Of a stretch of DNA of 64,000 bases, positions 1 through 64,000 are shown piece by piece. The notes under the pieces were generated by a model. It ran no database searches, was not told where the DNA came from, and was given only the letters and a program-made list of their open reading frames with translations. Numbering within the stretch: position 1 is the first letter of the stretch; the number at the start of each line of letters is the position of its first letter. Origin of the DNA: Pseudofabraea citricarpa (taxonomy: Eukaryota > Ascomycota > Leotiomycetes > Helotiales > Dermateaceae); contig JAPWGK010000015.1 of assembly GCA_029641185.1 (NCBI GenBank), positions 558,001 through 622,000 of the forward strand, written 5' to 3'. The translations under genes and the position numbers were made by a program.

Positions 1-983
1 CTGTCTCCGGGGGTATTCGGTGTCGGTGTCGGTGACAGAGACGCAGACGGTGGTGGGTGATGGTGTTGGTGTTGGTGACGGTAACGGTGACGGTGACGGG
101 CGATGCTAGGGCTCTAGGGCTCTAGGGGGGGAGAGAGGGCCTCGGCTAGGAAGGAAGTTGCGATCATCCCCCAAGTCGAAGCAAAACTCCATGTCCTGTC
201 GATCGCCATAATGCTGCAAAGTATAGTGATAATTATGTGTGTTCGTATAGCAACAACGCCGCAGAAGGACAGTCAGACAATCAGACCGTCAGACAGCCAG
301 TCAGCATTGCGAAGGCTGATTCTTGAAGCAGCGGGAATAAAGGCCTGAGTGAGTGGTAACTATTACTGAGTGAGTGGCATGTGGTCCCGCCCGCCGGCAG
401 TTCTCCAGCCAGTGTCACGAGTGGCGATGGCTTCAAAGTTCAGTCTCAACTTTCTTCTTCCCATCTTTACTTGCTGTCTCGTGCCAACTGCAGAAACCAA
501 TAATGGCATCGCTTGATGAGACGAAAGAGCCCCTTTTGTTTCATCAGGGATGTCGGCCTCGTCTCTCCTATTGATGATCCCAGCAGGAGGCCTATATCTA
601 AATGGGGAAATTAATAAGTTGGAGAACGTGCAAGTAGCAACAGGGAAATGTGACGGTAGCCTCTTATCAGCTGACGCGTTATGCTGATCGTCGCATCCAT
701 TCAGTCAAAGAAAGAGAGAGCGAGAGGATGCTCAGATGCTGACATCCAGAAGCAAAAAGCAATATCACGTCGCCTCCTCACGACCAAGAAATCTACCTAC
801 CTAGGACCTATTTATTACCTCTGCTGTCTGCAACAAGTCTATGGCATTACTTCCCTTTTGCGTTCCTCCTCCGCGAATCCTTCGTGTTTCAAATGCTCCT
901 CTTTAGTTTGTGGGGGAGTTCTATGGGGGACAGACACAAGGAGTAAAAGGGGACAACCACACATAAATGTGTTTAAAAAAAAC
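1..983. other. gene-free region with simple tandem repeats
   Basis: I see no convincing gene. The first 110 bases are an imperfect GGTGNN-type repeat (GGTGTT/GGTGAC units), followed at about 106-128 by CTAGGG/CTCTAGGG units. A CAGTCAGA-like repeat lies near 270-305. The short ORFs here have no recognisable domain or codon signal. Confidence 0.5.
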
Positions 984-2207
984 AAAAAAAAAAAATTGGG
1001 GGGGGGGGGGGGGGTAAAAAATTATTTAGGGGGGGGAAAAAAAAAAAATAAAAAAAGTGGGGGGGTGGGTGTGGGGGGTTGGGGTGAAATAAAATGGAAA
1101 TAAATAAGGGGAATGTGGGGATGTTGTTGGGTATGAGGTGGGGGGGATAGGGAGTAGGGGAAGGGTAGAGATTGGTTATTGGGGGGGTTGTGAGGATTAT
1201 GGAGAGGAATGGAAGGATGGAGAGGTGATGTAGAGTATTTTAATTAATGAATTGAATAATAATAATGAATAGGGGGATTGGTTTAAAAAGAAGGAGAGAG
1301 GGAGAGGAGGTGTGTGATGAGATATAGGAGTGTGATGAATGGAGGATTTGGATGAAGAGGGATGTGAAGATAAAGGGAGGATGAGGTGATGAAGGATAGA
1401 TTATGATGTGAGTGTGTAGGTGAAGAGGATGAGGTGGGAATGGTAGGAATGGGAGGGGGTTGTTTATTGAGAGGGAAGGGTTATTATTTTGATTTGAAAG
1501 TAGGATATGGTGGATAGAGTAGGTGCATAGTGGGTAGGTGGGTGTTGGGTGGTGGAGATGAGTGAGATGAGGGTGGGAGAGGAAAATTTTTATTATTTGT
1601 TTAGATAAGTAGTGATAGAGAAGAGAGATGTAAGTGAATTAGTAATGAGAGTGGGAGGAGTAAGAAAGGAGAAATAATGGATTGTGGAGTTTTGAGAAGT
1701 GGAGTGAATGAAGGATTAGTTAAGGAGGTTAAGAAAGAAATAGGATGAATATGGGTTTATTGGGTTATGAGTTATTTAATTAGGAGGAGTGGGTTTGTGT
1801 AGGGGTGTATTGTTAAGATTATTTGAATTTTTAACACGCAATGATTGTGGTATGGTATGTATGTATGGTATGAATATTTTATTAATGTGATTGTGATAGT
1901 ATAGAGGATATGAGGAGGTAGTATTGGAAAAATTTTATATTAATTGGATAGAGATTGGAAGATAATTATGTATTTTTGTTAAGGAATGAGAATAAATAAA
2001 ATTAAGAATAATATTATATTTGTTTTGATTTGAATAAAGATAAATTGTGTGTAGGATTATTTAGAGTAAAACTTGAGTGTGGATTTGTGTGTGGGAGGAA
2101 GTGGATAAAGAGAGAGTGAAGTAGAATGTAGATTTTGAGAATGTGAATTATTTTGAAGTTAGGAGGTAGGTATTGTGGGGGAGTGTTAGGGTTGTTTTGA
2201 ATTTAAA
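984..2207. other. cytosine-depleted, G-rich tract
   Basis: In these 1,224 bases I count only five C (at 1526, 1835, 1837, 1839 and 2072). The tract starts in a run of A, T and G homopolymers (about 984-1070, including a G run of roughly 17) and ends abruptly at 2208, where normal base composition returns. G is high (21 of 60 in the line starting at 1681, more in others), while T is not raised as it would be by C-to-T change. No coding potential is seen. A sequencing or consensus artefact is the simplest reading. Confidence 0.8.
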
Positions 2208-3332
2208 CTCAAGTACAGTATTCCGTACTTCCTTTTGTACGGTATCACCAGATCAGACTGTGACCGAGCCGGTCCGGTACCACCTGCACCGAACCGTAGC
2301 CGTAGCTGTACCCGGACGGTACAGATCCCACCGGTACCGTGCGACGTCCAGGCTCGGAAACGTACATGTATCTACTGCATCTGCAGGAGAAGAACCCGAT
2401 CGCGGCGAGGTGAGATCAAGACGTGTCGTGTCGTGTCCATGACTCAAATGCCATCCCAACTGACTAGCCTGCTTCCAACGCCGGCTTGCCACAAAAGGTA
2501 AAAAAAAGAAGGGGGATACAGACAAACGGCCCAGCCGTTCCGGTGCGTGTTGGTTCGTAGTTTGTACAGTATGCTGTGAGGATCGGTTCCGCACGGCGGC
2601 ACAACTCTGGCTACTGTAAAGTACATGCATGGCTCGAGGCCGCCATGGAACTTTGATTCAAAAGTTACTGCTGTAGGCCCGATGATGGCCCGGTCGAAGA
2701 GGTGGAATAGAGTTGTGGCTTGCGTGTCTGCTTGAAGCACCCGTACATGTATATGTACCCTCCTCTGTTTCTGTTTGCAAAGGGAAACACGCTTTGCCGG
2801 GCGCTATGGTTGCAAAAGACAGATGGGGATGCTTGCTCACCATGGCCATAAATACCGACATGGTGATCCGGGGAACAAGTGCCAGGATATTCGGATGCAC
2901 ATAAGTATCACTTTACTAGGACTATCCTAGATGTGTGAGATCATTATGATGATTTACGTGAGTGAAAGATTCCATACAGTATCTACATGGAAAGATTACA
3001 TAAAGCCCACTCGATCGCCACACCATTCAGCCCTACTGAAATAAAAACGAGACCAACCGATGGACGAGACAAAAACGCCCATGTAAATGCAAAACCCAAA
3101 GATCACCTCTTCTGTTGCCCCAAACACACACAAGCCAGGCTCAAATGCGCGAAGAATTTAGGTATTGTAGTGAGCAAAGCAAGAAGTGAGAGCAAACAGG
3201 TACAAATCAGTGTACGGGTAAAATTCCTTAACGCCAAAAGGGAAGTTGATGATGAACCAATGTTGTGAATGAGGGGACTGTGCCAACAGTACCAGGCGAA
3301 GGAGGTCATTAGGCGACTAGGCATTATTCATT
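2208..3332. other. intergenic, no gene recognised
   Basis: Several short ORFs overlap on both strands around 2235-2900, but none has a recognisable domain. A GC-rich stretch at about 2260-2345 repeats GGTAC/GTACC-type words. The right end is presumably the 3' flank of DBF4. Confidence 0.4.
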
Positions 3333-5519
3333 TTAGTAGTCACTGCTGTACTGAGGTTTCAAAGGTCGTACGAGTTGGTTCAAAAGGGTATCAAGGTCGG
3401 TCCAGTTCTCAAGCTTATCAGCGAACTTTCGATGTTTGCGTGAGAGCACATGCTGTATTATGTTAGTCGTGCACCTATATTAACCTTAGCTGGGTAACTT
3501 ACCTCGTCAAAGTCATCAAATTTATCCTGGCAATTTTCGCAATATCCAGGCTTGGGGTCACGCTTCTCAGCTCTTCTCTTTTGTACTGCCTTTGCTTTAC
3601 GAGCGGCCTCAACTCTTCTTGCTTGTTCTTCAATCTCCGAGGGGTTGAGGTCCTCATCAATAAATCCGAGCTGTTCTTGAGCCTTTCGCCGGGAAGGTCG
3701 TGCAGTTTGCTCATTGGCAGTAGTACTAACATCTGTCATGCGGTGAGAGCTCAGTAAGCCATAAGAAGCTGGGCCTCCGCTGTTCTTCTCGAGAACTTTC
3801 CTTTGCAATCCATGGACTTCTTTGCTAGTTCCTGCCTTAGCACCTGGTTGAGCTGCTGTCGAAGATATCATTTGAGACCTGATCGCTGAAGTGATGTTTG
3901 AAGCCTGTAATCCAGAGGCAAGCGGTTCACCACCAAGGAAACGCCCAGCTCCTGCTCTGCTGACGAAAGCATTTTGTGAGCCTTTCGAGGAAGACACTGA
4001 ATCCACTTGCGGAGGATATGCACGAGGTCCATCAAAGGGCTGGTTTTGTTTAGATGGGACGGAAGCAGTTCTGTTGGATACTGCGCCAGTCTCAGCAAGC
4101 ACGCGCTGGCCGTTGGCAATCTTTGGCGGTTGCATTGCGGCAGCAACTGCAGCAGCAGCACGGGTTCTTGGGACTCCAGCATTTTCTCTTCCTTGCTGTT
4201 GTCTTTGTTGCCGCGTGTTTTCCCTTTCTTGGTCACGTCTGCTATAGTCGACCTCTTCTACAAATGGGCATTTGCCGTTTGCGACACTACGGAACTGTGG
4301 CCAATCACCATCCTCTTTATGAGCTACCTTTGCATATTCCCGAAGCATGATGGGTTTTTGTTTTTCGTCGATATCGTGAATGTATATGAACGGTCCTTTG
4401 AATAGGCTCAATTCTTTTGTCGCTACTGTAGGATCCCGATCAGACGGTCCATTAATTCGCTCGTTTCGGAGAAGTTGGGATAAGTCGGCCTCTCTGGTTG
4501 CTCGAGGAATCGCTGCCATCCCGTGCACCGCGTTACTTCTCGTATTATGCCCATGGGACATTTGGGTATCATCATCAAACATAGTAGCCATCATCCGTTG
4601 CAGCTTCTCGAGTGACCATATCTTCATCCCAAGCTCTCGCGCCCGATGAAGTACATCAGCACTTCGTCCTTGAGACCTCTTCGCTTCACCTCCATTTGCA
4701 TGAGGCGCCAGCCTCCGGTTCATAGGCACATCGAAGGTAAACCTCCCCTTTGGCCCAAATGGATCGGACTGGGATGTGGACTCCGAGGATCGATCCAGCA
4801 GTGAAGGATTAATGGTTTGAGGCTGGCTGACGTGTGAACTTTGCGAGTCATTATTAGTTGAGGAAGTAGCTTCTACTGATCGAACTTCTACTTCCGGAGG
4901 GATTGCACGCGTTGTCACAACATGTGTTACCTCGTTTGAGAAGAACTTTGCTTCGCGCTGTGACATAGTTAGGACTGGTATTGCTGAATGAAGATATGAC
5001 GTCGGAGATACTTACAGCACCCAGCGCAAGAACCTGCTTTGTGTATCTCACACGAGCATCTTCTGAAATACTCTCAAAATAAAAAACATATTGCGGAAAG
5101 ACCTTGCGGTGATGTCGCTGCCAATTCCTTATCTGCTGCAGCTGCTCTTCCTGTGACTTCTCTACTCGTGTAACCAACTGCTGGGGCTTCTGGCTGACGG
5201 CAGCCAGTTTACGGTCGAAGGTTGAAAGCGGTGCGTTTGACTTGCGTGTAAAGACTCGCCCTTCAGTAGATTGACTGCTTTGGCGGGGGGGTGTTCTTAA
5301 GACGTGGGATTCGAGCATTTGCTTCTTCGAGGGTGGTTGCTGTCCATAGGCCTCTTCTCTCTGTATCGTGGCATACGACCGTTTTTGCTTAGAGGCAGCG
5401 GCCGCAGCCACGGCGCGGTATGGTGAATTGATAGCATTTGGATTGTTTGACAAAGGCGCCCTCCGACTTGACATGGTCGACAGAGTAGGTGGCAAGGGTG
5501 ATAGAGATACTGCTGCCAT
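3333..5519 (-). CDS. DBF4: Dbf4-type regulatory subunit of the Cdc7 kinase (DDK)
   Basis: This is the activating subunit of Cdc7 kinase, which phosphorylates the MCM helicase to fire replication origins in the nucleus. I read three exons: 5519-5016, 4957-3503 and 3452-3333, giving 692 residues. A BRCT-like motif N spans roughly residues 130-290 (including KFFSNEVTHVVTTR just after intron 1 and GMKIWSLEKL). Motif M lies at about 356-405 (GPFIYIHDIDEKQKPIMLRE). The diagnostic C-terminal DBF zinc finger is C641-x2-C644 ... H654-x5-H660. Intron 2 (50 nt) falls exactly between the Cys pair and the His pair, so the finger is complete only after splicing. The family (yeast Dbf4, S. pombe Dfp1, Aspergillus NimO) is known; the assignment is by motifs. 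The gene is divergent from ICP55. Confidence 0.94.
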
Positions 5520-6007
5520 GCGAAAGAAGCGTCGACACTCTGTGGCAGGCAGAGAACTTCAAGGGAGTGGGGTTCGGGTTCACGCGACGCGAACACGCCT
5601 AAGATTTGACACCGTGAATCGAAGGTTTAGAGAGACATTGGAATGGATAATTAAGGCTTCGATCTCGGGTTGCGACTCAGGTATCCAGTGAATGGATCAA
5701 GGAGTGTGTTGGGAGTAACTGGGGGGGTATTGCAGTGGTGTCAATGCTGAGGAATAATAAACAAGCAAAGCTCCATGAGTGAAGTGAGATGGCTCGGCAA
5801 AATGGCAAAAGGCCGCCCAACCTTCGCCCTGCCAACCACCCGAACGCGCTAACGGCTTCGGCAAGGTTGCCGTAAATTGCAGCGTGAACTGATGCCACTG
5901 GAGACTGGGCTCAGGATTGAGCTTCTGAGCTTTGAGAAGGCTGCGCCGTGCCTACCACCACTTCTTCCTACACTGTTGAACACAGTGACTTGGCGGCACC
6001 ACCAACC
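5520..6007. other. divergent promoter region DBF4 / ICP55
   Basis: This 488-bp spacer lies between two divergent start codons. Apart from the paired CGCG motifs next to DBF4 and a C-rich stretch near 5815-5850, I see nothing distinct. An upstream in-frame ATG for ICP55 exists at 5948. Confidence 0.5.
5582..5592 (-). promoter_or_regulatory. two overlapping WCGCGW (MBF-like) motifs upstream of DBF4
   Basis: The plus strand reads ACGCGACGCGA, which is TCGCGTCGCGT on the DBF4 strand: two WCGCGW elements sharing one base, 63-73 nt before the DBF4 start codon. MBF/DSC1 binds such cores at G1/S genes in yeasts, and Dbf4 is a cell-cycle-regulated protein. The function here is inferred. Confidence 0.45.
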
Positions 6008-7620
6008 ATGAAGCTCGGCCGTGCAGGAAGGCGACAATTGAGGAACATACTGCCAAATCCAGCCTCTCGACCATCATGTCAATCATATATTCTCCAATCT
6101 ACTGCCAGAGCACAGATATCTCGGACTTCTTCCCTCGCCCAACCAAGGAGGACGTATGCCACAGTATCCGCTGCAGATATTCAGTTCGGCCAGCCAGTAC
6201 ACGAAACACACCCACATTTACTCAGAGCGGGCGAAAGTAGGTGGCAGTTCGACTCGGCAGGGACTATAACTAATGCGTCGAGTAGTCACGCCTGGGATAA
6301 GTGCTCAAGAGTATGCGGATCGTCGATCGAAGCTTGCCGCAAGTCTGCCTGACAATGGAATTGCTATACTCGCTGCCTCTGATACGAAATGGCGATCAGG
6401 TGCTGTCTTCTATGAATTCCACCAGGACCCAAATTTTCTATACTTGACGGGCTTTAATGAACCTGAGGCTGTAGCAGTTATTCAAAAGACCGGGTCATCC
6501 CCAGAAGATTATATCTTCCATCTGTTCCTGCGGCCCAAAGATCCAAAGGCAGAACAATGGGACGGAGCCCGCTCTGGAGAACAAGCTGCATTAGATGTAT
6601 TCAATGCCGATGAGGTCAATTTACCTATTATACCTTGTTCAGCATGTGCTGATGTATATACAGTCAGGAGATATCAATCACTTACAGAAATTGCTTCCAC
6701 CGCTGATTGAATCGGCTAGTGAGATTTATACTGATATTGTGAAATGTTCCGGTTTCTCAAGATTTTTCAGAGATCCAGACTCAGAACCAAATTCTTTCCA
6801 GAAAATGCTAAAGGGCAAGAAAGTCAAGCCGCTTAAGCCATTCGTCAACGAACTGAGGGCCATCAAGAGTGAAGCAGAAATCGTCAATATGCGTATGGCT
6901 GGGAAGATATCAGGGAGGTCCTTTACGAATGCTATGAGACGTCAGTGGACCAAAGAGAAAGATCTTGGTGCCTTTCTCGACTACGATTTCAAGGTCGGAG
7001 GCTGTGAAGCGACTGCTTACGTGCCAGTCGTTGCTGGAGGCGAGAATGCCTTGAGTATACATTACGTGCGAAACAACGACGTCTTCAATAAAGATGAGAT
7101 GGTTCTCGTCGATGCTGGTGGAGAATATGGCGGATACATTGCAGACATTACCAGAACGTGGCCAGTATCCGGGAAGTTCTCAGACGCCCAGAAAGATTTA
7201 TACGAGGCGATCCTGCGTGTACAAAGAAGCAGCTTATCTCTATGCAGAGAAAGCGCAAACATGACTCTCGACCAAATCCATAGAGTCACAGAACATGGTC
7301 TCAAGGACTCTCTTAAGCAGATCGGCTTCGACATGTCAGGGAATGCATTAGATGTTCTCTTCCCACATCATGTTGGCCATTATATTGGGTTGGACGTTCA
7401 TGACTGTCCAGGATATCCACGGAGTGTGTCGCTTAAGGCTGGCCACTGTGTTACCGTTGAGCCTGGCATATATGTTCCAGACGATGAACGATGGCCAAAA
7501 CATTTCAGGGGAATCGGTATTCGAATAGAAGATAGTGTATGTGTTCAAGATGATTCGCCTCTAATTTTGACAACAGAGGCAGTGAAGGAGGTTGTAGATA
7601 TTGAGGCACTGCGAGATTAG
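6008..7620 (+). CDS. ICP55: mitochondrial intermediate-cleaving aminopeptidase (Xaa-Pro aminopeptidase 3 type)
   Basis: An M24 metallopeptidase that removes one residue from mitochondrial proteins after presequence cleavage, acting in the matrix. Exons are 6008-6236, 6283-6614 and 6664-7620, giving 505 residues, close to the family size. The N-terminus is Arg/Ser-rich and lacks acidic residues, as expected of a mitochondrial presequence; an in-frame ATG at 5948 would add 20 residues and weaken that signal, so I prefer 6008. The aminopeptidase P N-domain follows, then the pita-bread domain with metal ligands D337 and D348 (VDAGGEYGGYIADITRTWP), H426 (HHVGHYIGLDVHD), E453 (VEPGIYVP) and E476 (RIEDSV). 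Intron 2 uses a weak donor, GTCAAT, chosen because it joins FNADE to SGDINHL in frame. Confidence 0.93.
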
Positions 7621-7745
7621 CATAAAGATATAATGACAGAAATTGTAGATTATTTGTACAACAAAATAGACCTGTTAAAATATTACAAGTCATATTCGTT
7701 CACTGCGCTATCATGTTTTAGTCTGCCGATTCGCTGCCTCGCGCG

Positions 7746-7751
7746 TATAAA
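7746..7751 (+). promoter_or_regulatory. TATA-like box upstream of ATG12
   Basis: TATAAA lies 103 nt before the ATG12 start codon, in the 228-bp spacer after ICP55, and is followed by a CT/CA-rich leader. It is a plausible but unproven core promoter element. Confidence 0.3.
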
Positions 7752-7848
7752 ATACTCTCAGCCTTGCCATTATCAAGACCTCACCTACCTTGCGACGAAA
7801 TCTACGTCGTACAACCACAACAGCACCACGACAACAGAGAATCTCACC

Positions 7849-8389
7849 ATGTCCGAGACTCCCACTCCCACCGCCATCCCCGACGGGACGCACTCGCCAG
7901 ATCTCCCCTTAACCATCTCGTCATCCGTCATCCTAACCAATCTGGTGCGTACAAATCCCTCCCACCTTACTGAGCGAGCTACCTCGTACTGATTCCTGCC
8001 TTCCAGCCGCAAGACCTCACCACAGCACTCGCCTCCGCTGGGACGTTTCCCGTTGCCAAAGTCACAGTCCGCTTCAAAGCGATCGGATCGGCGCCTGTTT
8101 TGCGCCAGCAGGTCTGTAGGATCTCGTCGACGCAGCGCTTCGAGCAGGTCGTTGCCTACTTGCGCCGGGTTCTAAGGGTCAAGGCCGATGAGAGTGTCTT
8201 CCTCTACGTTAACAGCAGTTTTGCGCCTGCTCTCGATGAGGTTGTGGGGAATTTGTACATGGTATGTGTTGCAAGATATGTTGCGGTGAGGATGCGGGTA
8301 GATACATTGCGCTTATTCTCTTGCAGTGCTTCAAAGACTCAAACGACCAGCTTATTGTCACTTATTCGATGACACCAGCTTTCGGATGA
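7849..8389 (+). CDS. ATG12: ubiquitin-like autophagy protein Atg12
   Basis: A ubiquitin-like modifier conjugated to Atg5 through its C-terminal glycine; the conjugate acts as E3 for Atg8 lipidation. Exons are 7849-7944, 8007-8261 and 8327-8389, giving 137 residues. After a Pro/Thr-rich N-terminus of about 40 residues comes the beta-grasp fold (KVTVRFKAIGSAPVLRQQ ... VFLYVNSSFAP ... NDQLIVTYSMTPAFG). The protein ends exactly in Phe-Gly, as Atg12 proteins do, and needs no C-terminal processing. Intron 2 follows NLYM and joins to CFKDSNDQL. The gene converges on panB with 140 bp between stop codons. Confidence 0.95.
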
Positions 8390-8529
8390 GCTGGAATCAG
8401 ATGGATATTCACAACACAAGATTAACATTGGTATATGCACGCTATACGAAATATCTACGTCCCCCGCACCTACAGGCTTCTAACGCCAAAATCGACATTT
8501 CGAAAATTAATCAGATGTAGCCAAGATCC

Positions 8530-9576
8530 TCAGTTGCACCTTTCTCCAATAGCCCAAGCAAAGTCTTCTAATTCCTCTTTTGGAATTGGATATGTATGTT
8601 CTGGTGCAGGATACTCACGGCTCTTCACTTCAGTCCGGTATGTCGATATGGCTTTATGTGCTTCACTCCAGACATCACCATATTTCTTGACAAATTTTGG
8701 AAGGAAACGTCCAGGAGGGAAATTTCCCGTCATGTCAACCTGGACCAGCACTTGGCCTGAGCAAGCATTGCCAGCACCAATACCGATCGTTGGAACAGAG
8801 AGCTTCTCTGTGATCAATGCTGCGACCTCTTGTGGTACCGCTTCCATTACCATTCCAAAGCAGCCGGCTTCTTGAACGGCCAGAGCATCTTCGAGTACCT
8901 TCATCGCAGAAGCAGAAGTCTTTCCTTGTACTCTGAAGCCACCCAAAGAATTCTGTCGCTGTGGTGTAAGACCTATATGTCCCAAAACGGGGATACCAGC
9001 AGTTGTGATTTTTTTGATGGTTGCAGCCATTTCTTTTCCACCCTCGAGTTTGACAGCTTGGACACGTCCTTCTTTTATGACTCGGATCGCGGATTGGAGG
9101 GCTTGTTCGGGCGAGACTTCGTAGGAGCCCATGGGTAAATCACCGACCTGGAGGAAGAGCTGTCAGAACCTCGGCTTCGATGTGGGGCATGGAGGGGTAT
9201 TTACAGTGAAAGCAGTTTTTGCTGCCCGCGAGACGGAGCGACAATGAAGCAACATTTCTTCCAAAAGTACCTCACTTGTGTCTTCCATGCCCAGTGCTAC
9301 CATGGCCAGACTGTCTCCTACCAGAACCATGTCCATGCCAGCGGCATCACCAACATGACCACTGGGGAAATCATGGGCGGTGATAACGGTTATTGGCTCG
9401 CCCTTCTTATACATGGATCTCAGAGTGCCAATGGTGACCTTCTTCCTCGAGCTGGTGGTGGCGGGTCCCATGGGGGAGTGCGAGCTCCGTCTGTTCTGAC
9501 ATTGCAGCAATAAAGGCCGAGCAGCAAAGGAAGCTGGTCGTGTGAAGCGAGAGTAAGTCTTTAAGAAGGTAGACAT
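8530..9576 (-). CDS. panB: ketopantoate hydroxymethyltransferase (mitochondrial)
   Basis: Transfers a hydroxymethyl group from methylene-tetrahydrofolate to alpha-ketoisovalerate, the first committed step of pantothenate (vitamin B5) and CoA synthesis; the yeast gene is ECM31. Exons are 9576-9205 and 9147-8530, giving 329 residues. A basic, Ser/Arg-rich N-terminus (about residues 1-45) suggests mitochondrial import. Family motifs are plain: ITAHDFPSGHVGDAAGMD, MVLVGDSLAMVALG, HCRSVSRAA, VKLEGG, PVLGHIGLTPQ, MVMEAVP, TIGIGAG and GQVLVQVDM. An in-frame ATG at 9705 would give 43 extra residues; I prefer 9576 because it begins the presequence-like segment. Confidence 0.95.
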
Positions 9577-10712
9577 AATAGCGGAGAACTGGGCGGCTCG
9601 TGACTTGATGATGGAATTGGATGAATCTCGATGGACTCGGACGGTGATAAAGAATCGATGGCCATTGTTGAAGAGGAAATCGAGTTTTGTTGTGGTCGTG
9701 ACCAAATCTTTGCAGTTGAATCCATACTGCTTCGCTTTCGCGATGTTTTGTATCGGTATTAGTGAGCGCTAGCGTCGGCGCGGAGCTAGATCCATCCTCG
9801 TGAGCTTTCTGCCTCGATGATCCTTTGGGGATTTATGAGGGGCCAGAGCAACTGGAATTAATAGGTATGCTTGGCGTGAGGGATTTGACATTGTCACTCA
9901 GCAGAATAAGCTGTATGTACAGTAGCAGTGTTTAGAGAATACTACTCGTACAAACCTACATAACCTCTCACTTACCAGAACTGTACTAGACTAGACCTAG
10001 ACTAGACTAGACTCCCTAGGTTCTCGGTTCGCTGGCCATCTCGGCCGCTTGACCGACCATAACTTCCCGTGACTTCCCGTGACCTGCCGAAGTCTAACTC
10101 AGTCTTAGAGTCTCTTTATGCTGTTGACCGCTATGAAAAGAGTCCTGTTTGCGACTTGTTTATGCCGCATCTGGAGTAGATTCTGTACCACTGTCCAAAC
10201 CCAGACAAAGAATTGTACTATATTTATGTAGGTATGTACCTGTACCTGAGAAGGCACACTGCCGTCATTGGCCAGCGTCATCGCAAGCACCAGGTGGTAT
10301 CCTTGAACTAGCAAATCTAGATCCCGGAGCGTTGCTCGAGTGTACACGTCTTGTGGCCTCGGGCTGTTGTCTCGATCATCTTCTGTTCACCACCAAAAAC
10401 CGACACGGGCTGGCTGTTGTTCACTAGTGATTCACAATAGCAGAGTCATAGCCACGATTGCCACGATTGCCACGATAGCCACCAATCTATCGAGCGCCCC
10501 TGCAACAAAGCCCCTCACGTGAGATACCGACCCCGATAAGACCTCCTCCATATTCCGTCACCCATCCTTTCTTCCAACTTTGTAAACCCCGACATTCCCT
10601 CAAACACTCTTTAGACCTCTCTCCTCGAACCAAAACCCTTTCTCCTACCAAGCAACCTCAGTTTTCTTCTGCGCGTGCGCCTACCCGAGCTTGCATCCCA
10701 AAGAAACGAAAG
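9577..10712. other. intergenic panB / UBC8 with short tandem repeats
   Basis: No gene is recognised. There are CTAGA-type repeats at about 9986-10012, a duplicated GTGACTTCCC word near 10066-10085, and three copies of a 9-bp unit (GCCACGATT) at 10451-10477. The last 200 bases are pyrimidine-rich, as in fungal promoters. Confidence 0.5.
10451..10477. repeat. 9-bp tandem repeat, three copies
   Basis: Three head-to-tail copies of GCCACGATT, the last with one change (GCCACGATA). It lies 236 bp upstream of the UBC8 start codon. No function is suggested by the sequence. Confidence 0.7.
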
Positions 10713-11717
10713 ATGTCTTCCCCTCGACGCAGAATCGAGACTGATGTGAGTACAATAGTCATTCCAGTGATCGCAAGCACAAGGACTGACATGGCTTCTC
10801 TTTCCTCTTGAAGGTCATGAAGTAAGTTCTGCCATACTCACAGCCTAGCTGTTTCTTGTATAAACTTACTAATGTTTTTTGCAGAATGTATGCGACACAC
10901 GGCTAGCCACTTTAGCTATTTGCGATTTATACTTATGATATTACAGGCTCATGAGCGACTATGAAGTCACTCTCGTAAACGACAACAGTATGTTCTGCCT
11001 ATTCTGCGTCCTATGAGCTAATCTTAACCTCCAAATAGTGTATATATTCCCTGTCGACGACCGTACATCCCGACTTACAAAGAGTAAAGGCAGGAGTTTT
11101 ATGTCCGATTCAAGGGACCAGAAGAGAGTCAGTTTTATTCTCTGCAGAGACAACGAGTGTCGCTGATAGGAGTGTAGCGCCATTCCAGGGTGGTCTTTGG
11201 AAAGTCCATGTCGAACTCCCCGATCAATACCCATACAAATCACCAAGCATCGGCTTTGTCAACCGCATCTTCCACCCTAATATCGATGAGTTGTACGTCC
11301 TATCATGGTATGGAAAGAGGGTGGGCTCTAATAGGGTGTTAGGTCCGGTTCAGTCTGTCTCGATGTCATCAACCAAACTTGGTCCCCCATGTTTGATATG
11401 ATCAACATCTTCGAAGTCTTCCTCCCTCAACTTCTACGATATCCCAACCCTACCGATCCTTTGAATGGTGAGGCTGCCGCTTTGCTCATGCGTGAGCCCA
11501 AGAGTTACGATGCCAAGGTTAAAGGTGGGCTGTTTTCTTTTTTCTTCGCATAATATATCACGTACTAACCGGTTCAGAATATGTTAGCAAATATGCCAGC
11601 AAGGAGGCTGCCGACGAAGCCGGAGCTGAATCTGAATCAGATTCTGATATGTCTTCAGTCGGTAGTTTTGGTGATGACGACGACCAGGAGCCAGCAGGAC
11701 AGATGGAGGAAGTCTGA
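10713..11717 (+). CDS. UBC8: ubiquitin-conjugating enzyme E2 Ubc8 (GID/CTLH pathway)
   Basis: The E2 that works with the GID/CTLH ligase to degrade gluconeogenic enzymes (yeast Gid3; human UBE2H). I read nine exons: 10713-10745, 10814-10821, 10885-10887, 10947-10987, 11039-11039, 11090-11127, 11178-11292, 11343-11524 and 11578-11717, giving 186 residues. The UBC fold is complete, with the HPN motif (FHPNID) and catalytic Cys85 ([13 protein letters not shown]), followed by an acidic tail with Ser/Asp clusters as in Ubc8. Two exons are tiny: AAT (10885-10887) and a single T (11039). They are required to give K14-M15-L16-M17-S18-D19 and N28-M29-Q30-E31-F32, which match the spacing of yeast Ubc8 (KLLMSD, NDSMQEF). 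Skipping the 3-nt exon loses one residue but keeps frame; skipping the 1-nt exon breaks the frame. Confidence 0.95.
10885..10887 (+). other. UBC8: 3-nt microexon of UBC8
   Basis: The exon AAT lies between acceptor TTTTGCAG and donor GTATGC. It supplies the last base of Lys14 and the first two of Met15. The flanking introns are 63 and 59 nt with branch-like TACTAAT and CTTATGAT. Direct splicing of exon 2 to exon 4 is also in frame, but it would delete one residue conserved in length across Ubc8 proteins. Confidence 0.8.
11039..11039 (+). other. UBC8: 1-nt microexon of UBC8
   Basis: A single T lies between acceptor CCAAATAG (ending 11038) and donor GTATAT (starting 11040). It forms the middle base of the ATG for Met29 (A from exon 4, T, G from exon 6). 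Introns on both sides are 51 and 50 nt. I found no other GT-AG pairing in this interval that restores the frame into QEFYVRF. Confidence 0.8.
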
Positions 11718-12292
11718 AGTTGGCAGTTCTGCAATGATCCTTAAGATATACAATGCATGTTGACATGGTGTTCACCGGAGTTTCATGGGACGGTGGTTAG
11801 CAACGGGACGTGTGGCACCCTTTTTATCGTCTTGTTTTTTTCTCTTTTTTTTGTCGGAGTCAATCAAACTGGCAGGATGGTCGCATATTTCGCACTGAAT
11901 GGATGGGATCAGAGCTTTGTTTTTTTTTTGTTTTTTTTCTCTACCTCGCCTCACTTACCATGCATGGTGGATATCCTTGCTTTGGATCATGAGGTATAGC
12001 GTAGCCTTAGCATCTCATCTTCGCCTTTTTACTGGATCAGATGAGCAGACTTCATTTAAGTAGTTGAATGGAAAAGTCCAAGAAAATCTCAACTCATTCT
12101 GTCTATCTGATTTGCATATATACGTATTAGGTTGTCGATTCTCTAGGTTATTGGCAGCATTTTCTTGTCTGCAGCTAATGGATGCATGCCATTTTATAAT
12201 CACAAATGCAAACCTGGACTAAGGCGCGTGAAGTATATATATAACATGAAATTTACAAAGAGCAAACATTTTCAATAACAAGTATCAGGTCT

Positions 12293-12327
<35 letters not shown>

Positions 12328-13224
12328 TGAAGTGCAAGGTAAAGAGGTAAATGTATTGTTTTTGATCTCGTTGTTCTTCTTTGCTTAACTCAACTAAGCA
12401 AAATCGGTGTAATTTGTACGATAATATATATAGGTATATAGAGGATCCACTTCGTCTTCTATCGAACGGGAATCGGACGACCAACAGATCGCATAATTGT
12501 GTTTACTCTATCTGATAGTTCCTCTAGTTATAAAAGCCCTTGGCCTTTCTTCCAACCCCTATCGCTAGTTATAAATTCCTGTTATTTGGCATTCGGCGTT
12601 CCCACTTGGCTTTTCTATACGAATGTTCCTCGACAGCTGGAATCAGTGGATGATATAAAAAGTGCGGAAGGGTTATTTCTTTTCTTGCGACTCGTTGAAA
12701 AGGATCAACTGATCTACCCACTTAGGTGCTCAAGTAAGATAAGATAAGTATGACTAGTATCTGAGAATCTACACAAACCCACTGGTAATCATATTCAACA
12801 GAAGACCTGTTTGGTCATTTCTTGAGTTTACAGAGGCGACTGGGTATAATATAATCCCTTAATATAAAAATACATTGTCCATATGTATATTTCCTTCGGC
12901 AAAATGTAGATATATATCCATCCCTTTGCTCCATCGATATCCTATATTGTATCCCATACCCTCATAGCATCAATAAACACCATATCATACACCCGTGTTC
13001 GTTTTTGATCCCAACTGTTAAACTCCCGCTCGAGTCCAGCCCATAGAACCCCCAGGGTTCGTTCAGCAGTCCAAAACTCCACCAAAACAAGAAACAAGAA
13101 GAAAAGAAATTGGTATCTCAAGCGTTAGCCACTGCCGTCCCCCAAGCCTTTTATGATTCCCTAAACGCCTCTCAACTCAGATCTGAAAACCTCAAGCTCA
13201 TCCTTCCATGGTCCACCTCCCTCA
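11718..13224. other. intergenic UBC8 / rhodopsin-domain gene
   Basis: No gene is recognised. It holds poly-T-rich stretches at about 11830-11945 (the UBC8 3' flank), an AG microsatellite at 12297-12322, and AT-rich sequence with TATATA words near 12425 and 12890. Confidence 0.5.
12297..12322. repeat. (AG)13 microsatellite
   Basis: An uninterrupted AG dinucleotide run of 26 bases, followed by AAAGATGAAG. It lies in non-coding sequence. Confidence 0.9.
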
Positions 13225-14723
13225 TTATGAAATCCGAACCATAGTCGTCTTTGTAATCCCACCAGCATCCTCTCCATCCAATCCGCTCAGAGAACGATGC
13301 TGCACCCTCTGCAGCGGTGGTAGGATGTTAACCTGGCTCGCATTATCATCATCGTCCTCGCCAATGCTCTGTTCGAGACGGCTTTTCGGACCTTTGCCCC
13401 ACGGCATGCGGCGATTCCCACCTTCGAGGTCAGTTTCTGTGCTGTTGCCACCGATCACTGAGACGGTAACGCCATAATCAATTTTCTTGTTTGTCGTAGA
13501 GGCTGCGCTGCGGAGATATTCGAGCTTGACATCGTCTTCCTGTTGTTGGTAGTAGTGGTGTGCGGGATTGGTATTGCTGCGGAGGCCGGATCGTTGGGCG
13601 ATGCTGGATACGGTGTCGGAGAGAAAAGCAAAGAGAGGGCGGATTGAGGGCAAGCAGGCTGCAAGGATGCCGGTGTTGAATTCTATGCTGTGGGATTGTT
13701 AGGAAGCCTTTCATTTGAAATAGGAAGCTGCAGTTTCTTACTCGTTCCAGACTTGATATGAGTTATGGAATGAATAGTCGGGATCGTCGAAGAATCCAGC
13801 TAGGAGGACCGTCTTGACAATTGCTGCTGCGCATGCACTTTTTAACATGTTAGCAATTGCTGCCATTCTCTTTACATGTCATACGTACAAGTAACTTAGA
13901 CTTAAAACACAAAGTATAGAGACCTTTACTCTCTTGTTCATCTGTAAACCCAAGATGAGAGGGATTGGAAGAGTCGCAAAGACAAAGTCAGTGACAATAT
14001 TTGTTACTATGGCATTGTTAATAATTGCAACATCGAAAAGAGGCACTGTGAACTTACTACCGTTGAAAAGCGCAATGGACTTGTATGTAGGTACTGAGTA
14101 GCACTTCGCCGTTGTACGAGCCGAGAACTCCCACGCTGCATAGATTGGCACACACTGAAAGATCAATGTACCAGCGCAAGCCAACGTGAAAATAATCAAG
14201 AAGACAATCCAAGTAACAATAAACCGCTATTGAATGTAAGAATAGCCCAGCAAGAAATGGAGCCCAGATTGATATACCTTGTAGTTTGGAGTCTGGACCA
14301 GCCGAAGAAGGAAAAAGCCAACGGAAATCTTCACACTCGAAATCCCAACTACGATAACAATGGCGTGGAAGTAGGACCAGTGCATGACCTTTACGAAATT
14401 AGACATGAGATGCGGATTCCCGATGTGCTCTCCTATGCCAAGTTCAACTTGAGCTACAAAGGAGATGAAACAGAATATTGTGCAGAGCTGATTTGTTTTT
14501 AGCTGCTACTCGTTGGAATTGCTCATGATAGACATACCAGAGCAAAGACCATGATATAATCATCGGTTCCCATGGTTTTGAGCATCACTGCCCTCACATA
14601 TAACCTTGCAATTACAACCACGCATGATATCGCTGTGACGAAGCCGGTGTACGCCAAAATATTCGAGCCATTCGACTCCAGTGATACCGGAGGGAGCGGC
14701 GCTGTTTGCCTTGTCGATAGCAT
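13225..14723 (-). CDS. seven-helix integral membrane protein, fungal rhodopsin-domain (Pth11/SAT4-like) family
   Basis: A plasma-membrane-type protein of the large fungal family often annotated as 'integral membrane protein' or 'rhodopsin domain-containing protein'; roles are mostly unknown, some members are receptors. Exons are 14723-14538, 14487-14278, 14226-14058, 14006-13889, 13837-13742 and 13687-13225, giving 413 residues. Hydrophobic segments alternate with short loops over about residues 20-290. Family hallmarks are an early MGTDDYIMVFA stretch, an extracellular Cys-bearing loop, NIVTDFVFATLPIPLI, and an ACLPSIRPLFAFLSD ending before the cytoplasmic tail. The tail of about 120 residues is polar, with an acidic stretch (GEDDDDNAS). 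All five introns are 50-54 nt and keep frame. Confidence 0.87.
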
Positions 14724-17053
14724 ATTTGAACAAGGACAGAAAGAGAATTGTCAGGCTCGAGAACGCAATTTCATGAGAAGACCAAGTCTCTAATACAGAA
14801 TTGTGCTTTTAGCTAAGAATTTCATTGTTTGGGCCACGTAAAGACCAGTGTGCCCTATATGAACACAGATATGAGCAATATACATCATGCGGGGATGAAC
14901 AGGGCCATCCAGAACTTCCATCAGGAGTTTGCACCCTGGTATACACCATCGAATCACCAGGCCTTCCATGTCAAGGATGGAACTTCCATACCCCTTCAAG
15001 CGAGATGATAGATATTCCATAGCATAGAACAAAAGGAACGAACGAGCCAAGTTTCCAGAATCTAGGATGTCGCGTCTCAAGGAAAGTAAGATATGTTCTC
15101 TTGAGACGTGTGCAACCAGCTCCGTGAAGTCGGTCTCGGGGCATCAGGCAAAATACGGAAGGTTAGCAGAAAGCTGAGCCTGCACCTGCAGCGGCTGAAG
15201 TCGCCCTCGTCTGGCTTTCTCCCGTCCCTGTTCTGAAGACCGGACTTTTCCTCCACATTAGCCGAGTGGTTGAGTTTCGACCCTGTCCCACCAAGAACTC
15301 CGGCAGCTTTGAACCGCCCGACATATTAGATTGCCATCCAATCATCTTCGCTCGTTAACACCAGGCTGAAGTGACATCTTGAAATACCTGGTAGAGAAAT
15401 GGGATCTTCCTGAGACTCCACAAAAGGATCGACCGATGAAAACTCTGTGCTCTAGTTCTTCAGATTGCTTTTCGACCGGAACAACAGTGGTGCATGTTGA
15501 AAACGTAACCTTTAAGTGAGAAACCAAAACAAACATTGCAGATTTGAAGGCACTGGCTGTAGCACCCGTCTGAACTCAAGCGTACGTACCCCAAACGTTG
15601 GCTTGGTTCCACAAACCGTTATCCCGTCATGCGCACTACCGGTACTGCAATAACCCCTCAAAGCATGAACAGACGAGGCGCAGAGGTCTCTGATTTGTAG
15701 AGCAGTAGAACAAGAGCCGTTTTATCGCATTGCGTGTCTTACCTTTTCAGCCTGGAATTATATGATACTGGCTAGGCGGGAGGAAACAGACTTGAACAGG
15801 TGAGTCTCGAAAAGGCTATTGATCGTAGCAAGAACCAGAAAGCACCAAAGTTCGGATACCGAGTCCAATTGAACCAACTCTCATGGAGGGGAAATGGGCT
15901 GGTATTGGGTATCTGACTTACAGCATAAGACGACCTGGTGATCGTAGATCATCGCCACGAATAGACGTGGCCTGAGGTGGAACACCACAACACAACAGTC
16001 CTTCAAGACAAGATGGAACGTGTTCTGCAAAATTTCCATCCAACTAGATTTCTCGAGGCATCATGGAAGGATAGGTAGTGAGGCTCAGGCGGGAACAACT
16101 GATGATTTGAGACCGAGAGAAAATAACTCAGTCGGCCCATAGGACTAGTGTCGATATGCATTCTTGTACCAAAGGCACCTGGTTCTCCGGCTGCAAATTC
16201 TGGAGGAGAGCTCCGTGTTCCCCGTATCCCCTGATCCCCGGGGCGGTGCGAGGTCGGTGTGTCAAGGCAACGCATATTGCTGCAAGCCAACATGACGGGT
16301 TGGCTTGGCTTGCGGGGGACATGATTGGTTGTCGTGTTAGCAGTTGGTTGCTTTTTTCTCCTGGGATATTCTGGGAACAGATTGGGGTCGCAAAGTATGT
16401 CGAAGGTCTAGATGATGAGTACGAGGTACGGTAGATGACGATGTTGATATGTGGTGACTTCTGGGGGCAGGAGAAGGTTTGTTTATGGTGGTTTGAGATA
16501 TAGGCGTACTGGTCGTTATGAGGCTTGTGGTTGTCCGTGGGGTGAAGTCAATCTAGAGTTTAGCGCGATCGCTTCGAGGGTTGCAGCCGAGCTCGCCACC
16601 ATTGACCAGCCGTCTTTTGGTTACGGTGGCCGGTCAGCTTCTAGCGCACTGATGCTGATGGGAGATCGTCCACCCGAACCACGAACCACGAACCAAGAAC
16701 CATGAACCATACTTCACCATACAATCGGCCTTGATCTCACGATGCTCGTGTGGTAGTAGCATACCGTGTGATACACCAGCTATGGCGAGAAGGAGGTATG
16801 CAAAGCAATCTTACTGTACGAAAGGCACTATTGAGCTTACAAAAACGCGATAGGTCTATCATTCATACATGGGAGGGGGCAGCGTAAGCTGCAGCCTTAG
16901 AGGCTGAATATCCGAATTCACTGTACGAAGCAAACCATGCGTCGGACGGTCGAGAGAAAGCTCTCAATTCTCCAACACTGGCCAGGGTTGTGACTGAAGA
17001 ACTTGAAAAGGCAGTCATGTCCCGGTCCAATAACCGGGCCAAATCTGAGCATT

Positions 17054-17104
<51 letters not shown>

Positions 17105-17843
17105 CACGCATTTCTCCGATGTCCCATGCCCACCCATAATATGCACGTCCTTGCGAGAAGTCCTGGGGAATCCGTCTACGGCCTGTCGTCCTCTCAGCCT
17201 GAATCTACAATGCCGGTCCCGAAGCCAAGGATTGGACAATTAAAAAGTCCATCAAGGGTGCACAACTTCTTGCCAAGGTCCCGGATTGCAATTTCATCTC
17301 CTGTGCCTCCTCCATACTTGCGTTGGTAGCGTCTTCCTTTCCCACTCACTGCTGTTGCATCCGAGAATTGCGGAGCGCATGCTCAAGCTGTCCGCTGCCC
17401 CGCGACGGTCCGCAAATCATGCACCGCCTTGTGGCAGAGCCGGTTTTTTTTAACTTTCGATATTTTCTATGCTCTACTTATTCCCAATTCCACATTGAAC
17501 TTGTTGGTGGCGACATATACTTGCTGGGATGATGGTACCCGTTGTTGATAGCATCTGCCAGTCAGAACAAGCAACTCAAGACTTACTACTTTAAGCGACA
17601 TGCGTACATGGGACTCTCGCATGTACAGTAGTTTAAAATGTCATCAGGACCAAAGGTCAATCTTCAAGGTCAGATCTCCGAGCCTACAAAGTCAAATACT
17701 GCTTGGCATGCTATCATGCTAGAGAGAAATTACTCCGTTTTCACAATAATACAGCAAGTATCCGGCTCTCCTCGTGGCACCAAGGGCTCTGTTGATTTAG
17801 TCTTGCATCCGTCTTGATTAAACGCAGTATCACACCAGTAAAG
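14724..17843. other. 3.1-kb region with no recognised gene
   Basis: Only short ORFs without domains are present on either strand. It contains the long GT microsatellite at 17057-17102. No tRNA, transposase or repeat ends were recognised. The right end is the promoter of the tyrosinase gene. Confidence 0.45.
17057..17102. repeat. (GT)23 microsatellite
   Basis: A perfect GT run of 46 bases, continuing one more G. It generates artificial Cys-Val and His-Thr ORFs in all frames that are not genes. Confidence 0.95.
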
Positions 17844-19356
17844 ATGCTTCTCAACCTTCTGTCAGTTCTGGTCTCTGCGGCTGCTTTGGTCCAACCCATC
17901 TTAGCGTGGTCTCCAGAGCCGACTTTTGAGACGGATTTTCTGGCTGCTCGAGGCTTGTGGAGGCTTGCTCAGTACCAGTCGAAAGGCATCTCGGATGGCT
18001 GCACCTTAGCTAATGCTGCTGTCCGTAGAGATTGGTAAGTTGTAAACATCTAACACTCCCGCCTGTTCTAACACCGCCACGCAGGACAACTCTTCAGCCC
18101 AAGGAGCGTAAGGCATACACGGATGCCGTACGCTGTCTTCAGAATAAGCCTGCACTCAGCGATCCTGTTCTCGTACCCGGAGCGAAGAGTCGTTACGATG
18201 ACTTCGTCGCTGTGCATATCAACCAAACCTTTTCCATCCACGCAACAGTAAGAGCAAACCACCTTGAGATTATCGCATTAACTGACAATATCAAGGCAAA
18301 CTTCCTTACTTGGCATCGCTTGTTCACCTGGACATATGAGAAGGCGTTGAGAGAGGAGTGCGGGTAAGGAAATCATGTCACATTATGCTGTGTGTAAGGC
18401 TGACGGTTTGTAAAGATATGCCGGCTACCAGCCATACTGGAATTGGGGCAAGACTGCAATTGATCCCATCAATTCGCCGGTAAGAAGATGCCCCTAAATT
18501 GATCTTGCCCGAATCCTCACTTACAAATTATTAGTTGTTCGATGGGAGTGCCTATAGTATGGGTGGAAATGGAGTTTTCGCACCACACAATTGTACCAAT
18601 GCGCTCCCAAACAACCTCAATTGTATTCCTCCAGGAGTTGGTGGAGGATGTGTTCAAACTGGTCCATTTAAGAAGTAAGTGAACGGACTGCAATTCCAGA
18701 TTCTTTGGCTGATGATTTTCAAGCATGAGTGTCAACCTGGGCCCAGTGTTCCCTTCACTTGCTGCAGAAGGCGTCGTTCCTTCAGCCTCGCTACTCGCGT
18801 ACAACCCTCGCTGCCTTAGACGTGATGTAAATCCCTGGGTCTCAAGCAACTGGACCAGGGACTCCGACTCTTCCTCGTTAATCAAGAACAGCCAAGATGT
18901 ATACTGGTTTCAAACGTAAGTAACTGCTAATCTTGTGCGGAGGTGTACTGACACTTTTAGAATGATGCAAGGTAACAACTTTGAGGGTGGCTTCTATGGG
19001 GTTCACTCGGGAGGGTTTGTGGTCCTTCTTTCCTCTCTTTCGTTCCATGTTGTCTAATATGAAATAGGCATTACACTGTTGGCGGTGATCCAGGTGGAGA
19101 CTTCTTTGCCAGTCCTGGCGACCCAGCTTTCTATCTACACCACGGCCAGATTGATCGAACATACTGGATCTGGCAGAATCAGGATCTGGCAAATCGCCAG
19201 AATAGTATCAGTGGCACAATAACACTCAGTAATTCGCCACCAAGCAGGAATGGCACACTTGAAGATTGGCTTGATATGGGGGTTTTGGGGACCTCGTTAC
19301 AAATCAAGGATACCATGAGCACCACTGCCGGGCCATTCTGCTATATTTACGTCTAG
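17844..19356 (+). CDS. secreted tyrosinase / catechol oxidase (type-3 copper)
   Basis: A binuclear copper enzyme oxidising phenols or catechols outside the cell. Residues 1-21 form a signal peptide (hydrophobic core LLSVLVSAAALV, cut near ILA-W); an in-frame ATG at 17814 would put charged residues before it. I read eight exons: 17844-18034, 18085-18247, 18296-18363, 18416-18479, 18535-18674, 18724-18915, 18961-19014 and 19068-19356, giving 386 residues. CuA ligands are H108, H116 and H125 (AVHINQTFSIHAT then FLTWHR); CuB is HSGGH plus LHHGQIDR. The 48-nt intron at 18248-18295 contains no stop and stays in frame if retained, but removing it gives the H-x7-H-x8-H spacing expected of the family. 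There is no long C-terminal latency domain, as in short fungal tyrosinases. N-glycosylation sequons are present. Confidence 0.92.
18248..18295 (+). other. frame-preserving 48-nt intron inside the CuA site
   Basis: The donor is GTAAGA, the branch-like sequence TTAACTGAC and the acceptor TCAAG. Retention adds 16 residues between the second and third CuA histidines without a stop codon. Confidence 0.75.
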
Positions 19357-19903
19357 AACTAGGCTTTCCCGGCGGTTCTGTTATTCTCGTGTATATATGG
19401 GCCAGGGTGAGAGGTTATTTTCCAAGTCTGTGATAATGCTGCACAAGACAGACTTCCAAGCACATAATAACTTTGTAATTTGATAGCCAACGCTATCCAA
19501 GAGAAGCATCCAAATAGAACTTGCGCCATTTTTCAGACTTTAGGATTAGTTCTTGAAGTGATGTGTTGTGGTATCCAAGGTGCTAGCGCTGTCTGCTATG
19601 CTTCAAACAAATTGGTTACGTTTCATGTAGAGCCTCATTTAACTGCCGACCAGTTACCAAGAGTCTCGGTACGCACCGATATCTTTTATCCTGTCTTGGG
19701 GATCTTAAACACGGAAGATCGGGTTCATCCTGTATCCTTGCATCTGAAGCTTCTGGAGTTTTGATGCCATTAAGGTTACAGTACAGCATTATAATGCTGG
19801 CATGCGATCAAATGCTATAGAAATGCCGGTTAACGCCTCCCAGGGTATCGTTTTGATGCAATCACTATCCAAATCCCGAAACAGTATTCGATGGACATGC
19901 CCG
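19357..19903. other. intergenic tyrosinase / SAF4 (convergent)
   Basis: This is the 3' flank of two convergent genes. A 94-codon ORF at 19480-19764 has no recognisable domain and is probably chance. Confidence 0.4.
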
Positions 19904-20974
19904 TCAGTCTGAATCATAATCGACAAGACCAGCCCCAGCTGCAGATGCAATAGCATCGTCATCATCTGTCAAGGCTACAACTGGTGGTTCAGATGGTTCA
20001 CGCTTCCTCTTCAAGCCTGGCAAGGATGGCTTTGGTGTTGGTTTTGCAGTACTGGCAACTAAGAAGGGGTCCATGGCAGCTCTAGTATTGCCTCGTATCT
20101 CTGCGATGACGTCGGCTGTCATCTTCTTTGCTCTCTCCTCAGACTTCAACAGCTTCGTACTTTTAGGTGCCTTGGCCTTTGGCTTTGGTGTCGTATCCGT
20201 GGCAGCAAATAGAGGTTTCGAAATGGCTTTAGTCACTGCCGTTTCCTGACTTATCTCACCAAATTCAATGAACCCGGCTCTTCTGACATCGTCTTCATGT
20301 TCCGGGAGGAGATCGAGACCAAGACTCATTTTATCTTGCAACGCAGAGGTAACTCCCGCTGCTTTTTCCCTTTGCTTCCGGCCCACTCTGAAATCACGTC
20401 GTAATCTTTGGTTCCTCTCATACGGATCTTCCCACTGCTCAGATAGATCCTGCAGCTCTTCCAACCGCTTCTTGCTCTGATCCATTCTCTTTTTGTCTTC
20501 CACCTTTCCCTCGAGTGCTGCAAAGGCATTGTTCCGTAAAGCCTCTCTCTCTTCCTCGGTCAAGATCTTGATATCTCCCTCAACGACCTTATCCTCACCA
20601 AGATCCCGTTTTCTCGCACCTTCGGTCACCACATAAGCAGTATTTTTCGGGTCGGTCTTGATTTCAATCCACCCTCCACACGCCACATGCTTCATGCGGA
20701 AGCTGTAGATGGGCGTAGAATAATACTTTCCAACATTCTTCTTCTCGGCATTGAAGCGCACGCCCTGACCGATAATCGTCGGCTTGGGACATGTTGTGCA
20801 CCAGATGGGAAAGGGCATCTCAAAACGCACTGTCAAGATGCCTTGTGAGATCTTTTTGGCGCGACTGCCTAACGCGTGTTTCCCTGCCAGCTTGTTTCCG
20901 CTGATCAGCCCCTCCTGATCTGGAGGGACATACTTGCCCATATTGAAGCCCTGCATCTTGAACGGCACTGGCAC
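19904..20974 (-). CDS. saf4: CWC16-family splicing factor, Saf4/CCDC130 type
   Basis: A spliceosome-associated protein of the Cwc16 family (Yju2/CCDC94 and Saf4/CCDC130), acting in the nucleus. Single exon, 356 residues. The N-terminal signature is nearly complete: MGKYVPPDQEG, then KISQGILTVRFEMPFPIWC, the zinc site C-x2-C (WCTTC), GVRFNAEKKNVGKYYSTPIYSFRMK and a second ligand pair that reads H-x2-C (HVAC) instead of C-x2-C. A long charged helical region follows (about residues 135-215), and the tail is Lys/Pro-rich and ends in acidic residues. The ATG at 20956 (MQGFNMGKYVPP) is an equally good start, since relatives commonly begin there. The GQGVRF spacing and the long coiled tail favour CCDC130 over Yju2. 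Confidence 0.9.
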   Translation of the reverse strand: MPVPFKMQGFNMGKYVPPDQEGLISGNKLAGKHALGSRAKKISQGILTVRFEMPFPIWCTTCPKPTIIGQGVRFNAEKKNVGKYYSTPIYSFRMKHVACGGWIEIKTDPKNTAYVVTEGARKRDLGEDKVVEGDIKILTEEEREALRNNAFAALEGKVEDKKRMDQSKKRLEELQDLSEQWEDPYERNQRLRRDFRVGRKQREKAAGVTSALQDKMSLGLDLLPEHEDDVRRAGFIEFGEISQETAVTKAISKPLFAATDTTPKPKAKAPKSTKLLKSEERAKKMTADVIAEIRGNTRAAMDPFLVASTAKPTPKPSLPGLKRKREPSEPPVVALTDDDDAIASAAGAGLVDYDSD

Positions 20975-22518
20975 GGATGCGCCTCAATATAAATTATGCT
21001 GGGGTTTAACGATGTTTAATGATGATTTTGGTAATGGACATTGCAATGACTTGAGCTCGTGATAAGGTTCGGCTCGGACCTTTAGTTATTCCAGCTCCGG
21101 GGTACTTCATGTCGTATTCGTATTCAGGACTCTGGGACTTAAAGACCAGGTCTGGTCAACCTTTATTGCTTCTTCAAGCCATGCATAGGCGTTAGATCAA
21201 CCTTGAAGACATTCAAATCTTACATACCAAATCACTGCCGTGCTCAAAAATCTCTAGATAATAATAATTATGAAACTGTATTTTGTTCACGTGGGTACCT
21301 ATAGTCTGTAGACAAATTTCTTTCTTTGTAAAACATTCAACGAAGAAATTGATCACAAAACAGGCATATAGATTTTCCTAAATCTTTTTCTAGTCTTTCG
21401 AATTCCAGAACATATGTATTCAAATACGAAAGGAGACTTTTCACCGCTACTGAGCTGTATCTTAGCTATTGTGATTAGGTACAGCTATGTGCTTAAAGAT
21501 TCGCCTGTTGTAGTACTGGTATGGGTTCTAGATTCGCTCGATAAGTACTTCAGGGCTATGCCATCGCCTGAAGAAAACTATTACTAGTGTCTTGCTGTAT
21601 ATACACGAGGGTCTAAGCGATGGTTACAGTGAAGATGTATTTGGTTTGACAACGAGGAAGATCACAAGGAGTACATGAGACAGTTTTGCTCCGATCTCTA
21701 AGAAGGAAAGGAGAAGAAAAGCGAGCGCTGGTACGGAGTAAAGATGATTCGAACTACCATTGAAATTTTAATGCAATTGTTACTTTTGGGGAATATGTCT
21801 TACCACATATCCCGGAATGGGAGATGGAATCAAATCAAGTCTATGTGAAGACTCCTGCTAATTAAATAGTGTATGGATAGTCAAAGTATACTTATCCCGG
21901 ATCTTGTTTTCCAGAAAATGGAGCTATGTGCCTATGGCAGTCCTATGTGATTGCTGATTACTGTAAGTCCTGGATGCTTCAACCTTAGATAAATAAAGAC
22001 AGATCGCTGCTTTTCATTCTTGCCAGGCATCACTGTACTGTTTCTACTTGACCGCAACACTTCACCGCAACTACGTTCTTGTCATAGTAAATCAGAAGTA
22101 GAACACTGTGCAAGGCGTCGACATAGTGAGTGAGTGAGTGTAATAAATTAATGGATGCATATCCGATCGGAAAACGACTATATATAGGTATCTAGAATGG
22201 GCGAGATGCATGATGTGCCCAACGATAGGTTAATTGCCGACACGGCAACACTCGTATCACTCTGATCGGCACGTCAGACCTCCAACCTCCATGATTTCAA
22301 TTTCCAGCGCATCAAACTGAGAACACATGTTGGAAATTTTCTAGAACACTATAGTGGTTCTCGGAAAGGTTCGAAAATCCCGACAACACTGGAAATTCTG
22401 TTTTGTTTTGTTCCTTTGCTTGCACGACCAAGAGTTCGCAAGGCCAATATCACAGACACTACCTCCTCCTTTAGTTCAATTTGATCCCATCACACTACAG
22501 TTCAAGATCCAAGACATA
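20975..22518. other. intergenic SAF4 / deaminase gene (divergent)
   Basis: AT-rich, 1.5 kb, with no gene recognised. A short GTGAGTGAGTGAGTG run lies near 22125-22140. An in-frame ATG at 22354 precedes the deaminase start. Confidence 0.4.
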
Positions 22519-25431
22519 ATGGCCGAAACATTCTCCTGGAATCTCTCTGGCCTTGATAGACGCCATTTCACAGCCTTTGCCAACCTACTTTCACTCCGAA
22601 ATGGCGGGCAGGTTGAGCCAGCCTCGCTGCCTCACGACCTCCTTGACCGGGAAAATCCCGAGGACGATGATGCGGACAGTATTGATACAAGCGTGCCTCA
22701 AATGATCTCAAATTCAGGTTACGAGAAGTTGAAAAAGAAATTTTTGGATTGCCTTGCGGAGTTCGCTGCGAATAAAAAAGGGGGGAGGTTTGTAGCGTGC
22801 TCGGCTATGAGGGAGGGCGAGGAAAGCGTGTCGCTTTGGATCACTCGGAACGAAGGCTTTCAGTCTACGGAAAACAATTTCTTTAACAAAATTGCAGAGC
22901 TACTGAGCAGTATCTCTTGTAATGGTGGTACTCCTTTTCTATTCTTCAACTACGTACAATAAGCAAAGCTAACCAAGTATGGCGGGACAGAAAGTCGACG
23001 ACTTGACGAGGAGCTCTGGAAACACATGCTAGCCTATCATGAGCAACGTCTCGAGAGCAGCTATATTCCAAACCTGAGGACTAGCTTCAAAGATTGGGAA
23101 AGCCATTTCAACGCTGACGATCATGAAAACATTGTCACTGCACTCCACGAACTTAGAGACCTTCGCAGGTTAACTTTTGACGTGGCCAGAAGTCAGAGCT
23201 TAATAGACAGGCACAGCGAGCTTGTAACAAAAGCGTATGAAGTACGAAGAGCCAAGACTATTGAGGAGCTACTTCAAACCTCGCCACAAAGCACTCCACA
23301 AGCCAGAAAATTATGGGAGAATATCTGTTTCCTCAGCCGGCTCCGAGTAGCCTTTGAGAAGTTTAAGAAGACTGCTCTTGAAATCCAAAGCTTCAGAAAA
23401 GTCACTATACACCTCGTGCCTCGTGAAATTACACTACAAAACTCTCCTGAAAAGGCCCTCAGCTTGAGGCAGGTATTTGAGCTTCTTAAGCTACCATTCA
23501 ACTCGTCGGCAATCAAGACCGTGGTTGGTCAATCATGGTCAATTACGAAGACCGAACAAGAGTTTGCCAAACGCCAGAAGCAGAAACTAAATATACATGC
23601 CGAGGTTCAAATGATCCTGTTCTTTAGTCGGGACGAAGAATCATTTAAAGATCTGTTTTTGTACTTTGGATGCAGTAAGCCCAGTTGCTTTATGTGTTCG
23701 CATTTCCTCCAGGCACATGGTAGATTCGGCACCAGAGGCTGCCATGGACGGGTATTCAAACCTTGGACAGTGCCTGAAGCGTCACAACTAGCACCTGGTC
23801 AGGCGAATAGGATCGCCAAAGCTGTGATGCAGTTACAGAAAGACCTCAAGAAGGAGTTAAAATCCGAGCTTAAAAAAAGCATACAGCAGGTGAAAACCTC
23901 TGTTATTGGTGGAAGTAGCGTCTTCACCGAGAGAACCGCCCAAGGGCCAGGGAGGCAGTCAGAGCTGAAGCGGAGAGTATTCAAAGCCGAGCAGGAAAGA
24001 GTTGCTGAAATGTTCAGAAGGTAAGCAACCCCAAGTTAAAATTCCTTCCCTGAAAATTTAATGCATATCTGAGAGTTAAATAGGCAGTCACTTGACGAAA
24101 CCCGCTCCGCGATTGAAAATCCTGCTACAACGAATCTACCAGGCGATGACAGCCCAATATTCGATGAATGTGACGTCTGCTCTCAAATGACATCACGACA
24201 CTGCAGTGTTTGTGGAAAGGACTCTTTCTGTAGTCAATCATGCGAAGATAAGAGATCTGGTCTCCATATCTTCGAGTGCACAAAGCGTCCTCTTACCACT
24301 GCTGATTATCTTTACCAAAGTATAGGAGCAGATGAGCTGCCTGAAGAGGAAGATGTTCTGGAGGACTTTGGCTTCAACCATTTGTCATCATTTGCAGATA
24401 AGTGCAAGCTTTTGGGCCTCTATAAAGGCCTCTATCTCTCAGACAAGATCGATGTCGAAGATGTCCACAAGTGGCGAGTCGAGGGCTCTCTTGTCACGAA
24501 CATCAAAAATCATTTCTACAAAATTCCAGAGAATCGCCGAGGGGGTTATTTTCCTTGGTTCTTGAACCACACCGATATATTTGACAGAAAAATAACAAAC
24601 AAAGAGGCAAATCAAAAGATGGCAGATACATTTTATGATGAAGCACGAACGTACTTGGATGAAGAGGACCGCCATAAGAAGCCAAATGAGTTAAAGCCCG
24701 ACGCAAAGAGAGAGGCCTACTATTTCATGGCGGAGGTTCTCCATATGGCCTCCCCAAACCCTGTTGAAGACAACTATCGTAACTTTGGGTTCTGTACTTG
24801 TAGCAATGAATGGGAAGAAAGATCGCTTGGCGGCCTTTTTCAGAGATTGCTTCTCGGCGACAAGCTCTTCTCTGACGTTCCAAGTGGAATACAATTCTGG
24901 GACATCGAGAAATTTGAGACAGCTACCTTCACAGAATTCTGGAAGGCGTACGAATCGGGATCACTTATTCAACTCATGGACTCGAAAGGTCTTGGCAAAT
25001 ACCGAACCGAATTTCCTTTTCTCGAAGGGTTTCTGTCGATTCCACCTTCTGACCCGCACATTTCTGTTTGGTCTCTGAAGCAGTTCATAGCTGCTAATAA
25101 TCCAGCAGACTTCCCGCCCCATCCTGCGGTGGAAATTGATTATGGATTTATGAACTGTCGAACCTTTGAGGAAACATGTATCCTGGTCGAAATATATCGA
25201 AGGCTACTGTCGAAGGCTAGCCCGCTAGAGCTCCATAAAGCTTGCTTGGAAGGGAAAATGTTTGAGTTTGCACAGAGATTTCATAGGATGGATGAGAATC
25301 ATAGGAAATTGATGAAAAACATATGCTATGGTATTCTCTCCACTAATAATCGACGCCCTAACTCCCTGACAATGCTAACAAGAAGCAGAAATGAATTCCC
25401 TCTGCAAATAATCGATACCCCAACTCCCTAG
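22519..25431 (+). CDS. OTT_1508-like nucleic-acid/nucleotide deaminase with C-terminal MYND-like zinc finger
   Basis: A large protein of about 927 residues. Exon 1 is 22519-22924 (end uncertain by 3 nt), exon 2 22991-24020, exon 3 24084-25431. The central region carries a cytidine-deaminase-fold signature of the fungal OTT_1508-like class: HAE at about 338-340 (NIHAEVQMILFF), then SKPSCFMC with C368 and C371, then a conserved-looking tail RFGTRGCHGRVFKPW. These residues would bind zinc and provide the catalytic Glu. A Lys-rich helix follows. At about 507-545 lies a Cys/His cluster (CDVC ... HCSVCGKDSFCSQSCEDKRSGLHIFEC) resembling MYND. The C-terminal 380 residues are unrecognised. Substrate and role are unknown; the family is thought to include DNA/RNA-directed or conflict-system deaminases. 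The ATG at 22354 would add 55 unlikely residues. Confidence 0.82.
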
Positions 25432-25572
25432 CAATACTTCACCAAAACCCAGCTTTAACGAGGATCGAATTTTATCGTATAAAACGTCGCAGAAACTAGA
25501 GTAAGTTAGCAAGATTCAAGCAAGCAAAGAATGTATCAGACATACACCGAAAATTCCACCTCCAACTAAGAC

Positions 25573-25687
25573 TGTTGGTAGTATCATATGATATAATCAC
25601 GTGATATATCATCCGACCGGACTCGGTGAATCCACTTCCACCTGTATAATATCACGATCCTTACGATCCTCCTCTTAGAATACAACA
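25573..25687. mobile_element. possible solo LTR remnant
   Basis: A 115-bp segment begins TGTTGG and ends ACAACA, so its ends form the short inverted repeat TGTTG...CAACA usual for LTRs. Inside is a palindrome with core ATCACGTGAT. I find no target-site duplication (AAGAC versus ACCAT) and no second copy in this window, so this stays tentative. Confidence 0.25.
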
Positions 25688-26042
25688 ACCATTACTAACC
25701 TGACTCAATACGCATATCCAGTGAATCGCACTGACTCTGCGTGGAGTCCTAGGTAATAACCCCTCGATCACCTTACTGCACTGGCAGTACAGGTGTATCG
25801 ACAAAGACTATAATTGCACACAGCATAGCGAGAACAAACAGTAGAACTATACACAGTATAGCGACAACAAACAGATAGAAGGGAATTTCGTATCGTGGTC
25901 TTATTTCTGATAGTCTGTGTCGGTATCCTCTCTCTTCACCATAAGGTCAAATCCAGTGGTATTCACTGGTGTGACTCGTAATGGTTATTGTAAGGTCGAT
26001 CGTTCAATTGGAAGGACTACGGAGGAATAGCTACTAAATGTA

Positions 26043-26324
26043 TTATTCATATGGATGGTGAAGTTGAATGGTTGACTCATTCGGTTGAGCAACCATAGAG
26101 CCACCGGCCTCGGAACAACTATATTCCGAGACACGTACAGCAACACGTGATACGTATTGCAACAGTCTGCTTAATGGCAGTAGTGGTTGCCGTTCAGAGT
26201 TGCTTGCCAAAGTTGCGATTTCGAGGAGGATTATCCGAGCTTGTTCAGCATGAGGATGATCTTGTACTGTTGGATTGATGCTGCTGTATGATAGAGGGGG
26301 AGTATCCGAGTTCTTGGAATCCAT
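26043..26324 (-). CDS. small hypothetical ORF (93 aa)
   Basis: A complete ORF with no recognisable motif, low complexity or signal peptide. It sits in the possibly decayed region between the deaminase gene and SPF30. It may be chance; it is listed because it is the only sizeable ORF in 2 kb. Confidence 0.2.
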   Translation of the reverse strand: MDSKNSDTPPLSYSSINPTVQDHPHAEQARIILLEIATLASNSERQPLLPLSRLLQYVSRVAVRVSEYSCSEAGGSMVAQPNESTIQLHHPYE

Positions 26325-26499
26325 TTTATAGCGTGCAGTGGTGAAAGTGTCTGTTGTACGTGCCGCTGTAGCAAAGATTAAATAGGTTGTGTGAAAAGAT
26401 TACCTAGGTAGTTGCAGAAGAGAAAGGCTCCTATAACGGAGGAGGGGCTTAAATACAGGCATTCGGCCCGGCTACCTCATCTTAATTTTCAAGTCTGTC

Positions 26500-26760
26500 A
26501 TATTCTCCTAACTCCCAGATTCCTCTCTTAATTCCAGTTCCGCTAAGTAGCGAGCTTCCCTAGCCCGTTCTAAGCCCGTTCTATCTATCCAGCCCTATAT
26601 ACTTCTTTTATAATCTTTTATTCTTCAGAAGCCTATATCTTCGTGGTTCCTAGCCCCGGTTTACTCCCATTGCCTCAGATATATAGCCCGCGTGTTATAA
26701 GATCTACTAGAACGCGTACCGTAGCTTTATACTACAGCGACGATAGTGCTAGCGATCTAG
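26500..26760. repeat. possible RIP-degraded repeat fragment
   Basis: By eye, the dinucleotide TpG is scarce and TpA is common, while CpG remains; there are many TATA and CTAG words. This is compatible with C-to-T change at CpA on both strands, as in repeat-induced point mutation. No element type can be named. Confidence 0.25.
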
Positions 26761-27518
26761 ACTGCTAGTCACCAGATAGGGGCATACTGTTGTGATAAAA
26801 GGCACTCGACCACAAGCATTCTCCATCAACAGGCAGGAAAATTGGAGACCCCATTGGAAATAGTATTGACCTGTTGTTTCGATATCTGCACATCTTCATG
26901 TAGACTTCTATGGCTAACTCGAGTGTCGTTCGGTTTTGAAGTGAGATTTTCCATACCAAATATTTGGTAGAGAGCATTCTGAACAAAGTCTCAAAAAGAA
27001 TCTCCTCACATCCTTGGGATTTAAATGGAGTGAGTCAAGATGTCGCGCAACCTTTGTCGCAATTCGTTGAAGACGTGAATGTGACAAGGCATTGGAAGAC
27101 TAATACGCCAAGCCGAGCATTGCCACGTGATATCATAGAACCTGTCAATTCTTCAGCATTAAAAGACAGAAGTCGAATTGAATTTTACGCACTCGTAAGA
27201 TATCAAAGTTTGATTCCAAGTCGAATCATACCAACCTTCTAAATTCCAGCTTTGTACTGGACTGGGCAGGTATTCCATGTTACATAAGCAGGCTGTTATC
27301 GCTCGGTGCTCGAGTACCGTAGCGCGCCCGCGATTATCTTCTGAATCGCGAAAGTCAGAACAACACTTGATCATCATCACCACCCACAATCCCCACACGG
27401 AATCGTTTTGTCCTTCGTTATCGACAACAACTTGTGAACCAAATCATCCTTAGACAAGTTTTTCAAGCTTATTACTCAACCCAAACCTAGCCAGAGACTT
27501 TCCGCTTCATAACCCACC

Positions 27519-28499
27519 ATGAGCAGCGAAATCGCCGCCTTCGAGGCTGAGGTGAAGGAGTACAAACTTCAGGTTTGTCCAATGAGTACTGGTCTTCAGA
27601 AGCTAGGCTAACATATTATCTAGCTGGAAACTGTGCAGCTAGGACTTCAGGCGGATCCGGATAGTGTAGAGCTTCAGGAATTAAAGACTGAACTCGAACA
27701 AGTCATTTCCCTCACCGAAGCTGCGATCGCAGAACTAAAGCCTTCTTCAGTACCAGTAGTTGCTCCAAAGAAAGCCGCAGAACCGCAAGTGAAAGAGAAA
27801 TGGTCTCGAGAGAATCACCCCGCATTTAAGAAAACGACAGCAGATACCCCAGTAGATGAGCCCGAAACCCCAGTCAAGTTCTCCGTGAACGATACTGTAC
27901 TTGCGAAGTGGCACTCGGGCGACAAAGGATTTTATCCTGCGAGGATTACGTCAATCACTGGCTCGTCGACAGCTCCTGTTTATATTGTTAAGTTTAAAAG
28001 TTACGACACTACAGAGACGCTGCGAGCCAAGGATATCAAGCCCATAGTCAATCCGAATAAGCGCAAAGCTGATGGAACACCAGTTGTTGCCTCTATACCG
28101 AAGCCGCCTTCCAATGCGAATGTGATATCTGCGGCTGCAGATATCAACCCAGAGCTTGCCCAGCAGAAGAAGCGTGAGCCAAGCATGGTTAGTGATGGCC
28201 CTGTTCGACCCCCCAAGCTCCCCAAGAAGATCAAGGCAAACAAGGAGTTGGAAGCTGGCAAGAACAAATGGCAGGATTTCGCGGCAAAAGGTAAATTCGG
28301 CAAAGCTGGCAAGAAAGAGAGTATGTTTCGAACCCCAGAGGGTGTTCACGGTAGAGGTAAGCTAGGTTTCAAATCTTCACGTTTACTTCCTAACATTATG
28401 GTAGTTGGCTTTACAGGCTCTGGCCAGACGATGCGGAAGGACCAAGCTCGAAGTCGACATATTTATCAAACAAACGGCGATGAAGAAGGGTTTCAGTAG
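27519..28499 (+). CDS. spf30: Tudor-domain splicing factor Spf30 (SMNDC1)
   Basis: A Tudor protein of the SMN family that binds dimethyl-arginine Sm proteins and helps tri-snRNP join the spliceosome in the nucleus. Exons are 27519-27572, 27624-28356 and 28405-28499, giving 293 residues. A helical N-terminus (about 1-60) precedes the Tudor domain at about 105-160 (DTVLAKWHSGDKGFYPARITSI, then YIVKFKSYDTTETL). After a Lys/Pro-rich linker comes the conserved tail KNKWQDFAAKGK and MFRTPEGVHGRVGFTGSGQ. For intron 2 I chose the acceptor at 28404 (GGTAG) rather than the later TACAG because it restores VGFTGSGQTMRKD, known in relatives; the later site would drop VGFT or shift the frame. Confidence 0.91.
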
Positions 28500-29863
28500 G
28501 GAATTTTGGCTAAAGCGTAGCATTCTTTTTGCAAGTATCAGGTGCCAATGCTGGAGTTTCTTTTGCGTTTAAGATCTTAACCTCCTAGTGGGTCATGGAT
28601 GCTAACATGGGTTTGTATGTAAGGTTGTCGCAAACTCTTAGAACGAGGCAAGGGAAGAGAATGAATGTATACCCAATAATCTGCATCAGATCCACTTGAG
28701 AATGATCAAGGCTAAACTTCTGAGATTTTCAATAGGGGGTACGATATCTATGCTCTACAGTCTTTAGTGCCGTACTATATTCGCCCAGAGCGCAAGATGC
28801 TTTAAAGCTTTTGTGGCAAGAGAACCTTCAGATCTGAGTCAGGGTAATCATATCCTTGGTGTTTAGGTGATTTTTAGAATGCATGTGAGCGACTTTTCCT
28901 TCTCCCTTAAATATAAAATCCAGCTGGATTACAAGGTATGTTCAACGCTGTTTTGAAAAATTAAATAGCATGCAAGCGCTAGTGAGACTAATTGTAAGTC
29001 ACTATATCATTCAACAGAACAGTATAAGAGAAATCTGCCCACAATCCCAAAGTGCTGATATCAAGGAACTGGAATGGCTGTCGAGAGCTGGACATGCATT
29101 TCTCAAATGGGAAAGTTGTCGTTTTCGAAAATATCAAGTGGAATAGTGGAGATGAGAGTCTGGAGGTAATCGCGATCCCTCTAGACAAGTACAAGGAACA
29201 CGAGAACTACGACAAATGGCTATCCGAGCTCTGTTAAAGTAGCTTCTATGACAACTCCTTGCACTTTTGCTGTCATTTATTCTTCTGTCGTTATTTTAAA
29301 TCATACTCGATTTTTCTGTGACCCTTTGGGAGCAGCCTGACATTGAAAGCACCACTATTACCTGAAATGGATTGGAATCTTTCCAATGTAAGTCTCAAAA
29401 CTGTGAAACTGCTGGATAATTGAGTGTTTGGATAATTGAGCAGCTGAAGCTGAGAAGTTTAGGAGTTACAGTTCTTGTGATCTTGAGCTTGAAACCTATC
29501 TGGTTTCTCTGCACATATAACCAACCTGGAAAGCTTCTTGGATTTGCGGATGGTTTTGAAAATCGAGCCTCGAAACAAGAGATTATGTACCTAGGTATTT
29601 AATCGAACTCGGGGCTTTGTTCATCTCCTTTGGATGACTCTCACCTTAGTATCTGCGATCTTTCCAGACCACTGCCATACGATCTGTAACCTGAAGATTA
29701 AATTCATTTGCCTTTCAGCCAGCCAGATGGATATAAGAGACTGAGTAAAGGTGTTGCAGGGAAGGTCTAATCTTGAAATATGATGCATTGCATAGTAGAG
29801 TAGTAAAACATACAAGGTCTATGATCCGATTACTAATGTACAACATTACGGTGATTCTAGCTC
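28500..29863. other. intergenic SPF30 / IND1
   Basis: Convergent 3' flanks, 1.36 kb. A 61-codon ORF at 29052-29237 looks somewhat protein-like in composition but lacks a recognisable domain; GT...AG-like signals just upstream (28935-29010) could make it the last exon of a short or decayed gene. Nothing else is seen. Confidence 0.35.
29052..29237 (+). pseudogene. orphan ORF, possible exon of a small or decayed gene
   Basis: Sixty-one codons with mixed polar and hydrophobic composition (GKVVVFENIKW, PLDKYKEHENYDKW), preceded by acceptor-like AACAG at about 29020. No matching upstream exon could be assembled, and no domain is recognised. Confidence 0.15.
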
Positions 29864-30939
29864 TCAAAATAATCCAACTTTCTTGCCTACTTCATCGGCA
29901 ATACTCATAAAAGCCTTCGCCCTCTCACTATCAGGTTCAGAAACCACGGTAGGCTTTCCTCGATCTGCATCGTCACAAATACTAGCATGTAAAGGCACGT
30001 CGCCAAGAAACTCTATCCCATGCTCTTTACAAGCATGTGTGACTCCAGAATTAGATCCGAAAATATGAGTTCCGTTATTACAGTGCGGGCAAATAAACAG
30101 AGACATATTCTGCACCATTCCAAGGATCGGAATATCCATCTTCTTGAACATGTTGATACCTTTCACAGCATCTTTCAGTGCAATATCTTGGGGCGTGGAT
30201 ACAATAACAGCGCCTTTTCGCTTGTTAGCAAATCTTGATAAAGCTGGAAGGATTGTATATACCATCAAGGACAATCTGTTGTGTAATAGTCAATTGTGAG
30301 TCGCCTGTTCCAGGTGGCAAATCCAAAACAAGAACGTCCAATCCGCCCCAATCAACCTCATGCAGAAGCTGCTGTAAAGCTTTCATAACCATAAGCCCTC
30401 TCCAAACCACAGGAGCCGCATCACCAACAAGGTATCCCATCGACATAGTCTTTACGCCATAATTCGATAGAGGGAGGAGTTGATTGTCTATTGGGGATCA
30501 GGATCGCCAATCATAATCGCAGGAGAGGTTCACCGACTTGAAGATAATCGTGGCTCGCCAGAAAGATTGAATAACGTAGGTATTGACGGCCCAAAGATAT
30601 CTGTGTCTAGAATACCGGATCTCAACCCTTTGCGGGCGAACGCAAGTGCAAGGTTGGCTGCAAAATTAGCATCTCAAATACCGCACTTTCAACTTGCACC
30701 AACCTGATATTGTAGATTTGCCAACTCCTCCTTTCGCAGACGAAACAGCTATTACCTTCTTTACATCTTTTATCTTTCGTCGTTCAGGTAAACCGCGCTG
30801 CATGCGGGGAATGCTGCCCGTCCGTGGTAGTCCCTAGCCAAAATTAAGCACAGTAATTTGAGAAGCATGATCAAGGGCGCCATACCAAAGGATTTTCATG
30901 TTGTAAGCACCTGAAGGTGGAAAATAATCGTGGCTTCAT
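29864..30939 (-). CDS. IND1: mitochondrial Fe-S assembly P-loop ATPase Ind1 (NUBPL)
   Basis: An Mrp/NBP35-type scaffold delivering 4Fe-4S clusters to respiratory complex I in mitochondria. Exons are 30939-30886, 30833-30704, 30657-30538, 30487-30263 and 30213-29864, giving 292 residues. Exon 1 is 18 codons and encodes a short basic presequence ([10 protein letters not shown]) joined to HENPL-GLPR, a family signature that fixes intron 1. The deviant P-loop is K52-GGVGKST-59; Switch motifs are [13 protein letters not shown] and [11 protein letters not shown]; the cluster-binding C218-x2-C221 is in FICPHCNN. Acceptor choice for intron 4 (after AAAAG) restores [12 protein letters not shown]. The start codon is 164 bp from that of BFR2 on the other strand. 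Retention of complex I and its factor Ind1 fits a filamentous fungus. Confidence 0.94.
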
Positions 30940-31103
30940 ATTTCATTGACGTCGAGCGCGAACCCTGGGAGCTTCGCCAGAAAGTACGTCGGGGGGCGCG
31001 GGCGCGGAGAAAAGCGGCCGCGTGCCAAGGAACTTTTTTGAGGAGCATCTTTTTTTCGATGTGAATTTCTACCGTAAACCAACCACCACTAGAACCTTGC
31101 GCA
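30940..31103. promoter_or_regulatory. bidirectional promoter IND1 / BFR2
   Basis: Only 164 bp separate the two divergent start codons. The middle (about 30985-31023) is very GC-rich, with GGGGGGCGCGGGCGCGG and GCGGCCGCG words, flanked by a T-run at 31033-31054. Confidence 0.6.
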
Positions 31104-32970
31104 ATGGGTAGATCAAAAACTCTTGCTCAGCAGATCGCTGAACTGGAAGATACCGCACCAAAGGGCATGCTTTATTCCTCTTTTAAAACACGCGACAATG
31201 CTAATATTTTGCAGACTTTGATCCCGAAGAGGATGTTCCAGCGCAGGACAGTGATGAGGAAAGTGGTTCTGAAGAGAGCGATGATGGTTTAGCTGGGACA
31301 GAACACTATGTTGATGTTGGGTATGGATATGCACTCCTTTTAATTGTATCCTTTTTCTGACTTGGTATCACAGTAAAAGCAAGTTGCGCAAACGAGAAGA
31401 GGTTGCTTTAGGACCCAAGTACGCCGGTGCCCGAATCAGTCGCGAGGCCCTTCTCGAGGAAGGTGATGAAAATGAGATACATTTGGAGGATGACGATGAC
31501 GAAGATGCTCTATTCTCAACGGCGCCAACCTTTGCAGACCCTGAAGCTTCCGACTTCGAAGTAGACGACGAGGATGGCGATATCAATAGTGATGATGCGT
31601 TTGGGGAGAGTGATGAAGAAAAATTTAAGGACTTCGCTCTCCGTGGAAGTGGAAAGCCCAGAACCGCCAGTGAAAAGCCAAAACGGGCAACGGCGGCAGA
31701 TTTCATGTCAGACAGCGAAGATGAAGAGGGTATCAACGGACATGTCTCAGAGGAGGATCAGACCGATGAGGATATACTGAATGTCGACGAGCAACATGCT
31801 GATAACTCGGAGGCTTCTGAATTGGGTTCCGATGCTGAAGAGGACGAGATGGACCAGGACGGAGAGCAATCTGGAGCTAGTGATGAAGATGAGGAAGAAG
31901 AAGACGAAGAAGACGAAGAAAGTGATGATGATGAAGAGGATGATGGGACCGGAGATGATGAAACCGCAAAAAGAGCTGAGTTGAGGAAAATGATGAGTGA
32001 GGAACAAAAGACAGTGGTTGCAACCATCTCCCAGGCAGCAAAAGCAGATGCAGACAAGGGAGATGCTGTAAAGCAGCAAAGGAAAGCTTTTGACGCTTTC
32101 CTGAATGTTCGAATTCGCCTACAGAAAGCACTGGTCGCGACCAACTCCATGGCAGCAATTGAGGAGAAGGACAATGAAGAGGCTGTAGGTGAACCATACC
32201 AAAAGGCACAAGAAGCAGCGATTCAATTGTGGAATACTCTGGATACGATACGGTACCAGTTGTCCAAGGCCAACAACCCGGAAACAGCCGACAAGAAGCG
32301 CAAACGGATTGATGCAAGTACATCATCTTCCAAGATTTGGAAGAGAATGAAGACCTCGGAAGTCTCTTTCATCGATGTTCGTCAATCGACCCTTGAAAAA
32401 TGGTCGGCTAAAGTCAAGGGGGCAACCGCGCTACCTTCGTCTCGCAAACTAAACCAATCTGCATCCCAACAAACCATCACCTCCGTCCTTCAAGAACAAC
32501 TTGCAGCATCTGAGCATCTGATCAAGCGCACAAAGATGCCAAGATCTTGTGCACCTCTCCAAGCAAAACTCAAGCTCACTGAAGATGCAAACATCTATGA
32601 TGATGCTGATTTCTACCAGATGTTGTTGAAAGAGCTTGTAGATCAGCGCATGACTGATTCTTCAGGAGCTGTAGCACCCGGTAGTGATAGTCGACCCATG
32701 CAATGGACTGCCGTAAAAGAGGCCAAGACCAGAAAGAATGTCGATACCAAAGCAAGCAAAGGCCGCAAGATGAAATTCACAGTGCATGAAAAATTACAGA
32801 ATTTCATGGCACCAGATGATAGAGGTGGCTGGGAACAAGATGCTATAGATAGATTCTTCTCAACCCTACTGGGCCAAAAGGTTACTTTGGGTGAAGATGA
32901 GCAAGGCGAAGAAGAGGATGATGGAGGGGTTCCGCTTGAAGAAGAAGGATTGATGTTGTTTAGGTCTTGA
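31104..32970 (+). CDS. BFR2: Bfr2/AATF ribosome biogenesis factor
   Basis: A nucleolar factor of the 90S pre-ribosome (yeast Bfr2, human AATF/Che-1) needed for early 18S rRNA processing. Exons are 31104-31164, 31215-31320 and 31374-32970, giving 587 residues. It begins KTLAQQIAELEDTAPKDFDPE, a family start; residues about 20-210 are strongly acidic with Asp/Glu/Ser runs. The AATF leucine-zipper-like part (about 230-390) contains VRIRLQKALVATN and SFIDVRQSTLEKWSAK. The C-terminal TRAUB domain has DDADFYQMLLKELVDQR and FTVHEKLQNFMAP. Intron 1 has the donor GCATGC, a GC-AG intron; it is needed to join PK to DFDPE in frame. The acidic region gives long Ser-rich antisense ORFs that are not genes. 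Confidence 0.93.
31165..31214 (+). other. BFR2: GC-AG intron in BFR2
   Basis: A fifty-base intron starting GCATGC and ending TTTTGCAG, with branch-like TGCTAAT 14 bases before its end. Exon sequence before it is AAGG. No GT donor nearby gives an in-frame join. Confidence 0.75.
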
Positions 32971-33617
32971 AGATAGGATACAAAAATGAAAATTGCATTG
33001 TAAGAAGTTAATTCGGCAAGTGCTGTGAGTTCAATCGAGCTTGAAAGACCCAGCTAAAGAATTTTCTTCCAACATGGAAGACAAGTAGCCCTTCTCTACT
33101 TCAGAATGTTTTCTCTTCCCAAGACAACGCAAATATAACAAATGTATTGGTTTTCCATGAGCGACTGACTTGATGGGCGGCAATCTGCTGCAAACACCCT
33201 GCCTTCTCGATCCCTGCCTATCTGTTTGCTCCTAGATGTCTAGTTTTTCTTCCATCTCGTGCTTAGATAATTGCTATTAGCTGCACGCTCTACACCTCGC
33301 TTTTGCTCTTTTATTCATAATCAAACAGCTTTATCTGTAAAACTCAAGAACCCACTTGTCTGTCTACCAAGCTGATCGAATTTGTATTGTTGCAAAAACC
33401 CGAAACCTACCAAAACACAATTGCCTCTAGGCAGACCATTCAATCAGCTCTTCAGCGTGTGGAGACATTTGAAAATGTTTCCTAGACCAACCTTAGCAAG
33501 CTATTTTATGGCTATATATTTGGACTCCCCTTCTTTCATTCTACCCTGCATCTTCATTCTCTTTCAAGGTTGAACAAAGGTCATTATTTTAGTTCTGAAA
33601 TCTGATCGAGACCGAAA
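32971..33617. other. intergenic BFR2 / Argonaute gene
   Basis: 647 bp. It has a pyrimidine-rich stretch (33220-33330) as in fungal promoters; a 63-codon ORF at 33382 has no domain. Nothing else is recognised. Confidence 0.45.
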
Positions 33618-36602
33618 ATGAGTTTTAGAGGCTTTGATCGAAACAAGCCTCAGAACAGACCTCAGACCCAGCCTCAAAACAATGTCTCATTCCTAGAGCC
33701 GAATAAAAATGTCACGATAACTGAAGATACATACATCAAAGCTTTACGAGTAGATATGGCCAATTCTAAGTTCAAGAAGCTCTCATTGGAGTCCAAATCC
33801 AACAAGACAAATGATGACCGTCTTACTGCTCTTCGTCCTGCATACGGAACCCAGGGTGCCCCGACAAAGTTGATCGCAAATTATTTCAGTCTCGATATAA
33901 AGAGAGATATCACCCTCTTTCCTTATACAATCCGAGTTTGCGAAAAAAACAAGACTGATGGAGAGGGTCCCAAAGGCAGAATGCTAAGAAAATGCTTTGA
34001 AATGCTTCTTGGCAAATCAGGATGGGAGAATGCTATTACGGACTTCAAATTGAACGTGTATCTCAGACAACCGGCTCTTTCCACTGCTCCTATCACACTT
34101 CAGGACATGGGCAGCAGCAGTACAAACCCAAAATTTTACGTTTACACTATCAATAAAGAGAGTGTTCCTGGATCGTTCCGAGATCTGCTTAACATGCTGC
34201 AAGCTACTTCTCCCTCCACTTCTACTTCTCTGGCTTTGAACTCACTCAACGAGACTGCACTGCAAACTCTCAACATTCTCACCAGTCACAACGCGCAGGT
34301 TGATGACGAAATTGTGAGCGTTGCTGGTAAAAAGTTCTTTGGTGTCAGAGGGCATGTTGATGAGAAGAGGCTTTCCAAACAATTGACCGCCATTCGAGGA
34401 TATTACAAGAGTGTTCGGCTAGCGACTGGTCGCATCTTACTTAATGTCAATACAACATATGCAGTATTCGTACCTTCTATGCCACTTACTGAGTACATTG
34501 ATAACTCTAAAGCTTCTCCCAAAGAGCTAGAACGCCTTCTGAAAAAGATGAAAGTAAAGGTTTCACATGAAGTTGATTCTAATGGTGGTAGAATCACAAG
34601 AATAAAGACAATAACAGGTCTTGCTGATACTAATGATGGCGAAGGACTGGAGCATAAACCAAAAGTAACGACATACGGCGCTTCCCCAAACAATATTCAA
34701 TTCTACCTTGAGAAGAAAGTACCAAGCCGCAATGCCAATATTCCTCCTGGCTATACCACAATCTCCAACTACTTCCAAAATCGTAAGTATCTTTAATGAA
34801 AGTCACAAATAATAATTATACTAAACTACATACTAGGTTACAATATGAAGACTTCCCATCACCCAGCTGTTAATGTTGGTAGTCGTAATCGTCCAAGTTA
34901 CTTGCCTGCAAATGCTTGTCAGATTGTAGAGGGTCAAGTCTCACATCGAAAGCTTGATATGAATCAAACAACTTCAATGCTCGAATTTGCAAACAAGGCC
35001 CCTCACATGAATGCTAGGCTTATTAGAAACCAAGGACGGCGGGTTTTTGGTCTAGACAAACAGAACGGAAAGCTCGTACGTGTTTTATTTTAGCACATTA
35101 TCAGGATCCAAATTGACTAAAGAAATTTTTAGGTAGATTGTGGCATCACAGTAGCACCAGACTTAGTCAGTATTCTTGGCCGGGTTTTAAAACATCCTCG
35201 CATCGAATATAAAATGAGCAACAAAGAAGTTAAGGAGAGAGGCGATTGGAATATGACGAAGATCCTAATAGTTTCCCCAAAGCCTGTCGGCAAATTACAC
35301 GTCTTATGGATCAGAACAACCAAAGACTCTTCTACGATGACCCCCAAAGACGTTACGAAGTACACAAAGAACTTCTTACAAATTTGCCTCAAGCAAGGAA
35401 TGAATATCCAACCGCAGCCAGCAGTAACTAGAGAGATCTCTACTGCGATTCAAACAACAGAGGAAACCATCAAAGCCATTTCAGCCAATATTTTACAGAT
35501 TTCGAGCATCAAACAAAATAAATTCTTGTTAGTTATCTTACCAGAAAAGACTACGTCCATTTACAATGCTATTAAAACAGCGTGCGACACGGTGTATGGT
35601 ATTCCTTCAGTATGCTGCGTTCGTGAAAAATTCTGTGTGGAGTGGAATCCTCAATATTGGGCAAATGTGGGCCTCAAGCTCAATTTGAAGGCTGGTGGTA
35701 TAAACCACAGGTTGAGTACTCCGGAGTTGGGCATCATCAGTAATGGAGCCACCATGGTTGTAGGACTTGACGTCACTCACCCCTCGGCAGGCTCGAAAGA
35801 AGGTGCACCAAGTATCGCTGCTATGGTTGCGAGTATTGATAAACATCTGGCACAATTTCCCGTCGAAATATCAATTAATAAGGCTCGGGAGGAAATGGTT
35901 TCTCAGATTGGAGATATGCTCAGAACTCGTTTGAAAGCGTGGACATCTCTCAATCCTGAGAATAAGAAACTTCCAGAAAATATCATCGTCTATCGGGATG
36001 GTGTCTCTGAGGGTGAATATAATAAGGTTCTCGAGATCGAACTTCAAGCTATGCGAACTGCTGCCCGTCAGATGTACGACGCCTCTGCTACAAAGTCTGG
36101 ATTGCCGAGATTCACTGTCATAATTGTTGGCAAGCGTCACCACACGCGATTCTATGCTGGTGACGGCAAAGGAGATCTGAGGAACCCAGATCCTGGAACG
36201 GTTGTCGATCGTGGAATTACCTATGTTAGGAACTTTGACTTTTTCCTTCAAGCTCATCATGCCCTCAAGGGCACTGCTCGACCGGCTCATTACTACGTCA
36301 TCCATGATGAGATTTTCAGCACTAAAATATTCGGAAATCAAACATCCAACGCTGCAGATGATCTTCAAAGGCTTACCTTTAATATGTGCCATCTGTTTGG
36401 TCGCGCCACGAAGGTCGTCAGTCTCTGCCCACCGGTCTATTATGCACATCTGGCTTGTGAGAGGGCTCGTCGCTACCTCGCTGATCAATTCGAGCCGAGC
36501 ACGACTGGTTCCCAGGCCGGCAGCAATGCTGGAAGTTCAAAATCTGCTGCGAATCGTCTGGAAATCCATCCGAACTTAAAAGACACGATGTTTTACATTT
36601 AG
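33618..36602 (+). CDS. Argonaute (QDE-2/SMS-2-type), catalytic residues intact
   Basis: The slicer subunit of RNA-induced silencing. Exons are 33618-34782, 34837-35075 and 35133-36602, giving 957 residues. Domains in order: a short Gln/Asn/Pro-rich N-terminus, N domain (ANYFSLDIKRDITLFPYTI), DUF1785 linker (KKFFGVRGHVD), PAZ (about 270-390, with VPSRNANIPPGY), MID (about 500-640, including LLVILPEKT) and PIWI (about 640-957). The catalytic tetrad can be read as D681 (GLDVTHPS), a glutamate finger near residue 715, D757 (VYRDGVSEGEY) and H854 (TARPAHYYVIHDE). The protein ends in FYI, close to the usual hydrophobic Ago C-terminus. Two overlapping frames near 35214-35430 first suggested a frameshift, but the main frame is open throughout. 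Whether it is the quelling or meiotic paralogue cannot be told here. Confidence 0.95.
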
Positions 36603-37263
36603 TCTTGTTCATGATCAGAACAGTGTGATCAAGTATGATTCAATCAAACGCTCTTTTGATGCTTTTGGATTTTGCAATTACTTTCTCTCAAGGCAATTAA
36701 TCCCTTTTACTTTGTTTTCTGCTTTTCTTCGTTTCACCCGTTCAGCTGTTTTGATTTTATTCTTCTTCTTCGCATGATACAGCCGGCTTCTAGCCTTCGA
36801 TTAAATCCGGTATGGCCATCATATCATGCCCTTACTTGCTGGCAATTTGGGCTTGATAATTAGGAAGAGGTGGACATAGCAATGGAAGACCTGTAATTCG
36901 TGACGTTTGCTTTCTCTCTCTGGAAGATGGGTCATTTGGGTTTTGATGTTCCCCACCTCGTTTTTGTGTTTTGATGATGGAATTTGGAGGGTTAGAGATT
37001 GAGCAAATTTTGATTTTTCTATCTGGTCTCTACTCGCTTGTGATCGCTTGAATTTACAGGTGTATAATTATGTGCTATCACAATCTATATAACTTGGTCA
37101 GAGAGCTGCCTATCTATGACAAGGTAAAAAGACTCGATTTGAAATTCTACTCCTGTCAAGAAAACAGGTTTGACTCATGACTCTGAGAAGCAGATCCCTT
37201 CTCACTTCACAACAAGCATGCTATTCGGTTCCAGAACTCCTAGCCACATCAGCATCGAACACA
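36603..37263. other. intergenic Argonaute / MFS transporter (convergent)
   Basis: 661 bp of T-rich 3' flanking sequence of two convergent genes. No gene is seen. Confidence 0.5.
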
Positions 37264-39420
37264 TCACTCACTATCTTTATCCCCATCAAGCAATTCATCT
37301 ATCTCTTCCAACGTCTTCCCCTTCGTCTCGACCCAATACCACGCCATAAATACCAATGCAAACACATCCCATGCCGCATTTATCACATATGTGACCCATC
37401 CAATAGCATCCAGAGCGAACGGGAATGCAAACACAGCCCATAATCTACCATTCACCATGCCCGTTAGTAAAGAACCATTGGAAGAAGGGAAATATGGTGG
37501 GTACGCTGTAGAATTCAACACAAATTGAAAGATCCCCATCCCATTCGCGCGGATGGCAAAATTTAACACCTCGGGCGGTATCATATATAGCAGTGGCGTC
37601 CATCCGAAACTATAGGATCCCTGGAAGAGGAATATGCAGGTTACAGTGGTGTAGATTCCGGATGTGTTTTCAGAGGTGCCGTAACCTAAGTAGGTTGGAT
37701 CAGTAGAGTATTACAGATAGGATGGGAATAGAAGGAAGAGTGCAATACGTTTTGTGAGAACACCGACGAGGAAAAGGAAAACCGTTGCAAGGAGGGTAGA
37801 TATTAGCCCGGTGGGTTTTCGACCTATCGTATCGGCAGAGTAAGTGCCGATGATGGAACAAAGAAGACACCATGCGTTAATTATTATGTTCTAAGGAAGA
37901 GGGGGGTTATTAGCTTAGTTGGTGCCTTTTATGGCAATGGAAGAGGATTAGATTACGATTTGGAGCTGTGTGGTTGTAGATGTGATTCCGGCATTAGTGA
38001 GCATAGTTCCTAGATAATACGAGACAATGATGTTTCCTATTCATAATCTTTGGCTTTTGTTGGTCCTAATATGAAGGGAAAAGATGTAACTAACCAGCAA
38101 GCGTGCTGAAAACTGCAACCGAGCAAGCGATGAACATTCTCTTCCGCGCATTCGGAGTTCTCACCATTTGTTTTAGTGACAGTGTCTCACCTGCATTCTT
38201 CTCGAAATCTTTACTGTTCATAAGCTACTCGAAATTCTCCACAAAGAATCAAGGTTTCTTACTTATTGTATCGACAATCTCCTTATATGCGATGCGTACA
38301 GCAGGGTCTGATGTGTTTCCGTTTGCGTATGTCAGTGCTACTACTTCGAGGGCTTCTTCTGATCTGTTCTCGTATGCTAGCCATCGTGGCGATTCCGGAA
38401 TGAATGGTAGGATGACAATGCACAAGAGACTGAAGATTCCTTGTACGAGTGAGGGGATCCTCCATGCCCATGTAGACTCCATGCTTGATGTTGCTGGAGA
38501 CCAAAGTCAATTATGCTGCATCTTGCTCGTTAATTTTTACTTACAGTATGTAACCCCAGCAGCTATCAGTCCACCTTTTGTTCATTTTAGTTAATGGGAT
38601 CGGAATTTCACAACGGGATTTTCTTACCGACGTAATAGAAATCATTAAAGATGCCTAAACCCCAACCTCTCCAGTTCATTTGTAGTGTCTCGCTGAGATA
38701 AACGGGACCGCAAAGACCCGAAGCAGAAGTACCAAATCCAATTAAGATCCTAGCAATCACTTTTAAAGTTAGCCAAGACATATTAATTCTTAGGATACCT
38801 GTCGTACCAAACATAGTCACGTTCTGAGCTGCCGATTGCATAATAACGGCAACAATTGTGATAATAGCAGAGTAGAAAAGCGCTGGTCTACGACCGACGA
38901 TATCTGTAACTTTCCCAAAACTCAACCCAGCCAGGATCCCCCCAATCCATACCGAAGCTGTGTTAAGACCTGTAGTCATGGTATTCAGTTTGAAGTACTC
39001 AGAGTAAGATGGAAGCATATTCAAGCCATTGCTAAGATTCTTGTTAGAGAAGTGATAGAAAGGAAGAGCGAGTTTCGGTACATCATGGATCCATCATAGC
39101 CGAATGTCTAGATATGATTAGCGGATGTCATTGAGAGGTTACAAGTTCTGACGGCTCACGGTTGATGTAATCATAGAACAGGCCACGAGGAGAATTGCAA
39201 TTAGCTTTGATGAACTTGAAACATAACTTGTTGTTGACCAAGGGAGTATATTGCCCTTCAGTTTGCCCCCGATGCTTTTGGTTCTTCCTACAGAGCTGTT
39301 CACTTCTAGGAGAGGACTCTCTTCTGATTGATCTGGCACCATCTTAGAAGCTAAAGACCCTGTATCTAGATTATTGGTATCGACTCCTACAATCCAACCC
39401 AGAAAGAGGACACTATGCAT
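37264..39420 (-). CDS. MFS sugar transporter (hexose/lactose-permease-like)
   Basis: A twelve-helix sugar:proton symporter family member of the plasma membrane. I read ten exons: 39420-39160, 39107-39082, 39031-38808, 38759-38628, 38574-38545, 38493-38263, 38208-38095, 38036-37957, 37890-37749 and 37685-37264, giving 553 residues. Family signatures are GYDGS near TM1, DIVGRRPALFYS between TM2 and TM3, GPVYLSE after TM4, PESPRWLAYENR after TM6, DTIGRKPTG between TM8 and TM9 and WVETKGKTLEEID after TM12. Two exons are only 26 and 30 nt. The N-terminus is uncertain: a later in-frame ATG lies at 39342, and a GTAAG upstream of 39420 could mark a leader intron. The substrate cannot be told; the lactose-permease-like group is the nearest by pattern. 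Confidence 0.9.
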
Positions 39421-40018
39421 CGTTGATGATTAGCTTCTTTGAAATACCTATTGAATATACAACAGCTTACCGAGCAGAAGCACAATCAATCTTTACAGTA
39501 TACCTCTCTACCCCGACTTTTTATTCCCAAAACGACCGCCTTCTTCTCGATGTAATTTGAAATGAACAGACAGTTTTTTCCATTAAGGATTGTTGAAATA
39601 TAACTTCTGCTTCTAAAGTTGACAACCACGCGTTTTTGAGGGTTTCATGGAACTTTGATGTACCGAAATATAACTATCAAAGGAACACGCCGTTCAAGTC
39701 CGGTTTCGCGTACTGGATATGCTATGACTAATTCAAGCTGCATGAGAGGATGAAAATACTGAAGCGACGTCCAACTATCAGATGCTCAGACGTCAACGAC
39801 GATAACAGAAGGAGGGCGAATGATCACATGATGCGGGCGCTAGCGGAAAGATAATGGAAAAAGTTCCCTGATGGAAATCTGCGCGAGAGCAATTCTTCAA
39901 TTTCTCTTGCGAGTTTACCAGAACAACAAACTTACACCTACCACTTTGATTATCTGAGAAATTCTCTTTTATCTTCTCGACATCGGGTTTAGACTGGGGA
40001 AGCCCAATTTTGTTAAGC
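39421..40018. other. divergent promoter region MFS / MAK16
   Basis: 598 bp with no gene. The MAK16-proximal part is AT/CT-mixed; nothing specific is recognised. Confidence 0.45.
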
Positions 40019-41030
40019 ATGTCTTCAGACGAGATTGTGTGGCAAGTTATCAACCAACAGTTTTGTTCTTTCAAACTCAAGTACGACCTCCGAAAATCTC
40101 AGATATTCTCAAGCTGACAGGCACAGAACTACCAAGGAGAAGAATTTCTGCCGGAATGAATATAATGTTACTGGTCTCTGCAATCGCCAATCATGTCCAC
40201 TCGCAAATTCCCGATATGCGACAGTCCGCGCCCACCCTGGATCGGGCACTCTTTACCTCTATATGAAGACGATCGAGCGCGCACACACGCCTGCTAAGCT
40301 CTGGGAAAGGATCAAGCTGAGCCAGAACTATGCAAAGGCTCTAGAACAGGTTGATGATCGGTTGATCTACTGGCCAAAATTCTTGATTCACAAGTGCAAG
40401 CAGAGATTGACTCGTTTGACACAAGTCGGCATTAGGATGAGAAGATTGGCAGCAGAGGATGAGCGCTTAGGAGAAAAGATTGTTCCTCGATTGGCACCCA
40501 AGGTCCGCAGAAGAGAAGAGACCAGAGAAAGAAAAGCTGAGGCTGCGGCCAAGGTTGAGAGGGCTATCGAAAGAGAGTTGATCGAGAGATTAAGAAGTGG
40601 TGCATATGGTGATCAACCGCTAAACGTCAGCGAATCAATCTGGAAGAAAGTTCTCAAGGGTCTTGAAAGAGGTGGTGAAGGCACTCGGGATGAAGATCTC
40701 GATGAGGGCATTGAAGAGGATGAGATGGAAGAGGAGTTTGAGGATGAGGAGGGTGTCGGCGAGGTCGAATATGTCAGCGACCTCGGAGAGGACGAAGAAG
40801 ATTTGGGAGACCTTGAGGACTGGCTCGGAAGTGAGGGCGAAGAAGCTACAGCAGATGAAGATGAGGATGATGATGATGACAGTGGTAGTGGTAGCAGTGA
40901 TGACGACAAGGATACTACTGGTGCAAAGAGGAAGAAGGGTCCAGTCTCGAAGGCAAAGCCCAAGAAATACCCAAGGATGGAGATCGAGTATGAGGAGGAG
41001 CAAGCCCCAAGGCAGTTGGCTTCAGCTTGA
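40019..41030 (+). CDS. MAK16: Mak16, 60S ribosome biogenesis factor
   Basis: A nucleolar protein that joins early pre-60S particles with Rpf1. Exons are 40019-40080 and 40127-41030, giving 321 residues. The very conserved N-terminus is [19 protein letters not shown], joined across a 46-nt intron to [20 protein letters not shown]; the Cys residues (C16, C28, C37 and C42 region) form the zinc site of the family. RYATV and [20 protein letters not shown] follow. The C-terminal third is the usual acidic region with Asp/Glu runs and a final Lys-rich stretch. The acidic repeat produces a Ser-rich antisense ORF that is not a gene. Confidence 0.96.
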
Positions 41031-41577
41031 AATTGGAAGCTTGACTATTGATTGATTGGCGTTTCTGTACTGGTTTGTGTGGAGTCACGGAAAATACTGG
41101 CTTTTGAGCATTGAAAATAAAGCAATTGTGGGCATGTTTCTAAATGGCAAAAGACTATTATAAAGAGACTGGCTTTGAGCATTGAAAATAAAACAGTCAC
41201 CGACATGTTTCTTTATGACAAAAGACTATTACAAGGAGACTCGATGTGAAATGAATTACCTATTTTTTGGTGTCAGTTTTCTCCGGAGCCTTCATCTATC
41301 TGCAACCAGACATAGAAGCATCGAGGTGGGGGAAAGCTCCGCTCGGCAAGATCAACGTGGGGTCGTGCTGTGTCTCAAACCGGCGATCGCGAAACATTGA
41401 TTCAACTACAGCACAATGCAAGAATCCTCCATGAACCTTCAATAACACCAGCGTGGCCTGAAATTGATTGGCGATTCGTACTAGAGACTTCTCGCGACAT
41501 CAATCCTTTGTTCTACAACATCTCCCACATTTCACCAAGTGCATAGGTGGCGACCCCACCACGAATAGCACAGCACA
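41031..41577. other. intergenic MAK16 / MSO1
   Basis: 547 bp; contains the tandem 71/72-bp duplication at 41096-41238 in the MAK16 3' flank and otherwise nothing recognised. Confidence 0.5.
41096..41238. repeat. imperfect tandem duplication, two copies of about 71 bp
   Basis: Copies 41096-41167 and 41168-41238 both begin ACTGGCTTT and share GAGCATTGAAAATAAA, ACATGTTTCT-like and GCAAAAGACTATTA/ACAAAAGACTATTA blocks. They differ mainly in a central 12-base segment. The copies abut directly, about 65 bp after the MAK16 stop codon, so both probably lie in its 3' UTR. Confidence 0.85.
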
Positions 41578-42481
41578 ATGGCCTCCTACCTTTCCTCACT
41601 TCTCACGACGACCACTTCTCGTGTCGCCTCGATCAGACAGAATCTGCTACCAACTGAGGATGATGGAGCGACGGAGGACGATACGCATGTCTGCCGAGTC
41701 CTGCGAGCCTACTACACAGAGAAGGGGCGTCAATTTCCAGCCTGGTTGCCCCCAGATCCAAAAGCACCTCCACCAGTTGTTGTTCAGCCTGTATACAGCA
41801 CACCAGGAGTAGGAGCGAAATACGGAGGTGGAATGCAAGGCCAGCCGCAGACTGGTCTCAGCAGTCTATGGGACAAGAGTGGTGCAGGAGCTGCTCCTCA
41901 GCAACAACAGCAACCAGGAAGTCTGCGACAAGGCCGTGGGATGCAGCAAACCAATAGTCCTTTCCAGCGACAAGAAGTTCAAGCTCGGCCATTGCCTAGC
42001 CAGAGAGAAGGATCGTACCAAGCAGCGAGCCCATTTGGCAGAGAATCCCCTGCTCCTGCTGCGGGCACGGCTAGTAATCGTCTCAAGGATCGCTTTCGTT
42101 CTGGTGGTGCTCGGAGTGCCAGCCCGGCAAACAGTTTCTCGGGTACTGCGAGAGAGGTCCAAAGGACGAACAGTTATGATACTGGTGGAAGTTCTGGAGG
42201 GTATGACAACAGGTAAGCCTTGCAAAACCTGCAAGGCTGAACATCTTGGAGAAGTAATTTACTGATTTTGTTTTTTTTCTAGCTACGAGGATTCGTTCAA
42301 ACCGAGAGAGACTGCTTCCAAACCTTTCGTCGCGGCTACTTCCCCCTGGGCGAGCAATGAGAGTGAGTTCAGTGGTGCTGGTTATGGAGGAGGGGGTGCG
42401 AGAGCAGGTGGTTTACCTAGTGGACCTGGTGCGGGTAGGCGAGGCCCTGGTTTACCTTCTGGTCCCAGAGGAATGAGATGA
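41578..42481 (+). CDS. MSO1: Mso1-like Sec1-binding protein
   Basis: A small partner of the SM protein Sec1 in exocytosis at sites of polarised growth. Exons are 41578-42212 and 42283-42481, giving 277 residues. Only the first 60 residues are conserved in this family: MASYLSSLLTTTTSR, then DDTHVCRVLRAYYTEKGR and FPAWLPPDPKAPPP, which matches the Mso1 N-terminal Sec1-binding domain. The rest is low-complexity, rich in Gln, Gly, Ser, Pro and Arg, and ends in Gly-Pro-Arg repeats (GPGLPSGPRGMR), so it is likely disordered. The intron is 70 nt with a long T-run before AG. Confidence 0.87.
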
Positions 42482-43859
42482 GAAGTGCGTATCGGTGGGA
42501 AGAATTTGACGTTTGCACATTACCCGGCCAAATTGCAATGCATCGCGAGGCGTTGGAGGGGTTCTTTTTCTTTTGCAATCTTGAAGCGGGTTCTTTGTTT
42601 TGATTACTTTTGTGGAGTAGAATTCAATGTCAGAATATAGAAATATTGGCTGGTCTTTTTGCTTTGGTGATGTCTCTGGTAGGATGGGATGGTTTGTCGA
42701 GGAACATGGACGTTTTGTATTCAGTAGTCATATCAAACTCGATGCTATGTTCATACAAAGAGGACTTGGTTGGTTTTGGCCTTTATGCTGCTATGCACCA
42801 TGTCTCAGAACAAATCCGTATACAGATAACGCTTTGTTCTACCAAATGTCTCTCGCATGCTAATTCGGATTGGTTTCAACCCAGCTAACCTGGCGCGTGT
42901 AGGCGAAGCTTGAATACTTGCTTACAGAAGGACACGACATACAACTCCATGGGCACGATTGTTATGGCCGAACTTAATAAGCGGTCTTGTTCGAAGAAGT
43001 ATGAAGAGATAGCTCACTTAGATACAATAAGGAGATGCTAGCAGAGGCGGATCTCCACTACGACCTCAGGTGACAGATATTAATCATCACGATATTTGAG
43101 ACACATCTAAGGTCCATTATTGTAAAGTTTATAAACATGTCATGCGTGGCGTATCTTGACCAAATTGCCTTTGGAACTTTTAAGATAGCTTTACTACCCT
43201 CTGCTTCGAGAGGGGAAAAGGCAAATTCTTGAATATTTGTTTGAAAAGTGTTTGTTTTCGATCAGATGTATGAAAGAACACAGGCTCGAGGCAGTAGCTG
43301 AACGGATGAATTAGTGTAGGTTCTAGAAGCACAATCGAAGTTTAGAAACATGCAGTTTTGGATGTTTATGCGTAGCGGCCGGAAGAACAAAATTCCTATT
43401 TCCGAATCTCCGTACCCTCTTAACCCTCGGCCGGTACCTTTTTGGGTCATTAAGATTGTGAACTATCCATCATAGTACTGTGTTCCAGGCAACCTTTCCT
43501 CGTCATCTGTTCTGAGCGCCTCCGAGCCAGACAGCCGATTCCTTGGTATTCTGCTGGAACAGAACTGCCTCAAGCCCGGCGATTACAGCTCGTTCTAGTC
43601 TTGTTCCGTTCTTTGACGTTAACTGTCTCGCATATGGAGTACCTAGCCTTCCTCTCAGCCTTCCACAACTATTAGACAAAGTGTACTTCTCCTGTCTCCA
43701 ATACCTTCAAACACACCTACAAAATTACAACACATAACCTAAGCCCTTCTACGCCCTTGCAACCAACGGCAGCCCCTCACTAGAATGCGCAGATAAACAT
43801 TACACCCTATTACTTGAGAAAAGAAACACGTCCTTGACCAGCGGGTCGCCACAGCTACC
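42482..43859. other. intergenic MSO1 / sacsin-like gene
   Basis: 1.38 kb; short ORFs near 42610-42890 lie in the MSO1 3' flank and show no domain. Nothing else is recognised. Confidence 0.45.
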
Positions 43860-46800
43860 ATGGATTTTTCCAAGCTCCGCGCGGCGGCCATGAGAGATGG
43901 TGATGATGAGGAAGCAGTCACTGTCAATACTCGGGCTCTCATTGACAAAGTCCTCGCGAGATACTCTGGAGAGTGGACGACGTTGCGAGAACTTATCCAA
44001 AATGCTGCTGACGCGCAAGCAACAACCGTCACAATCAAATTCGAAACTCTGCCCTCTTCACAAGTACCTCTCTCGAACACAACGAACCGATCAGAAATAC
44101 TAAAGCATGTTCTACTTCATCATACATTAAAACGATTAGTCGTAACGAACAATGGTCAAGCATTTGGTGTCAATGACTGGTCAAGACTCAAGAGAATTGC
44201 GGAGGGAAATCCAGACGAAACAAAGATCGGAGCATTCGGTGTTGGATTCTATAGCGTCTTTGCCGACTGTGAGGATCCTTTTGTTAGCTCGGGAAGTGAG
44301 GCCATGGCATTCTACTGGAAAGGAAATTCCTTATTCACCAAAAAGCTTCAGCTCCCAGCCGAGAAGGCGAACCCGAATACCAGCTTCGTTCTTGACTATC
44401 GAAATAATACAACACCCATGCCTAACCTGTTATCAATAGCACAATTCTTAGCTACCAGTTTGACCTTTGTGGCACTACAAAATATCGAATTGTGGGTAGA
44501 CGACTACAAAATTATTTCATTGCAGAAGAAGGTCGCACCAAGCATTCAAGTTCCAATGACGCGAGATGTTGAGCCACGGACGAAGGAAGGACTGATGACT
44601 GTTCAGAGTCTTGAGCGGGAAAGTGTTCAGATGGATGCATCGTTCATGAACGTCGTTGGATGGAAACCTTCTGCAGCGGTAGCTAAAACTAGCAGTACTG
44701 AAGGTGGCTATGGCAGCACCTCATCAGATGTCCCTTCATTGAGATCCTTTTTCTCCAAGTTCACATCGTCTTCTAGTCAGTCGCAATTGAAGAGCAAGGC
44801 AGCTCAGGAAGAAAAGGCCATGCAAGAAATCATTCTTGAGGACCTTACCACTTTAACCACTACCAATGTATTTTTGAGAGTAACCACTGCTCAAGTAAAG
44901 ACCTCCATTAGTTCCTCTTTTGCGGCAGAACTCGAGCGTGCAACAAAGAAACCGCCGCCAAAGACTACCAAGCTCTCGATTCTGACGGCATCCTACGACG
45001 AGGCTGCGGCGTCCACCAAAGAAGATCTTGTTGCGAAAGGAATAGATATATTCGCTTCAGTTCTGCCAACCAAGAAACCAGCCGGCCGTATTTTCATTGG
45101 TTTCCCAACTCATCAAACAACAGGTGCAGGCCTCCATCTTTCAGCACCATCTGTAATCCCAACAGTGGAACGAGAATCGATTGATCTAAATGCACGTTGG
45201 GTCAGAACATGGAACATTGAGATGCTTCGTGTTGCTGGCATAATGTCAAGGTTGGCATTTGCCAACGAGATGGCCGATCTTTCTGCCAAAATCGTTCGAG
45301 CAGCCGAGAAAGCTGGCCGTGGGACAAAAGTTGCGAAAGATGAGATCGCTTACTTCTTGCCTGAAGCGTTACATACACTTCAAACCTTTACCTTCACGAA
45401 TTCAACACCTAGCTCGCAGGTTGCAGATATCATTGAGGAAGCTTTTTGGACCGCTTATAAAAAACCATATATTGAGATGTATAGCAGCCGTGGTGTTTTG
45501 CCAACCACTAAAGTGCGACTGGCCACAGATGACCTGAGTGGTTTTGTAGAAGGAATTCCTGTTGTACCAACAGAGTTAACAGATATCAGCTTTGTCCATA
45601 AGTTGAAAGACTTCGGACTTCTTACAGAGATCACTTTCGGTGATGTCAAGCAAGAGTTAGAGGCCAAGGCTTTGAATCAAAATCAGCTGATACAGTTCAT
45701 CGGGTGGGCTGGTAAGAAAGCCGTAACTGGAGAAATGAACACAGCAACCATACACTCACTACTTGATGTTACTGTTGCTACAGTTGAGGAAACCGCTGGT
45801 CAAGGTGGCGTTATTGCATTGGGAAGCATCAAGAATTACTTGACACCGAACAAGATAACCCCAGGTGTTCCTGTTCCACCAGCAACAATTCCGTTCCAAT
45901 TTACTCGCGCGTCTAGTAACAATGAGCTCCAAGCACTTGGATGGGAGCCGCTTGAGATTGTGCCGTGGTTGCGCTTTATCGTTGAATCAGCTCCTACCAG
46001 CCCCGATGACCAAAATCTCACAAAGTCTCCCAAGTTTGCTGCTCAAGTTTTATTGATCACATCAAAAGCATACGATCTCATGAGTCCGCATTCGAGAGAA
46101 ACAGTACATTCTCTGCTGGCGCATATAACTGTTATACCCACAAAGTTTGGTATGAAGAAGCCCTCAGAAGCCTTTTTTGCCAGCGTTAAGCTGTTTGATG
46201 ACCTGCCCATTGTGTCAGGCTGTCAAGGAGTCAAAGAGAAGTTCTTCACAGCAATTGGTGTACGAAAGACAGTGGATTTGGAGACAATCTTCAAGCGGTT
46301 ATTGATTGCGGATGATGGAAGTGAGAGAGGCGAAGTTCCTATGAAGAAGAGAAACGGTCATATGGAGTTGATCAAGTATCTCGCTTCTGTCAAAGACGAA
46401 ATTCCGGCTGATGATATCAAGAGGTTGAAGGCTTCCAAGATTTGTCCAGCCGAAGCAGGTCCAGCGGGTGCCGAGTCTACCGAAGGCACACGTGAATTAT
46501 ACAAAGTCATGGAGCTTTACGAACCCAAGACTGAATTTCGCGAACTAGGTCTACCTATCTTGCAATGGCCCGGACCACCAGGAAGTTATCGTGCTGGCAG
46601 TGCCGAGGGTCGTTTCCTTTCTCACCTTGGTCTCATCCCATGCCCAACTGCTCCAGAACTCGTCAATTTGATGGCATCCGAAGAATTGTTGAAGAGGAAA
46701 AAGGCTATGGTATACTTCATTGCCAACCATCACATCAATGGATACGCTTCGTATCCTGTTGGTACTCTGGCAAAAGCTTTCTTACCTCTCGAAGGAGATG

Positions 46801-49276
46801 CAAAACGTTTAGTGAGCCCATTACAATGCTTTACCAACGAGAAATGCTCTGTCCTTGGCTTTAGTATCTTGAAGCGAGAACTTCAAATACATGCAAATGT
46901 AAGTCAACCCGCTAAGTCAAATTGGCAATACTAATTTATATTAGAAATTCGGTGTTTCTGCAGATCCTCCGATTACGGAGTGCGTTAACAGGATTATTGC
47001 TAACCCACCTCAATCTCGTCGTGATGCTCTTACGCTCTTTGGCTATTTTTCAAGCAGACTTGGTGAGCTTGGCCAGAATAACGTGGCCAAGCTCGGCGAC
47101 GCTCGTATCGTGCCAGTTGTCTCTAAATCCTCGAAGGAATTAAAACACTCATCACCTCATCAATGTTATTTAGGAGACTCAACTTTGTTCAGCGACATTT
47201 TCGATTTTGTCGACTTCGGCGTGGAAGCCAACGCCTTTCTATTTAAATGCGGATCGAAGAATGAGCCAACAAAGCCAGAGGTTGCAGCACTGTTGGCCCG
47301 AGAACCAGCCCGCTTGCTAGGAATATTGGAAACTGAAAAGTACCTTGGTCTGCTGCGAACCATTGCATCGGATATTGCGGCTCTGAAAAGAGAAAAGAAA
47401 CTCTGGCAGCAGCTCAAGACGTCTCAATTCCTCATTGCATGGAAAAATATTCCTGCAAAGAAATCAAGCACAAAGACAGATAAGTCTAGGACTGATGAAC
47501 TAGACGATGACTTTGAGGATGAGCAAATTTTGAAGATGTATGAGCTTGCATTGCCGCATCAGATTGTCATTGTAAGCCGAAAAGAAATTTACTTGTAAAA
47601 ATACCTGTTAACATAAAATTTAGCTCGATGACTACCCTGCCTTCCGGATTTTCAGAGAATCTTTGATCTGTGCACCAGAAGAAGACAAACTCGAGGAATT
47701 CTACCACGCTCTTGGCTCAAACACACTTGGAAGTCTTGTAGAAGAGGACTTGCGTGTCGGCTCTTTGAGCGACAAGCAGGCATCTGCAGGCCTGCTACGT
47801 AACCAGATTATTGAACGATCAAAACTCTTTCTTCACGACTTGAGCATTACGGCTAAGCATGATATTAGATGGCTGGAAAAAAACCTTATGGTTGAGACTG
47901 TGAGCAATATAACTCTTCGTCGATCCCTCCGTGGCCGTAGTATGATGCAGAAGGAGAGCCGAACTGCAGCAATTATGCATGATCGAATAAAGGGCTCGAC
48001 GCTTTACGTCACAGCAACTATAGATACTTATCAAGTCAGCCAAAGTATCTGCAAGCTAATCTTGCAACGCCCTAATCAGCAAGCAATGCTTACTTTTGAG
48101 ACTTTGTTGACCTTGAACTTGTATCAATTAAAGTCTCGAGGATACAATGTTGAAAGAATATTGCGACAGAAAGCAGCAGAACAACGAATCGCAGAGGAAG
48201 AGCGTAAGAAGCAGCTCGAAAAGGAGCAGCTTCTCATCAAGGAACAAGAGGAGGCATGGAAGAAACAAAATCAGGTGGTTGCACCAATCGCCGCCAAGGA
48301 GGAGAGACGTGTGTCGAAAGGACCATCCATGCCGGGTTCTTTTGATGCCGATTCACCGCCTAGTTCACCTGTTCAAAAACGCTCTCGTGGTATTTTCTCG
48401 GGTTTGAAAGAGCGGTTCGGTCTCGATACTAGCGGTGAAGCTCAACAACATCTCCAGAATTTTCTTGGTGGAGGTAGCAACAATGATACTCAACAGCCCA
48501 AAGATGACCACCCACCGCCATATGATGCCGGTGGCTCCAAGCCATCAGCTGGCGGTGGTGCTGAGAAGGTTTCTTCTCCCCACGCTGTACAGAAGAACAT
48601 ACTCAACGCAATCCAATCCTCCCGAGCGTACGATTCTTCAACTCTGTTCAGTCCTCCAACTGTTGAGAATGTAAAAGAGCAAGCCACGTATTGTGATTCT
48701 ACGCCTTCGCAAAACATAACGTTTCTTGCTGATGCATCTAACGGTACTCGCATCTTCGTCTCCAAAACCTTATCTATTCCTCCAGCGACCTTTCTTGCAG
48801 ACAATGCCATGTCTTTGAATACTTTTGCATCTTTACTCCATGAAGTGGGTGATGTATTTGGACTGCAACGCAAGTCTTTGCACATATTTTATGATCAGGA
48901 AGGTGGTACGATTGCGTTCAATCTTAACGGCAGCATATTCTGTAACTTCAGATTCTTCTCTCAGTTACACTTAAAGGAGTTGGAGAAAGATAACCACCAG
49001 AATCAAGGCAGAATGGCAGCACTCAGCTACTGGTGGGTCACTGTTGCACACGAACTTGCACACAACATAGTCAAGCCACATAACGCTGAACACAGCTTTT
49101 ATACGTAAGTACAATAATGCTCGATGGCAGATTCAAAACTAACATTATAACATAGTGAGATGCTGGTGGCGAATTACTTTTCCAAGATGGTTGTTAAGAC
49201 TGCAGCATTACCTTCACAGCCAGCTCCCAGACAGATTGAGGCTTCGGCAAAATCATCAGACAGCTTGCTTGATTAA
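43860..49276 (+). CDS. sacsin-like GHKL ATPase (DUF3684 type) with C-terminal HExxH motif
   Basis: A 1,755-residue protein of a fungal family with an Hsp90-like ATP-binding fold and no established function. Exons are 43860-46898, 46945-47571, 47624-49104 and 49156-49276. The N-terminal GHKL site is clear: ELIQNAADAQA at about 44-54, VVTNNGQAFG near 98 and IGAFGVGFYSVF near 122, as in sacsin repeats. The long middle (DUF3684) has no other named domain. Residues about 1390-1430 form a Glu/Lys/Arg-rich coiled coil (QRIAEEERKKQLEKEQLL), then a Pro/Ser-rich linker. Near the end is AHELAHNIVKPH (H1698-E-x2-H1702, then H1708), followed by E1717: a metallopeptidase-like zinc site. No signal peptide or membrane segment is seen. 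A chaperone-like role is inference. Confidence 0.87.
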
Positions 49277-51396
49277 ACCGGCTCTGTAGAGTAGAAAGAC
49301 GCATATTAGGTGTTTCTGGTTTCGATTCGTGGTGGGGGCTTCGCAACACTTGGGGTTCATTCCGGTAACATTGGCGTACATGAATGTTATTTCATTCTGG
49401 GATTTTCTTTCGTCTTGAAGTTGCATAAGGGCTTGTTAGATGAGCAGATTATTTTCAATTGGTTAGCATGGCGTCGGGTACTGTTGCGTGAGAGCTTGGC
49501 GTTCTCCTCTCTCCTCGGAAAATAGAAGTTATTTTGTATGAAAATCTTGATTTCTCCATGCAGTATCATAGTGTCATGACTTCTATTTATTACAAAATTC
49601 TCCTGGTGAATTGGTAGTACGCACAGTTGGAAATTCGTATACCTGTGTACCAAACTATTGATCGACAGCTTGTTAGCTGAAATCGCTACATCGTATGAAC
49701 TTATGTCTTCACGTGGAACATGACATTTACATGCCAGAACAGAGTTACCTAAACATTCTATACTAGTACCAACTACAAACGAAGCAACCTGGGATATCCC
49801 CCAATTCTTTTGGTAATCATATACCATAGTTTAAGCATTAAAGTTTGCCATGGCTCAGACTCTGATTTCCTCTCGTTTCTAAATGACGATGATCCGTGTC
49901 GGTTAATTTTAAATCGCTTAGATTGGCACGGGTTTTGGGTCTGATATCAAGAGCGCAAAGTTAAGAATTTGATATGATTAAGCTGCTTTGCCCCTTTCAC
50001 GTTCGATAATATATTGTTATATCATTCTTGATTGATAGTATACTAGCCTGCTACTAAGAAGTATGGAGGACGCCATTCTTTTTAGGGGCAAGAGAGCAGC
50101 TGGAGGTTTCTATAAAATGGCAGATTAATGTTTTCATCAACACTTTGCTATTAATTTCCTTTCGCTCATGGGCTTCACCCAAACAAAGACACACCGGTTT
50201 TCATGGATGTGATTTCGATAGAAATTCTCGGAATGTACACATCTTAATCGTGGTAAATTTCAGTATGGACTGCCTTCAATCACTCCGCTTTCCATGCCGT
50301 CTTCCAGAACATTCAATTCAAATAGATGCCGATTCAATCCAAATCGTGAAATCAGGATCAGATCACACTCTTATAGCGAGGGAGAGGTCGATACTTCTTT
50401 TATGTGGAACGTGATATTGAATTTGATCTCACCATCCTCAAAGTAGGATGAAGGAAGCTAGTGGTCAATTTATAAATGTCTGAGAACCTTTGTAATACTG
50501 ATCATATCCAATATAGGGAAAGGAGAAATGATGCGTAGTCTGCAACTGTGAGTCGTTGTTATATGTCACTTGCTCTATATGCATTGCACTGAATTCAACA
50601 AATTGTTCATCGGAATGACTCATCCCTTGCCATCAAACTTTTTATTCATAAAAACTGATTCACGGCCCATAGTCGAGGCATATAAAGTAGCAGTTGCTGT
50701 TGGAAGAATAATCACATGATCGGCTACTACCTATAAAGGCCGCTTTCCTATAGTACTCCTCTTTCTTCCTTAGACAAATCAATAGTCTTCGAAACAAGAG
50801 CATTCACTACGGTGCCCATCGACCCGTTGATTACAGTCAACCGATAGTTGCCTTCCCAGAGCCAAACCACGCCTTTAATAACTCAAACCAATATCATTGT
50901 ACCACATCATCTAGAGAGAAAGAATACGAGATGCTCACTCAAACGACAAACGATTACCAAAAGTACCCATGCAGATATTCGTTGAAGCATCGATGCCTCA
51001 ATCTGGTATGGGTTGAGAATACTGTATGTGCGAATTGTAGGGCAAGTCTCGGATCGAGTGTTACCCCGACGGAAAGGGTCAAAAACAGGAATTTGTGGAT
51101 GTTGATTTTGAAGATCTTGGGGTTTCTTCTTATAAAAGAATATTTCTCTGGTTGGAGGCTGAAGAGATAGCAATTCGGCCACATTTCTAGATCTCATATC
51201 TCATTTATTCATCGAATGTGGGCCAAGGAAGCACGGAACTGAAACAGCCATGGGCAGTACTTCGAACCGAATTTCATAGAATCACAATATAAAGTGTGTA
51301 ACCAGCACTTTCAAAAAAAAAAAAAAAAGTTTGTTTGGAATATTTACAAGAATTTGTGTTTGTATACAAGCCAACAGAGCCAGAGGCATCCTGAGA
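49277..51396. other. 2.1-kb intergenic region, convergent genes
   Basis: No gene is recognised; ORFs at 50145-50414 and 50907-51197 have no domain and lie in AT-rich DNA. A run of 16 A at 51313-51328 lies just beyond the esterase stop codon. Confidence 0.4.
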
Positions 51397-53224
51397 TCAC
51401 GCAGTGCAGTTTCCATCAATTCTGGCACCAGTAACAAGCTGTTGAAGAACATCGCCCTCGGCAAATAATACCATTGAGCTAGTGTTCTGCTGATACTCCG
51501 GCCAGGCGATGTATCCTTCTTCTGCAGTCCAACGGGCCGGTCCGCCTGTTGGGTTTGAAGCAAAGGAGAGCCAAAATGCTACATATAATTATCAGTTTTG
51601 CCATTATTGTGGGTATGGATTTGGGTGATTTATTACCTTCCATAGCGTGGGATACTTCGTACTCATAATCTGTTGATGGATCACGGAATTGATCGTGTGT
51701 TCCAAAAAGCAGTGGGAGTTCGGCTGTTTAACATGAGCTTCAGTCTTTGAGACAAGGGTGATGGAGATCTTACAGCTGTGGTAGGCTCCGAACCAGCTGA
51801 CTGGAGAAATGTTGGAGAAGTTTCCTGCATATTGATATCGGTACGTCGGTAGACCGACTAGGTTTCGGTTCCTGGGCTATTATTAGCTGCAAGTTGAGGA
51901 GAACGATGGAATGTGTATTTATCGCACCTGACTTCTCTTCCGAGTGGGCACGCGATAATGTTTTGTGTGGCCGCAAATAGAGCTGCAGCTCCGGGGCCAT
52001 TTGGTGTGAAGGCTACAAATCCAGCTCCTTCATTCGTGTTACTTCCGAGGATGGCAGGCTGAATTCACATTAACCTCCGAAAACCCAGAAGTTAGAGAGA
52101 GCTTGGCTTACAATTTTAGCGACGAGTCCTCTTAGAGCACGATCTGTCGTATTCGAAAAGACTGTAACATTATCCGGAAAAGGTGAAAAGGAGATTGAAG
52201 GCCTTGTACCACTGATGCCATAGTTCGAAAGCGCATTTTCTAAAGTGACAGCAGAGACATTGCGTACACATGCCAATTCTGGTAGGGGTTCTAAGTCGTT
52301 GCAGCCGACGAGCCCGGCAAGGAATGTGAAGTTCGTTTGTGCTCGGTCTTGACTGGCAAGAATATTGGCTGAGCCTGAGTCCGCAATCAAACTTGATACA
52401 ATTGGATCTTCGGGGTATGCGTAGCCGTAAGTGCTCGTAGAAGCGCCCCCAGCAGATTGTCCCCAGAGAGTGATACGTTTTGGATCACCTCCAAAGGCTG
52501 CAACATTATCTCTTGCCCATTCGACGCTGATTTGATGATCAGTTGGTATCCTTTACGCAATAACACAAGAAACATACGCTTTTCTTTGGTCAAGCAGACC
52601 TGGATTTAGATCAGCGAGACCTCTCGCGTTTGGGAATCCAAAGACATTGACACGATAGCTATTCCGATGATTAGTTAAGTTCAAAGATTCGGTTCATTTG
52701 GCTTACTTCATGACGATGACGATGTGCGACTGGGTACGTTGAATCCATTGGTCTGGAAGCTTGTATACAGAGTTGGAACCCCCAGAAGTGAAACCGCCAC
52801 CAGGAATGTATAAAAACACAGGAAGAGCTAGTTCTTGAGGATCATCCTCCTTCAAAGCCGGTGCCCAAATATGAAGATAAAGACAATCCTCAGATTGGCC
52901 TCCATTGATGAGATACTGTGGGACCCGAGCAGTATAAATGGTGGAACTATTGCCGAATTGCTGCATACATGATGGTCCAAATTCAGTGGCGTTGATTAAA
53001 CCTCCATCGGTTTTGTCTTGAGGTGGTAAGAATCGTAAATCGCCTACAGGTGGTTCTGCATAGGGTACACCAAGAAATTGGCGGACAAGAGGTGCCGATG
53101 AGTTAATGAAACCATGAACTTCGCCACTTGTTGTTTGTACTACAAGACCTTGGCTATCTCCGCCGGCACACAACGCAATAGGAATTAGCGACGCAATAAC
53201 AATTGACGAGAGGCTGCACCACAT
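51397..53224 (-). CDS. secreted type-B carboxylesterase
   Basis: An alpha/beta-hydrolase of the carboxylesterase/lipase family, hydrolysing carboxylic esters outside the cell. I read seven exons: 53224-52707, 52658-52578, 52526-52112, 52058-51928, 51871-51774, 51723-51637 and 51578-51397, giving 503 residues. There is a signal peptide (MWCSLSSIVIASLIPIALCA). Family motifs are FLGVPYAEPPVGDLRF, SEDCLYLHIWAP, the oxyanion-hole YIPGGGF, nucleophile elbow GQSAGG, acid residue in GSNTNEG and catalytic His in AYHSSELPLLF. Several N-x-S/T sequons are present. It lies 747 bp downstream of the flavin monooxygenase on the same strand. Confidence 0.94.
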
Positions 53225-53971
53225 GTTGAAGTATTTGCAAGCTGGATGTCACTTGTCAAAAGTCCGTACCTCTCGCCATCTAGTGGGCACGGTATTCAAT
53301 TATAAGAGATAGAACAGGATACGACAATGCGATATTTCACAATCCGTCATGCTGATAAACACACAAAATCACGGCAAAATATTTAGGGAGGTGCATTAGT
53401 TTGTAAGCTACCAGCTTCCATAGGTGGACGGAATGCGAGATGAGTATGGAGATTTGAGTTTCCCCGCGATCCCATCTCCGCTAAGCGACCAGTTGACGCT
53501 CCGCTTTTTGAGGGGAACGGCTACAATCCCCACTGTGTAGTTTGTGGAGTCCAGTTACACTTGTGCTTTGGTCACGGAGTCCGTGAACGCTTTACAGGCG
53601 AGTTTCTTCTTGCAGCCAAAGGAGTGGCAAGGATGTATTTATACCTGGTTTTTGGCGGGCAAAGTTTTAGCCGGCTACCGGTGTCCATCAAAATTCAATG
53701 GCCGAGGATGATCGACATGCTAATAAAGACAAACTCCCTCGGCTTGGGATGAACTGCCGAGATTGATTGGATATGACCCAGCGATTTTCAATGTCAAGAT
53801 GTGCAAGAAGTTTCTTGGTTAAATATTAAAGTTGCATTGACGTTTTGTTTTGTTTGTACCTGGCAAACCCTAGTTTCTCCTCAAAGTCCAGTTCCAAGTG
53901 ATTGGAATCTTGATTGTACATAAATGACATTTTATCTTGCTGAAGACTCGAGAAATACTGTCTTTGATCTT
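53225..53971. other. intergenic monooxygenase / esterase
   Basis: 747 bp containing the esterase promoter and monooxygenase 3' flank. No gene is recognised. Confidence 0.45.
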
Positions 53972-55880
53972 TTAGTTTAAAAAGACTGGGGGATAGTCGA
54001 CCTCATCCAGATAGTAACTAGTATCGCCTCTTTCACGATCAGCAATTGTCCACCCATCACCCAACCAAGAAAGCTGGTCTTCGCCCTCTAAATATTCGTA
54101 CTCGAAATCCTCCCATCTTGGGTATTCAAGAGTCTTCCTTGCGTGTAAACTGCTTCCAGGCCAGAGTCCAACGACCTTGTGGTTTTTCTGGCCAGCTTTG
54201 TACCAGGAAGTACAGTTTTCAACGTGCACTGTGCCAGGAAAGTAAGCATCCATGTAATTTTCCCAGGTTTCCAAGGATGATTGTTTCACGACCATGCTTT
54301 TGATATGTTCTCGAGCCATCTTCTGCACTGCCTTTACCACATATCCAATAATGGATTCGAAAATGATAAGGAGAGAACCACCGCCGGTCGCTGAATTAGG
54401 GCCGCCAACTACGAAGAAATTTGGAAAGTTTGGAATAGCCGTAGATAGATATGCGCTTGAGTGTGATGACCATTGTTGAGATAGAAGAGTCCCACTAGTG
54501 CCGGTCACAGAAAACCGTGGCAAGAACGATGTATCAAAACCAGTAGCACAAACGATTCCGTCGACGCGTCTGCTTTTCCCATCTGCTGTAACGATAGACT
54601 AAACAGGTCAGTCTTAATCTAATCGAAGTAACAAAGGAATGTTTTAACATACGTCTTTGGTAATTTTAGTGATCGGGGAATTTGTGAACTGTACATTGTC
54701 TTCCACCAGGGCTTCAAGGAAACCTGGCCCTGGTGTGAGTCTTCTGCAGCCTGGAGTAAAGCTTGGTTCTAAGGCATCATAAATCTCCGGCTTCTTAGCC
54801 AACTTCTTCTTCATATTCTCGATGATACCTCTTTTGCTACTGATTGAAGCTTCCTCTTCGGCAAACAAACAAGGATGATCGAGATTTATAAATCGTTCAA
54901 TGTTCTTGCGATATTTCCAGTAGAACTCCGGATCCTCTTCAAACCTCTTGAGTTCTTCCACAGTGTATGTATCTTTTATTATCAGCACACTTATTTTATG
55001 TCTGTTTTGAGATAACTTACAGTTTCCGGAGTCTTTGTTGCCTGCAATAGTCTCCTGTGTCGCTGCACCACCAAAGGGCTCGCTTACCCAAGTTTTACCT
55101 CTTGTGAGATGATAGACGTTGGTGCAACTCTTCTGTAGATGTGGAAGGATTTGTATTGCGGATGATCCAGCACCAATCAGTGCGACGTTTTTGCCAGCAT
55201 AATTCCTAACAGACTTTAATGTTATTAATTTCTTAAGAATGGATGAAAAACGTACCAGTCAGGATCCCATGTTGCACTGTGTAGAAGCTTGCCCTCAAAA
55301 TTGCCAAGCCCTTCGATGGTGGGTAACTTCCAGTTATTTAGGCAGCCAGTGGCATTTATCACAACGTCAAATGTATAGCTGTCGTTCTCGCTTGGGGTTT
55401 TAGTACTGCCTACTTCAACTTTCCAATTACCAAGACTCTCGTTCCATATCGCACTTAGTACTCTTGTGTTATATCTGACTTTCTCCTTCACTCCATACTT
55501 TTGTGCCACACCCTGAACATATTCCAAGATTTCTGCACCTCCAGAAAAGAATTTGGACCACTGGGTATTTGGTTCAAAGGTATATTGGTAAACGTGACTC
55601 GGAATATCACAAGCCACCCCAGGATATCTTGAGGATTCATTATCAGCCCAGTAGAATGTATAGTATACCTTATAGCAACGAACCTGTTTTCAAACCATGT
55701 ACCGCCTACTTGCTCGTTCTTTTCGAATATTTCAATCCGGGCGCTCGGGACATGCTGGCGAAGGCGGATATAAAGACCAATCCCGGAAACACCTGCGCCG
55801 ATGATTGCGATTCTTAGTGCTCGCGGGGAGTCTATTGCTCGGTGCTGAAAATGGAACGCAGGTTCTTGAATACTGCCCAT
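53972..55880 (-). CDS. flavin-containing Baeyer-Villiger-type monooxygenase
   Basis: A FAD- and NADPH-dependent monooxygenase that likely inserts oxygen into a ketone or aldehyde to give an ester or lactone. Exons are 55880-55684, 55627-55256, 55205-55021, 54972-54653 and 54598-53972, giving 566 residues. The FAD Rossmann motif is G28-AGVSG-33; GGTWFENRYPGVACD is the BVMO-style GGTW...YPG stretch formed across intron 1; the fingerprint F-x-G-x3-H-x3-W-D reads FEGKLLHSATWDPD; the second, NADPH-binding Rossmann motif is ALIGAGSSAIQI. A late CATGFDTSF motif is also present. No signal peptide. The substrate is unknown. The neighbouring esterase on the same strand could hydrolyse its product. Confidence 0.92.
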
Positions 55881-57425
55881 TTTTGAATCACAAGAAAGTA
55901 AATAAGTTGACGAAGATAAAAAATGTTGTTCTGCGTCTGAATAAATATATGCTATAAGTTGAATTATGGGTTATGGGGTTGGAGTGAAGCCATCGGGATG
56001 GCCGCAAGACGGGCGATAAGGAACAGCCACATGCTGATTATATGTCAAGCTATCAACTATTAGCTGATTATTCACCTGTTCCTTTCCTACCGTATCACTA
56101 CCGCAGCATCCATCTACTTCTGTGAGATTCGAAGTTATGATACAGACTCATAACACTACAGTCAATTCAATACCTTTCAAGAGACTGACTGGAAGTTGAG
56201 CAATAAGACAATCACTACGCACTCTCTTGTATTGAGCAGGTTGTGCCGACCAGATAAGAAATAGCATGAGCGGCGACGAAAGTGGGGGAGTTGAGAGAGG
56301 GTTGAGAGCAACGAGGTTGATGGCCGTTTAGCGATAAGAACCTTCCGCTTGACCTACACGTTAACCACTTTCGATTTCGTATGACAACTCTTTTTGCACA
56401 CCTGTGTTTTTTATAATTGTTAAGTGCCTTAGTATTATCAATTGTTCAAAATCATTGTACATTTTGTAGTTATTGCATGTTTTTAGTTTATAAGCGTACA
56501 TTTAAATCCCAACATAAGGTTGGGCTTCTATATTTCTACAAGGAGTGAAGCAGCAACTTTAGACCGGCCAATATTTTCTTCCTCTACGTAATCAGCTCAG
56601 TTATTAGCCACTGTTAAATTTAAACGGGAGTCAAATGAAACTTTTATTCTACAAGGATTGAGTTTACTGACCTTTAAATGTCTACAACATAGCGATTGTA
56701 GAAGACCAGCAACGTGTACATGTATAAGATAGCTACTCAGCCTGATTGGCTACCTCTAAGAAAATTGAATGTTTGGATGATAAGATATGTGAAATAGTAA
56801 CCAGTATCTACGGCAAAGATTCTTGAGGGGATGATATTGGCGGGGCCAGTAACATTGTTGACGATGGCAGTAGAAGTTTCCGAATTTTTGGCATTGAAAT
56901 TAGCATCATTTAGGAATAAAATGCAGGATTATCTTCTTTCTTCCTGATTTATAGGCCGTAGGGAATCCGTATAGTCACATGACACTAAATGCGCTCACGT
57001 GCGAATACGGTCATATGACATACATAACAAAACGTTGGAGAATATTGGAAAGTGAAGCTCAGCATTGTTTACGCCCTTCATCATGTCAACCATTGCTCTT
57101 TTTGATTCCACAATGCTCTGGCCTGGTCATGATACATATTCTGCGATCCGCTGATAGGCGCCGAGGCTGGCTGCCTGCTGCTGCCTGCAGGTTCAGCAGT
57201 TCTGTTTCATTCTCTTGACTTCTGCTCCCATCCATTGCAGTCCATCTTCTGTATGGCCCCTGGCGCCTGAGACTCACCGCTTGGATGCCTTGAAGACTCG
57301 GATTGTGGTGAATCACGGTCGAGTCATTTCAGAGTGCAGCATAGTGAACACAAATCACATAAAGGGCTTTGGTCCCTTGGTAGGCAATACTCCAATTGTA
57401 GCATCATTTCATTACTCCTTTCACT
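55881..57425. other. 1.5-kb intergenic region, divergent monooxygenase / rvt
   Basis: AT-rich, with many short tract changes and no gene or repeat ends that I can name. The rvt promoter side (57000-57425) is more balanced in composition. Confidence 0.4.
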
Positions 57426-60136
57426 ATGTCTGCCGCAGCTCTTTCACAGACACTCAAGTCTATCACGGGACTTAAAATCGCTGAACTCGAGAAACAACGG
57501 AAATCCTATGAAACTCACAAGAAAAAGACGATTGCCCATGCCGAGCTACCAGACGTTGATCGCCGTCAGAGAGTATTGCGCTTGCTCGAAGGTGTAGAGC
57601 AAATCGACCCAGTTCCTGCTTCCACCGTAGACTTGTCCAACATACGCCGTTGGCTTGATCAATCGGAATTCGATTCTTCGGTTCCAGATACAATGTTGTT
57701 CGATTTTGAGAAGCAGTTGCGGTCACAGCTTGATATCCAAAGTCGCAGGCTAGACCTAGCTCAACTCTATTCAGGCCTGCTCAGTGAGTGGTTAAAGCCC
57801 TCTCTGCCAGTTCACGACCAAACGGCCTCGACAGATGACGTTTCTCTTGAAGAACCATTTGAGTTTGTTGAGAAGGATAGACTGAGACAGTTGAAGGATA
57901 AGTTCGAAGCTGTCGTGTTTTCTCCACTAAAGACCGACGAAGTTGAAATTGACAACTATCTGGTCGACCTTTTTCAAGGGGACAACGGAGAGAAAGCCCT
58001 GGCCCAATTACGGAGCGGGGTGAATCGTAGATCAGTTTTGATTCTCCGGAATAAGAAGCCATTCGACGATGTTTCAATTACATGGTGCCTCAAGGGCTTA
58101 CTTGGGAACGACCTTTTGAGCGACGAAAAAAAAGCCATCCTCCAGGATTTCTTACAGGATGAAGTTGCTCGGCTAGAGATTTGTGACGTACTAAATATGA
58201 AATTTGCTGATTTCAAGAACTGGTGTTGGGATGCAGGAGATGAAGGAATGCCTGTCGAGCCGCGCAGGCAGTTAAATGGTAAATATCGAATCATGACAGA
58301 CGAAGATATACTACAGGCAATCTTTCTACACTGTAAATCAAACCTTTCCGAATCGAAAGCATCTATTAACGTATTTTAGACATTGGAATGACTTGGTCCT
58401 CTTGCTTGAAAGGCATGCTAAAGGACATGGCTCGTTACGTATTAACGTGGAAGCGTAGTGGAAGAGCACCACTTTCTGAACTTGACAAGAGGGCATTTTA
58501 CTTGGGATACCGAGCAGGTACCGACAGCAACATCGAAGAAGATAGGTTGGAGGACTACCAGAATGATTTCTTTCTTTCTCAGCTACCTTCTTCGGTCTAC
58601 GAGGGCGCAGGAGGATATGACGATAGCGAGGAAGTTGGAGATGAGGGAAATTCGAGTCGAAAATCTCCCAAAGAAATCAAACAGCAACTTCTTCGACAGT
58701 TAGCGACCGAAATGCACCTCCGTAAATCACTCGAGGGAGAATATGCTGTGGTACAATCTGATTTTCAGTGGTTTGCTACAGGCATTTCTCATAGTAGTAT
58801 CTATGCCGTTTTAAGATTCATGGGAATGCCAGAGGAGTGGATCGCGTTTTTCAAGAAGTTCCTCGAGGCGCCATTAAATATGTCACCTGTATCAGATGAC
58901 CCTACTACTGAAAACCACGTTCGGATACGCCAGAGAGGAGTGCCAATGGCCCATGCCCTTGAAAAGTTTTTGGGGGAAGCTGTCCTCTTCTTCATGGATA
59001 TTGCTGTAAACCAGGAATCGGATATTCTGCTCTATCGCTTCCATGATGACCTCTGGCTATGCGGCCAGCCAGAGAAATGTTCAAAGGCTTGGCAAAGTAT
59101 GGAGCGATATGCGGCGGTAATGGGTCTCGAGTTTAACAGGAAGAAAACTGGGTCTGTATATTTTACGGAGAACCCAGAGAACACTGAGATCCAGGAGAAA
59201 ATCAGGGCCGCGCTGCCCAGCGGAAATGTCTCCGTTGGATTCTTGATTCTAGATCCTTCTGGGGAGTGGATCATCGACCAGGAACAGGTAGATGCACATG
59301 TCTCGCAATTGCAAAAGCAATTGGCGAAATGTGATAGCATTCTTTCATGGATCCAGACATGGAACAGTTGTATCGGGCGATTTTTCAGCCATACTTTCGC
59401 TGAACCTGCCAATTGCTTTGGAAGATCTCACGTCGACCGCATATTGGAAACATATAAGGGCATGCAAAAAACAATATTTGGAGACAGCAATGTTACAAAA
59501 TATGTGAAAGGACTGATCAGTGACCGCTTTGGAATTATCGACGTTCCTGATGCTTTCATCTTCATGCCGGAGCAGTTGGGTGGACTTGGGCTTCTCAATC
59601 CATTCATACAACCGCTCTTGGTACGCGAGGAGGTATGTGAAAGACCGGAGAACGAGATACCAAAAGCAATCGCAGCACAGGAAGAAACGTACAAAGCTGC
59701 AAAGCAAGACTTCGAAGAGTTGAGTGAGAAAGAGCGCCGTGAACGTTACCGGAGTATTTACTCCGATGATTACAAAACTCATGGTGCCATGAAGCTGGAT
59801 TTCAACTCTTTCCCAAGTTTGGAAGAATTGAAACTTTGGGATGAATCCACAAGTGCTCATCTTGCGTACGCCTATAAGAAACTCATGGAAACGCCTTCGC
59901 GGAAAAACATTGTCTTATCACGAAAAGTCAAAGATGCGATAGATCAAATCGCACGGACGCAGCCTGAGCTAGCAAGGTCTTCTCTTGATTCTGAGAAGCA
60001 ATGGATCCTCCAATTCTGTTCCGAGGAGTTGTTTGAGAAATGCGGTGGCTTGTGTATAGTGGAAAGAAACCTTTTGCCATTGGGGATTTTAAAGATTTTG
60101 AGAAAGCGAAAGGTCACTTGGCAAATGGTGCTATGA
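57426..60136 (+). CDS. rvt: cellular reverse transcriptase-related protein (rvt)
   Basis: A member of the rvt genes: single-copy, non-mobile reverse transcriptase-like genes kept in fungi and scattered other eukaryotes. Exons are 57426-58332 and 58380-60136, giving 887 residues. The intron (47 nt) joins FLHY to IGMTWS. The N-terminal 300 residues are helical and charged, with no named domain. The RT core is readable: motif A near D430 (VVQSDFQWFATG), motif B near 486-495 (RQRGVPMAHAL), motif C H524-D525-D526 (LLYRFHDDLWLCG; HDD in place of the retroelement Y-x-DD form), and motif D GLEFNRKKTGSVYF. Thumb and C-terminal extension follow (EQLGGLGLLNPF). No integrase, endonuclease, RNase H, LTR or poly-A signs surround it. 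It is uninterrupted by stops, which argues for selection. Its cellular role is unresolved. Confidence 0.92.
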
Positions 60137-60803
60137 GGTGGGATAATTGTGTAGCCGTTTGGAGTTTCTCTTTTTAAGTCGAGTTGATCTCTGGTGTTCA
60201 TTAACAGCATATATATCATAAGATTGTCATATCAGTCCCTATTATTGTCTTTTACGTTTGATTGTATTCCCTAATATATTCTTTCGGCTGTGTAAAAGTG
60301 AGAAAGAGAAAAGGGAAATAGGCAGGGGCGCGCACAACTGTTAATAGTAGCTCTGGCAATTACTTATGCTTCTTCTCAAGCGGCCCAATTAAACCCCCGA
60401 GTTTCAAAGAAAAAAGTCGACGCCGAAGAAGAAGAGTTCGTAACTTCTACAGTACGTCACTTGCTTACAGCGGAACTCGAGGCAGCGCAGTCCGCGCGCT
60501 AATGTTAAGCGACGGCCCCCCGTTCAACTTAACTCTGCGCCGTACAGCTGGACCAATAGACCGCCTTCAATGGCTGTGGATTGATTAGTATTTCGAGTAT
60601 TCAATAATTCTCGGTGACTTATGTTAGGCCGATTGAGAAGTAAGTGTGAAATATTTAAGTTGATTTGAGAGATTGCTCTAAAAGTTGGGTATTTTTTCCA
60701 CGCATTGCACGCTTTGGTCTTCTTCTACTGAACTCTTTAAGAAACGCTCATTATAAAGCCAAACTCAAGTTCCATAGAAGCCTAAAGTAATCCAACTCTC
60801 ACA
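60137..60803. other. intergenic rvt / SDR
   Basis: 667 bp with no gene. A TATAAA at 60752-60757 lies 52 nt upstream of the SDR start codon. Confidence 0.5.
60752..60757 (+). promoter_or_regulatory. TATA-like box upstream of the SDR gene
   Basis: TATAAA begins 52 nt before the SDR start codon, a spacing that would allow a short leader. Not tested. Confidence 0.3.
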
Positions 60804-61757
60804 ATGAATAATTTCAATCCAAGCAAGGACATTCCATCGCTTAAAGGAAAAGTGATTTTTGTCACAGGAGGTATGACTTGGCCTTTCTTCCGAGGACTGC
60901 GAACTGACACTCCTCAAGGAACCGCTGGGTTGGGTAGCAGCTCTGTTCTTGAACTTGCAAAGCACGAACCAAGTCATATTTACTTCAGTGGCCGCAACCA
61001 AGGAGCAGCCGAGAAGGTTATTCAATCAGCCAAGACAGCCGTGCCAAATGCACAACTCAGTTTTGTCAATCTTGATCTCTCATCCGTCGCTTCGGTAAAC
61101 ACCGTATTACAACATTTCAATCACGACAGACTGGATATTCTCATGTGTAATGCTGGTATTATGGCTGTTCCACCGGGACTTAGCGCTGATGGTTGGGAGA
61201 TCCAATTTGCAACCAATCATCTAGGACATGCAGCGTTGATTAAGAAATTACTTCCTATCATGCTTAGGACAGCAGAGGAGCCAAACTCAGATGTGCGAAT
61301 CGTCATTAATACATCTGAGGGCTGGAGGGGACATTCTAAAGAAGGCGTCAACTTCGCAACGCTAAACACAACACAGGAAAGCTGTATTGGTCATTGGTTC
61401 CGCTATGCACAGAGCAAGATCGCCAACATCATCTACGCTCAGGAGCTGGCTAGGAGGTATCCCAGTATTAAAACGGTAGCGATCCATCCAGGTGTTATAG
61501 CTACGGGGTTGGTCAGTGGTCTGGGATTCTGGGACAGAGCTCTGGTTTACAGTACGACTTTTTGGAAGATGATCTCTGTCGAGGAAGGAACCTATAACCA
61601 GTTGTGCTTAGCGACCGGAATGAAAAGAGAAGAAATCGTCAACGGGGCTACTTATTTTCCCGTCGGAGTGTTGTATGATAAGCTTGACGATGTTGCCAAG
61701 AGTCAGAAACTCGGGACAGAATTATGGGACTGGACTGAGAAGGCCCTAGAGGTTTAG
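60804..61757 (+). CDS. short-chain dehydrogenase/reductase
   Basis: An NAD(P)-dependent oxidoreductase of the SDR superfamily, nearest by pattern to the retinol-dehydrogenase/WW-domain oxidoreductase-like fungal group. Exons are 60804-60870 and 60919-61757, giving 301 residues. The 48-nt intron (60871-60918) has no stop and is in frame, but its removal makes the cofactor motif VTGGTAGLGSSS; retention would put 16 residues inside it. Other motifs are the adenine-ring site NLDLSS, ILMCNAG, ATNHLGH, Ser in INTSEG, and the catalytic Y-x3-K (YAQSKIAN), then HPGVIATGL. The substrate is unknown. Confidence 0.92.
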   Translation: MNNFNPSKDIPSLKGKVIFVTGGMTWPFFRGLRTDTPQGTAGLGSSSVLELAKHEPSHIYFSGRNQGAAEKVIQSAKTAVPNAQLSFVNLDLSSVASVNTVLQHFNHDRLDILMCNAGIMAVPPGLSADGWEIQFATNHLGHAALIKKLLPIMLRTAEEPNSDVRIVINTSEGWRGHSKEGVNFATLNTTQESCIGHWFRYAQSKIANIIYAQELARRYPSIKTVAIHPGVIATGLVSGLGFWDRALVYSTTFWKMISVEEGTYNQLCLATGMKREEIVNGATYFPVGVLYDKLDDVAKSQKLGTELWDWTEKALEV

Positions 61758-62250
61758 CCGCAGCGATGTTTCTCTTTTGTAATCTTCTAGGGTTTGAGTA
61801 TTTTGTTATGTTTAAAGGATTTGAGAGCAGGATATTTTAATGTTGTTTTCCTATTCGGAAATATGGTCTTGGGGGTCGTTTTCCTATTTGGGATAGACTA
61901 GTTGGCTAGCTACATTCTTCTTTTGTCTAATGCATGCTTAGAGTAGATGTGTAGAATATGACATGATGAATACTCCGAGATACGATGAAATAAGCATTTG
62001 GTAGACCTGGTTGGTGTCAAAGGTCTGAATCTCGTTGATGTTGACCAGAGAGATGGTCTGATAACTTTGGTTATTCTACCCGCGGATCCCGAATCATCCG
62101 TCCCCATGATGCGGCCGCACCGCATATTACACACGTGATCGTCGTGACGACCCTTAAATTTTTAATTCATTATTGACTTGCTTCCGTCCTCCAGACTTGT
62201 CTCAATTGCACTCTTTGGCCATACTTTTGTCTTTAATTCGCCAATCCACC
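61758..62250. other. intergenic SDR / ERG2
   Basis: 493 bp, no gene recognised. A GC-rich patch with GCGGCCGC is at about 62111-62118 and an AT-rich stretch before the ERG2 leader. Confidence 0.45.
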
Positions 62251-63049
62251 ATGCCATCTCACAAGCCGCGCGGGGCGAATGCTGCCGCAAAAACCCAGAA
62301 GCAAAACAGCAGCAGCAGCAGCTGGTTCTGGAATCTCAGCATTCTAGCTGTTTTCGCGCTTCTGGCCCCTATCTACTTGTATCTCGATGCGCGACTCGAA
62401 TCTTTTTACATCTTTTCGCCCGATAAGCTCCACGACCTTTCTCTGCGTGCAATTGATGCCCATGGCAATGATACGCGTTCTATCGTGAACTTTATCGTCA
62501 GCGAATTAAGTGAGAAAATCCCTGGTGGATATGTCAACCTTGATGAGGAGTGGATCTTCAACAATGCTGGAGGCGCAATGGGTGCTATGTATATCATTCA
62601 TGCCAGTATGTATTATTTCCTGCTATATATTCCACGGCACCTATAGGATAAAGTGTAGGAGAGGGTGGCTAACTTAAATTTTAGGTATTACCGAGTACTT
62701 GATCATCTTCGGTACAGCTATTGGCACTGAAGGACATAGCGGCCGACACACTGCGGACGATTACTTCCACATCCTGACCGGCACTCAATTGGCATACACA
62801 CCTGGTACCTATGAAGCAGAGGTCTACCCAGCTGGAAGCGTGCACCATCTCCAGCGCGGAACTGTCAAGCAATACAAGATGGAATCGGCATGCTTCGCTT
62901 TGGAATACGCGAGAGGATGGATCCCCCCTATGTTAGGATTTGGATATGCCGACACTTTCACCAGTACCTTGGACTTCCCAACTTTGTGGAGGACTACATA
63001 TGTTACTGGAAGAGAGATGATCACGAACTTGTTAAGGGGAAAGTTCTAA
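62251..63049 (+). CDS. ERG2: C-8 sterol isomerase
   Basis: Moves the double bond from C8(9) to C7(8) (fecosterol to episterol) in ergosterol synthesis at the endoplasmic reticulum; homologous to the mammalian sigma-1 receptor and the target of morpholine fungicides. Exons are 62251-62605 and 62685-63049, giving 239 residues. There is one N-terminal membrane helix (about 29-47, [16 protein letters not shown]) after a Ser/Lys-rich start. The ligand-binding barrel carries [46 protein letters not shown] and [16 protein letters not shown]. The 79-nt intron is the longest confirmed here. The in-frame ATG at 62173 would add 26 residues and is not supported by family starts. Confidence 0.96.
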
Positions 63050-63653
63050 ATGATCTCTCGAAGAGCTTGATATGGCGGGCTGTGTATATTATATGGTCAC
63101 TTTCTCTGTTCAAAGTGGCTACAAAGTTGCTGCCCGCAGTATCTCAATTTCCTTTTGGATTAGGAACTAGTGGTTAACCTCCCACGGTGGTTTAATGTAA
63201 TTATGAAGGAAGTAAAACTTCATGAGACCCTTTTACACTTGGGCACAGTTTGTCGCCCAAAGTCACTTAGATTTTAGGAGTTACTAAGTCAATAGAAGTG
63301 TGAAATTCTTATCTTGAGTAGGAGTTTTCGTGTATCTTCATTCTCGCTATCCTCACTTCGTGTTTTATATACTTTGCTTTGTCCACGAAAATTCTCCGTT
63401 CTGAAATGGCAATACAGCATTATGATCAAGGGGATTTATCTTAAAAGTGGATCCTTCGGAGCTCATAGCCAACAACCACCCCAACCGTCCACATGCGCAT
63501 GCAGTAATCAATGTACAAGGATCCCACTCCAGATCGATTCACCATTTGGAGTCAATTCACTTCATGCGATAAGGGTATATTTCAATGGGTTTAACCAGCT
63601 TCTTCAGATAATCCTTCTAGTAAAATTGAATCTCTCTGTTGTCAATACTTGCA
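63050..63653. other. intergenic ERG2 / oxygenase
   Basis: 604 bp with no gene. A second frame of the ERG2 tail continues to about 63177 but is a shadow. Confidence 0.5.
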
Positions 63654-63956
63654 ATGTCTGCATTACCGATCATTGACTTCTCGCTCTTTTTGGACCCAAA
63701 GAGTACGATAGAGCAGAAACTCGTGGTTGCAAAGCAAATTGATACGGCATGTCGTGAGGTCGGCTTCTTCTATCTTGCAAACCACGGAGTCTCTTTACAG
63801 CTTACCGAAGCGATGCTCCAAAAAGCGCGGACCTTTTTCGAAACAAGCACGCCGGAAGAAAAGCAGAAGCTAGCTATCCGAGATGCTGGTGATGGTTCTG
63901 GTGATAGTGCAAGAGGTTATCAATTCGTCGACGGAGGAAAGAAGGGAACTCACGAG
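63654..63956 (+). CDS. 2-oxoglutarate/Fe(II) oxygenase (isopenicillin-N-synthase-like), first exon only
   Basis: The first 101 codons match the DIOX_N half of the 2OG-Fe(II) dioxygenase superfamily: LPIIDFSLFLDP, then IDTACREVGFFYLANHGVS and KARTFFETSTPEEKQKLA, ending in RGYQFVDGGKKGTHE. A donor GTAAGT follows at 63957, so the gene continues beyond the window; the metal-binding HxD...H part is not visible. An ATG 15 bases upstream (63639) is in frame. The substrate cannot be inferred. Confidence 0.88.
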
Positions 63957-64000
63957 GTAAGTTAATCTTGCCCCCGAGTCTCCAGAAACAAACAACTGAG

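Follow-up and report, generated by a model that had tools for sequence, protein, structure and literature searches.

The stretch analysed here, which we call the window, comprises 64,000 nucleotides from Pseudofabraea citricarpa, whose genome assembly holds 44 Mb in 43 contigs. Its plus strand carries, at 10,713–11,717, a gene for the ubiquitin-conjugating enzyme (E2) UBC8, which very probably contains an exon of a single nucleotide. Nine exons, two more of which measure eight nucleotides or fewer, join to an open frame for a protein of 186 amino acids (561 nt with the TGA stop codon; Table 1). The neighboring gene on the minus strand, at 8530–9132, is panB, for 3-methyl-2-oxobutanoate hydroxymethyltransferase (PF02548, E = 2e-73); the partial protein scores 207.2 bits against TIGR00222, whose cut-off is 207.55. 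An Rfam scan of the window revealed no structured RNA at the gathering cut-off.

Table 1 Predicted exons and introns of UBC8 in the window. Sums are scores under the intron model described in the text.
Feature	Position	Strand	Length	Remarks
Exon 1	10713..10745	+	33 nt	Start ATG
Intron 1	10746..10813	+	68 nt	GTGAGT..AAG
Exon 2	10814..10821	+	8 nt	Letters GTCATGAA
Intron 2	10822..10884	+	63 nt	GTAAGT..CAG
Exon 3	10885..10887	+	3 nt	Microexon AAT; yields VMK-M-LMSD, matching P0002
Intron 3	10888..10946	+	59 nt	GTATGC..CAG
Exon 4	10947..10987	+	41 nt	Terminus AACGACAACA; A of Met29 codon at 10987
Intron 4	10988..11038	+	51 nt	GTATGT..AATAG; branch-point-like GCTAATC (A at 11021); sum 7.89
Exon 5 (very probable)	11039..11039	+	1 nt	Single T, middle base of Met29 codon; from the DNA, path scores and relatives
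Intron 5	11040..11089	+	50 nt	GTATAT..TAAAG; weak branch-point-like ACTTACA (A at 11077); sum 2.45
Exon 6	11090..11127	+	38 nt	Begins GCAGGAG, G being the last base of Met29 (G-CAG-GAG-TTT)
Intron 6	11128..11177	+	50 nt	GTCAGT..TAG
Exon 7	11178..11292	+	115 nt
Intron 7	11293..11342	+	50 nt	GTACGT..TAG
Exon 8	11343..11524	+	182 nt	VCLDV with Cys85
Intron 8	11525..11577	+	53 nt	GTGGGC..CAG
Exon 9	11578..11717	+	140 nt	Stop TGA at 11715-11717

By its sequence the gene is UBC8, of the UBE2H type. The best PDB matches of the product are 8pmq_E (yeast Ubc8; 1–176 aligned, E = 7.2e-69), 8pjn and 2z5d (E2 H). The homolog P0002, a protein of 186 amino acids from a JGI contig of 928 nt, is 95% identical to it, and PF00179 was found in this homolog. 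Among the best matches listed, the top-ranked fungal ones from named genomes belong to Helotiales, for example Drepanopeziza (93%). The genome holds one UBC8 locus; its remaining E2 matches are 25–40% identical, the next best being 31–40%. The predicted protein retains the VCLDV motif with Cys85, which we take to be the catalytic cysteine.

Around position 11,039 the sequence reads AATAG-T-GTATAT, so that exactly one nucleotide separates the AG of a 3′ splice site from the GT of a 5′ splice site. An earlier note on this DNA had proposed two full introns of 51 and 50 nt with a single T between them, and both its coordinates and its lengths are exact. The codon for Met29 in the motif NDNMQEF is thereby split across three exons, as A, T and G. 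Both introns are of normal size, as the median in a sample of 35 introns of this genome is 55 nt (quartiles 51–67.5). Were the interval 10,988–11,089 excised as one intron, the skipping of the T would shift the frame, as had been claimed, and the computed product of 98 amino acids lacks Cys85. The computed products of skipping the T or retaining either intron end after 37, 98 or 115 residues, none of them with the Cys85 region. The asserted fit to yeast Ubc8 when the T is included is borne out by an alignment to chain E of 8pmq, which runs through the junction (ND-SMQEF) without a gap. Human UBE2H is one residue shorter at this junction and has L in place of M, which suggests that the loop tolerates change over large evolutionary distances. 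Met29 is identical in all of a chosen set of 18 homologs.

Splice sites were scored with a mixture model seeded with a generic fungal consensus; the intron model rests on 35 confident introns from 264 kb plus eight short loci of the genome, with the UBC8 locus left out. The paths scored, 12 in all, contain one or two introns, preserve the downstream frame and stay within set length limits. The path with the one-nucleotide exon ranks first with 10.3, and the runner-up reaches 3.8. Of all eight UBC8 introns, intron 5 scores lowest. When the interval was shuffled with its dinucleotides preserved, an AG-N-GT of the quality observed came up in 2 of 5000 cases, and any AG-N-GT that leaves an intron of 43 nt or more on either side in 156 of 5000. 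An equally good AG-N-GT was found in none of 432 other 102-nt stretches of the plus strand beginning with GTRNGT. Across 264 kb (the window plus 200 kb, both strands) there are 1585 AGNGT sites, of which six pass the two-intron score with open flanks; coding-like flanks as well are found at two of the six, the UBC8 site being one. The other was rejected because a one-nucleotide exon there leads to a stop codon and skipping it keeps the frame open, and so this genome sample of 1585 sites yielded no second one-nucleotide exon. The rejected site lies at about 3794–3928 of locus L021 (C1:2023794–2023928), in a gene with a metallopeptidase-like HELAH motif recognized by eye. The idea that intron 5 arose as a copy of intron 4 was likewise discarded, as their interiors are no closer to each other than shuffled ones (score −5, reached by 1327 of 2000).

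The same junction was followed in 243 distinct homologs, a non-random set formed as the union of the best 120 from each of three protein searches (more than 5,600 matches each). It comprises 141 gene models from named Pezizomycotina, 42 proteins of other named fungi, 57 proteins from short contigs and three plant-labelled records, which were left out; class labels were given from organism names by recall, with six checked. The three plant-labelled UBC8-like records (P0219, P0001 and P0048; Anthurium, Quercus and Pyrus) comprise two with MQE and one with LNE; the Anthurium record, which matches 85% of the Saitoella query at 90% identity, may stem from fungal contamination. Nearly all of the 57 short-contig proteins come from contigs of about 1–3 kb, one being on a contig of 7.3 kb and one having no listed contig; as these contigs are short and their frame is uninterrupted, the sequences are most likely cDNA. 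Of the 55 that could be compared, 47 have their closest model among Pezizomycotina rather than among other fungi. Junctions were recognized by regular expressions of our own, and the patterns for the other five junctions match 50–57 of the 57 short-contig proteins and 38–41 of the 42 other fungi.

At the junction of the one-nucleotide exon, M[QS]E is present in all 57 short-contig proteins, P0002 among them, in all 42 proteins of other fungi and in 16 of the 141 models from named Pezizomycotina; the remaining 125 depart from expectation. The same 141 models are as expected at the first junction in 126 cases, and at the three downstream junctions in 134, 138 and 138. By class, the expected junction is seen in 0 of 10 Leotiomycetes, 8 of 44 Sordariomycetes, 3 of 23 Dothideomycetes, 2 of 56 Eurotiomycetes, 0 of 3 Pezizomycetes and 3 of 5 others. 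By search batch it is seen in 13 of the 71 named Pezizomycotina from the first search, 3 of the 68 that were added by the second, for which the query had the junction in its K form, and neither of the 2 new in the third. Among the 16 models with the expected junction, some may represent lineages that lost an intron, or annotation from RNA. The 3-nt exon seems also to be common to relatives and often missed: its junction is as expected in 47 of the 141 models and departs in 94, and in 39 of the 141 the exon is skipped in frame (VMK-LMSD, one residue fewer).

Many of the errors in the models of relatives look like those of a gene finder that fails to place an exon of one nucleotide. The start NDN-M-Y/F of 19 models is expected if A-T-GTNY is read on into intron 5. 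In all six models that retain at least 100 nt, back-translation holds one AG-T-GTNNG at a fitting place, which splits the retained stretch into 47/52, 49/56 or 56/67 nt. Five of these read-through models are from Fusarium (three species; non-independent) and one is from Aspergillus niger; T alone was tested as the base between AG and GT, and with shuffled residues such a site is expected in 1.2–8.6% per model (24–172 of 2000). Another eight models, with S...RQE, are shorter and give no information, and 52 are other mixtures. We could not derive from the two-intron structure the NDN-K-FYV of 18 of the 141 models, which come from three classes, nor the NDN-RQE of five. The former are P0038, P0039, P0071, P0072, P0073, P0075, P0077, P0093, P0120, P0121, P0124, P0125, P0137, P0138, P0142, P0143, P0148 and P0156. 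As for the latter, one guess is that they might be models guided by transcripts, with the T misplaced onto an adjacent intronic G.

In four of the short-contig proteins, everything downstream of the junction matches a genome model at 100% identity (Morchella, Penicillium chrysogenum, Ilyonectria and Aspergillus fumigatiaffinis), and each of the four reads MQE where its model is wrong. Five more match Chaetomium or Colletotrichum models that already have MQE. DNA scans for related loci returned 11 stretches with the pattern from viral_contigs and 19 from genome_contigs, none of which encodes a relative. Taken from the proteins, the one-nucleotide exon is very probably not confined to the species of the window. 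Most Pezizomycotina classes, from Pezizomycetes through to Sordariomycetes, probably have the arrangement, which is likely to be conserved across the subphylum more widely than the earlier note knew; it would then probably be as old as Pezizomycotina. The proteins further suggest that most of the public gene models we examined get the exon wrong.

Two explanations dispense with the one-nucleotide exon. That inclusion of the T gives NDNMQEF is correct, yet it is not, as had been supposed, the sole frame-keeping route to MQEF, since a donor at 10,992 would define a single intron of 98 nt (10,992–11,089) and give NDN-S-MQEF, with one extra serine. This path keeps the frame with one splicing event, and 17 of the 141 Pezizomycotina models follow the matching path, with NDN-S-x-QE produced by the same four-base shift of the donor. 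However, the donor GTTCTG scores −7.0, the worst of the nine introns scored (the others range from 0.5 to 3.3), and the path as a whole scores −5.5, compared with 10.3 for the path through the single T. The extra residue is seen in 0 of the 57 short-contig homologs, and yeast Ubc8 has no insertion at the junction. In the 17 models the second inserted residue varies (K, M, T, E, G, R or Q), as if the donor had been read as codons. We regard the 98-nt intron as very unlikely. An error of assembly or sequencing, by which one exon base was lost and the interval is a single intron of 102 nt, would give the same picture in any one genome. But the junction is disturbed in the 125 departing models, which come from many laboratories, while the three downstream junctions are not; and the AG-T-GT that yields two good introns would have to be a coincidence of the kind met in those 2 of 5000 shuffles. 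Such an error is extremely unlikely. In contrast, an inherited coding exon of one nucleotide at 11,039, which completes Met29 once the two short introns are removed in turn, is in our judgment highly probable, and the earlier interpretation of a one-nucleotide exon in UBC8 stands as the best reading of the DNA, with strong backing from relatives.

In fungi, introns of some 50 nt are recognized across the intron, and the length of an exon carries little weight. Introns 4 and 5, short and complete, could each be recognized in this way and excised one after the other, whereby the T would stay between A (10,987) and G (11,090) and complete the codon for Met29. Because AG, T and GT are contiguous within five nucleotides, use of the 3′ site of intron 4 and use of the 5′ site of intron 5 should be mutually exclusive; as the two sites should not be occupied together, removal in sequence is the most likely course, and sequential splicing is plausible. 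The stronger intron 4 (7.9) would leave before intron 5 (2.5), with ACAT-GTATAT remaining as the donor of intron 5. Consecutive splicing is also what a stwintron needs, in which an internal intron interrupts the donor, the branch point or the acceptor of an external one, and stwintrons are known in Pezizomycotina. However, introns 4 and 5 are both complete as they stand, and the [D1,2] type requires a G before the internal donor, where the base is A. We see next to no chance that the structure is a stwintron.

Since the products of skipping or retention lack the Cys85 region, accurate inclusion of the T would appear to be needed for an active E2. Yeast Ubc8 acts in the glucose-induced degradation of gluconeogenic enzymes, which is why a switch by carbon source suggests itself. 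Inclusion of the exon could be limited to a fraction of the transcripts and serve to turn UBC8 on or off: skipping the T would lead to the frameshifted product, and the Xlr2 microexon of Trichoderma is described as responding to glucose (PMC11121469). Against this, the nucleotide is included in 57 of 57 short-contig homologs, although skipped mRNAs may be unstable and escape a protein search. We consider such a switch unlikely. It is similarly doubtful, if conceivable, that the 1-nt and 3-nt exons have a single origin in the Pezizomycotina ancestor and were kept because two-step splicing provides a control point. If so, inclusion of the T would toggle between active UBC8 and an mRNA that is frameshifted and prone to decay, for example by carbon source.

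In the literature that we found, nuclear exons of one nucleotide are known from two plant genes and one Fusarium gene. The earlier note was right about their occurrence in plants; a restriction to plants no longer applies, as the exon of Fusarium CYP621A was reported in 2026 with RNA reads (PMC12940212). CYP621A and UBC8 have much in common: a nuclear gene of Pezizomycotina, one nucleotide between AG and GT with an intron on either side, the middle base of a codon in a conserved motif, and gene models that are nearly all wrong, with out-of-phase exons leading to the discovery (PMC12940212). They differ in that the exon of CYP621A is a G in a glycine codon, in a P450 described as being of unknown function and in one genus (PMC12940212), whereas that of UBC8 is a T in a methionine codon, adjoins a 3-nt exon, and belongs to a single-copy E2 with counterparts in yeast and human; it is probably subphylum-wide and is predicted here from the DNA and from the proteins of relatives. 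The plant genes are APC11 and VPS55, with one-nucleotide exons in land plants (PMC4674806; PMC8831610). They share with UBC8 a one-nucleotide exon between two introns that annotations missed, conserved in the plants and probably so in UBC8 (PMC4674806; PMC8831610), and APC11, like UBC8, is a gene of the ubiquitin system (PMC4674806). The plant exons were tested by reporter constructs, RT-PCR or RNA-seq (PMC4674806; PMC8831610), and for VPS55 there are isoforms or copies that lack the microexon (PMC8831610); for UBC8, in contrast, the introns are about 50 nt and splicing is read from sequence.

Two further fungal systems bear comparison. Stwintrons consist of neighboring introns that are removed in consecutive reactions, as those of UBC8 probably would be, and like them are hard for automatic annotation; they differ in that a splice element of one intron is broken up by its neighbor (PMC5639578). 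Xlr2 of Trichoderma virens, like UBC8, has a microexon in a filamentous fungus, but its inclusion is differential with glucose supply, unlike anything seen for UBC8 (PMC11121469). The UBC8 exon is absent from the titles and abstracts on UBC8 or ubiquitin-conjugating microexons that we searched, a scope outside which lie most subscription journals and all of bioRxiv. The placozoan mitochondrial cox1 is reportedly a related case (PMC5436844).

The exon of UBC8 is a natural substrate for asking how the spliceosome copes with two splice sites packed into five nucleotides, and it raises the questions of the order of removal and of why so fragile a structure persists; in this single-copy gene of the ubiquitin system it has apparently survived across a whole fungal subphylum. 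The practical side concerns annotation, which departs from the expected sequence at this one nucleotide in roughly nine of every ten named Pezizomycotina models in our set.
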